Origin: an uncultured Alphaproteobacteria bacterium
Lineage (GTDB): Bacteria; Pseudomonadota; Alphaproteobacteria; SP197
Length of the DNA stretch: 46,711 bases
Direction of reading: 5' to 3'
NCBI GenBank assembly: GCA_938048755.1
Contig: CALIUG010000231.1
Location: 1 to 46,711 of the forward strand
The translations under genes and the position numbers were made by a program. Positions 1-46,711 of the stretch are shown here, piece after piece (the first letter of the stretch is position 1; the number at the start of each line of letters is the position of its first letter). The notes beneath the pieces are model-generated. The model worked only from the letters and a program-made list of their open reading frames with translations, had not been told where the DNA came from and ran no database searches.

Positions 1-333
1 ACGACTCCCGAGGAAGTCGAAAAGATCTTCGAGGTCTCGGGAAGGGTCATTCTTCTGGCGCGCCTGGAAGAAACGCAGGAGATTGCCGGCTTTGTCGACC
101 TCACCAAGGAAGCGTTTGTCTGCAATCTTGGTGTTGCCCGGAAGTTCTGGGGCACCGGTCTGGCGCACGAACTGTCCCGCCGGACCATCGCGATGGGCGC
201 GGAACTAGGCGCAGATCGTGTGCGATCCTATGTTCGTGCCAAGAATGCGGCATCCATCCGCATGCAGAAGCGGGTCGGCATGGAGATTGATGAAACTGTC
301 TATCACTACGAGCGGGATCAGGCCGCGCTCTGA
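1..333 (+). CDS. GNAT N-acetyltransferase, C-terminal part
   Basis: The gene is open at the left window edge; 110 codons remain before the TGA at 331-333. Visible are the end of the GNAT acetyl-CoA-binding core (GVARKFWGTGLAHEL, a variant of the R/Q-x-x-G-x-G/A pyrophosphate loop) and the usual C-terminal segment VRAKNAASIRMQKRVGM, in which Asn and Ser/Arg commonly follow strand 5. GNAT enzymes move an acetyl group from acetyl-CoA to an amine. The substrate cannot be read from this fragment. The next gene follows after 24 bp on the same strand, so the two may be cotranscribed. The family is fairly secure; the N-terminus is outside the window. Confidence 0.8.
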   Translation, partial: TTPEEVEKIFEVSGRVILLARLEETQEIAGFVDLTKEAFVCNLGVARKFWGTGLAHELSRRTIAMGAELGADRVRSYVRAKNAASIRMQKRVGMEIDETVYHYERDQAAL

Positions 334-357
334 TGGACTTGTCCCTGGGGGATAGGC

Positions 358-1611
358 ATGACGGAACCGATCAGTCTTGAAACGATCGTCGCCCACGGCC
401 TTTGTCTGGGTTGTGGCATTTGTGAAAGCATGGCCGGCGCGAATCTCGTGGAAATGGCGATCACGTCCCATGGGCAGATGCGCCCGCAGGTTCGCAGTGA
501 GCCCGATGATGTCACGATGGATCGCATCCGCGAGGTCTGTCCCGGCATCACATTGACGGGGCCTGGCCCCGAGCAGGTCGCCGACAAAGGTGTCATGCAT
601 GACGTCTGGGGCCCAATCCGCACGCTTTCGCGGGGCTGGTCGACCGATGAAGATCTTCGTTTCCGCTCGGCTGCCGGGGGCGCCATGACGGCGCTGGGTT
701 GTTACCTGCTGGAATCCGGCAGGGTTGATGCCGTGGTGCATGTGCGCGCCTCGGCATCCTCGCCCATGGAGACCGACGCCCTGGTCAGCCGCACGGTCGA
801 GGAAGTGCGGTCGGGAGCGCAGTCGCGTTATGGTCCCGCTGCACCCCTGCGCCATATCATGGCGTTGCTGGATGAAGGCATCCGCATGGCCGTTCTGGCC
901 AAACCCTGCGATGTCGCCGCCATCCGCAATCTGGGCCGTGTCGATGATCGCGTCGAAGCTCAGATTCCCTACCTCATCACGATCTTCTGTGGCGGCGTTC
1001 CCACGACGCACACGGCCGCAAGGATTGCCGGCTATCATCGGGTTCCCAAGGATCAGGTCTCGTTGTTCCGTTGGCGTGGCAACGGCTGGCCAGGTCCCAC
1101 GCGGGTTGAAACCCATGACGGCCGAAGCTTCGAGCTAACCTATGACAAGGTCTGGTTCAGCGACGACGTGCCCTGGACCTACGACATTCAGTTCCGCTGC
1201 AAGATCTGTCCCGACGCCATTGGCGAACAGGCCGATGTCTCCTGTCCGGATTCCTGGGTCATGGTCGACGGCAAAGCCATCCATGAGGAGGCAGACGGCG
1301 CCAATCTGTTCATTGCACGGACCAAGGCAGGCGAAGAACTGGTCGCCGCCGCGCTGGCTGATGGCGCCATCGAAACCGAGCCCTTCACCGTCGAAGAAAT
1401 TGATGCTCAGCATGTCGACCATGTCGCGCGCAAAATCGAGAACCCCGCCCGGGTGCGTGCGCTGGGGCTGGAGGGAGAGCCCGAACCGGTGTTCCGTGGT
1501 TATCGCAGCGATCGGATGGTCGAACTTGCGGGGCCCGACGCAGACCGGCGGGCAGAAGAGGGTGCCAGAGCACGTATTCGCAAGGCTGCTCACCTCGAGC
1601 CGCTGTCGTGA
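358..1611 (+). CDS. Coenzyme F420 hydrogenase/dehydrogenase beta-subunit (FrhB) family protein
   Basis: The protein is 417 aa. The ATG at 358 has a purine-rich site (GGGGGAT) just upstream. An N-terminal CLGCGIC cluster (Cys16, 19, 22) and a second block RCKICPD...SCPDSW (Cys281, 284, 296) match the FrhB family, which holds Fe-S clusters and flavin and passes electrons between ferredoxin-like donors and a deazaflavin or another acceptor. The middle part (FRSAAGGAMTAL, AKPCDVAAIRNL, IFCGGVPT) is the flavin-binding core of this family. No F420-biosynthesis gene and no hydrogenase large subunit lies nearby. In proteobacteria such stand-alone members are often linked to polysaccharide or unknown redox reactions, so the electron acceptor is unknown. 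Family assignment is strong; function is open. Confidence 0.85.
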   Translation: MTEPISLETIVAHGLCLGCGICESMAGANLVEMAITSHGQMRPQVRSEPDDVTMDRIREVCPGITLTGPGPEQVADKGVMHDVWGPIRTLSRGWSTDEDLRFRSAAGGAMTALGCYLLESGRVDAVVHVRASASSPMETDALVSRTVEEVRSGAQSRYGPAAPLRHIMALLDEGIRMAVLAKPCDVAAIRNLGRVDDRVEAQIPYLITIFCGGVPTTHTAARIAGYHRVPKDQVSLFRWRGNGWPGPTRVETHDGRSFELTYDKVWFSDDVPWTYDIQFRCKICPDAIGEQADVSCPDSWVMVDGKAIHEEADGANLFIARTKAGEELVAAALADGAIETEPFTVEEIDAQHVDHVARKIENPARVRALGLEGEPEPVFRGYRSDRMVELAGPDADRRAEEGARARIRKAAHLEPLS

Positions 1612-1738
1612 TGGACGTTTGTCGTTCCTGATGACACCATCGCCGGTGACAAGCGTTTGATTCACGGTTTGACGACCGACTGAAACAGGCTTCCTGATCG
1701 ATGCGGAGGCCACTGTTTCTGTCCCAGGGGAGCAAGAC

Positions 1739-3238
1739 ATGGCGCGTATTGCCGTCGGCGGATTTCAGCACGAGACCAACACCTTTGCCTCGACCCAGGC
1801 GACCTTTGCCGATTTCGAGATGCATGATGCCTGGCCTGGCCTCACCCGTGGTCCGGAACTGTTCGATGCCGTGGCGGGACTGAATCTGGGCCTTGCCGGT
1901 TTCATTGGGGCGGCCCTGGCAGACGGGCACGACCTCGTGCCCCTGCTCTGGGGCTCGGCCGAACCGTCATCCTATGTCACCGAAGATGCCTTTGAACGTA
2001 TTACCGGCATGATGGTCGAGGACCTGAAGAAGCATGGACCGTTTGATGCCGTGTTTCTCGATCTTCACGGCGCGATGGCGGTGGCGCATCATCAGGACGG
2101 GGAGGGGGAAACCCTTGCACGCGTGCGCTCGGTCGTGGGCAACACGATTCCGGTGGTCAATACGCTGGACCTGCATGCCAACATCACCGAGAAGATGGTC
2201 GCCATGTCGTCGGCCATGACGATCTACCGCACCTATCCCCATGTCGACATGGAAGTCACCGGCGAACGTTGCTACCGCCTGCTGCAGCGGTTGCTGGCAG
2301 GAGAGATACTGCACAAGGGCTTTGCCAAATCGCCGTTCCTGGTCCCGCTTTCCGCACAGTGGACCGATGCCGAGCCCAATCGCGGGTTTTACGATCTGAT
2401 CATGGCCCAGGACCTGGAAGGCGTTGCCAATTCCGATCTGGCCCTTGCCTTTCCACCCGCCGACATTCTCGAATGCGGCCCTGCTTCCGTCGCCTACGAC
2501 CCCGATCCGGCACGTGCCCAGGCTGCTGCCCAACGCATCATGGATGCGTTTGTGGCGGCTGAATCCAAGTTCGACAACGCCCTGCTGACGGCTGATGAGG
2601 CCGTGCAACAGGCGATGTCCGAACCTGCCGGTCCCATCGTGCTGGCCGATGCTCAGGACAACCCCGGTGCTGGCGGGACCTCCGATACCGTGGGTGTGCT
2701 TGAAGCACTGGTGCGCAACCACGCCCAAAAGGCGGCACTGGGTCTGCTCTGGGATGCTGAGGTCGCACGCGAGGCGCACGCGCAGGGCGAGGGAGCCGAA
2801 TTTGACGCACCACTGGGCGGCAAGTCGGGGCGCCCGGGTCAGGCTCCGTTCCGGGGCCGCTTCCGTGTGGAACGCCTGGGCGATGGTATCTTCGACTGCA
2901 CCGGAGAAATGTATCGGGGCACGCGCACCAATCTTGGCCCCATGGCACTGTTGTCAGTGGTCGATGCGGATTGTGATGTGAAGGTTGTGGTGTCCAGCCA
3001 TCGTTTCCAGAACCTGGATCAGGCCTGTTTCCGCCATATCGGTGTGGAACCGACCGAACAGCAGATCCTGGTGGTCAAGAGCACGGTCCACTTCCGTGCC
3101 GATTACGATCCCATTGCGGCCAGGACACTGGTCGTCGAATCTCCGGGCGAACATCCCTGCCGCCTGACCAATCTTGATTACCGCCACCTGCGCGAAGGCG
3201 TCAGGCTGGAACCGATGGGCCCCGAACACCGACGCTAA
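1739..3238 (+). CDS. M81 family metallopeptidase (MlrC-like)
   Basis: The protein is 499 aa, the normal size for the family. The N-terminal M81 domain (about residues 1-290) carries the zinc-site motifs GGFQHETNTF (His11), FLDLHGAM and TLDLHANIT. The C-terminal MlrC domain follows (DAQDNPGAGGTSDT, then the GEMYRGTRTNLGPMALL block). MlrC was described in microcystin-degrading sphingomonads, where it cleaves the linear tetrapeptide product; most relatives act on unknown small peptides or cyclic amides. In proteobacteria M81 genes often sit beside SDRs and ABC peptide transporters, and an SDR follows here after 13 bp. A 127-bp gap precedes the ATG and shows no obvious structure. Confidence 0.9.
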   Translation: MARIAVGGFQHETNTFASTQATFADFEMHDAWPGLTRGPELFDAVAGLNLGLAGFIGAALADGHDLVPLLWGSAEPSSYVTEDAFERITGMMVEDLKKHGPFDAVFLDLHGAMAVAHHQDGEGETLARVRSVVGNTIPVVNTLDLHANITEKMVAMSSAMTIYRTYPHVDMEVTGERCYRLLQRLLAGEILHKGFAKSPFLVPLSAQWTDAEPNRGFYDLIMAQDLEGVANSDLALAFPPADILECGPASVAYDPDPARAQAAAQRIMDAFVAAESKFDNALLTADEAVQQAMSEPAGPIVLADAQDNPGAGGTSDTVGVLEALVRNHAQKAALGLLWDAEVAREAHAQGEGAEFDAPLGGKSGRPGQAPFRGRFRVERLGDGIFDCTGEMYRGTRTNLGPMALLSVVDADCDVKVVVSSHRFQNLDQACFRHIGVEPTEQQILVVKSTVHFRADYDPIAARTLVVESPGEHPCRLTNLDYRHLREGVRLEPMGPEHRR

Positions 3239-3251
3239 TGGAGACATTTCC

Positions 3252-4001
3252 ATGACCAAGACGATCATCGTGACCGGCGCAAGCCGGGGTATCGGCGCTG
3301 CCACGGCCGTACGTGCCGGTCAGAACGGCTGGCGTGTCTGCGTCAACTACAACAGCTCGCCCGACAAGGCCGAGGAAGTCGCCGCTGCTGTGAAGGTCGC
3401 AGGCGGTGAGGCCTTCACGTTCAAGGCCAGCCAGGGCGTGGAATCCGAACTGGTCGCCATGTTCGAAGAGGTGGACAGGCGCTGGGGCCCCATTGATGCG
3501 CTGTGCAACAACGCCGGCATCGATCACGAGGTCGAAATTGCCGAGAGCACGTGGGACAACTACATGAAGGTCTTCAACGTCAACATTCTGGGCCTCATGG
3601 CGAGTTGCCGCGAAGGGGTGCAGCGCATGTCGACCAAGCGCGGCGGAAAGGGCGGATCGATCGTGAACATTGGTTCGATCTCCGCACGCACGGGCGGGCT
3701 GCCCAAGGATGTCATCTACACAGCGACCAAGGGGGCAGTCGACAGCTTTACGCTGGGCCTGGCCAAGGAGGTCGGTGGCGAAGGTGTTCGCGTCAACTGC
3801 GTGCGTCCCGGCGTGATCGAAACCGACATTTTTGCCGGAAACGAGTTCGGCCTTGCCGAAGTCAAGGAACTGGTCAAGAAGCTGGCACCCCTCGGCCGCA
3901 TCGGCCAGCCCGAAGAAATTGCCAACATGGCGGTCTGGTTGATGTCCGATGAAGCCAGTTACTGCACCGGCATGTGCTACGACGTCAGTGGCGGGCGATA
4001 G
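3252..4001 (+). CDS. SDR family oxidoreductase
   Basis: The protein is 249 aa if started at ATG 3252. An in-frame start further upstream would overlap the M81 gene by about 65 bp and only adds non-homologous residues. It is a classical short-chain dehydrogenase: TGASRGIG nucleotide loop at residues 8-15, NNAG motif, and a catalytic Ser (NIGSIS) with Tyr156-x3-Lys160 (YTATK). It ends with the common tail CTGMCYDVSGGR. Resemblance to 3-oxoacyl-ACP and glucose dehydrogenases is only at family level, so the substrate is unknown. It lies 13 bp after the M81 peptidase, so joint transcription is likely. Confidence 0.9.
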   Translation: MTKTIIVTGASRGIGAATAVRAGQNGWRVCVNYNSSPDKAEEVAAAVKVAGGEAFTFKASQGVESELVAMFEEVDRRWGPIDALCNNAGIDHEVEIAESTWDNYMKVFNVNILGLMASCREGVQRMSTKRGGKGGSIVNIGSISARTGGLPKDVIYTATKGAVDSFTLGLAKEVGGEGVRVNCVRPGVIETDIFAGNEFGLAEVKELVKKLAPLGRIGQPEEIANMAVWLMSDEASYCTGMCYDVSGGR

Positions 4002-4035
4002 GGGCTGCGCTCGCTCCTGTTGAAGGTAACCGTTC

Positions 4036-4854
4036 TTGGCTGACCATTTCGTCTTTACCATCACGACGGGCCGCAGTGGCACGACCTATCTGGCCGAGCT
4101 TCTGGCGCGCAATGTTCCGGACTCCCGTGTCTGGCACGAGCGCACCAGCTTTCAGAGCTTCGGTGTCGACACACCGGATCTGTCGCATTTCACGCTCTTC
4201 AACAGCGTTGGCAATGTCCGCAAGGTGCAGGCGTTCTGGCGGCGCAAGTTCATTCGTGACCGCAAGACCGATCGGAAGGTGCACGGTGAGGCCTCCCATC
4301 TTCTGGCCAAGGCCGGGCTGCTCGAGAACAACGAACTGCTGACCAGCAACGGAGCAACCGTTGATGTCGTCATTCTCAAGCGTGATGTGGCCGATACGGT
4401 CTGGAGTTTCTACAACCGCTTCGATTTCGTGAACAACGGTCTGGCCTGGGCCTTCTATCTGGATGCGGCCTATCCCAATGTCATCGTGAATTCCGAACCT
4501 TTCGTCGAGCACGGTGCAGCCGGGCGGGCACTCTGGTACGTCGTGGAAGTGCGCGTGCGCGCTGCCTATTACCGCCAGCTCATGGGCGAAGTAACGGGTT
4601 TGCGGTTCCACGAGACCGATCTGCCGTCGATTGCCCATGCCCGGGGCGCGGCGGAACTGCTCGAAGCCATGGACCTCAGCCCCGAGGCTGCCCCGGTCTG
4701 CCCGCGGCCGCGCAACGAAAGCGGTGACCCGTTCTTTGGCAAGGACGAGCGCAGGAAACTCGACAGACTTTGCGCAAGGTTCGCGCTCGACGAGGAGGAG
4801 CTTGCCGCGACCTATATCCGCCTTGGAAAGCGCCTTTCCGACGGTGTGCCATAG
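4036..4854 (+). CDS. Sulfotransferase-like P-loop protein
   Basis: The protein is 272 aa. The start is a TTG at 4036 with GAAGG nine bases upstream; no ATG or GTG lies near the N-terminus in frame. The N-terminus FTITTGRSGTTYLAELLA is the 5'-phosphosulfate-binding loop of PAPS-dependent sulfotransferases (TGRSGTT). The segment VVILKRDVADTVWSFYNR resembles the 3'-phosphate-binding RDP-x-x-x-x-S region. The remainder is divergent, and neither the acceptor nor true sulfotransferase activity can be judged. It may equally be one of the many P-loop 'sulfotransferase family' proteins that modify surface carbohydrate. It follows the SDR after 34 bp. Confidence 0.75.
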   Translation: MADHFVFTITTGRSGTTYLAELLARNVPDSRVWHERTSFQSFGVDTPDLSHFTLFNSVGNVRKVQAFWRRKFIRDRKTDRKVHGEASHLLAKAGLLENNELLTSNGATVDVVILKRDVADTVWSFYNRFDFVNNGLAWAFYLDAAYPNVIVNSEPFVEHGAAGRALWYVVEVRVRAAYYRQLMGEVTGLRFHETDLPSIAHARGAAELLEAMDLSPEAAPVCPRPRNESGDPFFGKDERRKLDRLCARFALDEEELAATYIRLGKRLSDGVP

Positions 4855-4911
4855 GATTGCGCCGCACTATTTGCTATCGGTAACGCCGACCTGTTGTTTG
4901 GGAGAGTTCTG

Positions 4912-5769
4912 GTGCGTTTGAGATCTCTGGCGTTGATTGTCCTGTTCGCTGGCCTTGTGACAGGTTGCCGTTCTACGGCCGAAGTTGCCGAACCCATGGG
5001 GCAGTTCTTCAACGGTTCCCGGTCGACATCTTCTGTGGCCTCGTTCGATGCCGATCTTGCATCGCAACTACGCGATCCCGACGACACCATCGTGATGATC
5101 TACAACCACGGCACGGACTGGGGCGGAAAGTTCCAGGACTGCGAGCCTGACACCATGCCCGGCTTCCTGGAACACTGGGGAGCAAACGGGATCGATGGTC
5201 ATGATGTCCTGGTGTTTTATCTATGCGCGCAGGTGGCCGAAGACTTCGCTGCCATGGGCAGCGCGCGCTCTCGCGAGAACGAAGCCGTGCTTGACCGGTT
5301 GCTTGCAGCCGGTGTGCCCGCGCGCAACATTTTCGTCGTCGGTCATTCCGGAGGCGCCAGCACGGCCCTGCTGACGGCCGAACGCGCTCCGACCAAGTTC
5401 AATTCCGCCATCGTCAGTGCGCCGGGATACGGTTTTGCCTGGCTCGAGGCAGAAGGTGCGGGCGATCAATGGATCGACGTCGAATATGACAAGTGGCGTT
5501 CAGCCCTGGCCTATGCCGACGACATGTCGGCCTTTGCCCTGCTCTACGAGGGTGACATGTGGGCACCGCCAGGCGATGCAACCTTTTTGGGCAGCCATCC
5601 CGATGTGACAGTCGTGACGGTCTACGACACAAACCTTGATGGTGAGTTGTGCAAAGGGCTCGACGAGCCGCATTTTTACTGGTGGACGGCGTGTTTTGCG
5701 CAAAACGAGATGCGTGACGTCGAAAGGTTTGTCCTCGAGCGGCTCGAAAATCGGGAATGGGTACTGTAG
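4912..5769 (+). CDS. Lipoprotein with alpha/beta-hydrolase fold
   Basis: A GTG start at 4912, six bases after GGGAGA, gives 285 aa and a clean lipoprotein signal: a short RLR N-region, a hydrophobic stretch, then the lipobox VTGC with Cys19. An earlier in-frame TTG at 4894 has a poorer site. After the lipid anchor comes a serine-hydrolase core with the nucleophile elbow VVGHSGGAST. The later His in GLDEPHFYWW is a candidate for the catalytic triad, and IYNHGTDWGG may supply the oxyanion hole. The protein is predicted to be membrane-anchored on the periplasmic side. The substrate is unknown. It sits between the sulfotransferase-like gene (57 bp before) and the acyl-CoA synthetase (3 bp after). 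Confidence 0.75.
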   Translation: MRLRSLALIVLFAGLVTGCRSTAEVAEPMGQFFNGSRSTSSVASFDADLASQLRDPDDTIVMIYNHGTDWGGKFQDCEPDTMPGFLEHWGANGIDGHDVLVFYLCAQVAEDFAAMGSARSRENEAVLDRLLAAGVPARNIFVVGHSGGASTALLTAERAPTKFNSAIVSAPGYGFAWLEAEGAGDQWIDVEYDKWRSALAYADDMSAFALLYEGDMWAPPGDATFLGSHPDVTVVTVYDTNLDGELCKGLDEPHFYWWTACFAQNEMRDVERFVLERLENREWVL

Positions 5770-5772
5770 GCC

Positions 5773-7869
5773 ATGTCCGCACCCAAACGCCGTCGCATCG
5801 ATCACAGGCTCTCTCCGCTCCTTACGCCGCGCTCGGTCGCTGTTGTCGGTGCTTCGCCGCGTGAACACAGCACGGGGCTTTCGATCATCCAGAAGCTTGA
5901 CGAGCTGGCCTTTGACGGGCCGATCTACCCGGTCAATCCACGCTACGGAGAAGTCGGTGGGCATCGCGCCTATCCCACGGTCGCCGAGCTTCCCCAGCCG
6001 CCTGACCTTGTGGTCATGGCGGTAGGAGATGGCCGGATCGAGGAACAGTTTTCTGCCGCGATACAGGCTGGCGCTCGATCAGCCGCCATCTTCGGCAGTT
6101 GCGTGGTGCCCGATGACACGACACCGAACCTGGTCAGCAGACTTTCGGCGATGGCCCATGAGGCTGGTGTTCCCGTGATTGGCGCAAACTGCATGGGCTT
6201 CTGCAATTACGAAGCTGCGGTACACGCCAACTCCTATGCGTTTCCCCAACGCGAGCCCGGGCGGATCACGGTGCTGGCGCAGTCGGGTTCCGTGTTTGGC
6301 GCCATGGTGGGCAGCCGCATGAAGCTCAACTTTGCCGCTTCCATTGGTGGTGAGCTTGGCACGACCGTCGCCGACTACATGGATTACGCGCTCGAACTGG
6401 GTACTGCCCGTGTGTTGACCCTGTTCCTGGAGACCGTGCGCGATCCCGACGCGTTCGAGGCCGCGCTTGAGAAGGCTGAACAAAAGGGGGTGCCCGTCGT
6501 GGCGCTCAAGGCAGGTCGCTCCGATATGGCCATACGCATGGCTGTCAGCCATTCCGGAGCACTGGCCGGTGATGACAGGGCGATGGATGCCGTGTTCCGG
6601 CGCCATGGTGTGCTTCGGGTCAGCACCCACGATGAACTGGTCGCAACGTCCCTGCTCATGGAGCGCGCTACCGATCTGGGGCCGGGCGCGCTTGCTACAA
6701 TCCATGACTCTGGTGGTGAACGGGAAATGGTGGTGGATCTGGCCGACGAGATCGGGGTTCCGTTCGCACAGATCAACGAGAAGACCGTCGCGCGACTTGC
6801 CGAGCGTCTGGAGTTCGGGCTGGAGCCTGAAAACCCCTGTGATGCGTTTGGTACGGGTTATGACCATGATGGCATTTCCCGTGATTGTTTCGCGGCTCTG
6901 ATGGATGACCCCGCAACGGCGCTGGGTCTCTACTTCCTCAACGTCACGCAGAGCAACAGTTACAGCACCGCGCTGACCCAGGCCTGTTCCGATGTTGCCG
7001 CGAACACATCCAAGCCTGTTGCCATCGCAACGAATTTCAGCGGTGTCGATCACCGGGAGCTGGCTGAGGAATATACCAACGTCCGTGGTATTCCCGTGCT
7101 GGACGGGACCATCCCGGCTCTGCGTGCGGCCCATCATGCCTTTGCCTGGCGTGATTGGCGTGCGCGCAAGCGTGATGCTGACCGTGATATCGATTCTGAT
7201 CGCCAGAAGCGCTGGGTTTCCCGCCTGAACTCGGGCGTGCCGTTAGACGAAGCGGAGGGCCTCTCTCTGCTGGCAGACTATGGCATTACGGTCCCTGACC
7301 ATGCCGTTGTCGAGACTGAGGCGGAGGCCGTTGCTGCAGCTGCAAGGCTGGGTTCGCCTGTGGTGATGAAGACCGCGATGCCTGGAATTGCCCACAAGTC
7401 CGATGTCGGCGGTGTCATTCTTGGGCTTGATGGTGAAGCTGCGATCAGTGCGGCCTATCGCGATCTCTCGGATCGCCTGGGACCCCGCGTGTTTCTTGCA
7501 CCGATGATCAAGGGAGGCGTCGAGATGGTTCTGGGCGTGACCCACGATCCCCAATTCGGCCCTCTGGTTCTGCTGGGGGCCGGTGGCATTCTGGTTGAGG
7601 TCCTCGAAGACGTCGCTGCCCTGAAGGTGCCCGCAGAGCGTTGGGAAGTGCGTCAGGTGCTGGAGGGGTTGAAGGTGCGCAAACTGCTAGCCGGTGTGCG
7701 CGGCCAGCCGCCAGCCGACATCGATTCTCTGGAGGAAACGGTGGTGGCTCTCTCGTTGCTGGCCCGAGAGCTGGGCGAAAGTCTGAGTGAGCTCGATATC
7801 AACCCGCTTCTGGCCCGTGAAAGTGGTGTTATGGCGTTGGACGCGCTGGTCGTAGCCGGACAGGCGTGA
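5773..7869 (+). CDS. NDP-forming acyl-CoA synthetase (acetate--CoA ligase family)
   Basis: The protein is 698 aa with fused alpha and beta parts. In order it has a CoA-binding Rossmann domain (about 15-140; VVGASPREHSTGLS), a succinyl-CoA-synthetase-like flavodoxin region with the SHSGALAG motif, whose His260 is the likely phosphohistidine, and a C-terminal ATP-grasp domain (about 480-695; VVMKTAMPGIAHKSDVGGV, LGAGGILVEVLEDV, ELDINPLLA). The family interconverts acyl-CoA plus NDP and phosphate with acid plus NTP. Bacterial single-chain members act on acetate, pimelate, dicarboxylates or remain uncharacterised. The stop overlaps the GTG of the MATE gene, so translation of the two is probably coupled. 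Confidence 0.9.
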   Translation: MSAPKRRRIDHRLSPLLTPRSVAVVGASPREHSTGLSIIQKLDELAFDGPIYPVNPRYGEVGGHRAYPTVAELPQPPDLVVMAVGDGRIEEQFSAAIQAGARSAAIFGSCVVPDDTTPNLVSRLSAMAHEAGVPVIGANCMGFCNYEAAVHANSYAFPQREPGRITVLAQSGSVFGAMVGSRMKLNFAASIGGELGTTVADYMDYALELGTARVLTLFLETVRDPDAFEAALEKAEQKGVPVVALKAGRSDMAIRMAVSHSGALAGDDRAMDAVFRRHGVLRVSTHDELVATSLLMERATDLGPGALATIHDSGGEREMVVDLADEIGVPFAQINEKTVARLAERLEFGLEPENPCDAFGTGYDHDGISRDCFAALMDDPATALGLYFLNVTQSNSYSTALTQACSDVAANTSKPVAIATNFSGVDHRELAEEYTNVRGIPVLDGTIPALRAAHHAFAWRDWRARKRDADRDIDSDRQKRWVSRLNSGVPLDEAEGLSLLADYGITVPDHAVVETEAEAVAAAARLGSPVVMKTAMPGIAHKSDVGGVILGLDGEAAISAAYRDLSDRLGPRVFLAPMIKGGVEMVLGVTHDPQFGPLVLLGAGGILVEVLEDVAALKVPAERWEVRQVLEGLKVRKLLAGVRGQPPADIDSLEETVVALSLLARELGESLSELDINPLLARESGVMALDALVVAGQA

Positions 7870-9260
7870 GCACCACTACTGGGGTCTTCAAAGCGGAAAA
7901 CGCCACAAGCTGGCGCGATGAACTGCGTCTGCAGAGCCGCGTCACGATCCCTCTGACGATAGCGTTTCTGGTCGAACTGGGCATTTACTTCACCGATCTT
8001 CTGGTGGTCGGAAGGCTGGGTGCCCTTCCATTAGGTGCTGTTGGTTTGGCGGGAGGGGTGATTTGGGAACTCACCTATGCCGGCTTCAGTGTACTCATGA
8101 TCGTGGGCGTGGTTGTCGCTCACAGTTATGGCGCAGGCAGGAAGGAAGACGTGGCCTCTGGCGCGCGTGCCGGGCTTCTGACTGCGCTTGTGATCAGCGT
8201 CCCGTGGATGCTTCTTGGGTGGTATCTCACCGACATCATGGCACTGACCGATCAGGACCCTGAGGTCATGGCTGTTGGTCAGGAATACCTGCGCGCCATG
8301 ATCTGGCACATCCCGGCCAGTTTCATGTTCATGGCCTTGCGGCAGGTGGTCACCGGCCTCTCGCGGCCGCTGGTGATCACGGTCATCATGATTGCGGCGG
8401 TTCCCATCAACCTCGCTCTCAACATTGTTCTGGTCTTCGGCTGGGCGGGGATTCCGGCTTTGGGTGTCGCTGGAGCAGGCATTGCTACGGCCCTGGTCGC
8501 CTGGATCAAGTTGGCACTGTTGATCATCTATTTGGTCCGCCATCCTGAACTCAAGGAATTCTCACCGTTCCGGAATCTGCATCGGATCGATTTTGTCATG
8601 TGGCTGCAGATATGGCGGCTGGGGCTTCCCGTAGCGGCGGTGCGTATCGTCGAAGGCTCCATGTTCCAGGTAACCCTTCTGATGATGGGTGCGTTCGGCG
8701 CTACTGCACTGGCGGCGAGCACTGTCATGGTGGGTGCGCTTAACCTCAGCGTGACTATTGCGGTTTCCTTTGGCCACGGCGCATCGGTTCGCGTTGCCCA
8801 GGAACTGGGCGGCGGCCACGTCCTGGCTTCTCAGAGAGCTGGCTGGCTGGCCGAGATTGCAATTCTGACGATTGTTGTGCCCATCACCTTGTTTCTGTGT
8901 GTTGCGCCGGACTTTGTCACATCGATTATTCTCGACCCTGATAACCCTGCGAATGCCGCTACCTTCGAGCTGGTTCGCGAGCTTAGATGGATTGCAGCGT
9001 TGTTTGCGCTGGTTCAGGCTGTCGAGGTTGTCATTACCCGTGCTCTGCGCGGACGGAAAGACACCATGGTGCCCATGCTGATGGCTGCAGCCGGGTTCTG
9101 GGCTGCGGGCATTCCCTGCGCACTGCTGCTGTCACGCACGGCAGGTATGGGACCGATGGGCCTGTGGATCGGCATGACCGTCGGTTTCGGTGTCACAGCC
9201 GCACTCATGCTGACCCGCTGGCAAAAGCTGCCTGATATCAAGACCGGTGCAGCACCGTAA
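7866..9260 (+). CDS. MATE family efflux transporter
   Basis: The protein is 464 aa, starting with GTG at 7866 inside a GTGA overlap with the preceding synthetase gene. About twelve hydrophobic segments fall in two halves. The N-terminal half has FLVELGIYFTDLLVVGRLG and the second half has LPVAAVRIVEGSMFQVTLLM, both typical of the NorM/DinF-like MATE exporters. These use a Na+ or H+ gradient to expel cationic or amphipathic compounds across the inner membrane. Coupling to the acyl-CoA synthetase suggests export of a product or by-product, but no ligand can be inferred. It is convergent with msrB, only 12 bp apart; a short GC hairpin (about 9268-9285) without a T-run overlaps the msrB end. Confidence 0.9.
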   Translation: MSTTTGVFKAENATSWRDELRLQSRVTIPLTIAFLVELGIYFTDLLVVGRLGALPLGAVGLAGGVIWELTYAGFSVLMIVGVVVAHSYGAGRKEDVASGARAGLLTALVISVPWMLLGWYLTDIMALTDQDPEVMAVGQEYLRAMIWHIPASFMFMALRQVVTGLSRPLVITVIMIAAVPINLALNIVLVFGWAGIPALGVAGAGIATALVAWIKLALLIIYLVRHPELKEFSPFRNLHRIDFVMWLQIWRLGLPVAAVRIVEGSMFQVTLLMMGAFGATALAASTVMVGALNLSVTIAVSFGHGASVRVAQELGGGHVLASQRAGWLAEIAILTIVVPITLFLCVAPDFVTSIILDPDNPANAATFELVRELRWIAALFALVQAVEVVITRALRGRKDTMVPMLMAAAGFWAAGIPCALLLSRTAGMGPMGLWIGMTVGFGVTAALMLTRWQKLPDIKTGAAP

Positions 9261-9272
9261 CGCGATACGCGG

Positions 9273-9695
9273 CTACTCCGCCGCGTCTGAATTCTCGGCT
9301 TCTTCGTCCAGACGCAGGGCGGCGGAATTCATGCAATAGCGCTGGCCTGTCGGGTGCGGGCCGTCGGGGAAGACATGACCCAGATGCGCATCACACCGCG
9401 CGCACAGAACTTCGGTGCGGGGCATGAAGAAGATGCTGCGGTCCGATTCCGTAGCCACGGCATCGGGATCAATTGGTTCCCAGAAACTTGGCCAGCCGGT
9501 TCCGGAATCAAACTTGGTGCCGGACGCAAACAAGGGCGCGTCACAGCAGATGCAGCGATAGGTACCCGATGTCTTGGCATCGTGATAGGGCCCTGAAAAC
9601 GCGCGCTCCGTGCCTTTCTTGCGGGTGACCTGATACTGCTCAGGCGTGAGTTGTGCGCGCCATTCGGCATCGGTCTTCTGTATCTTCTCGGTCAT
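9273..9695 (-). CDS. msrB: Peptide-methionine (R)-S-oxide reductase MsrB
   Basis: The protein is 140 aa; ATG at 9695 with GGAACGGTGAC directly upstream (a longer in-frame reading lacks homology). It reduces the R-epimer of methionine sulfoxide in damaged proteins, usually in the cytosol. The two zinc-binding pairs are present (CICCDAPLF and [12 protein letters not shown]), as are the family motif [11 protein letters not shown] and the catalytic cysteine in [10 protein letters not shown]. The length is normal for a single-domain MsrB. It is the last gene of a minus-strand run and starts 22 bp after the end of the TPR/transferase gene. Confidence 0.95.
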
Positions 9696-9717
9696 GTCAC
9701 CGTTCCTTTTTCTCTCA

Positions 9718-11262
9718 TCAGGATATGGGAGCAGTGCTTGCCCTGGGCAAGGCGGCGATGCGTTTTGCCAGCCGTTCACCACTCTTGCCATCCGTGAACG
9801 CACCGAACATGGCACGCAGACAGGTGGCTCGTTCCTTGGAACGCACACTAGGTCCGGCAAGGGCGTGAATCACAGCCGCCGGTAATGCCGCGACATCGTG
9901 GACTTCCTCACCGATCTGGCGCCAGGTCCATTCCGGGCCCTCGGGATCATAACGTTCGTTCGTGCCGATCCGCGCGGGGTTCGAGAGCAGGACCAGTGGC
10001 CGGTCCAGCGGCAGATACTGGAACATCACACTTGAACAATCGGTCACGAGCAGATCGGCCGCGGCGAGATAACGATCGATCGGGGCGTGTGTGTCGGTCA
10101 CCAGCATGACATTTTCGTGCAGGGCCGCCGCGACCACCAGGCGTTCCATCCATTCAGGATGACGTTGGGGAAGCTCGGGATGCGGCTTGATGACCAGAAA
10201 GGCATCAAATGCAGCCGGTCGCATGGCTGCCACCGGATCCTCCCCCAACATGGGCATGGCCGAGACGGTCTCGTGGATGGTTGGTGCAAACAGGATCACC
10301 GGCATGCCGTCGCGTGCACCGGTGGGAATCGGAACGACGTCGCCGCGGAACAAGGGATCCATTTGAAGATACCCGATGGGCCATATGGCCTTGCGGGGTT
10401 CGATGCCGCGATCACGCAGCCATTGTGCCTGCTCCTCGCTGGCAACACACAGATAATCGGCCGATCCGGCGTTGGACGCCGAATGCTGCTTGCTGGCAAG
10501 TCCGTGTCTTGTGTTGACGAAACTGACATCGGGAATCAGCCGGCGCATGGAAACAAGCTGTGAGTCGCAGGCCACGACGACATCTGGGGCATGGGCCAGT
10601 ATCTCTTCGACATCATGTGTCAGCAGGGTCTGGTGCATGGCGCGGCAGGCCTGCCAGCCCGGCGCCAGAATGGCCTGATGAAACTTGGACTTCATGTGAA
10701 AGGCAACCCTGCGCGCTTCTGGCGCTTCCTCAAGAGCGGGGTCCTGCATCTGCTCAAGAAGTGCAGACGCCGACATGCCAAGAAGCTCCTGTCGCGCTGC
10801 GTCCCTGATGGACTTCAGTGCCCTGCGGGCCTTTGGTACTTCACCCATTGCTAGGAACGTCAGTGCGAGATCATAGCCGGCACCGATGCGCACACCCTGA
10901 GCAGTAACCGCTTTCTGGAGTGCATTGAAGGCACTCTCGTGGGCGCCGTTGTAGCGGAGCATGCGTCCGTAGCGCCACCAGATGCGCCCGTTCTGGGGAT
11001 GACGCTCGACGCCCCGCTGCATCAGCGCAACCGCTTCCCGATAGTTTCTGCTGTAGGACATGACTTCGCTGATGCGTATCCAGACTTCCGGGCGCTCGGG
11101 CGTCTTTTCCAGGCAATAGAGCAGGTGTGTAAGAGCGAGTTTCAGGTCGCCCTGCAGCCGCGCCACAGAGCCCAGCTGAAACCGGATATCCGGGTTTTCG
11201 GGGTCCAGACCCAGTGCCTCGTTGAAGAGGGGAATGGCCTTGTTGGCCTGACGGCGTGCCAT
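9718..11262 (-). CDS. TPR protein with glycerophosphotransferase-like (GT-B) domain; N-terminus doubtful
   Basis: The protein is 514 aa from ATG 11262. Residues 1-150 are tetratricopeptide repeats ([56 protein letters not shown]). From about 215 a CDP-glycerol glycerophosphotransferase-like region follows ([67 protein letters not shown]), which is the nucleotide-binding end of GT-B-like enzymes that build phosphoglycerol or related surface polymers. Reading upstream of the ATG in the same frame gives RARDLLE, a TAG at 11275-11277, then GKHL. This looks like the first TPR helix interrupted by a CAG-to-TAG change. The gene may be truncated, or may really start at the ATG. Confidence 0.7.
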
Positions 11263-11346
11263 CAGGTGCTTGCCCTACTCAAGCAGGTCGCGTGCGCGTT
11301 CGACTCTGGATGTTACCGCGGATTCAGAAATGGATCGTACTCCCGC

Positions 11347-12240
11347 TCACGTTTCCAGAAAGGTGCTCAGGGCTTCAAAGTAGGGCCCGGGCGTCTCGAA
11401 ACATGTAGAATGGGAAGCATTCCTGAAGACCTGAATACGGCTGTCAGGCAGGACATGGTGCATACGCATGGCACAGGCCGTGGTCAGTTCATCATGTTCG
11501 CCCACGACGATGAAGCAGGGGCAGGCAATGCCCGCCATGTCGGCCAGCCTGTCGAAGGTGCTGAGGTTGCCGATGCAGACAAACTCGTTGGGCCCCCACA
11601 TATGCTGATAGATCTCAAACACCATGCCATCCATGGAACGCTGCAGGGCAGCAGGCATTTCTTCGAGTCGGTGAACGTGCCGCCAGTTCAGAATCTCGAT
11701 GGCGGCGAGGTATTCGGGGTGATCGGTGCTGCCTTCGGCTTCGCGGCGCAGCATCATGGTCATGGTTTCGGACCCCAGTGCCGCGCGTAACCGGTTCTGC
11801 TCGGTCTTCAGATAGGGGACTTCGCCAGTCGTGTTCGAAAGGATCAGAGAAGCTACCTGATCGGGGAAGGTCAGGGCATGTTCGATGACAATCCAGCCGC
11901 CCCAGGACTGTCCCAGTGCGTGCACAGGGCCGAGGTCGAGAGCTGAACGCACCTGTTCCATCTCGCGCGCATAACGCTCAACCGTCCAGAGTGCGGTGTC
12001 GGTCGGCCTTTCGCTGCGTCCGGTGCCGAGTTGATCCCAGGTCACGACGCGCAGGGATTCATCAGCAAGGTGGCTGTGACTGTCGCGCAGATAGTCGCAT
12101 GGCAGACCCGGCCCGCCATTGGCCAGCATCAGCACCTTGTCACCGGAGCCAAAGCTGTAGGTCATGACGTCGCCGCCCTCGACCGTCACCACCTCGATGG
12201 CGTCGGGCTGGCGCTCCAGTCCCGGCAGGCGCTCAGCCAC
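11347..12240 (-). CDS. Proline-iminopeptidase-like alpha/beta hydrolase (copy 2)
   Basis: The protein is 297 aa. A GTG at 12240, overlapping the end of the upstream copy by 8 bp, gives a start (VAERLPGLERQPDA) that aligns with the start of that copy; a longer reading to 12327 would run deep into the neighbour. S33-family features are LANGGPGLPCDY (oxyanion region), VVTWDQLGTGRSE, nucleophile elbow LGQSWGGW, Asp in VGEHDELT and His in NASHSTCFET. Family members release N-terminal residues, mainly proline, or hydrolyse small amides. It is a tandem duplicate of the next gene, and long blocks are identical between the two. Confidence 0.85.
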   Translation of the reverse strand: MAERLPGLERQPDAIEVVTVEGGDVMTYSFGSGDKVLMLANGGPGLPCDYLRDSHSHLADESLRVVTWDQLGTGRSERPTDTALWTVERYAREMEQVRSALDLGPVHALGQSWGGWIVIEHALTFPDQVASLILSNTTGEVPYLKTEQNRLRAALGSETMTMMLRREAEGSTDHPEYLAAIEILNWRHVHRLEEMPAALQRSMDGMVFEIYQHMWGPNEFVCIGNLSTFDRLADMAGIACPCFIVVGEHDELTTACAMRMHHVLPDSRIQVFRNASHSTCFETPGPYFEALSTFLET

Positions 12241-13135
12241 GATGGGACTCCAGAAACGCCAGAAGCTCGCGATAGTAGGGTTCCGGTGTCTCGAAGCAGG
12301 TCGAATGCGATGCATCCTTGAAGACACGCAAGGTGCTGTTGGGCAGGGCGTGGTGCATTTTCATGGCACAAGCCGGGGTCAGTTCATCGTGTTCACCCAC
12401 AATGATGTAGGCGGGTTGCGCGATCCGGTGCATGTCGGGAACGCGATTCCAGTCCTTCAGGTTGCCGATATAGACGAACTCGTTGGGACCCTGCATCGCG
12501 TTGTAGATGTCGAACACCATGCCATCCATGGACCGCTGCAGGGCAGGGGGCATGGTTTCCAGCCGGTGGACATGACGCCAGTTCAGCAATTCGACCGCTG
12601 CGTTGTATTCGGGATGGTCGATGCTGCCTTCGGCTTCGCGTTTCAGCATCATGGTGACGGTTTCAGGCCCAAGGGCCGAACGCAGGCGGTTCAGTTCTTC
12701 CACCAGATGAGGCAGGTCGCCCGCCGTGTTGGAAAGGATGAGGGTCTTGACCCCTGCGTTGAAGGCCAGCGCGTACTCGATCGCCAGCCAGCCGCCCCAT
12801 GATTGTCCCAACAGGTGCAACGGCCCCAGGCCCAGTCCGGTGCGGACCTGCTCAAGCTCGCGCGCGTAGCGTTCAATCGTCCATAAGGCAGGATCGGCGG
12901 GGCGGTCCGAGCGCCCGGTGCCAAGCTGGTCCCAGGTCACCACGCGGTAACCCTGATCGGCCAGGTGGCTGTGGCTGTCACGCATGTAGTCGCAGGGAAG
13001 GCCCGGTCCGCCATTGGCCAGAAACAGCACTTCGTCGCCCTTGCCAAAGCTGTAGGTCATGACGTTGCCGCCTTCGACGGCGATCATTTCCATCGCGTCG
13101 GGCTGACGCTCCAGACCGGGAAGAACTTCTGCCAT
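12233..13135 (-). CDS. Proline-iminopeptidase-like alpha/beta hydrolase (copy 1)
   Basis: The protein is 300 aa from ATG 13135, which has GAGGTG six bases upstream; an in-frame GTG at 13144 lies inside that ribosome-binding site. The layout matches the duplicate: LANGGPGLPCDY, VVTWDQLGTGRSD, LGQSWGGW with the nucleophilic Ser, the cap region with LQRSMDGMVF, Asp in VGEHDELTP and His in DASHSTCFETP. The family motif HGGPG reads NGGPG in both copies. No signal peptide is seen, so it should be cytosolic. The 8-bp overlap with copy 2 implies coupled translation. The substrate is unknown; a peptide or amide of the neighbouring catabolic genes is possible. Confidence 0.87.
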   Translation of the reverse strand: MAEVLPGLERQPDAMEMIAVEGGNVMTYSFGKGDEVLFLANGGPGLPCDYMRDSHSHLADQGYRVVTWDQLGTGRSDRPADPALWTIERYARELEQVRTGLGLGPLHLLGQSWGGWLAIEYALAFNAGVKTLILSNTAGDLPHLVEELNRLRSALGPETVTMMLKREAEGSIDHPEYNAAVELLNWRHVHRLETMPPALQRSMDGMVFDIYNAMQGPNEFVYIGNLKDWNRVPDMHRIAQPAYIIVGEHDELTPACAMKMHHALPNSTLRVFKDASHSTCFETPEPYYRELLAFLESHRG

Positions 13136-13168
13136 TGGGTGCACCTCAGAAACCGATGCCCAAATCTA

Positions 13169-13864
13169 TCATTGGGAAGCTGGTTTGGGCAGGACTGACA
13201 CAAGCACAATCAGCGCGGCTGGAATCAGGAACGATCCGTTACCCATGGCAACGGTCACCAGACTGCCCGATACGCAACCCACACCAAATGCCAGGACCAG
13301 CCATGGCAGCAGACCCGCCTGTTTGGGCATGTCGTTGATCAGGGAGGTTGAAGAACGGCCGCCAAGACGGCGCGTCTGATCAATGAAGAACTGCGAGATA
13401 TTGCCGGTCATGACGGTCGTTGCCGGACCGATCGAAGGGTAAAGACGATGCGCGGCGTTTTGAACCGCCATGCCGCAGACGACCGGCGTGACGATCAGCA
13501 GCGAAACCCAGAAATCGAGCGTCCAGCCCGCCAGTGTGGCCCAGGCTCCCAGGACCCCGGTTCCTGCGATCAGCACCGCTTCGAGACGGAGCAACAGCCG
13601 GACCTGTTTGTGAGCGTTGTTGTGGTCGCTCCAAAAACGGTCATGCACCACGGTCAACACCATCACGGCACAAAAAAAGACGGGTAGAACGACGATCTTC
13701 AGCAGATCGTTGGCCTCAAAACCCTCAGCCACGTTGGCGGCCAGGACAACAAGGTTACCCGTGACATGGGCTGCCATGATGTGGTCCAGGCCGACGAACG
13801 ATGATGCGTCAACCCATCCCGCAACAAACGCCAGCAGAACGATCAGGATGCGGGGCATCCCCAT
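13169..13864 (-). CDS. DUF1275 (YoaK) family membrane protein
   Basis: The protein is 231 aa with about six hydrophobic segments. The first one carries the family signature FVAGWVDASSFVGL, followed by AAHVTGNLVVLAA; later come MAVQNAAHRLYPSIGPATTVMTGN and a C-terminal pair of helices. DUF1275 proteins are inner-membrane proteins of unknown role. The ATG at 13864 is two bases after the stop of the DDAH-like gene, so the two are probably translated together. A small-molecule transport role is a common guess but nothing in this sequence proves it. Confidence 0.88.
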   Translation of the reverse strand: MGMPRILIVLLAFVAGWVDASSFVGLDHIMAAHVTGNLVVLAANVAEGFEANDLLKIVVLPVFFCAVMVLTVVHDRFWSDHNNAHKQVRLLLRLEAVLIAGTGVLGAWATLAGWTLDFWVSLLIVTPVVCGMAVQNAAHRLYPSIGPATTVMTGNISQFFIDQTRRLGGRSSTSLINDMPKQAGLLPWLVLAFGVGCVSGSLVTVAMGNGSFLIPAALIVLVSVLPKPASQ

Positions 13865-13866
13865 CT

Positions 13867-14874
13867 TCAGGTCAGGCGGTCACGTACAAGCGGTGCCGTC
13901 GAGCAGTGTATTCCCCCGCCGCCGCGCCAGACCGCCTCGTAGTCGATACCGATGGTCTCGATCCCGGCCTTGTCGAGTTTCTCCAGGGTGCGCTCGGAGG
14001 TTTCGCTCATCAGAACGCGGCCCGGCGCGATCGCCAGGCAGTTGATGGAGAAGGGTTCGTCCTCGGGTGAAAGCTCGATCAGCTTGATGCCGCGCGCCTT
14101 CAGTTCTTCCATGAAGGCAAAGGGCAGCAGGATCGGGTTGATCAAAGCGGTATCGACATCGACCATGACCAGCATGCCGTCGATATGCAGGCGGAAACCC
14201 GGTACCTCCATGCGCAGCAGCTCGACGCCCTGGCGGTTCAGCACTTCCTCGATCTGGTCGGCGGCTTCGGCGTTGACTCGGCTGGAGATGCCGATCACGG
14301 CGGTTTCCTCGTTCAGCCAGGCAAAGCTGCCACCCTCCATAATGCCGGTGCCGTGGATCGTACGCAGGATCGGCATACCCAGCTTTGCCAGGGTTCTGGT
14401 TGCCGGCTGTTCCTCGCCACGGCGGACCCGTGGGCCCAGGCGGCAGACAATCGCCCCGCCATCGACGGCGATCACCACGTCGCGGGTGTAACAGCTCTTC
14501 ATGCGGTCTTTGGCACACTGATCCAGCATCACGACCCGGACCTGATTCTGTTCCAGGACCTTCACCAGAGCATCGTGCTGGGCCTGCATGGCGGGAAGGT
14601 CAGGCGGCGTCGCACCGCGCCAGTACCAGCCGGTTTCGGGGTCACCATATGCGCCCAACTCCTCGATCTTCCGGGCCGGGTCGACCACATTGAGTTCATC
14701 ACCGGGCCGATGCATCAACACCGCACGCAGCCGACCGACATCGTTGCGGCAACCCCAGCTCTGACCCCACACGAAATCCTGCTCGCTGTCGCTCTCGAAG
14801 CCGGGTTCGGGCTCTGACTTGAAGGTCTTGATGAGCTGGTTATAGCGAACGTCTTCTTCGGTCATGATCGGCAT
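13867..14874 (-). CDS. Amidinotransferase/dimethylarginine dimethylaminohydrolase (DDAH) family enzyme
   Basis: The protein is 335 aa from ATG 14874 with AGGAG six bases upstream. It belongs to the guanidino-group-modifying beta/alpha-propeller superfamily: AVLMHRPGDEL at the N-terminus, SCYTRDVV (the acidic substrate-guanidine contact), IMEGGSFAWL, catalytic His in GFRLHIDGM, and catalytic Cys in GGGGIHCSTAPL near the C-terminus. DDAH turns methylated arginines into citrulline plus dimethylamine or methylamine; arginine deiminase and relatives release ammonia. The exact substrate cannot be read. Because the divergent gene 128 bp away encodes a dimethylamine/trimethylamine-dehydrogenase homologue, release of a methylamine is an attractive inference. 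Confidence 0.8.
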   Translation of the reverse strand: MPIMTEEDVRYNQLIKTFKSEPEPGFESDSEQDFVWGQSWGCRNDVGRLRAVLMHRPGDELNVVDPARKIEELGAYGDPETGWYWRGATPPDLPAMQAQHDALVKVLEQNQVRVVMLDQCAKDRMKSCYTRDVVIAVDGGAIVCRLGPRVRRGEEQPATRTLAKLGMPILRTIHGTGIMEGGSFAWLNEETAVIGISSRVNAEAADQIEEVLNRQGVELLRMEVPGFRLHIDGMLVMVDVDTALINPILLPFAFMEELKARGIKLIELSPEDEPFSINCLAIAPGRVLMSETSERTLEKLDKAGIETIGIDYEAVWRGGGGIHCSTAPLVRDRLT

Positions 14875-15002
14875 GATGATCTCCTGGAAACTGCGCGCTG
14901 CATGCTGGTCGGATGGCCGCCCGGGGTCAATGGTTCTGAGCCATGGAAGCAGGATGGCAGACCAGATAGGTTATCGGATCGCCCAGCAACTTGAGGTACG
15001 AC

Positions 15003-17078
15003 GTGGCCCGCGATCCCCGATACGACATTCTCTTCGAGCCGATGCAGATCGGGCCGGTCACCGCCAAAAACCGCTTCTATCAGGTCCCGCACTGCACCGG
15101 CATGGGGTCGAACTGGCCCAATGCACATGCCGAACTGCGTGGCCAGCGCGCCGAAGGCGGCTGGGGAGTCGTGTGTACCGAGGAGGTGATGATCCACCCC
15201 TCCACCGACGAGATGCCAGGTGCTTCCATGCGGCTGTGGGATGATGAGGACATCCCCATGTTTGCCGCTGCTGCCGACAAGGTGCACCAACATGGCGCGC
15301 TCTTTGGAATCGAGCTTGTCCATGGCGGACTGTCGCGTGCGAACAAGACCTCGCGCACAGCGCCACTGGCACCCAGCCACCAGGCCAACAAGTACGCCAC
15401 ACTGCCCCAGGCACGTAGCATGGACCTTTACGACATCACCATGTTCCGGCGCTGGCACCGCGAGGCCGCATTGCGCGCGGTGAAAGCCGGTGCTGACATC
15501 GTCTATGTTTATTGTGCTCACAACGTTGCCCTGCCCATGCACTTCCTGCTGTCACGCTATAACCGACGGCGTGATGCCTATGGCGGCAGCCTGGAGAACC
15601 GTGCACGACTCTTGCGTGAAGTGCTGGAAGATACGCGCGAAGCGGTCGAAGGAAAGGCAGCGGTCGCCCTGCGTTTTGCCGTTGATGAGCGGATGGGGCC
15701 CGCCGGCCTGGAATGGCAGAACGAGGGCCGTGAGGTCGTCGAGATGCTGGCCGAACTGCCCGACCTCTGGGACGTCAATGTCTCGGGCTGGGAGAACGAT
15801 TCCGTTACCAGCCGCTTCAGCCAGGAAGGCTTCCAGGAGGACGCCATCGCCTTCGTCAAGGGTATGACGTCCAAACCCGTCGTCGGCGTCGGGCGCTACA
15901 CCAGCCCCGATTCCATGGTGCGGGTCATCAAGTCCGGCATCATGGACTTCATCGGCGCCGCGCGACCTGCCATCGCCGACCCGTTCCTGCCCCGCAAGAT
16001 CGAGGAGGGGCGCACAGAAGACATCCGTGAGTGCATTGGCTGCAACATCTGCGTCTCGGGCAACAACACGGCTGTTCCCATGCGTTGCACCCAGAACCCG
16101 GTCGTGGGTGAGGAATGGCGCCGCGGCTGGCACGTCAACACGATTCCTCCCAGGGGCAGCGATGACGGTGTTCTGATCCTGGGTGCCGGCCCCGCCGGCC
16201 TTGAGGCAGCGCGCGCCCTGGGAGAGAGGGGATATGAGGTCACGCTGGCGGATCGTGCCAAGGAACTGGGAGGGCGTGTAACCCAGGAATCGGCGCTGCC
16301 CGGTCTTTCTGCCTGGGCGCGTGTGCGCGACTGGCGGACCGGACAGATCCAGAAGATGGCCAATGTCCGTGTCTATCCAGACAGCTTCATGGATGACAAG
16401 GCCGTCATGGGATTTGGTGCCCAGCACATCGTCTTTGCGACCGGCGCATCGTGGCGGCGTGATGGCGTCGGCAATACCAACCGCGAGACCATCAGGGGAG
16501 CGGGTGGTGCGCATGTCTTTGCACCCGGTGATGTCATGGAAGGGCGGGTGAAGAAGGGCCCGGTCGTCGTTTTTGATGATGATCACCATTACATGGGCGC
16601 GCTGCTTGCCGAAAAGCTCGCGACCGACGGCATGGAGGTCGTATTTGTGACGCCGTCCGCGGTTGTTTCGGAGTTCACACTGCTGACGCTGGAACAGGCG
16701 CGCATCCAGAGCCGGTTGCTGGAGCTGGGCGTCACAATCCGGCAGCAGACCAATGTTGCTGAGATCGGCGCCGATCATCTTCGCCTCGCCTGCATCTACA
16801 CCGGCAAGGAATCGGAGCTGGCCATGGGCAGTGTGGTTCTGGTCACTTCGCGCGTACCCAACGAGCAGGTCTATCACCGCATGGCCAAACACCCCGATGT
16901 CATGGAAACTGTCGGCATCAAGAGCGTCGCCCTGATCGGTGATTGCCTGTGCCCCCAGACGATTGCCGCAGCCGTGCATGACGGCCACCTCTATGCGCGG
17001 GAACTTGATACCGATGCCGGTGAAGGAACCGACATTCCTTACCGGCGCGAACGCGTGCGGATGATGGAACCTGGTTGA
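15003..17078 (+). CDS. Trimethylamine/dimethylamine dehydrogenase-family flavoprotein
   Basis: The protein is 691 aa, beginning at GTG 15003 (GAGG six bases before); its N-terminus ARDPRYDILFEP matches that of trimethylamine dehydrogenase. An N-terminal FMN TIM barrel (1-~340) has the flavin-linking cysteine (FYQVPHC, Cys31) and Tyr/His in VYVYCAH. A 4Fe-4S site follows (CIGCNIC...MRCTQN), then a C-terminal ADP/FAD-like Rossmann part (VLILGAGPAGLEAA). The enzyme removes methyl groups from amines as formaldehyde and passes electrons to an ETF or similar acceptor. Of the substrate 'aromatic bowl', the Tyr60 equivalent is Glu61, while the two tryptophans (SGWEND, RRGWH) appear kept, so the substrate is probably not trimethylamine itself. 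Confidence 0.85.
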   Translation: MARDPRYDILFEPMQIGPVTAKNRFYQVPHCTGMGSNWPNAHAELRGQRAEGGWGVVCTEEVMIHPSTDEMPGASMRLWDDEDIPMFAAAADKVHQHGALFGIELVHGGLSRANKTSRTAPLAPSHQANKYATLPQARSMDLYDITMFRRWHREAALRAVKAGADIVYVYCAHNVALPMHFLLSRYNRRRDAYGGSLENRARLLREVLEDTREAVEGKAAVALRFAVDERMGPAGLEWQNEGREVVEMLAELPDLWDVNVSGWENDSVTSRFSQEGFQEDAIAFVKGMTSKPVVGVGRYTSPDSMVRVIKSGIMDFIGAARPAIADPFLPRKIEEGRTEDIRECIGCNICVSGNNTAVPMRCTQNPVVGEEWRRGWHVNTIPPRGSDDGVLILGAGPAGLEAARALGERGYEVTLADRAKELGGRVTQESALPGLSAWARVRDWRTGQIQKMANVRVYPDSFMDDKAVMGFGAQHIVFATGASWRRDGVGNTNRETIRGAGGAHVFAPGDVMEGRVKKGPVVVFDDDHHYMGALLAEKLATDGMEVVFVTPSAVVSEFTLLTLEQARIQSRLLELGVTIRQQTNVAEIGADHLRLACIYTGKESELAMGSVVLVTSRVPNEQVYHRMAKHPDVMETVGIKSVALIGDCLCPQTIAAAVHDGHLYARELDTDAGEGTDIPYRRERVRMMEPG

Positions 17079-17123
17079 TCCTGAGTGGGTTAACACAGGA
17101 CACCAATCAACTCGGCTTCACCC

Positions 17124-18126
17124 ATGACGGACGATACACGGCAGGAACCCGAAAGGGATCGTGGGCGCCAGGTTGAGGCACCCCGGGAAATTCCGGTTCG
17201 TGGTCTCAAAGACGTCCTGTTTCGGGTCAAGGACCAAATCGCTGCCGACAATCTCAGTGTCGTCGCGGCCGGCGTCGCGTTCTACGCCATGCTTGCGGTG
17301 TTTCCGGCTCTGGCTGCCTTGGTTTCGCTTTATGGGCTTGCCATCGACCCGTCTGATCTGGGCGAGCAATTCCTGGCCGTCAGCGGCCTTCTTCCGGCCG
17401 ATGCCGCAGACATCATCAACAGTCAGCTACAGGAGATTGTCACGGCGGCCGATGGCAGCCTTGGTCTGGGCGCGCTCCTGGGCCTCGCTCTCACGATCTG
17501 GAGTTCGACAAAGGGCGTGAAGGCGCTCTTCATGGCCCTCAACATTGCCTATGATCATGGCCCTCAACATTGCCTATGACGAACAGGAAGAACGCGGATT
17601 CATCAAGCTCAACCTGATGGCGATCGGGTTCACGCTCGCTGGCATTCTGTTGGTCATTGTGCTGCTCACCATGATTGCGGGTATCCCTGTCGTCATTCAG
17701 GCCATGAAATTGGGCCCTGCCGTGGAGTGGTCGCTCTCCATCCTGCGATGGCCGCTGGTCGCGCTGATTCTCATCGTCGCCGTGGGCCTGCTGTTCCGCT
17801 TTGGTCCCAGCCGTCGTGACGCGCAGATGCAGTGGCTGACCTGGGGTGCAGCGGGCGCAACGTTGCTGTGGATCGCCGGATCCATGCTGTTTTCCTGGTA
17901 TGTCTACAGCTTCGGTGACTACAACAAGACCTATGGCGCGTTGGGTGCGGTCATCGTGCTGCTCATGTGGTTCTATATCTCTGCCTATATCGTGCTTCTG
18001 GGGGCGGAACTGAATGCCGAACTGGAGGGCCAGACCAAACGCGATACGACGGTTGGCGCTGCACGCCCGATGGGCGAACGCGGTGCCTATGTCGCCGATA
18101 CGGTGGGCAAAGCACGCAAGTCCTGA
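17124..18126 (+). pseudogene. YihY/BrkB family membrane protein, frameshifted by a 25-bp duplication
   Basis: Two overlapping frames together spell one YihY/BrkB protein (old 'ribonuclease BN' family, an inner-membrane protein of unknown function). The first frame (17124-17579) has ADNLSVVAAGVAFYAMLAVFPALAA and ends after FMALNIAYDHGPQHCL. The second, ending at 18126, continues with MALNIAYDEQEERGFIKLN and later TYGALGAVIVLLMWFYISAY. The break is an imperfect tandem copy of 25 bases at 17531-17580. Removing one copy restores a single 325-aa reading frame with the expected length and no gap. It is either a recent inactivating slippage event or an assembly/sequencing error; the rest of the sequence shows no decay. 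Confidence 0.85.
17531..17580. repeat. 25-bp tandem duplication inside the YihY gene
   Basis: Two adjacent 25-base units at 17531-17555 and 17556-17580 differ only in the last base (T versus C). Each encodes the stretch MALNIAY. Since 25 is not a multiple of three, the duplication shifts the frame and breaks the gene. Confidence 0.95.
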
Positions 18127-18168
18127 ATCCTGCCGTTTCCTTCGTCAGCGTCCGCGCATTAGTCTCTC

Positions 18169-18181
18169 GTGAATATTTCAC
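18169..18181. promoter_or_regulatory. Palindrome GTGAATATTTCAC upstream of SDR gene
   Basis: This perfect 5-3-5 palindrome lies 12 bp upstream of the SDR start codon and is flanked by CTCTC on the left and GAGAG on the right, the latter being the ribosome-binding site. It could be a regulator site or a leader hairpin that occludes the ribosome-binding site. No regulator gene is adjacent. Confidence 0.35.
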
Positions 18182-18193
18182 TCGGGAGAGAAC

Positions 18194-18976
18194 ATGAACT
18201 TTCAGGACAAACGCGTGCTGGTGACCGGCGGAACACGCGGTATCGGCCGCGCCATCGTGGAGAAGTTCCTTGAAGAAGGCGCGCGAGTTGCTGTCAACGG
18301 TCGCAATGCCGACAGCGTAGGCGCCGCCGTTGCGGATCTGCCTGACCGTGACCGCATCGTCGCAGCACCCGGCGACACCAGCTCGGCAGCAGACTGCAAG
18401 GCAATCGTCGATGCCGCCCTCAGCGGCCTGGGCGGTCTTGATATCCTCGTCAACAACGCTGGCTCTGGTGGCGGCGGGCCCACTGAAGACCTTGATGAAG
18501 CGCTCTGGGACAGGGTGATCGACACCAACCTCAAGGGCACCTTCTTCTGCACCAAGTATGCTCTGGATGCGTTGCGGGAATCGAAAGGCGCCATCGTCAA
18601 CATGGCCTCGGTTCGTGCTGTACAGGGAGCCGCCGGTGCCTCGATCTATTGCGCGTCCAAGGGGGGCGTTGTAGCCATGACCAAGGCCTGGGCGGTCGAG
18701 TTTGCGCCCGACATACGCGTCAACGCACTGTGCCCCGGCGCTATCGATACCGACATGCTCCAGGCCCTGGCCGTGCGCATGGCCGGCAGCGTGGAGGCCG
18801 GGTACGAAACCATGAGCCAGGGCGTGCCTCTGGGAAGGGTTGCCCATGCCAGCGAAATGGCTGACGCCGTGCTTTACCTCAGCTCGGACCAGGCAAGTTA
18901 TGTTACTGGCATTGCCATGCTGGCCGATGGCGGCATGGTCGCCGGCGTGGCCGGACGCGGTCAGAAGGCGGTTTGA
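18194..18976 (+). CDS. SDR family oxidoreductase
   Basis: The protein is 260 aa from ATG 18194 with GGGAGAG upstream. It is a classical SDR: TGGTRGIG nucleotide-binding loop, NNAGSGGGG, Ser in NMASVRAV, catalytic Tyr152-x3-Lys156 (YCASK), C-terminal SYVTGIAMLADGGM. It resembles 3-oxoacyl-ACP reductase-like and sugar-alcohol dehydrogenases; the substrate is not identifiable. It is followed after 5 bp by a cupin gene, and the pair ends at a strong terminator, so they form one unit. The 67-bp gap before it, which also holds the palindrome, is the likely promoter. Confidence 0.9.
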   Translation: MNFQDKRVLVTGGTRGIGRAIVEKFLEEGARVAVNGRNADSVGAAVADLPDRDRIVAAPGDTSSAADCKAIVDAALSGLGGLDILVNNAGSGGGGPTEDLDEALWDRVIDTNLKGTFFCTKYALDALRESKGAIVNMASVRAVQGAAGASIYCASKGGVVAMTKAWAVEFAPDIRVNALCPGAIDTDMLQALAVRMAGSVEAGYETMSQGVPLGRVAHASEMADAVLYLSSDQASYVTGIAMLADGGMVAGVAGRGQKAV

Positions 18977-18981
18977 CAGTC

Positions 18982-19461
18982 ATGGACAAGATACAAGGCA
19001 CAGTTGTCATTGATCCTGCAGCCCTGGCCGAGAAAAAGGGCAGCGGTTATCCCGCGTCATTCGAGGAACCCTGCACGGCGCGCTCCAAGGTCGCCTTGGG
19101 CGATGCCGGTGGTCTCACCCAATACGGCGTCAATCTTGTCACGCTCGAGCCCGGCGCCTGGTCGGCCCAGCGGCACTGGCACAGCCACGAGGATGAATTC
19201 GTCTGGGTCGTCTCGGGCGAACTCACGTTGGTCAGTGATGCCGGCGAAACGCTGCTGAAACCGGGAATGGCTGCCACCTCCAGGGCCGGCGTCGCGGACG
19301 GCCACCATCTGGTCAATCGTAGCAACGCGGATGCGGTGTATCTCGAAGTCGGCACGCGCGAAGCCCAGGACGTCTGCTCCTACCCCGATGTCGATCTTCG
19401 TCTGGAGCCGGACGGAAAGGGCAGCCATCGCTTTGTGACGAAGTCGGGAGAGTCGTACTAG
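18982..19461 (+). CDS. Cupin domain protein
   Basis: The protein is 159 aa from ATG 18982, with an AAGGCGG-like site ten bases upstream; a TTG at 18973 overlapping the SDR stop is the alternative. It has a single cupin barrel: metal-site motif 1 RHWHSHEDEFVWVVSGELTL (His-x-His and Glu) and motif 2 GVADGHHLVNRSNADAVYLE. This form is common among small 'cupin 2' proteins that act as isomerases, dioxygenases or sugar-binding proteins. Pairing with an SDR suggests a shared small-molecule pathway, but the reaction is unknown. Confidence 0.85.
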   Translation: MDKIQGTVVIDPAALAEKKGSGYPASFEEPCTARSKVALGDAGGLTQYGVNLVTLEPGAWSAQRHWHSHEDEFVWVVSGELTLVSDAGETLLKPGMAATSRAGVADGHHLVNRSNADAVYLEVGTREAQDVCSYPDVDLRLEPDGKGSHRFVTKSGESY

Positions 19462-19467
19462 CCAGGC

Positions 19468-19503
19468 AAAAAAGGGGCGCCGCATGTGCGACGCCCCTTT
19501 CAT
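19468..19503. terminator. Bidirectional intrinsic terminator
   Basis: The stem AAAGGGGCG pairs with CGCCCCTTT; an inner CGC/GCG continues the stem around an ATGT loop. A-run on the left and T-run on the right let it stop transcription from both the cupin gene (+) and the binding-protein gene (-), which converge here. Confidence 0.9.
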
Positions 19504-19521
19504 TTGGTCCGTTCCGGCTGC

Positions 19522-21114
19522 TTACGCAGTCGGATCGTTGAACCACCAGCGTTCCATCAGGCGATTGCCGTCCAGGCTCCAGTTGCCGCCGATGTTCGGG
19601 CCGTGGCCCATGGCGGTGGAAGCTGCGTCGACGTTGTTGGCATACATCGGGATGACCGAGCCGCCTTCCGACGCCATGATCTGCTGCATCTCGCGATACA
19701 TTTCACGGCGCAGGTCCTGATCGAGTTCAGCACGTGCCAGAAGCAGAAGCTCGTTGAAACGATCGTTGCTCCAATAAGCTTCGTTCCAGGGCGCATCGGC
19801 CGAATAGGCCGTGGAGAACATCCAGTCTTCGGTCGGACGTCCGCCCCAATAGCTGAAGCACCAGGGCTTCTGCATCCAGACATCGCTCCAATAGCCATCG
19901 GGAACTTCGCGGATGACATTGATATCGATGCCGGCAGCAGCGGCATGCTCCTTGACGATCACGGCCGCATCGACCGCACCGACAAAGGCGGCATCCGACG
20001 TGGAGAGATCGAAGGTCTGTCCGGCATAGTCGGACTGGTCCATGTACCAGCGTGCCTTGTCGGGGTCGTAACCCGCGACCTCAATGCCTTCCGCATAGAA
20101 GCGGTTGGCCGGCGTGATCGGGGTGTCCTGACCAGCCACACCGTGACCACGCAGGATCTTGTCGACAAGGTCGTCACGGTCGATCGCGTGTTTCATGGCC
20201 ATGCGGACGTTGTTGTCGTCATAAGGCATGGAGTCCGAACGGAACGGCATCGTGTAGTGCAGGGTGCCGGTCGCTTCGACCAGATTCACAGCCGGGTTCA
20301 TCTCCAGCAGATGCGCTGTCTTGGTGTCGACACGATCGATCACATCGACCTGACCCGAGAGGATCGCGTTCTGACGTGCCGCCGGGTCGGCGATGGTCGT
20401 CATCTCGACGTCGTCAAACCACGCGGCGTTGCTCTTCCAGTAGTTCGGGTTACGTGTCAGCCGTGCTGCCACACCCGGTTCATACTCGACCAGCATATAG
20501 CTGCCGGCACCAATGCCCGAGTGCGGATCGACGATTACACCATCTGCGGTGGGCTGAATACCAAGGTGGTAATCGCTCATGATGTAGGGGAAATCGGCGT
20601 TGCCCGCATTCAGCGAGATCACGACCGTATTGTCCTTGGCCTGAATATCCATCACCTGTTCGAACAGGCTGGAAATGGCCGAAACGGAATCAGGACCGCG
20701 GTGATAGTTGAGGCTGCCCACCACGTCGTCGGGGGTCATGGTCTTGCCGTTGTGGAACTCCACGCCTTCACGGATCTTGAAGGTCCAGGTCATGGCATCA
20801 GGCGTGGCTTCCCACTCCTCGGCCAGTTCCGGGGCGAGCTGGTTCGTCTCGTCCACAGCGGTGATGTAGTTGAACAGGCCGCCAATGCCCATGAAGCTCG
20901 AGAAGCCGTTTTCATAGGTTGCCGGATCCAGCGAATCCGTGGTCGAGCCGTGGCCCAGTCCGGCGCGCAACGTGCCGCCGCGTTGTGGCTCGGATGCCTG
21001 TGCCTTGTTGCCGCCCAGGATGGTCGGTCCCATGGCAACTGCCGCACCGGCAGCTGCTGCGCCACCCAGAACGGTGCGCCGTGAGGCGTCCAGTTTGTAG
21101 TCCTTGTCTGTCAT
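19522..21114 (-). CDS. ABC transporter substrate-binding protein, family 5 (DppA/OppA type), Tat-exported
   Basis: The protein is 530 aa from ATG 21114 with GGGAGA upstream; the longer in-frame reading to 21414 is unrelated sequence. The N-terminus KLDASRRTVLGGAAAAGAAV is a twin-arginine signal. The mature protein shows solute-binding family 5 features: SLDPATYENGF, ELAEEWEATPDAMTWTFKIR, GVEFHNGKTMTPDDVVGSLN and the C-terminal WSNDRFNELLLLARAELD. It should bind a peptide, opine or other cationic or amide compound in the periplasm for an ABC importer. No permease or ATPase gene is present here; they may be elsewhere. It may feed the amide/amine genes around it. Confidence 0.92.
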   Translation of the reverse strand: MTDKDYKLDASRRTVLGGAAAAGAAVAMGPTILGGNKAQASEPQRGGTLRAGLGHGSTTDSLDPATYENGFSSFMGIGGLFNYITAVDETNQLAPELAEEWEATPDAMTWTFKIREGVEFHNGKTMTPDDVVGSLNYHRGPDSVSAISSLFEQVMDIQAKDNTVVISLNAGNADFPYIMSDYHLGIQPTADGVIVDPHSGIGAGSYMLVEYEPGVAARLTRNPNYWKSNAAWFDDVEMTTIADPAARQNAILSGQVDVIDRVDTKTAHLLEMNPAVNLVEATGTLHYTMPFRSDSMPYDDNNVRMAMKHAIDRDDLVDKILRGHGVAGQDTPITPANRFYAEGIEVAGYDPDKARWYMDQSDYAGQTFDLSTSDAAFVGAVDAAVIVKEHAAAAGIDINVIREVPDGYWSDVWMQKPWCFSYWGGRPTEDWMFSTAYSADAPWNEAYWSNDRFNELLLLARAELDQDLRREMYREMQQIMASEGGSVIPMYANNVDAASTAMGHGPNIGGNWSLDGNRLMERWWFNDPTA

Positions 21115-21128
21115 ATCTTGTCTCCCAT

Positions 21129-21143
21129 GGTCCATTTTGGACC
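21129..21143. promoter_or_regulatory. Short palindrome in the leader of the binding-protein gene
   Basis: GGTCCA-TTT-TGGACC is a perfect 6-3-6 inverted repeat, 14 bp upstream of the minus-strand ATG at 21114. It could be an operator or a small mRNA hairpin next to the ribosome-binding site. Confidence 0.4.
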
Positions 21144-21175
21144 TCTTGTTTTCCGTTGACGGCAGATATGCCGCC

Positions 21176-21196
21176 CCACTCCACGCGCTGGAGTGG
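21176..21196. promoter_or_regulatory. Inverted repeat in divergent promoter region
   Basis: CCACTCCA-CGCGC-TGGAGTGG is a perfect 8-5-8 inverted repeat lying between the divergent binding-protein (-) and GFA (+) genes. The size and position fit a binding site for a dimeric repressor or activator controlling one or both genes. No -35/-10 pair is convincing nearby. Confidence 0.45.
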
Positions 21197-21312
21197 ATTG
21201 ATGTTAGTGTGCCTGCAATCAGAGGATCATATCCACCGGATTCGACAGATTTGTGTCGCTGGCGGGTGGTTATGGCTTCTGAAAGGCCAATTGACGCAAG
21301 GAGGGATCGCCA

Positions 21313-21795
21313 ATGCAAGACAAAAAGCTCGAATTGCCGCTTGTTGGTGGATGCCAGTGTGGCGCTGTGCGTTATGAGATTTCCGCACCGCCGCTTACGC
21401 TCTATCGTTGCCACTGCAGTGAATGCCAGGCGCAGTCGTCATCGGCCTTCGGCATGTCGATGCTTGTTGAGCGTGCTGCATTTTCAGTCGACTGGTCGCT
21501 TTTGAGCGCCTGGAAGCGTGCTACCGACAGCGGAAGCACCATGACCTGTCATTTTTGCCCCACCTGCGGAACCCGCCTTTTTCACGTGGGAGACGGCGAT
21601 TCGGAGATTGTTTCACTGAAGGCAGGCTCTCTTGATGATCGCAGCTGGCTCAAGCCGGTTGGTGATATCTGGACCGACAGTGCCCAGCCCTGGTTTGTCC
21701 CTCCCGAAGGCACGCTTGTCCTTGCCGGCGACTTCACGGACATGACGCCCCTGACTGAGCGCTGGCGCAGTCAGTACGGATCGTGCTTCCGTTGA
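21313..21795 (+). CDS. GFA/CENP-V family zinc protein
   Basis: The protein is 160 aa; ATG 21313 follows a strong AAGGAGG site. Zinc-binding motifs of the Gfa (glutathione-dependent formaldehyde-activating enzyme) family are present: GGCQCGAVRYEI, YRCHCSECQ and HFCPTCGTRL. Gfa was proposed to speed formation of S-hydroxymethylglutathione from formaldehyde, but that activity is disputed and many members are uncharacterised. The family is sure. A role with formaldehyde would fit the nearby methylamine-dehydrogenase-like gene but remains inference. Confidence 0.88.
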   Translation: MQDKKLELPLVGGCQCGAVRYEISAPPLTLYRCHCSECQAQSSSAFGMSMLVERAAFSVDWSLLSAWKRATDSGSTMTCHFCPTCGTRLFHVGDGDSEIVSLKAGSLDDRSWLKPVGDIWTDSAQPWFVPPEGTLVLAGDFTDMTPLTERWRSQYGSCFR

Positions 21796-21826
21796 GCGCA
21801 CCCTCGGATCGCTTCGAACTGCTGCT

Positions 21827-24043
21827 TCACGGCGCCTCGAACGGTTCCTCATCCACGAACCGCCGCACCACATTCTCCAGCAGCCGGCTGACATTGTTGT
21901 CATAGGTGTTGTGGGCCAGTGAGCCTGCGAACGCGATGGAGCTTGTCGAGAACACCGCACCGCCATTGGGCGTTTCGTAAAACACCATGTCGCAACGCAC
22001 ATGCGGGCAGTTCTCGCCGTTGACGGCCGAATGGGAGTGGTTGAACTCCTCTTTCACCCAATGCACATCAACGCCGAATTCCGTTGCTTCGGCGACGACC
22101 AGGGCATGGGGCGGAGTACCTTCCTCATGGTCGATGCTGTCGATCTCGCTGCCGGCCGCCCCACCCAGGACGGTGCCGAAATCACCGATCTTCTCGTCAC
22201 GCCCGATGCCCTCGAACATCCAGGACGCACGCGGGTCCTCGCTTGCGTCCGTGCGCAGATAGTGGCTCGCGTGGTTGAAGCCCTGCGCGGCAAACCCGGT
22301 GCCGCAGATGGCCTCGGGCGATAGTCCGTTCCTGCGCCACAGGCCGCCCAGCTCGCCGGTAAAGCTCATGTAGTACTCGCCGCCCTCGGCAATCCAGCTT
22401 CGCATGCCATCTTCGGCGCGGCGCATTTCCATCACGCCGGGCAGGCTGGGGTGCAGGGCTACGCGCCAGTAGAATCCGTTGCCGCCCATATAGATGAAAC
22501 GCCCGCCCTTCTGCTGGTAGTTGAGCAGGGCATGCATCATCTCGGTCGTATAGTACTCGGGATGCGTCGTGGTCATGACGCAGTCGTAATGCTCCAGCAG
22601 GCTGACACCTTCGGCATGCATGTCGTCATCGGTGATGACATCGAAGTCGATTCCTTTCTCTTCCAGCCAATCGGTAATGTGGGTGTCGGCGTTGTACTGC
22701 CAGAGGTTTGCGCGCGGTCCCATATGCATGAAGGGACGCAGGCGCGAGGCATAGGCCACGCCGGACCCGTCTGAATGGTTGTCATACATCGACAGGCCAT
22801 GTTCGGGATGCATGTGGAGATGCATGTCTTCCATGTCGAACATCGTGAACGTATTGCCGCTGTGTTCGCCCAGCGTGCCCCAGTCATAGGCCATGTGGTT
22901 GTTGACATAGGCATAGTAGCTGCAGGTCGCGATGAGCAGTGCGAGCTTTGCGGTCGGCTTGCCCGTGGGCGGTCGGACATAGAACGGAATGTAGAACCAC
23001 TGGTCGCCCTGTGTCAGCTCCACGCAATAGGTGCCACTCTTGGTGCCTTCGGGAACGGTCCAGGAGGCATCGGTCTCCCAGCCACAGTCATAGACATCGT
23101 CATCATGGAAATGGATGGCGCCGTAATGTTCGGGCTTGTGCGTCCAGACCATCTCGCTGCCGTCGTGATTCCAGCCCTTCATCGCACGCGTGGGCATGTT
23201 GACGATGGCGCCGTGATGCCGGTTTGCACTGACATCATGGGCCGTGATTCCCGCCATGTCCTTGCTGAAGTCCCACAGGGCGACCACGTCGGTAGCCAGA
23301 TCACGGGGAATGCTGCGCTCCTTCAGGCGCTCCATGGAAGCGCGTGACAGGGCCCGGTTCACGACACAGGGCGTGTCGATCTTGCCGTTGAACAGGCCAT
23401 CGGCGACCACCGGGCCGTCGTTGCCGCTGTTATGGGCGGCAATCAGGAACCGGCCGCCCGTTCCAGGCTTCACCGTCATGGTTAGCTCCTGGTTCGCCTT
23501 GTCGTGTTCGCCGGCGTAACGGGTCAGAGGCTCCTGAACCAGGACAGTCTTGCCGGTCTGGGCGTCGAAGCTTGCGGAGACGAAGTACCAGCGCCGTTCA
23601 TGCATGGCGGCGCCCGATGCAAGGCTCTCCGTCTTTTCCCCATCGCCGATCTGCAGCACGGCCTCACCGTCACGCATCATGATCCTGTAACCGGATCCTG
23701 CTGCACCATCCCAGGCTCCCATGACGGTCTGCTCATCTTTCGAAAGCAAGGTGGGCCAGATCAGTGCCTGGATCGTGAAACTCTCCAGGGCAAAGGCGTC
23801 CGGCCGGTCGATCGAAACGAAGGAGCCGATCTGCGTGGCCTGGTATCGGGCGGTGTAGTCACCGTTGACGTCGGCATCGATGATGCGCTGCTTCAGGCCG
23901 GGGCCGCCGGGGGAATCATCGCCGCTACGGATATGTACGATCTGGAGATGAAACTGGCCCTCATCCTCGCTCGAAACCTTGAAGTTGAGCGTCTGACCCG
24001 GCTGAACGCTGATTTCATCGGTGTAACCCAGCAAGCGTCGCAT
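21827..24043 (-). CDS. N,N-dimethylformamidase large-subunit-like protein (paralogue A)
   Basis: The protein is 738 aa from ATG 24043 with AAGGA eight bases upstream. It resembles the large (beta) subunit of N,N-dimethylformamidase, which hydrolyses dimethylformamide to dimethylamine and formate. It has an N-terminal beta region (1-~75), a LamG/ConA-like domain (about 80-245; FTIQALIWPTLL, RRWYFVSASFDA, ADGLFNGKIDTP), then the C-terminal catalytic-type domain (HYGAIHFHDDD, HTHITDW-like NADTHITDWLEE, THPEYYTTEM, YMGGNGFYWR, TGELGGLWRR). Published work on the enzyme reports an iron held by two Tyr and one Glu; conserved residues in HPEY, GFYW and GELGG are candidates. It is the last of three paralogues and differs at HPEYY, where the others have HPEYW. 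Confidence 0.8.
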   Translation of the reverse strand: MRRLLGYTDEISVQPGQTLNFKVSSEDEGQFHLQIVHIRSGDDSPGGPGLKQRIIDADVNGDYTARYQATQIGSFVSIDRPDAFALESFTIQALIWPTLLSKDEQTVMGAWDGAAGSGYRIMMRDGEAVLQIGDGEKTESLASGAAMHERRWYFVSASFDAQTGKTVLVQEPLTRYAGEHDKANQELTMTVKPGTGGRFLIAAHNSGNDGPVVADGLFNGKIDTPCVVNRALSRASMERLKERSIPRDLATDVVALWDFSKDMAGITAHDVSANRHHGAIVNMPTRAMKGWNHDGSEMVWTHKPEHYGAIHFHDDDVYDCGWETDASWTVPEGTKSGTYCVELTQGDQWFYIPFYVRPPTGKPTAKLALLIATCSYYAYVNNHMAYDWGTLGEHSGNTFTMFDMEDMHLHMHPEHGLSMYDNHSDGSGVAYASRLRPFMHMGPRANLWQYNADTHITDWLEEKGIDFDVITDDDMHAEGVSLLEHYDCVMTTTHPEYYTTEMMHALLNYQQKGGRFIYMGGNGFYWRVALHPSLPGVMEMRRAEDGMRSWIAEGGEYYMSFTGELGGLWRRNGLSPEAICGTGFAAQGFNHASHYLRTDASEDPRASWMFEGIGRDEKIGDFGTVLGGAAGSEIDSIDHEEGTPPHALVVAEATEFGVDVHWVKEEFNHSHSAVNGENCPHVRCDMVFYETPNGGAVFSTSSIAFAGSLAHNTYDNNVSRLLENVVRRFVDEEPFEAP

Positions 24044-24077
24044 GTTCGTGTTCCTTCCAGAGATCGGAGCAGGGATG

Positions 24078-25007
24078 TCAGGGATTCAGAGTATAGACCG
24101 GCCCATCGGGGACAAGTGCGGCGTCCCGAAGAGCGGTCAGATCATGTTGGTTCATCAGGGTTTGCAGGGATGCCACGTAGGCATCGTCCTTTTCGGAATA
24201 GGCCGTCAGCTTTGTTGCCAGGGCATAACCATCCAGCGAACCCCCAGCCGCGCGTTGGCTGGCGCGCAAGTCACGCAACCCGGCATAGGCGTCGTGGCTG
24301 TTCAGGTTCAGCATGTAGGCCTCGACGCTCGAGAGCAATTCGGGGAAGGCCGCAACGCGGTTGGTGTCGTGCCGTTGCCCGCCTTCGGGCACCATACCTT
24401 CGCCGTTGAAGGTCCACTGACCGAACAGGGCGTTGCCTTCATGGGCAAACCTGGAACTGCCCCAACCGCTCTCGATGGCCGCCTGCGCCAGCACCAGAGA
24501 GACCGGAACACCATCGACTCGGGGCAGCAGAGCGCCAATCGTGGTTTCGGGATCATCATCCAGGGTCGTGGGGTCAACGCGGTACTGCACCACCTGGTCG
24601 CCCAGCCAGGAGAGGTCACGCTTTGATAGCGATTTGCCGGACGCCAGTTCATCCTGCATCGCGATCAGGCGTTGCCGGTCATCGGCAATTTCGGCATTCG
24701 ACAGAAGAGCCAGCGGCAGGATGGATTTCAGAAATAGTCTGGAGCGACGTGGTGACCCGTCGAGGTCAAGCCAGTTGTCGGGAAAGGCTGTGAGATCGAT
24801 GCGTGGGACCGGTGCATTCTCGGTTATGACGGCCGCGAGCGTGTATTCGATCTCGGAATAGAAGGTTTCGAGGTCGCGGACCTTCTCGATCTCGATTGTG
24901 CGAATACGTGCCTGTGACACATGGCCGATGACATAGGTCGCAGCGGCCAGAAACACGATGAGCGCAACCACAGCGGCAACAAAAAACGGAAAGGTGCCGC
25001 GCTGCAT
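24078..25007 (-). CDS. Bax-like glucosaminidase-domain protein with N-terminal membrane anchor
   Basis: The protein is 309 aa from ATG 25007, one base after the stop of paralogue B; a longer in-frame reading into that gene is a shadow. One N-terminal transmembrane segment (FPFFVAAVVALIVFLAAATY) is followed by a periplasmic region and a mannosyl-glycoprotein endo-beta-N-acetylglucosaminidase-like domain (GH73/lysozyme-like) from about 160: VSLVLAQAAIESGWGSSRF with the catalytic-type Glu, then GNALFGQWTF and FPELLSSVEAYMLNLN. E. coli Bax has the same design and is thought to act on peptidoglycan. Finding it tightly packed between two amidase paralogues is unusual. It sits 34 bp before paralogue A. 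Confidence 0.85.
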   Translation of the reverse strand: MQRGTFPFFVAAVVALIVFLAAATYVIGHVSQARIRTIEIEKVRDLETFYSEIEYTLAAVITENAPVPRIDLTAFPDNWLDLDGSPRRSRLFLKSILPLALLSNAEIADDRQRLIAMQDELASGKSLSKRDLSWLGDQVVQYRVDPTTLDDDPETTIGALLPRVDGVPVSLVLAQAAIESGWGSSRFAHEGNALFGQWTFNGEGMVPEGGQRHDTNRVAAFPELLSSVEAYMLNLNSHDAYAGLRDLRASQRAAGGSLDGYALATKLTAYSEKDDAYVASLQTLMNQHDLTALRDAALVPDGPVYTLNP

Positions 25008-25008
25008 T

Positions 25009-27201
25009 TCAGGGCGCCGGGATCGGTTGGGCGTCAGCAAACCGGCGCAGAACGTTCCCGGTGATCCGCGCAACGTTGTTGTCGTAGCCATTCCACGCCA
25101 GCGATGTGCTCCATGCAATGGAGCCGGTCGACCACACGGCACCACCTTCCGGCGTCTCGAAGAAGACCATGTCGGCACGCACCGCCTGGTTGACCGGTGC
25201 CGCGACCGCGGTGTGGTTGAAGGTCATCGTGTCGAGAGTCTGCAGATACTGGGGTGAATGGTCGGCCGAACTTGCCAGACGCAGGCAATGGTCCGGTGTG
25301 CCCAGTGAGCGGTCGATCCAGTCGAGTTCGAGGCCGGATGCGCCACCCAACTGGCCGAAGTCGCCGATCTTCTCGTCGGCGCCAACGCCGTCGAAGATCC
25401 ATTGCGCGCGGGGATGGAAGCTGTCGGGCAGGCGTTCGTAGTGGCTGCAGGAATCAAAGCCCGTTGCGACCGTGCCGATCCCAACCAGTTGCTGGGGTGC
25501 AATGCCGATGCGCTGCCAGAGACCGCCCAACTCGCCGGAAAACGCCATGTGGTATTCGCCAGGCTCGGCAATCCAGTATCGCGCGCCGGCCTGCGCACGC
25601 CGGATCTCCAGCGCCCAGGGCGCTTCCTCGTGGAAGGCGATGCGCCAGTAGAACCCGTTGCCGCCCATATACATCAGGCGTCCGCCAGATTTCAGATAAT
25701 CGGTCATGGCCTGCCACATGGCGGTTGACCAGTATTCGGGATGCGCCCCGGTCACCACGACCTTGTAGGGTGCCAGAAGTTCCAGGCCCTCGTCATGCAG
25801 GAAGTGGTCGCTGATCGCATCCCAGGCAAAGCCTTCATCGTCCAGCCAAGCCGTCAGGTGGGTATCGGCGTTGAAACTCCAGACACCGGCTTTGGGGCGG
25901 TACCCCAGCATGGGCCGCCGTGCGCTCGCGACCGAAACACCGCTGCCGTCGCTGTGGGTGTCATAGGGCGAGTGGCCGAGTTCGCGGTGTTCGAAAAGAT
26001 AGGTATCATCGCGCGACAGGATGGTCGCGGAAGCCGACCGCATTTCTGCACCGGCATCGTCGGTGCTGTGGTGCATGTTGGCGTACGTCTGGTAAGTCGC
26101 GGTCGAAGCCAGGAAGGCAATGGCGTTCTTGGGCGCATCCCGTCCGGGCTGCACGACCACGGGCGGCATGTCTTCGGTGCCATTTCCCGAAAGCCGGATG
26201 CAATAGATCCCGCTCTTCAGGTCGTCGGGCAGCTTGACCTCGACGCTCGGTGACCATCCGGCATCGCCCAGGTCATCATCATGCAGATGGATCGCGCCAT
26301 ACTGATCCTGGGCATGGCGCCAGTCGTGCTGATCACTCGTCCAGGTGCTGCCGGTCATCGCACGGGTCGGCAGGTTGACGGTGTGTCCGTGACAGCCGTT
26401 GCCCGAGACATCTTTGACCCCGAGGCTCCTGATTGATCGGGAGAAGTCCCATGCCAGAAGACAGTCGCCGGCAGACGCGATCTCTGTAACAGTTCCGGCA
26501 ACACGCGGCGCCTCGACCTTGCCGTTGAAACACATGACAGGCCGGATGCCGTCGGCATTACCCTTGCCGCCCCCGGCCGCGCCAACCAGGAACGGAACGT
26601 CACCATGGCGCGCCGGGCCGGTTTCATGGGCTCCCCTGGCTTGCCTGGTTGTCTCGCCGCGGCCGTCCATGTTGCAGGGTTTCTGGGACACGTTCACCTG
26701 TCCCGTCGCGGCATCGTGGCTCGCGGTGACGTGGTACCATTCGCGTGCGGTCAGCAGGCTCTTGGTTGCCGTGCGTGAAACCGATCCGCTGCCATCGCCG
26801 GTTGTCAGCGCTGTGCCCTCTGGGCCGATGCTGAGCAGATACCCTGCCTGGCGTTCCTCATCCCAGACACCCATCACGGCCTGCTCACGACTCACCGGCG
26901 TGGTCGGCCAGAGCATGATCTCCAGACTGAACGAGGCCAGGTCTGACAACGTGCTGGAATCGTCGGCCACGATGAAAGATCCCGCTTGAACCGGCTGGTT
27001 GTCGAGTGCGACGGTCTGCTGGGCAACGCCGGTTGCTTCCTCGCGGTAGCCAGGCCCCTTGGGACTGTCATCGCCGCAGATCAGGCGAACCAGGTCAACC
27101 TTGGCGCTCTCCACGCCTTCGCCGCTGGCATAAACGGTCACGGTATCTCCGGGTCGCGCCCAGAGCTTGTCAGTATAGGAGAGGATGCGTGGGCGCGTCA
27201 T
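25009..27201 (-). CDS. N,N-dimethylformamidase large-subunit-like protein (paralogue B)
   Basis: The protein is 730 aa; ATG 27201 overlaps the stop of paralogue C in an ATGA, so the two are translationally coupled. Domain order is the same as in paralogue A: beta region with ILSYTDKLWARPGDTV, LamG-like domain (FSLEIMLWPTTP, REWYHVTASHDA, CFNGKVEAPRV), then the large C-terminal domain with NADTHLTAWLDD, TGAHPEYWSTAMWQ, YMGGNGFYWR and SGELGGLWQR. The candidate iron-binding Tyr and Glu residues are all kept, so it is probably active on an amide. Identity to a true dimethylformamidase cannot be measured here. Confidence 0.8.
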   Translation of the reverse strand: MTRPRILSYTDKLWARPGDTVTVYASGEGVESAKVDLVRLICGDDSPKGPGYREEATGVAQQTVALDNQPVQAGSFIVADDSSTLSDLASFSLEIMLWPTTPVSREQAVMGVWDEERQAGYLLSIGPEGTALTTGDGSGSVSRTATKSLLTAREWYHVTASHDAATGQVNVSQKPCNMDGRGETTRQARGAHETGPARHGDVPFLVGAAGGGKGNADGIRPVMCFNGKVEAPRVAGTVTEIASAGDCLLAWDFSRSIRSLGVKDVSGNGCHGHTVNLPTRAMTGSTWTSDQHDWRHAQDQYGAIHLHDDDLGDAGWSPSVEVKLPDDLKSGIYCIRLSGNGTEDMPPVVVQPGRDAPKNAIAFLASTATYQTYANMHHSTDDAGAEMRSASATILSRDDTYLFEHRELGHSPYDTHSDGSGVSVASARRPMLGYRPKAGVWSFNADTHLTAWLDDEGFAWDAISDHFLHDEGLELLAPYKVVVTGAHPEYWSTAMWQAMTDYLKSGGRLMYMGGNGFYWRIAFHEEAPWALEIRRAQAGARYWIAEPGEYHMAFSGELGGLWQRIGIAPQQLVGIGTVATGFDSCSHYERLPDSFHPRAQWIFDGVGADEKIGDFGQLGGASGLELDWIDRSLGTPDHCLRLASSADHSPQYLQTLDTMTFNHTAVAAPVNQAVRADMVFFETPEGGAVWSTGSIAWSTSLAWNGYDNNVARITGNVLRRFADAQPIPAP

Positions 27202-29438
27202 GGCAGAGGGTCATCCTTCTCGAAGGTCTTCAGCACATTGACGGTCAGGCGGCTGACATTGTTGTCATAACCGTTGTGCCCCAGGCTGGCTGCCCAGCTG
27301 ATGGACCCAGTGGCAAAGACACCCGCACCCGATGGCAGGGTGTAGTAGATCATGTCAGCGCGCACGCGCGGGTTGGCGTCGCCTGTCACGGCGGCGTGGT
27401 TGAAGACGATCTCGTCAGGACTTTGCATGTAGTAGGCCGAATGGCCTTCCGAGCGCGCCAGCACGATGGTGTCGGGCGGTGATCCCAGGCTTTCATCGAC
27501 CCCGTCGAGCTCGATGCCAGCTGCGCCGTTCCCCAGGACACCGAAGTCGCCGATGATCTCTTCTTCGATCCCGTCAAAGACCCATGCCGCGCGCGGGTTG
27601 TCCTCCACACCAGGCTCCTTCACGAACCAGCCACAGCGGTCAAAGCCCGTGGCAAAGGTGCCGATGCCAACCAGGGATTGCGGTGGCCGTCCGATGCGTT
27701 TCCACAAGCCGCCCAGTTCGCCGTTGAAACTCTGGTAATACTCGCCGGGCAGGGAAGCCCAGAACCGTGCACCGGATTCCGCGCGCCGGATTTCGATCGC
27801 GGTTCCCGGGTGTTCGGGATGATAGGCAATGCGCCAGTAGAACCCGTTGCCGCCCAGATACATCATGCGTCCGCCGCCATCGAAATAGGCGGTGAGCGCA
27901 TCCCACATCTCGCTCGTCCAGTATTCGGGATGCGCACCGGTCACGATGACGTTGTAGTCGGCCAGCGCCGAGACACCCTCATAGTGAATCTCCTCATCGG
28001 TCACGACATCGAAATCAAAGCCCTGCGCCTCCATCCAATCGGTCACATGGGTGTCGGCGTTGAAGCTCCAGATGATCGATTTGACGTTGAAGTTGAGCAC
28101 GATGGGCCGCAGGCGCGAGCTGTAGATGGAACCTGACCCGTCGCGGTGCGTGTCATAGGTCGACAGCCCCAGGTCGCACCGTTCGTTGAGGAACAGTTCG
28201 TCCCCGGTATAGGCAACGATGCGCCCGCGTTTGACCTCGGCCTTTTCCTCATCAACTTGCCAGTGGTTGTTGGCATAGGCCATGTAGGTCGCGGTCGATC
28301 CCAGAAACGCGATTTTTGCCTTCTTTGCGCCGGGGGCAGGGCGCACATAAAACGGGATGTAACATTCATCCTCCCCGGCCCGACAGCGCGCGGCGTAAAT
28401 GCCGCTTTTGAGGCCTTCGGGCACGGTCATGGTCACGGTGGTTTCCCAGCCCGCGTCATAGAGATCGTCGTCGTGGAAATGCACGGCGCCGTAGTGCTCG
28501 GGCTTCACGGTCCAGTCGTGACAGGAACTGTCCCAGTGATAGCCGGTCACCGCGCGCGTGGGCAGGTTGACCAGGCGGCCATGCAGGTTGTTGCCGGACA
28601 CGTCCGGGAAGGTGCTGGTGGGGATATCCCGGCTGAAATCCCAGGCGCCGACGATCCATTCCGCGCCTACCGGTTTCACTCGGGCCATCTTCGACATCTC
28701 GTGGCAGATCACGACCTTGGACGCCAGGCGCGGTGAATCGATGCGCCCGTTGAAGAGCCCCGCCATGCGTGGTCGCCCATCCTCGTGCCAACCGACCTGC
28801 CAGCCTGCGATGTGGAGGTCGTGTTCTGCCGCGAAGCAAATCCCCTTGGGAGCCTCGCCATAGACATGGGCATAACTGTCGGCGCCGACATATCGCTCGT
28901 CTGGCTCCTGCCACAACTCAACCTCGCCGGTTGCGGCATCATAACTCGCCGAAACGAACGCCCATTTCCACGGCAGCATCGGAACCCCGGTCGAGACCGT
29001 CACCAGGTCTTCGCCGTTGCCGACCATCAGCGCCAGTGCGCCATCACCATCCAGAATGACGGCAAAGCCCGGCTTCTTCGGTCCGGAACCCCGGCTGATC
29101 AGCGCCTGCCTGCCATCCCCGGGCAGCGTGGGCATGACATAGGCCTGGAACGTGAAGCTCGATAGCCGGTCCAGCGCGGGTGCCCTGGGCACCACCGCAT
29201 AGGATCCCGCATCAATCCGCTGGAACCGCCCGGCATGACTGCCGTCGGCATCGGTCTCGATCTCGACTTCCCTGTAGGGCGCGCCCGCTGGAGTCTCGAC
29301 ACCGCACACCACACGCACGGCCTTGAAGTCGAAGGTCTCGTGCTCCTCCAGGCTGATCTTGAAACCGATCTGGTCGCCGGGCTGCACACTGATCCTGTCC
29401 GCGTATCCCAGCACCCGGCGTTTGTAATCAAAGGTCAT
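27198..29438 (-). CDS. N,N-dimethylformamidase large-subunit-like protein (paralogue C)
   Basis: The protein is 746 aa from ATG 29438; a TTG two codons earlier is closer to the GAGG site and could also be used. Signature blocks are RRVLGYADRISVQPGD, the LamG-like part (FTFQAYVMPTLP, WKWAFVSASYDA, GLFNGRIDSPRL), and the C-terminal domain NADTHVTDWMEA, TGAHPEYWTSEMWD, YLGGNGFYWRIAYHP, NGELGGLWKR. It is the first of the three large-subunit-like genes in transcription order and the closest to the small-subunit-like sequence, 226 bp upstream. That spacing makes it the best partner candidate. Confidence 0.8.
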   Translation of the reverse strand: MTFDYKRRVLGYADRISVQPGDQIGFKISLEEHETFDFKAVRVVCGVETPAGAPYREVEIETDADGSHAGRFQRIDAGSYAVVPRAPALDRLSSFTFQAYVMPTLPGDGRQALISRGSGPKKPGFAVILDGDGALALMVGNGEDLVTVSTGVPMLPWKWAFVSASYDAATGEVELWQEPDERYVGADSYAHVYGEAPKGICFAAEHDLHIAGWQVGWHEDGRPRMAGLFNGRIDSPRLASKVVICHEMSKMARVKPVGAEWIVGAWDFSRDIPTSTFPDVSGNNLHGRLVNLPTRAVTGYHWDSSCHDWTVKPEHYGAVHFHDDDLYDAGWETTVTMTVPEGLKSGIYAARCRAGEDECYIPFYVRPAPGAKKAKIAFLGSTATYMAYANNHWQVDEEKAEVKRGRIVAYTGDELFLNERCDLGLSTYDTHRDGSGSIYSSRLRPIVLNFNVKSIIWSFNADTHVTDWMEAQGFDFDVVTDEEIHYEGVSALADYNVIVTGAHPEYWTSEMWDALTAYFDGGGRMMYLGGNGFYWRIAYHPEHPGTAIEIRRAESGARFWASLPGEYYQSFNGELGGLWKRIGRPPQSLVGIGTFATGFDRCGWFVKEPGVEDNPRAAWVFDGIEEEIIGDFGVLGNGAAGIELDGVDESLGSPPDTIVLARSEGHSAYYMQSPDEIVFNHAAVTGDANPRVRADMIYYTLPSGAGVFATGSISWAASLGHNGYDNNVSRLTVNVLKTFEKDDPLP

Positions 29439-29603
29439 CGCCAACCATCCTCAACATCCGTCATGGCCTCACGCGATGGGGCCATCCATGCCGTTAACTC
29501 CTGCAGACGTGTTGTCGGTTGTGATGCGCGCGAACTCATGGCGTCGATGTACTTCCGGCTTGTGATGGACGGGCGGTATCGGACTGCACGGCCTCAGGCA
29601 TGG

Positions 29604-29626
29604 ATGGCCCGGTCAAGCCGGGCCAT
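29604..29626. repeat. Palindromic REP-like hairpin
   Basis: ATGGCCCGG-TCAAG-CCGGGCCAT is a perfect 9-bp stem with a 5-base loop in the 225-bp gap between the small-subunit-like gene and paralogue C. Near-identical 'GGCCCGGTCAAGCCGGGCC' palindromes are common dispersed intergenic repeats in alphaproteobacteria. It may also weaken read-through. Only one copy is seen in this window; the rest of the gap shows nothing clear. Confidence 0.55.
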
Positions 29627-29663
29627 GACGGGGAGGGGAGGTGCTTGACGCCTCCCACAATGC

Positions 29664-29966
29664 TCACCCGTCCAGTTCGACACCCGTGTGTTTCTTCCAG
29701 CGCAGCTTGAAGATATGCCACTCGGCCTCGCCAAGGTCATCGAACTTGACGTCCTCGTGCAGGGTCACCGGAATGCCGCGTTTGCCGGGTAGCTGAGCCA
29801 GGCACCATTCCTTGTGCGGCACGGTGTTCACCAGCACATATTTGCCCTCGACCGGCTCCCAGCGCATCACGTTCAGAACCTTCTGAAGCTCGGCGCTGTG
29901 CGGCCCGAATGGATTGGCCTTGAACTCGTCGGCCAGTTCGGTCTTTGCCGGATCAATTTTGTACAT
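29664..29966 (-). CDS. N,N-dimethylformamidase small-subunit-like protein (internal start)
   Basis: An ATG at 29966 with GAGGAA six bases upstream would give a 100-aa protein. The segment FKANPFGPHSAELQKVLNVM, then EGKYVLVNT, HKEWCLAQLPGKRGIPV and the acidic/aromatic end recall, from memory, the small alpha subunit of dimethylformamidase, which pairs with the large subunit. That subunit is somewhat longer (about 130 aa). It lies directly upstream of three large-subunit-like genes, in the expected small-then-large order. The same frame stays open upstream into a membrane-protein reading frame, so it may be translated from its own start, as a fusion, or both. The start call rests on the ribosome-binding site. 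Confidence 0.65.
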   Translation of the reverse strand: MYKIDPAKTELADEFKANPFGPHSAELQKVLNVMRWEPVEGKYVLVNTVPHKEWCLAQLPGKRGIPVTLHEDVKFDDLGEAEWHIFKLRWKKHTGVELDG

Positions 29967-30677
29967 GTCCAATTCCTCAATGTGCGATGCGAGACGTGCC
30001 ATTTGTGGGGAGATTAGAGCGCTCTCGGCCGAGGCATTCAAGGCTTCAGACCGTTTGTGATGCCATATTGTCTCGAATCGTTCGGAGTGTTGGTTGTTGA
30101 TGCTTAGGTACGTTGCTGACGGGGTAGGACAGAGCCTTGCGATACCCGTCATCAGTTCCATTGCGGTCGTATCTGCTGTACCGAGGTCGACTAGGAATCC
30201 GGTTTCTATCTTCTGCGCTTTGGGTGAAACATAGAACCATCGCGGACGACCCGGATCCCAATGCTCGGATTGAGCGCGCGTATAGATGACCAGTGTTTCA
30301 ACGGACGCCCACGGGATGCTCTCAGATCCAAAAAAGGTATTGAAGCGCTCCACACCTTGATCATCTATGCGCAAACGCGGCCTCAATGTAATCAGATTTC
30401 GGAGCTTGAGCACGCAAAACAGCGAAAAAAGGATCGCCGCAGGTAAGGAAAAAACCAGCATTGCGACACCAAAGCTGATGTTTCCAGACAAGTCGGCATA
30501 GGCCGCAGCAATCCAGAATGGCGTAGCAAGTGCTGCCGGGGCTATCGATGCAAGTAGCGTTCGACCGCTGGTCTCACGAATCTCCAGCGCTTCATCGGAC
30601 TTGTCGTCAAGCATGCTCAAGGTTGAGAAGTCTCCGGTTGCGTGCAGACCTCTATGGGCGCGAACGGATGCGATCAC
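29664..30677 (-). CDS. Two-TM membrane protein with PH-like domain, in frame with the small-subunit-like end
   Basis: A continuous 337-codon frame runs from GTG 30677 (or ATG 30614, neither with a good site) to the stop at 29664. Residues ~40-95 form two hydrophobic helices (LLASIAPAALATPFWIAAA, GVAMLVFSLPAAILFSLFCV). A beta-rich segment follows (LRIDDQGVERFNTFFG, IPWASVETLVIYTR), of the layout seen in STM3941-type PH-like proteins. The last 100 residues are the dimethylformamidase small-subunit-like sequence. Base composition falls to about 50% GC over roughly 29990-30700, unlike the surroundings. The simplest view is an inserted membrane-protein gene that lost its stop and now reads into the older small-subunit gene. 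Function unknown. Confidence 0.55.
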   Translation of the reverse strand: MIASVRAHRGLHATGDFSTLSMLDDKSDEALEIRETSGRTLLASIAPAALATPFWIAAAYADLSGNISFGVAMLVFSLPAAILFSLFCVLKLRNLITLRPRLRIDDQGVERFNTFFGSESIPWASVETLVIYTRAQSEHWDPGRPRWFYVSPKAQKIETGFLVDLGTADTTAMELMTGIARLCPTPSATYLSINNQHSERFETIWHHKRSEALNASAESALISPQMARLASHIEELDMYKIDPAKTELADEFKANPFGPHSAELQKVLNVMRWEPVEGKYVLVNTVPHKEWCLAQLPGKRGIPVTLHEDVKFDDLGEAEWHIFKLRWKKHTGVELDG

Positions 30678-30753
30678 AGTCTCAACGCCGTCAGGATCGG
30701 CATCAAGACCTTAAACCCTGACGTCACAAATGTTGGGGCCTGCTTTGCTGGCC

Positions 30754-31287
30754 TCAGTCCCCTTTCCTCGACGCAGCGAGAAATTCGTTCAGGCGAACTG
30801 CCAATGCATCCTGACCCGCATCAATCGCTATCGAAGGTATGGCTATGGGGTGTTGGCTGAGTGAGCCATTGAGGCGAAGCATGAGCGATTGCATTGGGCC
30901 CAGGCGTTGCAGGATCTTGTTCAGATCCTTTGGTTTGATGCCGATATAGCTGCCTCCCATCCGGCCGGGTGTCTGGACGACTTCGATGGTCTCGATTTCG
31001 TGCCAGGCGATGAAACCAACTGGAAAAGCCGTCGTTCGAATGGTCAGCCCTTTCTGATCAACGACAAGTGGGGTGGGATTCAGGATGAGACGGAACAGGA
31101 AAAATGGAATCGCCAAACCAAAGAACGCGATGCAGCCATAACCGCCAATCAGCGCTCGCGTTTGACGCCCCGCCTCCCAGTCTGACGTAACCAGCCAAAC
31201 CCCACAGAGAACAAATGCTGCAGATGCAATCAAGCCAAACCAATGCTTCGACTTGGATGTCGAATAGACCAGCGGTTCGTCGATCAT
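30754..31287 (-). CDS. STM3941-like two-TM/PH-like membrane protein
   Basis: The protein is 177 aa from ATG 31287 with GGGAG six bases upstream. Two hydrophobic helices (WFGLIASAAFVLCGVWLVTS and GCIAFFGLAIPFFLFRLIL) are followed by a PH-like beta domain (TPLVVDQKGLTIRTTAFPVG, FIAWHEIETIEVV) and a C-terminal helix (DALAVRLNEFLAAS). This matches the STM3941 family of small bacterial membrane proteins with no known function. It has the same architecture as the neighbour downstream (76 bp away), and both lie in the same lower-GC patch, which suggests they arrived together. Confidence 0.7.
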   Translation of the reverse strand: MIDEPLVYSTSKSKHWFGLIASAAFVLCGVWLVTSDWEAGRQTRALIGGYGCIAFFGLAIPFFLFRLILNPTPLVVDQKGLTIRTTAFPVGFIAWHEIETIEVVQTPGRMGGSYIGIKPKDLNKILQRLGPMQSLMLRLNGSLSQHPIAIPSIAIDAGQDALAVRLNEFLAASRKGD

Positions 31288-31301
31288 GGATGCTCCCAAA
31301 G

Positions 31302-31332
31302 AAAAAGGGGCCGCAGTCTGCACTGCGGCCCC
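31302..31332 (-). terminator. Intrinsic terminator of groES-groEL
   Basis: GGGGCCGCAGT-CTGC-ACTGCGGCCCC is a perfect 11-bp stem. On the minus strand it is followed by TTTTTCTTT, so it ends the groES-groEL transcript 26 bp after the groEL stop. Confidence 0.93.
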
Positions 31333-31357
31333 CATTCTAACGCTCTGATCGCTTGGA

Positions 31358-33001
<1,644 letters not shown>

Positions 33002-33012
33002 TTACGTGGTGG

Positions 33013-33300
33013 TCAGCCGATGATGCCCATGATGTCGGATTCCTTCATGATCAGAAGGTCCTTGCCATCAAGCTTCACCTCGGTGCCCGACCACTTGCCG
33101 AAGAGGACGCGGTCGCCCTTCTTCACATCAAGCGGCTGAACCTTGCCGTGTTCGTCCCGCGCACCGGGGCCAACGGCGACAATCTTGCCTTCCATCGGCT
33201 TTTCCTTGGCGGAATCGGGAATGATGATGCCGCCTGCGGTTTTTTCTTCACCGTCTGTGCGGCTGACGACGACGCGGTCGTGCAGCGGTCGGAATGCCAT
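33013..33300 (-). CDS. groES: Co-chaperonin GroES (Hsp10)
   Basis: The protein is 95 aa from ATG 33300. It is the heptameric lid for GroEL. Motifs: [12 protein letters not shown] at the start, the mobile loop around [14 protein letters not shown], and [35 protein letters not shown]. It is the first gene of the operon, with groEL 29 bp downstream and a CIRCE operator upstream. Confidence 0.98.
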
Positions 33301-33345
33301 GCTTCAACCTCCTGATTGAGCGGTTTGGTCTCGAATTCGAACGAA

Positions 33346-33372
33346 TTGGCACTCACGCGTGGCGAGTGCTAA
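33346..33372. promoter_or_regulatory. CIRCE element (HrcA operator)
   Basis: TTGGCACTC-N9-GAGTGCTAA matches the CIRCE consensus TTAGCACTC-N9-GAGTGCTAA with one mismatch. It lies 45 bp upstream of the groES start, so the operon should be repressed by HrcA and released on heat stress. Confidence 0.95.
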
Positions 33373-33377
33373 CAGCG

Positions 33378-33404
33378 ATGTAAGCGAATCCGCACGGGGA
33401 TCAA
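33378..33404 (-). promoter_or_regulatory. Possible groES promoter
   Basis: On the minus strand TTGATC (33404-33399) and TTACAT (33383-33378) are spaced 15 bp apart, just upstream of CIRCE. Spacing is short for sigma-70, but the position is right for a promoter whose start region is covered by the operator. Confidence 0.4.
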
Positions 33405-33472
33405 GGCCAAACCGACTCTTTTTTTGCGGTTTTCCGCCCTCCTGCCCGTGTTCGCAGGGCACATTCGGGCAA

Positions 33473-34735
33473 TCAACTGCTGCTTTTGGCGTTGCCGGGC
33501 CGCCGCGTCACCTTGCGGCTGCGCTGGTTCAGCTGCTCCTCGATGGCGCTCAGGGGAACACCGGCACGGGCGGCGGCGGTTAGCGCGAAATAGATGACAT
33601 CGGCTGCCTCGTGGGCAACGTCCCCGGCTTCCCTGGCTTCGCCCAGTTCACCGGCCTCCTCGATCAGCTTGGCTTCCAGCAAACCGGGCTCGCTGAACAG
33701 GCGCTGTGTATAGGAGCCCTCAGGCGCATGGTCGCGACGTTCGGCAATCAGGCGGGCGAGGGCCGGCAGCCCTTCATCGGCACCCCAGCAGGTCCAGGTA
33801 TCGAGATGGCAGAACCCGGTTCCGGCCTGCCTGACCGTGAAACGCAGGGCATCGCGGTCGCAATCGAGATCAATCTTCAGCAGGTCCTGCGTCGCGCCCG
33901 AGGTTTCACCCTTCACCCACAAGCCCCGCTTGCGCGAATGGTAGGCCCCGACCTGGCGATCCACAGCTACGCGTAGACTTTCGGCATCGGAATAGACCAG
34001 GCCCAGGGCGCGACCGTGTTCGTCACATACCACGGTGGGCCAGAGACCGTCCGGCCGGTCGCTCTTCAGCGGTGCAGCGATCGCGTCGCCCAGATCAAGG
34101 TGGCCGGTGTAAAGCGCCATGCCAACCTGCGCATCGGCGCCGGCCTGATCGGCCATGGCAATGTCTTCAGCCGTCGTGAAGCCGCCTGCCACGGTAAGTT
34201 TGGCATCGCCCGCGGCCTGCGCCAGACGCCGTGTGGCTTCCATGTCCGTGCCCTGCATGCGCCCTTCACGTTCCACGAAGGTGACCAGGAAACCGCCGAC
34301 AAGGTCGCGCAACTCGGCCATGCGGTCTTCCACGGATGCGCCGGTCTTGGTCGTCCAGCCGTGGGTGACCACTTCGCCTTCCACAGCATCCAGGGCTGCG
34401 ATCACGCTGTCGCGCGGCAATTGGGAGAGGATTTCCGGCCTGGCTGCCGTACCCAGAATGATCTTGTCGGCGCCAGCGTCGAGCCAGCGTATGGCGGTCT
34501 CGACATCACGGATTCCACCGCCCACGCGGCAGGGTGCCAGCTTCACCAGATCTTCGATCAAAGCGCGGTTGTCGCCCTGGCCCAACGCGGCATCCAGATC
34601 GATCACGGCGATGTCGCCGGCCAGGCGAAACTTCCGGGCAATGGGGCGGGGGTCGCCCGCCTCGATGGCCATTTCCTTGCCGCCCACCAGCTGGACGGCC
34701 TGGCCACCCATCAGGTCGATGGAAGGAATGATCAT
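33473..34735 (-). CDS. HisA-HisI-HisE three-domain fusion (histidine biosynthesis)
   Basis: One 420-aa chain carries three steps of the pathway. Residues 1-228 are HisA, the ProFAR isomerase (IPSIDLMGG with Asp7; VGGGIRDVETA; ALDAVEG with Asp116). About 230-318 is HisI, PR-AMP cyclohydrolase (RKRGLWVKGETSGATQ; metal cysteines Cys292, 309 and 316 in LDCDRDA and GFCHLDTWTCW). About 322-415 is HisE, PR-ATP pyrophosphatase (EAKLIEEAGEL, HEAADVIYFAL). All key residues look intact. HisIE fusions are common, but the joining of HisA in front is rare. The ATG overlaps the MFS stop (ATGA). As last gene, its stop lies 100 bp from the CIRCE site of the next unit. Confidence 0.9.
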   Translation of the reverse strand: MIIPSIDLMGGQAVQLVGGKEMAIEAGDPRPIARKFRLAGDIAVIDLDAALGQGDNRALIEDLVKLAPCRVGGGIRDVETAIRWLDAGADKIILGTAARPEILSQLPRDSVIAALDAVEGEVVTHGWTTKTGASVEDRMAELRDLVGGFLVTFVEREGRMQGTDMEATRRLAQAAGDAKLTVAGGFTTAEDIAMADQAGADAQVGMALYTGHLDLGDAIAAPLKSDRPDGLWPTVVCDEHGRALGLVYSDAESLRVAVDRQVGAYHSRKRGLWVKGETSGATQDLLKIDLDCDRDALRFTVRQAGTGFCHLDTWTCWGADEGLPALARLIAERRDHAPEGSYTQRLFSEPGLLEAKLIEEAGELGEAREAGDVAHEAADVIYFALTAAARAGVPLSAIEEQLNQRSRKVTRRPGNAKSSS

Positions 34736-35931
34736 TCCGCAGCCTCGGTCTTGATGACGGGGAAGGCCAAAGCCGAACCCAGGGCAATCAGGGCGGAAAC
34801 TACGGCAAACACCGAACCCAGCGCAAAAGCATAGGTGAGGTCGAAATCACCGGCCCAACCGCCCAGGAGGGCACCCAATGCCCCGATGCCATCCATCATG
34901 ACAAAAGCCAGGCCAAGTGTGGTGCCCTCACGCTTGCCGGCAAAATCCACGGCCGAGGCCAGCACCACGGAACGCACGCCATAAAATGCCCCGATCATCA
35001 CGATCAGAAACACCACGGCGAGCCAGGCTGCACCGATGAACGGCATGGCAAGACCCAGCGGTGCGGCTGCCAGCAGCGAAACAGCAAAGACCTTGCGCCG
35101 TCCCATGGTGTCGGAGAGGTGCCCCATGACCGGCTGTAGCAGAGCGCCTGCCAGGATCATGGCGGCAAAGGCAATGCCCGCCCAGAACTCGGAAAAGCCC
35201 AGGTCGTTGACGATGTAGAGCGTTGCCATCGCCAGCACAGCCATCACGGCCATGTTGTAGATACCGATCATGGCGACCAGCGACAGACCGCTACGGCTTG
35301 TCCAGTCACGCCACATGTCCTTGAAATCACCCATGGACGCTTTCTGACTGACGGCGACGGTCAGTCGTGCGCGCACGATGAAGAAGTAGATGCCGACAAC
35401 GACTGCAGGAATGATCGCCAGAGCCAGGCCCGTTCGCCAGCCCACGTAAACCAGCAGAACGCCGGTCAGGATTGGCGCAAATACCTCCGCCAGTGTGCCG
35501 CCCATGGCGTGAATGCCCAGAACTCTTGCGCGTTGCCCGGGCATGATCTGGGTCAGGGTGCCGGTCGCAAGCGGATGCCAGGCTGAGGTTCCCATACCCG
35601 CAATCCCCAGCATGGCGGTCAGAGCCCAGAAATTGGGCGCCAGACTGGCCAATCCGTAGCCCACGGCAACCCACAGGAAGGTCGCTGCAAAGATCGGTCC
35701 GCGACGGCTTGTGTGATCGCTCAGGATTCCGGCCGGAACCAGGCTGAAGGTTGCACCGATCGCAGTCAGAGAGATCATCAGCCCCAGATCCGATGGGCTC
35801 ATCTTGAACGAGATGGCGATGGCGGGAGCAAGAATCCAGAACGCACCATGGGGCCAGTCCACCGCCATATGCCCGGCGCAGAAGGCCAGGATCGGCAGGC
35901 GTTTGGCTTGTGTCTGCGTCTGTTCGGTCAT
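34732..35931 (-). CDS. MFS transporter embedded in the his operon
   Basis: The protein is 399 aa with about twelve transmembrane segments. It resembles the smaller drug/metabolite MFS exporters (FsR/YnfM-like layout): HMAVDWPHGAFWILAPAIA, the loop motif AGILSDHTSRRGPIF after TM2, GMGTSAWHPLATGTL and a central loop, then GHLSDTMGRRKVF in the second half. Both ends overlap neighbours by ATGA (hisF upstream, hisA-I-E downstream), so it is made together with the histidine enzymes. It may move histidine, an intermediate or a side product, but no ligand is shown. It could also be an inserted unrelated gene that kept the coupling. Confidence 0.87.
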   Translation of the reverse strand: MTEQTQTQAKRLPILAFCAGHMAVDWPHGAFWILAPAIAISFKMSPSDLGLMISLTAIGATFSLVPAGILSDHTSRRGPIFAATFLWVAVGYGLASLAPNFWALTAMLGIAGMGTSAWHPLATGTLTQIMPGQRARVLGIHAMGGTLAEVFAPILTGVLLVYVGWRTGLALAIIPAVVVGIYFFIVRARLTVAVSQKASMGDFKDMWRDWTSRSGLSLVAMIGIYNMAVMAVLAMATLYIVNDLGFSEFWAGIAFAAMILAGALLQPVMGHLSDTMGRRKVFAVSLLAAAPLGLAMPFIGAAWLAVVFLIVMIGAFYGVRSVVLASAVDFAGKREGTTLGLAFVMMDGIGALGALLGGWAGDFDLTYAFALGSVFAVVSALIALGSALAFPVIKTEAAE

Positions 35932-36707
35932 GGTGTGTCCGTCGTGGGCTCCAGGCGCGTGGGAATACCCGCCGCTGCCATCACACGTTTGATGTCACCT
36001 AGCGTATAGTCACCGTCATGAAAGATCGAGGCGGCAAGGACCGCATCGGCACCAGACTGCAGTGCCTCGATCAGATGCTCCGGTTTGGCAGCGCCGCCCG
36101 AGGCAATCACCGGCACATGCACGGCGCCCGACACCGCACGCAGCAGGTCGGTGTCATAGCCCGAGCGTGTGCCGTCGCGATCCCAACTCGTCAGCAGGAT
36201 CTCGCCCGCACCACGCTCCACGGCTTCGCGTGCCCAGCCGATGGCATCCATGCCGGTGCGGTTCTTGCCCGACAGGGTGACGACCTCCCAGCCTTCACCT
36301 TCAGCCTTGCGCGCGGCATCAATGGCGACAATGGCGCATTGGCTGCCGAAGTGGTCGGCGATTTCGGTCAGCAGTTCCGGGCGCGTCACGGCTGCGGTAT
36401 TGGCCGCCACCTTGTCGGCGCCGGCTTCCAGCAGTGCGCCGGCATCGGCTGCCTTGCGCACGCCGCCACCCACAGTCAGTGGGATACCCAGTTCCTGGCG
36501 CACCGCAGCGACCGTGACCAGCGCATTGCCTCGACCTTCCGGGGTGGCTGAGACATCCAGCATCACTAGTTCGTCGGCGCCCTGATGTTCATAGGACATG
36601 GAAAGTTCCACTGGGTCACCGGCATCCCTCAGGCCCTGGAAGCGCACGCCCTTGACGACGCGACCGTCGTTGACATCCAGGCAGGGAATCACGCGTGCGG
36701 TCAGCAT
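35928..36707 (-). CDS. hisF: Imidazole glycerol phosphate synthase, cyclase subunit HisF
   Basis: The protein is 259 aa. With HisH it converts PRFAR plus glutamine-derived ammonia to imidazole glycerol phosphate and AICAR. It is a TIM barrel with the catalytic Asp in RVIPCLDVNDGRVVKG and the second Asp in LLTSWDRDGTRSGYD, plus GGVRKAADAGALLEAGADKV and VIASGGAAKPEHL. The ATG at 36707 overlaps hisH by 7 bp, and its stop overlaps the transporter start. Confidence 0.97.
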   Translation of the reverse strand: MLTARVIPCLDVNDGRVVKGVRFQGLRDAGDPVELSMSYEHQGADELVMLDVSATPEGRGNALVTVAAVRQELGIPLTVGGGVRKAADAGALLEAGADKVAANTAAVTRPELLTEIADHFGSQCAIVAIDAARKAEGEGWEVVTLSGKNRTGMDAIGWAREAVERGAGEILLTSWDRDGTRSGYDTDLLRAVSGAVHVPVIASGGAAKPEHLIEALQSGADAVLAASIFHDGDYTLGDIKRVMAAAGIPTRLEPTTDTP

Positions 36708-37306
36708 GGCAGATCGATCCAGCGTTTCAGGAGGCCATGGCCATAGGCGCCCGAGAGTTCAGGGTGAAACTGGCAGGCCACGACCGCACCCTTTTCCATG
36801 GCGGCAACGAAACGCCCGCCATGATCGGCCATGGCCACGGACCAGCCCGCCGGCGCTTCAGCCATGGCATAGGAATTGGCGAAATAGGCAAAGCCGTCCT
36901 CGACCACCTTGCAGGTTGGATCGGCGTTGATGTCGTTCCAGCCGAATTGCGGCACCCGCACGGTTTCAGGGAACCGCGTGACCGGTGCATCGACGATGCC
37001 CAGCCCCACCGCGCCGGGTGATTCCTCGCTTGTCCGGCAGAAGAGCTGCAGCCCGACACAGATCGAAAGTGTCGGTTTGCCAAGCACGATGCGCGCCCGA
37101 AGCGGTGCGGTCATGCCGCTCTTGTCCAGTGCAGCCATGGCGGCACCGAACGACCCCACGCCCGGCAGCATGACGTGCCCGGCCCCGGTGATATCATCGG
37201 CGGATGTGGCCATGCGCGGTGCCCCGCCGACCCGCTTCAGGCCTGCAAAGACAGAGGCGAGGTTGGCGGTTCCGGTGGCGCAGACAACGACCTCGCGGCC
37301 GCTCAC
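36701..37306 (-). CDS. hisH: Imidazole glycerol phosphate synthase, glutaminase subunit HisH
   Basis: The protein is 201 aa from GTG 37306 (GTGA overlap with hisB). It is a class I glutamine amidotransferase: nucleophile Cys in [11 protein letters not shown], oxyanion strand [11 protein letters not shown], and His/Glu in [10 protein letters not shown]. It starts [14 protein letters not shown] rather than the more usual DYGxGN block, and the Cys elbow is CVGLQ rather than CLGMQ, so it belongs to the less common HisH branch. It supplies ammonia to HisF. Confidence 0.95.
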
Positions 37307-37890
37307 AGCACACCCTTGGTGCTGGGAACATCGCGATGGCCGGCATCCGAAATGGCCATGGACAGGGCCAGAGCCAGAGCCTTGAAGGCCGCTTCGGCAC
37401 GATGGTGGTCGTTGTGCCCGCGGATCAGATCGACATGCAGCGTCAGCTTTGCCGCCATGGCAAAGGACTGCAGGACATGGCTGATCATCTCGGTCGAGAT
37501 ATCGCCGACCTTCTCGCGGCGCAGGCCCAGATCGACATGGGCAAACGGACGACCCGAGAGGTCCAGCACGGCGCGCGCCAGGGCTTCGTCGAGCGGCGCA
37601 TAGGCGCTCCCGAAACGGTGGATGCCACGCTTGTCACCCAGCGCCTTGTCGAAGGCTTCGCCCAGCGCAAGGGCACAGTCCTCGGCTGTGTGGTGATCGT
37701 CGATATCGAGATCACCCTTGCAGGAGAGTGTGACATCCATGCGGCTGTGACGGGTCAGGCCGTCGAGCAGATGATCGAGGAAGCGCAAGCCGGTGGAAAT
37801 TTCGGCAACGCCGGTGCCGTCCAGAATTACCGTGACCGTGATGTCGGTCTCGCGTGTCTTGCGCTCAACGCTGGCTGTGCGGTTGTCCAT
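37303..37890 (-). CDS. hisB: Imidazoleglycerol-phosphate dehydratase HisB
   Basis: The protein is 195 aa, the normal single-function length. It dehydrates imidazole glycerol phosphate to imidazole acetol phosphate. The metal-binding His/Glu motifs are seen: [50 protein letters not shown]. The end overlaps hisH; it begins 9 bp after hisG. Confidence 0.97.
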
Positions 37891-37899
37891 GTTTCACCC

Positions 37900-38784
37900 T
37901 CACGAAACGATGTTGCCGATAGGGGATACAACGATATCGGTGCCGCCGCGCGCCTTGATCTGGGGAATGACCTGGGCCAGCAGGTCACGCGGTACGGCCG
38001 ACTTGATGGCAAAGCCGCGTCCACCGTGCAGCGGCGAGACCGTCGGCTCGCGCATGCTGGGCAGCACATCGATCACCGCTTCCAGGCTCTCTGGCGTCAC
38101 GTTGACTTCCACCATCACACGGCGTCTTGCGTCCAGGACCGAACCCACCATCATCACGAAGCTGTCGATCGAGGCGCGTTTTTCCGCGTTCTCGAGCGCA
38201 GCGGGATGGGCGTAAAGCCGGGTCGAGGAGATCATGACCTCCGCCACGATCTCCAGTCCGTTTGCGCGCAGGGTCGAGCCGGTCGCGGTGTTGTCGACGA
38301 TGCAGTCGGCGTCCTCGGGCGGAAACACCTCGGTCGCGCCATAGGAGCGCACGAAGGTTGCATCCAGGCCCGCATCGGCAATCCAGTCGCGGGTCAGGCG
38401 CTCGTACTCGCTGGCCACCACCAGATGCTGGCCGGGCAACTTGCCGTTTTCGAGAATTTTCGCCGGCGCTGCGGCAACCAGTTGGACGAGATCGAGTTCC
38501 GTGTCGATCAACTCCACCAGATCAGCCTGCTTCTCGGCCACCCAGTCGGCGCCGGCAAAGCCCAGGTCGCGCGTGCCTGCATGAAGCATTTCCACGATGT
38601 TCTGGGGTTTAAGGAGTTTGGCGTCGAATCCGGGAAGCGAGAGCTTCGGGCGATAATCACGCGTGCTGGAACCGCCCGCATGGATGTGAATTCCGGCATC
38701 TTCCAGCAACGCAAAGACGTTGTCCTGCATGCGGCCCTTGGGCAGGCCCAGGCGTATGGTCTGATCGTTCGGCATGATGGTCAT
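37900..38784 (-). CDS. hisG: ATP phosphoribosyltransferase HisG (long form)
   Basis: The protein is 294 aa, the long form with a C-terminal regulatory domain (about 215-290), so no HisZ is needed and histidine feedback is expected. It makes PR-ATP from ATP and PRPP, the first step of the pathway. Motifs: RLGLPKGRMQ, GTRDLGFAGADWVAE, and the PRPP loop DCIVDNTATGSTLRANGL. The start may be 38784 or the ATG three codons on (38775); neither has a good ribosome-binding site. It is the first gene of the his operon. The 151-bp gap upstream holds a possible -35 (TTGACA, 38852-38847) but no clear -10. Confidence 0.95.
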   Translation of the reverse strand: MTIMPNDQTIRLGLPKGRMQDNVFALLEDAGIHIHAGGSSTRDYRPKLSLPGFDAKLLKPQNIVEMLHAGTRDLGFAGADWVAEKQADLVELIDTELDLVQLVAAAPAKILENGKLPGQHLVVASEYERLTRDWIADAGLDATFVRSYGATEVFPPEDADCIVDNTATGSTLRANGLEIVAEVMISSTRLYAHPAALENAEKRASIDSFVMMVGSVLDARRRVMVEVNVTPESLEAVIDVLPSMREPTVSPLHGGRGFAIKSAVPRDLLAQVIPQIKARGGTDIVVSPIGNIVS

Positions 38785-38935
38785 CGGCCATGGCTGGGGT
38801 GGCGCTCCGGTAAAAGCGGGCGGAACGTCGTGTATCCCCGCGGTGCTGTCAACAGCCTAGTGGTAGGAGCCTGGCAATCAAATGCCCGCGCAGCCAGCGC
38901 AGTCCGCTACACACCTGCGCGGCTACGCTTTCTGC

Positions 38936-40183
38936 TCAGGCATAGGTTGCCTGTTTTCCAGCCCGGTTGACGCGTGATGCCTTTGCGTCTGTGACAGCCC
39001 CTGCCATGGCTTCAAGCAGAGCGTCGATGGGTACGTCGTTTTCGACCGGATTGATGACGTAATGCAGGGCCTCGGGGTTGAGCACGGCGCAATGGGGAAA
39101 GCCCATGCGGTTGAGAGCTTCGCTCACCGCGAAGATGTCCACGTCGTCGCTGGTAAGCGTCAGGATGCCCGCTTCGGGTTTGGCCAGCGGGCGCAGGCCC
39201 GCCGCTGTTGCGCCTTCGACCAGTCGATTGGTGGTCCGGGATAGGCGACGTGCAAGGTCGAGATAGCCATCCCGGCCAAGCAGCCGCATGGTCGTCCATG
39301 CAGCCGCAGCGGTCTGCCCTGCCTTGGTGCCCTGAATCGTCTGGCCGGCGTATCGACCGCATGGCCAGGCATCAAAACTGAAGCCTGCATGCCCGGCCGT
39401 TTCCTCGTCGCAGAACGAAACTGATGAGATCCCTTGGGGCGTGAAGCCGAACTTGTGCAGATCTGCCGAAATCGAGGTAACGCCTGGAACGGCAAGGTTC
39501 ATCGGCGTGAGGTCATGGCCAAGTTCCCGGTAAAACGGAATGAGAAAGCCACCGACACAAGCGTCCACGTGACACCACAGGCCGTTTTTCTGCGCCAGTG
39601 CCGCGATTTCGGGAATGGGGTCGATCAGGCCATAGGGCCAGCTTGGCGCCGAGCCAATGAGGGCAATGGTGTCCCTGGTGATCGCCTCGGCCATCGCTCC
39701 GACATCAGCTCTTAGATCCTCGCCAACCGGAACGCGGATGATCTCCAGATCGAAATAGTCGGCTGCCTTGTTGAAGGCGGCATGAGCAGACCACGGCGCA
39801 ATGATCGTCGGACGGACAGAGGTGATGCCAAGCGTGCGTGCGCGGTCACGCGCAGCCTTCATGGCCAGCAGGATGGATTCGGTTCCTCCCGATGTCAGGG
39901 TCACGGCGCCACCTTCAGGCGCCTCGTGCAGGTCCAGGACAAAGCCCTCAAGCTCTTCCGCGAAACCGTTGATGCTGGGCTGGTTGAAACGCCCAAGCCA
40001 GATGTCGGTGTAGAACATGTTGGCTGCCGCCATCGCGGCCTGGTGCACGTTCCCGCCAGGTTCGGGCCAGTGGTAATAGAAAGCGCCCTGGTCCCATTGT
40101 ATTTCGTTGGCACGGCTCGCCATGAGGTCGTGATGGAGCGCGGGCCATTGGGCGCCATTCTGAGGCAGGGTAGGGCGTGTCAT
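38936..40183 (-). CDS. PLP-dependent decarboxylase/S1P-lyase-family protein
   Basis: The protein is 415 aa from ATG 40183 with AAGGA upstream; a longer reading would run through the regulator gene. It is a fold-type I PLP enzyme of the group II decarboxylase/sphingosine-1-phosphate lyase group: TLTSGGTESILLAMKAARDR (phosphate cup), IGSAPSWPYGLIDPI, HVDACVGGFL with Asp for the pyridine N, and the Schiff-base Lys in SADLHKFGFTPQG. The substrate may be an amino acid or a phosphorylated amino alcohol. The gene starts 7 bp after the TetR gene, whose product probably controls it. Confidence 0.87.
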   Translation of the reverse strand: MTRPTLPQNGAQWPALHHDLMASRANEIQWDQGAFYYHWPEPGGNVHQAAMAAANMFYTDIWLGRFNQPSINGFAEELEGFVLDLHEAPEGGAVTLTSGGTESILLAMKAARDRARTLGITSVRPTIIAPWSAHAAFNKAADYFDLEIIRVPVGEDLRADVGAMAEAITRDTIALIGSAPSWPYGLIDPIPEIAALAQKNGLWCHVDACVGGFLIPFYRELGHDLTPMNLAVPGVTSISADLHKFGFTPQGISSVSFCDEETAGHAGFSFDAWPCGRYAGQTIQGTKAGQTAAAAWTTMRLLGRDGYLDLARRLSRTTNRLVEGATAAGLRPLAKPEAGILTLTSDDVDIFAVSEALNRMGFPHCAVLNPEALHYVINPVENDVPIDALLEAMAGAVTDAKASRVNRAGKQATYA

Positions 40184-40190
40184 GGCTGGA

Positions 40191-40820
40191 TCATCCTTTC
40201 CGATGATGGGCGTTTGCCGAGATTGGGCCAAGGACAAGGTCCACAAAGTCCCTGGCCCGGGTGAGGGTCGCCTCACGCGTATCGCTGGTTGTCACACGGT
40301 GCAGAAACACGCTGACATTGATGGTCGAAAGCAAACCGGCCATGCGTTTGATGTCGGCTTCGGGCACAATGGCCTTGCTCTGCTGGAGCTGCTCGAGAAG
40401 ACGGAGAAACGGCTCTGCATCAGCCACCGAAAACGGATCGGTGCCCAGGTCGTTATCGATCGGCGACAACAGTCCGGCCACGGTGATCTGTCGCCAGGTT
40501 TCCCGGTTTGTGTAGGCAGGTGAGGACAAGAGATCGTTCCGGATCAGCGCCATCACTGCTTCCACCGGATCGGATGGAGGATGTTGGATGACGTCCTCGT
40601 GTTTGGCGCGAACAACGGCCATATCCTGTACGTAGATTGCGCGGGCCAGTTCGGTTTTCGATGGGAAGTACTGATAGAGCGTCGAAAGCGCCACTTCGGC
40701 GTGCTCCGCAATCATCTCCATGCGGGTCTCTGTATAGCCGTGTTCGGAAAACAGGGCCGCTGCCGCCTGCAGCATGGCATCGCGTCGTCTGGCTTTTGAT
40801 CGTTCCCGCAATCCTGACAT
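40191..40820 (-). CDS. TetR/AcrR family transcriptional regulator
   Basis: The protein is 209 aa from ATG 40820, which has GGGAG six bases upstream; longer in-frame starts would pass through the operator region. The N-terminal HTH is typical (DAMLQAAAALFSEHGYTETR, MIAEHAEVALSTLYQYFPSK); the C-terminal ligand domain is variable, so the effector cannot be told. It is divergent from the VOC/mtnA operon and 7 bp upstream of the PLP enzyme. A nested dyad at 40841-40909 is the likely self-regulatory and divergent target. Confidence 0.92.
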   Translation of the reverse strand: MSGLRERSKARRRDAMLQAAAALFSEHGYTETRMEMIAEHAEVALSTLYQYFPSKTELARAIYVQDMAVVRAKHEDVIQHPPSDPVEAVMALIRNDLLSSPAYTNRETWRQITVAGLLSPIDNDLGTDPFSVADAEPFLRLLEQLQQSKAIVPEADIKRMAGLLSTINVSVFLHRVTTSDTREATLTRARDFVDLVLGPISANAHHRKG

Positions 40821-40840
40821 GGCATGCTCCCAAGTTCTGA

Positions 40841-40909
40841 CGATAATCAGAAGAGATTCCGAAAACGGAGTCAATATCGTTTTCGGAGTTGATTCTGATT
40901 TTCTTATCG
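40841..40909. promoter_or_regulatory. Nested dyad, likely TetR operator of a divergent promoter
   Basis: The core CCGAAAACG-N10-CGTTTTCGG (40859-40886) is a perfect inverted repeat. Outer arms AATCAGAA (40845-40852) and TTCTGATT (40893-40900) also pair, as do CGATAA (40841-40846) and TTATCG (40904-40909). The layered symmetry between TetR (-) and VOC (+) fits binding of one or two TetR dimers over both promoters. Confidence 0.75.
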
Positions 40910-40968
40910 TGTGGAGCCATGGCGTAATTGCTCCTAGGATCGGCCCCCATTGCTCGGAGGAATTTGCC

Positions 40969-41337
40969 ATGGCCGTTCACGGCGTCGACCACATCAATAT
41001 CTGCACTGCCGATCTCGAACGTTGCCGCGCTTTCTACTGCGGCGTGCTGGGCTTCGAGGAAGGTTATCGCCCGCCCTTCGACAGCCCCGGCGCATGGCTT
41101 TATGCGGGCGATGCGCCTCTGGTGCATGTCAGCGTGACCGACACGCCGCGGATCGGGGAGAGCCCGGTCGATCACGTCGCCTTCGCGGTCAAGGGCTACG
41201 ATGCCATGTGCATGCGCCTCGACGACGAAGGTATCGCCTTCGAGAGCTGTCAGGTGCCCGACAACCCGACTCGCCAGATCTTCGTGAAGGACCCCGACGG
41301 CGTCGATGTCGAGCTCAACTTCCGCGACGGCACCTGA
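40969..41337 (+). CDS. VOC (glyoxalase/dioxygenase fold) protein
   Basis: The protein is 122 aa from ATG 40969 after CGGAGG; longer in-frame starts overlap the operator and the regulator gene. It has two beta-alpha-beta-beta-beta modules of the vicinal-oxygen-chelate fold: [38 protein letters not shown], and the last [14 protein letters not shown] with the typical metal Glu. Members are glyoxalases, fosfomycin enzymes, dioxygenases or isomerases. It is the first gene of the divergent operon, 7 bp before mtnA. Confidence 0.87.
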
Positions 41338-41344
41338 CAGCACC

Positions 41345-42436
41345 ATGAATGTTGACGGCGTTCCCTACCGCACGATCTGGCGCACCGAGTCCGGCGCGGT
41401 CGCGATTCTGGATCAGACGCGCTTGCCCCATGCCTTCGAGACCGTCGTGCTCGACGATGTGGAGGCGGCGGCTCATGCCATTTCTGCCATGCTGGTCCGT
41501 GGCGCGCCGCTGATCGGGGCGACCGCGGCCTATGGCATGGCGCTGGCGATGGAGCGCGACAGCTCTGATGCAAACCTGAAGGCCGCCCATGCCCTGCTGC
41601 TCGCGACGCGGCCCACGGCGGTCAACCTGCGCTGGGCGCTGGACGCCATGACCGCGCTGCTTTCACCGATGGCCCCGTCGGCGCGCGCCGAGGCGGCCTC
41701 TGCTGAAGCCGCGCGTCTCTGCGACGAGGATGCCGCGATCTGTGAAGCCATCGGGGATCACGGTCTCCCCATCATCCGCGGGCTCCATGAAATGAAGAAC
41801 GACACGGTCAATATCCTCACCCACTGCAATGCGGGATGGCTGGCCACGGTCGACTGGGGCACCGCCATCGCCCCGATCTACAAGGCCTTTGATGCCGGTC
41901 TGCCCGTCCATGTCTGGGTCGATGAAACCCGGCCGCGCAATCAGGGTGCGGGGCTGACGGCTTGGGAGCTGGGCCGTCACGGCGTTCCGCATACGGTCAT
42001 CGTCGACAACGCCGGCGGGCACCTCATGCAGCAGGGTCTGGTCGATATGGTCATCACCGGCACCGACCGCACCACGGCCCATGGCGATGTCTGCAACAAG
42101 ATCGGGACCTACCTCAAAGCGCTTGCCGCGCACGACAACGGCGTTCCGTTTTATGTCGCCTTACCGTCGCCCACCATCGACTGGACCATGGCGTCCGGCC
42201 GCGACGTCCCCATCGAGGAACGTTCGGGTGAGGAGGTGAGCCACCTCACCGGACGCACCGCCGATGGCCGGATCGAGACGATCCAGATCACGCCTGAGGG
42301 TTCAGCATTGGGCAACCCGGCGTTCGACGTAACCCCGGCACGCCTCGTGACGGCACTGGTGACAGAGCGTGGTGTCTGTGATGCCTCGCCCGAGGGTCTC
42401 GCCGGTCTCTTCCCGGAGTTCGCCCGTGCCGCGTGA
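41345..42436 (+). CDS. mtnA: S-methyl-5-thioribose-1-phosphate isomerase
   Basis: The protein is 363 aa from ATG 41345 (in-frame extension to 41306 lies inside the VOC gene). It converts methylthioribose-1-phosphate, or 5-deoxyribose-1-phosphate, to the ribulose form. The key residues are present: the catalytic Cys in [17 protein letters not shown], the catalytic Asp in [15 protein letters not shown], and the family blocks [16 protein letters not shown] and [20 protein letters not shown]. It overlaps the aldolase gene by 11 bp. No mtnK, mtnBCD or mtnP is seen in the window, which argues against the classical methionine salvage route at this locus. Confidence 0.95.
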
Positions 42437-43067
42437 TCATCTGCGCCTGCGCAAGGCGCTGGTCACTACCGCGCGTGCCATGAACGGACTTGGCATCAAC
42501 CAGGGCACCTCAGGCAATGTCAGCGTACGTGCGGGCAGGGGATTCCTGATAACGCCCTCTGCGTTGCCCTATGACCAGACCGGTCCCGATGACATTGTCT
42601 TCATGGGGATGGACGGCAAACCGCGCGACCAACGCAAACCCTCAAGCGAATGGCGCTTTCACCGCGACATCTATGCCGCTCGCCCCGAAGCCGGTGCCAT
42701 CGTTCATACCCACGCCACCCATGCCACCTCGCTTGCCTGTCTGCACAAGGCCATCCCGCGCTTCCACTACATGGTCGCCATGGCGGGGGGGGGTGACATT
42801 CGCTGCGCGCCCTATGCGACCTATGGCACGCAGGAACTTTCCGACCATGCGCTGGAAGCGCTGGAAGGCCGCAAGGCCTGCCTGCTTGCCAACCATGGCA
42901 TGATTGCCTTCGGCGCCGATCTCGAAAGCGCCCTTGCGCTGGCAGTCGAAGTCGAGAGCCTTGCCCGCCAGTACTGGCAGGCGCTTCAGGTCGGCAAACC
43001 CAAACTGCTGACCAGGGCGCAGATGGCCGAAGTCCTGGAGAAATTTTCAGACTATCGACCGGGCTGA
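42426..43067 (+). CDS. Class II (fuculose-type) aldolase
   Basis: The protein is 213 aa from GTG 42426, with GGAG nine bases upstream and overlapping mtnA. It is a zinc aldolase: [13 protein letters not shown], the Glu in [12 protein letters not shown], the zinc His in [13 protein letters not shown] and [11 protein letters not shown]. It resembles L-fuculose-1-phosphate aldolase more than the MtnB dehydratase. Directly after mtnA, the likely reaction is cleavage of 5-methylthio- or 5-deoxyribulose-1-phosphate to DHAP and (methylthio)acetaldehyde or acetaldehyde, as described for the 'DHAP shunt' of Rhodospirillum and some E. coli. This is inferred from context. Confidence 0.87.
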
Positions 43068-43078
43068 CTCCCAAGGGC

Positions 43079-43098
43079 GATGCGCCTTAAGGTGCATC
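43079..43098. promoter_or_regulatory. 20-bp near-perfect palindrome
   Basis: GATGCGCCTT/AAGGTGCATC is self-complementary save for one G:T pair. It sits in the 50-bp gap between the aldolase and the CMD gene, ending 19 bp before its start codon. It may be a regulator site or an mRNA processing hairpin; nothing more can be said. Confidence 0.4.
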
Positions 43099-43117
43099 CT
43101 GAACCTTGGAGATCACC

Positions 43118-43519
43118 ATGACCGAAATGTATGAAAAAGGCCTTTCCAACCGCCGGGACGTTCTGGGTGCGGAGTATGTCGACAAGTCAATCAACGGCGC
43201 CGACAGCTTCAATCGCGACTTTCAGCGCATCCTCACGACCTATTGCTGGGGCGAGGTCTGGAGCGGCGAGGGGCTGGACCGCAAACAGCGCAGCCTCAAC
43301 AATCTTTGCATGACCGCTGCCACCGGTCGCAGCCACGAGTTCGAGCTCCACTTCAAAGGTGCCATCCGCAACGGGGTCACTCTGGCCCAGCTTCGTGACA
43401 CGTTGACCCAGATCGCGATCTATTGTGGCATGCCTGCCGGCGTTGAATCCTTCCGCATCGCACGCAAGGTCTTTCAGGAAGAAGGGATCGACCCCGACAA
43501 GGACGAGAGCCTTTCCTGA
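43118..43519 (+). CDS. Carboxymuconolactone decarboxylase (CMD) family protein
   Basis: The protein is 133 aa from ATG 43118, with TTGGAG upstream. It matches the PcaC-like branch: SNRRDVLGAEYVDKSI near the start, RSLNNLCMTAATGRSHEFE, then NGVTLAQLRDTLTQIAIYCG and MPAGVESFRIA. PcaC removes CO2 from 4-carboxymuconolactone; many relatives act on other compounds or as peroxidase/disulfide proteins. No other protocatechuate genes are nearby. In this operon it may act on the sugar-derived product, but that is a guess. A terminator-like hairpin starts at its stop codon. Confidence 0.87.
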   Translation: MTEMYEKGLSNRRDVLGAEYVDKSINGADSFNRDFQRILTTYCWGEVWSGEGLDRKQRSLNNLCMTAATGRSHEFELHFKGAIRNGVTLAQLRDTLTQIAIYCGMPAGVESFRIARKVFQEEGIDPDKDESLS

Positions 43520-43553
43520 GGCGTTCTCCTGCTCTAGAAGCACGACGCCTTTT
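43519..43553 (+). terminator. Terminator-like hairpin after the CMD gene
   Basis: AGGCGT pairs with ACGCCT, with an inner TGCT/AGCA around CTAGA, and TTTT follows at 43550-43553. It begins at the last base of the CMD stop codon. It probably reduces but need not block read-through to the HisD-like gene. Confidence 0.55.
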
Positions 43554-43564
43554 GGGAACCTGAC

Positions 43565-44884
43565 ATGACCGAAGCGTTGCGACCCCGAATTCTCCACCTC
43601 GCCTCGACGCGCGCAGACGAGCGCGCGGACCTATGCGCACGCGGAGTCATTGATGCATCTGCATTCCTGGAACGCGCCCGGCCTATCGTAGAAGCTGTGC
43701 GCCAGGAAGGTGATGCAGCGCTTCTCCGGTTTGCCGCGGCCTTCGACAAGGTCACCATGACCGCCGATAAGATCCGGGTTGCCGAATCTGATATAGACGC
43801 AGCTTATGACATGGTTCCCGACGATGTGATCACGGCGATCCGGGAGGCGGCCGCCAACATCCGTCGTGTGCACGAACAGCAGAAACCGCCTGCTCTTGAC
43901 ATGATCGAGGTGCGCCCCGGCGTCATGGCCGGTGACCGTTACGTCCCGATCGGCGCCGTTGCCTGTTATGTGCCGCGCGGCAAGGGTTCGTTCCCGTCCG
44001 TCACCCTGATGACGGCCATCCCCGCTGTGGTGGCTGGTGTGCCCCGTGTCGTGGTCATCACGCCTCCGGGCCCTGATGGCACCTGCGATGCCGGCACTCT
44101 AGTGGCCGCGCGTGAGGCAGGTGTGACAGAGGTCTACCTCGCCGGCGGTGCCCAGGGTGTCGCCGCCGTGGCCTATGGCACCGAAACGATTCCCCATTGC
44201 GACAAGATCGTCGGTCCGGGCTCGCCCTGGGTTGGTGCCGCCATGGAACTCTGCGCAGAGGCCATCGCGCCTGGGCCGCCTGCCGGTCCGTCGGAGAGCA
44301 TGGTGCTGGCTGATGAAACCGCCGATATCCGTCGTGTCGCGCTCGATCTCCTGATCGAAGCGGAACACGGTGCTGATTCCACGACCTTTCTTGTGACCTG
44401 GGATGCCGACATCGCTGAACGGATTGCAGATTGTGTGCTCGAACTACTGGGCCGTCTTGGCGAGGAGCGGCGCGGTTACGCTTCGCAGGCGCTGGGCGTT
44501 AACGGTGGCTTGGTGGTTGCGGCCGATCAGGCGGATGCGCTGGCCTTCGTCAATGCCTTTGCTGCCGAACACCTCCAGATCGCCAGCAGCCATCCGCGCG
44601 ATTATCTCGATGCCATCACCAATGCCGGTGAAATTCTTCTGGGCCAGGACGCGCCGTTTTCCATGGCAAACTTCATGATCGGCGTGAATGCCGTGCTGCC
44701 GACCGGCGGCAAGGCCGCAACCCATTCCGCGCTTGGCGTCATGGACTACATCAAGCGCCAATCCATCGCCGAACTGACACCGGAGGGTTATGCTGGTCTC
44801 GCCGATCAGACCGAAGCCTTCGCGCGTTACGAAGGGTTCGATGCACACGTTCTGGCAATCAGCGCACGAAGGGAAAACGGCTGA
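43565..44884 (+). CDS. Histidinol-dehydrogenase-like protein lacking two zinc ligands
   Basis: The protein is 439 aa, full length for HisD, with the nucleotide region (VPIGAVACYVPRGKGSFPS, YLAGGAQGVAAVAYGTETIP) and catalytic Glu335-His336 (AAEHLQIA). Against E. coli HisD the zinc ligands Gln259 and Asp360 read Glu265 and Asn369, while His268 and His428 stay; the substrate-side His in NHVLPT is Ala376 (NAVLPT). So it is unlikely to be the biosynthetic HisD. HisD-fold relatives such as sulfopropanediol dehydrogenase oxidise other alcohols to acids with NAD. Here it may oxidise the aldehyde or alcohol from the aldolase. It is translationally joined to the next gene (1-bp overlap). Confidence 0.85.
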   Translation: MTEALRPRILHLASTRADERADLCARGVIDASAFLERARPIVEAVRQEGDAALLRFAAAFDKVTMTADKIRVAESDIDAAYDMVPDDVITAIREAAANIRRVHEQQKPPALDMIEVRPGVMAGDRYVPIGAVACYVPRGKGSFPSVTLMTAIPAVVAGVPRVVVITPPGPDGTCDAGTLVAAREAGVTEVYLAGGAQGVAAVAYGTETIPHCDKIVGPGSPWVGAAMELCAEAIAPGPPAGPSESMVLADETADIRRVALDLLIEAEHGADSTTFLVTWDADIAERIADCVLELLGRLGEERRGYASQALGVNGGLVVAADQADALAFVNAFAAEHLQIASSHPRDYLDAITNAGEILLGQDAPFSMANFMIGVNAVLPTGGKAATHSALGVMDYIKRQSIAELTPEGYAGLADQTEAFARYEGFDAHVLAISARRENG

Positions 44885-46638
44885 TGACGATGGTGCCTGC
44901 TCGCGGCGTCTGGGATGACGGACAGGTCGACAGCGCGCTGCTGTCGCCGCCCACACCGATCAGAAACCCTGAAGAGGTTTGTACGGCCGAGGCCTTGTCG
45001 GCCAACAAGGCATCGGCGCTGTCGTTCGTGCGCGCGCTGGTCCGGCGCATGGCGCGCGAACGCTGGAATATCGAAACGGCGATCTGGGAACTCGATGATG
45101 AGGGCAGGGGGCTGGTTGCCTATCGTATCGAGACGGCGGAGCGCCCACTCCACTACGTGATCTATTCCGACAATCTGCCCGACGACCAGAAGTCCGAACG
45201 TATCGTTGGCCAGCGTTACGACGGTGTCGGTTATGTCGGTCAGGGCGAGATCGAGCGCGACAGGGTCGAACGGTTGCGCAAGGAGTCCGAGAACTTCGTG
45301 CTGGGTCGGGCCGACAACACGGTCGTGGGTTTTACCCGCATGAACCGCAGCACCAGCGCCTTCAACACAGCGGTCGAGGCCCTGGTGGCAGGGCATCAGC
45401 CGCATCTGCCCGGCGGCTACCTGCTGCGCAACAACGGCTTCTGGGGCAATGGCCGTCATGGCACGGCGATCTATCCGTCGTTTGCGCCGGAACACCCACT
45501 CAGCCATCCCTATTCGGGCGAGATGATGACGCTCTACATGTGGCGTCACTTCGGCAACGACCTCGCGGAACATGCCGCGCGGGTCGTCAATCCGGATGCG
45601 GCGCGTCTCTCTCCGGTGCTCAAACGTCATCTGGGCATGGGCAACGCGTCCGGCCTTGGCATGGTGCCCTTCGTGATTGCCCATCCCAAACGCATCCATG
45701 CCTGGGTCGTCATGCGCGAACTGGCCATCGCCCATGCGCTAGGTGAAGGCGTTTCGGCGGGCGGCCCCGAGGTCGCTCGTCTCATGGAACTGGTGGATCG
45801 TTGCATTGCCTATTTCAGCCTGCATGACCGTACCGGCAAGGGCATGTATGCGCCTTCCGCGATTGTGCGCAACGATCTCGCCAAGGTCGGCGATGCCCTG
45901 CGCACCTTCCGCGAGACCGGCACCATGCTTGGCGCTGAGTCCATTCGACCCTGGCAGACTCTGGTCAGTTGGGCACGCCGGGAACTCCACTGCGAAAGCG
46001 TCGAGGTGTTGCATTCCCTTCTGATCGAGCTTTACCCGGACCGTGCCTTCGAAATCGCCAAACTGGCCTCTGCGCCCGGCGATTACCGCAGCGATATCGA
46101 TCCCGCCATGACCCTTGGTGCACTCGCTGATCTCATTCGCCACAACTATGCATGGGCGCTGGGTCTGGATGTGACCTCTGCCGAGGCGCGCCATCACTTC
46201 TGGTACTATTCGGAAGAGAATGTGGAGCCCCGTCTGGGTGAGCGCGGGGTCGATCCTGGTGATGACCGTGAGGCGTTCGTCGATGTCCCGGGCGCCGTGC
46301 AGGCACTGCTCGCCAAACTGGATGCGCTGCCCGCTGACCGCACGGTTGCTGAATTCCTATTGGGGAACCCTGAGCACCGTTTCATGACCGAGCGGGTGCA
46401 GTCCCTGGCCGAACTGCCCTATGGCGAGGTTCGTGGCCATGTCAGCCATCGCGATTTCCAAGCCTGTCATCTCATCCGCTTCGCCCTTTCCCTCCTTGGC
46501 ATGGAAGACTTCGACCCGCGTTCGAGCCTGTGGGTGCGGGGTACCTTCCTCCAGGGCGCGCCGATTGCCGAGGATCTTGCCGCTGGAATTGAAGGTGACT
46601 GGATCTATCCCCTGGAACCGAACCTGGCTGAGCTATGA
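44884..46638 (+). CDS. Unrecognised 584-aa conserved-looking protein
   Basis: I do not recognise a family. The protein is 584 aa, soluble, without signal peptide or membrane segments, and rich in His, Trp and Tyr. Distinct parts are an N-terminal helix block (SALSFVRALVRRMARERWNI), a beta part (LVAYRIETAERPLHYVIYSD), a central helical portion with GGYLLRNNGFWGNGRHGT and MYMWRHFGNDLAEHAARVV-type stretches (starting TLYMWRHFGN), and a late HFWYYSEENVEPRLGER. Codon use is like the neighbours. The ATG is joined to the HisD-like stop as TGATG, and the end overlaps the next ATG by four bases, so it is made with both neighbours and probably acts in the same pathway. Confidence 0.75.
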   Translation: MTMVPARGVWDDGQVDSALLSPPTPIRNPEEVCTAEALSANKASALSFVRALVRRMARERWNIETAIWELDDEGRGLVAYRIETAERPLHYVIYSDNLPDDQKSERIVGQRYDGVGYVGQGEIERDRVERLRKESENFVLGRADNTVVGFTRMNRSTSAFNTAVEALVAGHQPHLPGGYLLRNNGFWGNGRHGTAIYPSFAPEHPLSHPYSGEMMTLYMWRHFGNDLAEHAARVVNPDAARLSPVLKRHLGMGNASGLGMVPFVIAHPKRIHAWVVMRELAIAHALGEGVSAGGPEVARLMELVDRCIAYFSLHDRTGKGMYAPSAIVRNDLAKVGDALRTFRETGTMLGAESIRPWQTLVSWARRELHCESVEVLHSLLIELYPDRAFEIAKLASAPGDYRSDIDPAMTLGALADLIRHNYAWALGLDVTSAEARHHFWYYSEENVEPRLGERGVDPGDDREAFVDVPGAVQALLAKLDALPADRTVAEFLLGNPEHRFMTERVQSLAELPYGEVRGHVSHRDFQACHLIRFALSLLGMEDFDPRSSLWVRGTFLQGAPIAEDLAAGIEGDWIYPLEPNLAEL

Positions 46639-46711
46639 TCAGCAAACTGCAAGCCAACTTGGCGGGAGCTATTTCTGCGTGTGGTGCATGGATCGTCGAA
46701 TCAAGTTCGAC
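46635..46711 (+). CDS. Start of a downstream gene (partial)
   Basis: An ATG at 46635 overlaps the previous stop in an ATGA and stays open to the window end: 25 codons (MISKLQANLAGAISACGAWI and on). The tight overlap, with a frame free of stops, supports a real coupled gene. Too little is present to name a family. Confidence 0.6.
   Translation, partial: MISKLQANLAGAISACGAWIVESSS

Follow-up and report, generated by a model that had tools for sequence, protein, structure and literature searches.

The closest described system is the N,N-dimethylformamidase (DMFase) of Paracoccus (PDB 6lvb), in which the large subunit depends on the small subunit for activity, and the N-terminal segment of the small subunit is packed into the interface of the large subunits (PMC7686228). 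A second family of interest here is the STM3941 family (NF041635), which comprises small membrane proteins with two helices followed by a PH-like domain. Genes related to both are found in the window, i.e., the whole stretch of 46,711 nucleotides analysed here. The window is contig C231 of an incomplete, 4.16-Mb metagenome-assembled genome of 301 contigs, which is the one genome (G000) of its species among those compared. On its minus strand, the open reading frame list and translation give a stop-free frame at 29664..30677, 337 codons from a GTG, which consists of a PH-like membrane protein (PH1) at the N-terminus, a linker, and a 100-residue DMFase-like small subunit (sm) at the C-terminus. 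Upstream of sm lie PH1 and a second membrane protein gene (PH2), followed by groEL and groES.

Results

The sm gene (29664..29966, minus strand) encodes 100 amino acids. As a first-pass annotation of this DNA had pointed out, it has its own ATG at 29966 and its own ribosome-binding site; the latter is a GAGGAA at 29978-29973, six bases 5' of the ATG, and both are seen in the sequence. By phmmer, the product matches the DMFase small subunit with an E value of 0.015. Its AlphaFold model (pLDDT 89) matches 6lvb_B in Foldseek (E 5.9e-5, TM 0.75, rmsd 1.6, 28% identity), and sm is thus predicted to have the DMFase small-subunit fold. At 100 amino acids compared with 132 in Paracoccus, sm lacks approximately 33 N-terminal residues. 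A second in-frame ATG is present at 30000-30002, 12 codons 5' of sm and immediately 3' of the conserved element described below, and could yield a 112-residue variant.

As in Paracoccus, a large-subunit gene lies directly downstream of the small-subunit gene, both in the window and in every relative with a contig long enough to show it. In the window this gene, LA (27198..29444, minus strand), is the partner of sm; its product matches DMFA2_C (E 3e-91) and, over its full length, 6lvb_A (E 9e-147). Alignment to 6lvb_A showed that Y399, Y440, and E521, the iron ligands (numbered as in PMC7686228), are conserved in LA, as are the catalytic residues H519 and N547, the residues of the mononuclear iron site being identical in the two enzymes. 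Unlike the Paracoccus system, the window contains three large-subunit paralogues in tandem, the others being LB (25009..27201, minus strand; DMFA2_C E 8e-80) and LC (21827..24043, minus strand; DMFA2_C E 1e-87). The window thus holds three large-subunit paralogues (region 21827-29444) with a single small subunit, and a Bax/glucosaminidase-like gene (24078-25178) separates the second paralogue from the third. Across the GTDB family, genomes carry two to seven small-subunit copies (those of G000 include copies on contigs C106, C268, and C131), and one congener (G008) has none; judged by gene content, this copy number appears to be an unusual expansion of DMFase-like amidases. There are also at least seven paralogous single-chain genes of ~840-870 amino acids, with the small part first (L053, L054, and L096-L100, in G006, G002, G012, G010, G011, and G001). 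These resemble the apparent PH1-sm frame in that the small-subunit domain is covalently joined to a partner. However, the partner in the single-chain paralogues is the large subunit, joined in its natural order in five genomes, whereas the PH1-sm frame, present in a single genome, pairs the domain with an unrelated membrane protein.

PH2 (30754..31287, minus strand; 177 amino acids) belongs to the STM3941 family, scoring 84.2 bits against NF041635 (cut-off 40; E 8.5e-24), and has the two helices and PH-like part of that family. PH1 (30123..30614, minus strand; start at ATG 30614 or GTG 30677) is probably a two-helix PH-like membrane protein with low GC3. Its two hydrophobic stretches and its partial match to Pfam bPH_6, which at E 6e-5 is just above the cut-off, fit the initial description of a two-TM, PH-like protein upstream of sm. 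PH1 is related to the STM3941 family only remotely, at ~22 bits (21-23 bits, E 2e-4), under the curated cut-off of 40. The suggestion that the second protein shares the layout of PH1 holds for the layout, but sequence similarity is weak (BLASTP E 0.012). PH1 contains no internal stop and no evident frameshift. No PH1 homologues were found in 16 order-level, 385 class-level, and 398 phylum-level genomes, or in plasmids and viral contigs. Judged by alignment with PH2, the domain of PH1 ends at approximately residue 185.

STM3941-like genes recur beside groEL and the DMFase-like genes at differing positions, and one of them is broken (window 30754-31287; L052 1-628; L036 4310-4825; L037 ~3560-3900). 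Three congeners besides the window have such a gene at this locus, where all but one of the six STM3941 matches in the family are located; in G009 the gene lies directly behind groEL and is 36-37% identical to PH2. Tandem pairs like PH1/PH2 were also found elsewhere in the class (G277, G310, and G214). At class-level STM3941 loci outside the window's family, neither groEL nor a DMFase gene was found within 1.5 kb. This argues against the PH genes as general companions of groEL or DMFase, and with the STM3941 genes of other families in the class lying away from groEL/DMFase, no general functional link is shown.

Orthologues of sm with 64-99% identity were found in 13 other genomes of the GTDB family. 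All are free-standing and without a PH part (a PH protein is joined to sm in 0 of 13), and the start Met of sm is common to them; the 14 aligned homologues share 25 invariant residues as well as this Met. The segment between groEL and sm differs among these genomes. A groEL terminator hairpin (31306..31333, minus strand; 12-pair stem and T-rich tail) is shared by the window and its closest relative, G013, whose sm is 99% identical. The two sequences are 97% identical up to the terminator, then diverge, and are 95% identical again from the sm start codon. In the window PH2 and PH1 begin right after the terminator, whereas in G013 sm follows ~200 bases on. The slot is empty in G013, G014, and G002, holds a helix-turn-helix gene in G001 (L043), and contains a flavin reductase gene and a broken STM3941-like gene in G007. 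The broken gene ends at a TGA in TCTGACAGG just 5' of the conserved element described below; the corresponding bases of the window are TCTGAAG, in which the TGA is not in register. In G013, a complete PH gene separates sm from LA and terminates at a stop of its own. An inserted pair of membrane genes, as initially proposed, agrees with a low-GC pair between groEL and sm that is absent from G013. However, the pair is not merely a recent insertion peculiar to this strain, because STM3941-like genes recur at this locus in the genus, where they move or decay.

The frame does continue for 237 codons upstream of sm, as first described, and no stop was found between the two parts. If all 237 codons were noncoding, their openness would have a chance of ~0.001; it need not be noncoding chance, as PH1 is a plausible gene by itself. 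The 52 codons from the end of the PH1 domain to sm are stop-free in 20% of first-order Markov sequences of the patch. A stretch of at least 51 open codons precedes the gene in 14 of 37 distinct sm relatives, with some stretches of 227, 334, 472, or >500 codons; long open runs at this position are without meaning. GC falls from ~0.60-0.64 in the flanks to 0.51-0.56 across ~29750-31500; the first-pass annotation was right about a dip over ~30000-31290, but the drop is to ~52%, not to half of the flanking value. The codon statistics that it had named as a check also change at the sm ATG: GC3 is ~0.5-0.6 across PH1 and the linker and 0.73-0.83 in sm, with a step from ~0.55 to ~0.77 at this codon. 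This rise places a compositional boundary at sm's own start codon.

The linker (29967..30122, minus strand; residues 186-237) consists of the sm upstream region and up to ~25 codons of PH1 tail or spacer. Within it, pattern matching and alignment located a conserved promoter-like element, CTTGAATGCC...GCGCTCTAATC (30012..30042, minus strand), with the hexamers TTGAAT and TCTAAT 17 nt apart. Six genomes (G000, G001, G002, G007, G013, and G014) each contain a single exact match to the pattern CTTGN{15,19}GCGCTYWAMTC, in all six directly upstream of sm, 23-28 nt from the ATG except in the window (45 nt). The reversed pattern, used as a control, has none in these genomes. Two matches of a variant ending in CAAATC are present elsewhere in G010. 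The bases just 5' of sm in the window align with the G013 intergenic region at z 8.6 (0 of 500 shuffles). A possible second copy of the element in the PH2-PH1 gap was rejected, its alignment scores lying within those of shuffles. We infer that the element is a promoter, which a strict sigma-70 scan does not list because the second hexamer is TCTAAT. In the supposed fusion the element would be residues 212-222, and the last part of the linker, judged from its sequence, appears to be a conceptual translation of the regulatory region of sm. The linker has a GC3 of 0.58 and is modelled with pLDDT mostly <50; the predicted structure of the entire 337-residue frame is confident for the sm part only.

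Discussion

In the relatives sm is free-standing, the conserved element lies within the linker, composition steps at the sm ATG, and the slot behind groEL is variable. We therefore consider it very likely (probability approximately 0.88) that sm is free-standing and that the apparent PH1-sm fusion is accidental, the upstream region of sm being read through in register. The sm gene would then be an ordinary member of a DMFase-like amidase operon, sm-LA-LB, encoding the small subunit; its transcription would begin from the conserved upstream element, and its translation at the ATG at 29966. Between the groEL terminator and the element is a slot that varies among congeners and that here holds two low-GC, STM3941/PH-like membrane genes. 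PH1, the last of these, would lack a stop before the old sm upstream element; since the frame past PH1 is open and in register by chance, the gene finder extends it into sm. Free sm from the ATG at 29966, which the first-pass annotation had foreseen from an internal start, is the expected product, and as the Paracoccus large subunit has no activity on its own, the operon presumably needs a free, correctly started sm. Two findings speak against the accidental reading. The frame is genuinely open, and PH1 has no separate stop, so its translation would give a fusion unless ribosomes stop elsewhere. The spacing from the element to the ATG is 45 nt in the window compared with 23-28 nt in the others.

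A functional fusion, in which PH1 tethers the enzyme to the membrane through its small subunit while free sm is also made from the internal start, is hardly credible. The uninterrupted frame would allow it, and natural fusions of the small-subunit domain exist, at least seven paralogous frames joining it to the large subunit. However, the PH1-sm fusion is seen in no relative, the two parts being separate there, which is in substance the outcome that the first-pass annotation had named as a refutation, and its linker carries the conserved noncoding element and has a noncoding-like composition. A membrane protein would also be awkwardly placed at this site, since the Paracoccus small subunit has its N-terminal part at the large-subunit interface (PMC7686228), although sm lacks most of this extension. 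Model confidence is low for the linker and PH part, although this is uninformative given the absence of homologues. The tethered amidase envisaged initially thus finds no counterpart in the family. It is very improbable that the window's species produces PH1-sm by read-through and so brings part of its DMFase-like amidase to the membrane; a minor read-through product may occur, but we infer that any such protein would be a by-product at most.

How the frame arose is a separate matter. PH1 may end naturally within the linker, or it may have lost its stop by recent mutation or at an insertion junction, a decaying gene now running into sm. We regard such a loss as a tentative possibility: the same slot in G007 holds a visibly broken STM3941-like gene with a TGA before the element, where the window's TGA is out of register, and PH1 itself weakly matches the STM3941 family, but no homologue shows where PH1 properly ends, and PH1 has neither an internal stop nor an evident frameshift. 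A lost stop is compatible with the accidental reading and adds only the origin of the frame. Alternatively, an assembly or base-calling error may have removed a stop or shifted the frame, as could happen in an incomplete genome of 301 contigs; this is improbable, because synteny on both flanks is as in G013 and others, and the neighbouring genes show no sign of damage.

If PH1-sm were made after all, the recurring STM3941-like genes beside the operon in the genus would reflect a functional link to the amidase. Under the accidental reading, the locus is a caution for annotation: gene-calling software would join the small enzyme subunit to an upstream membrane protein that is unrelated to it, and the merged call would hide the real start of sm and suggest a membrane-tethered amidase. 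Comparison of relatives also reveals a variable gene slot between groEL and the DMFase-like operon.
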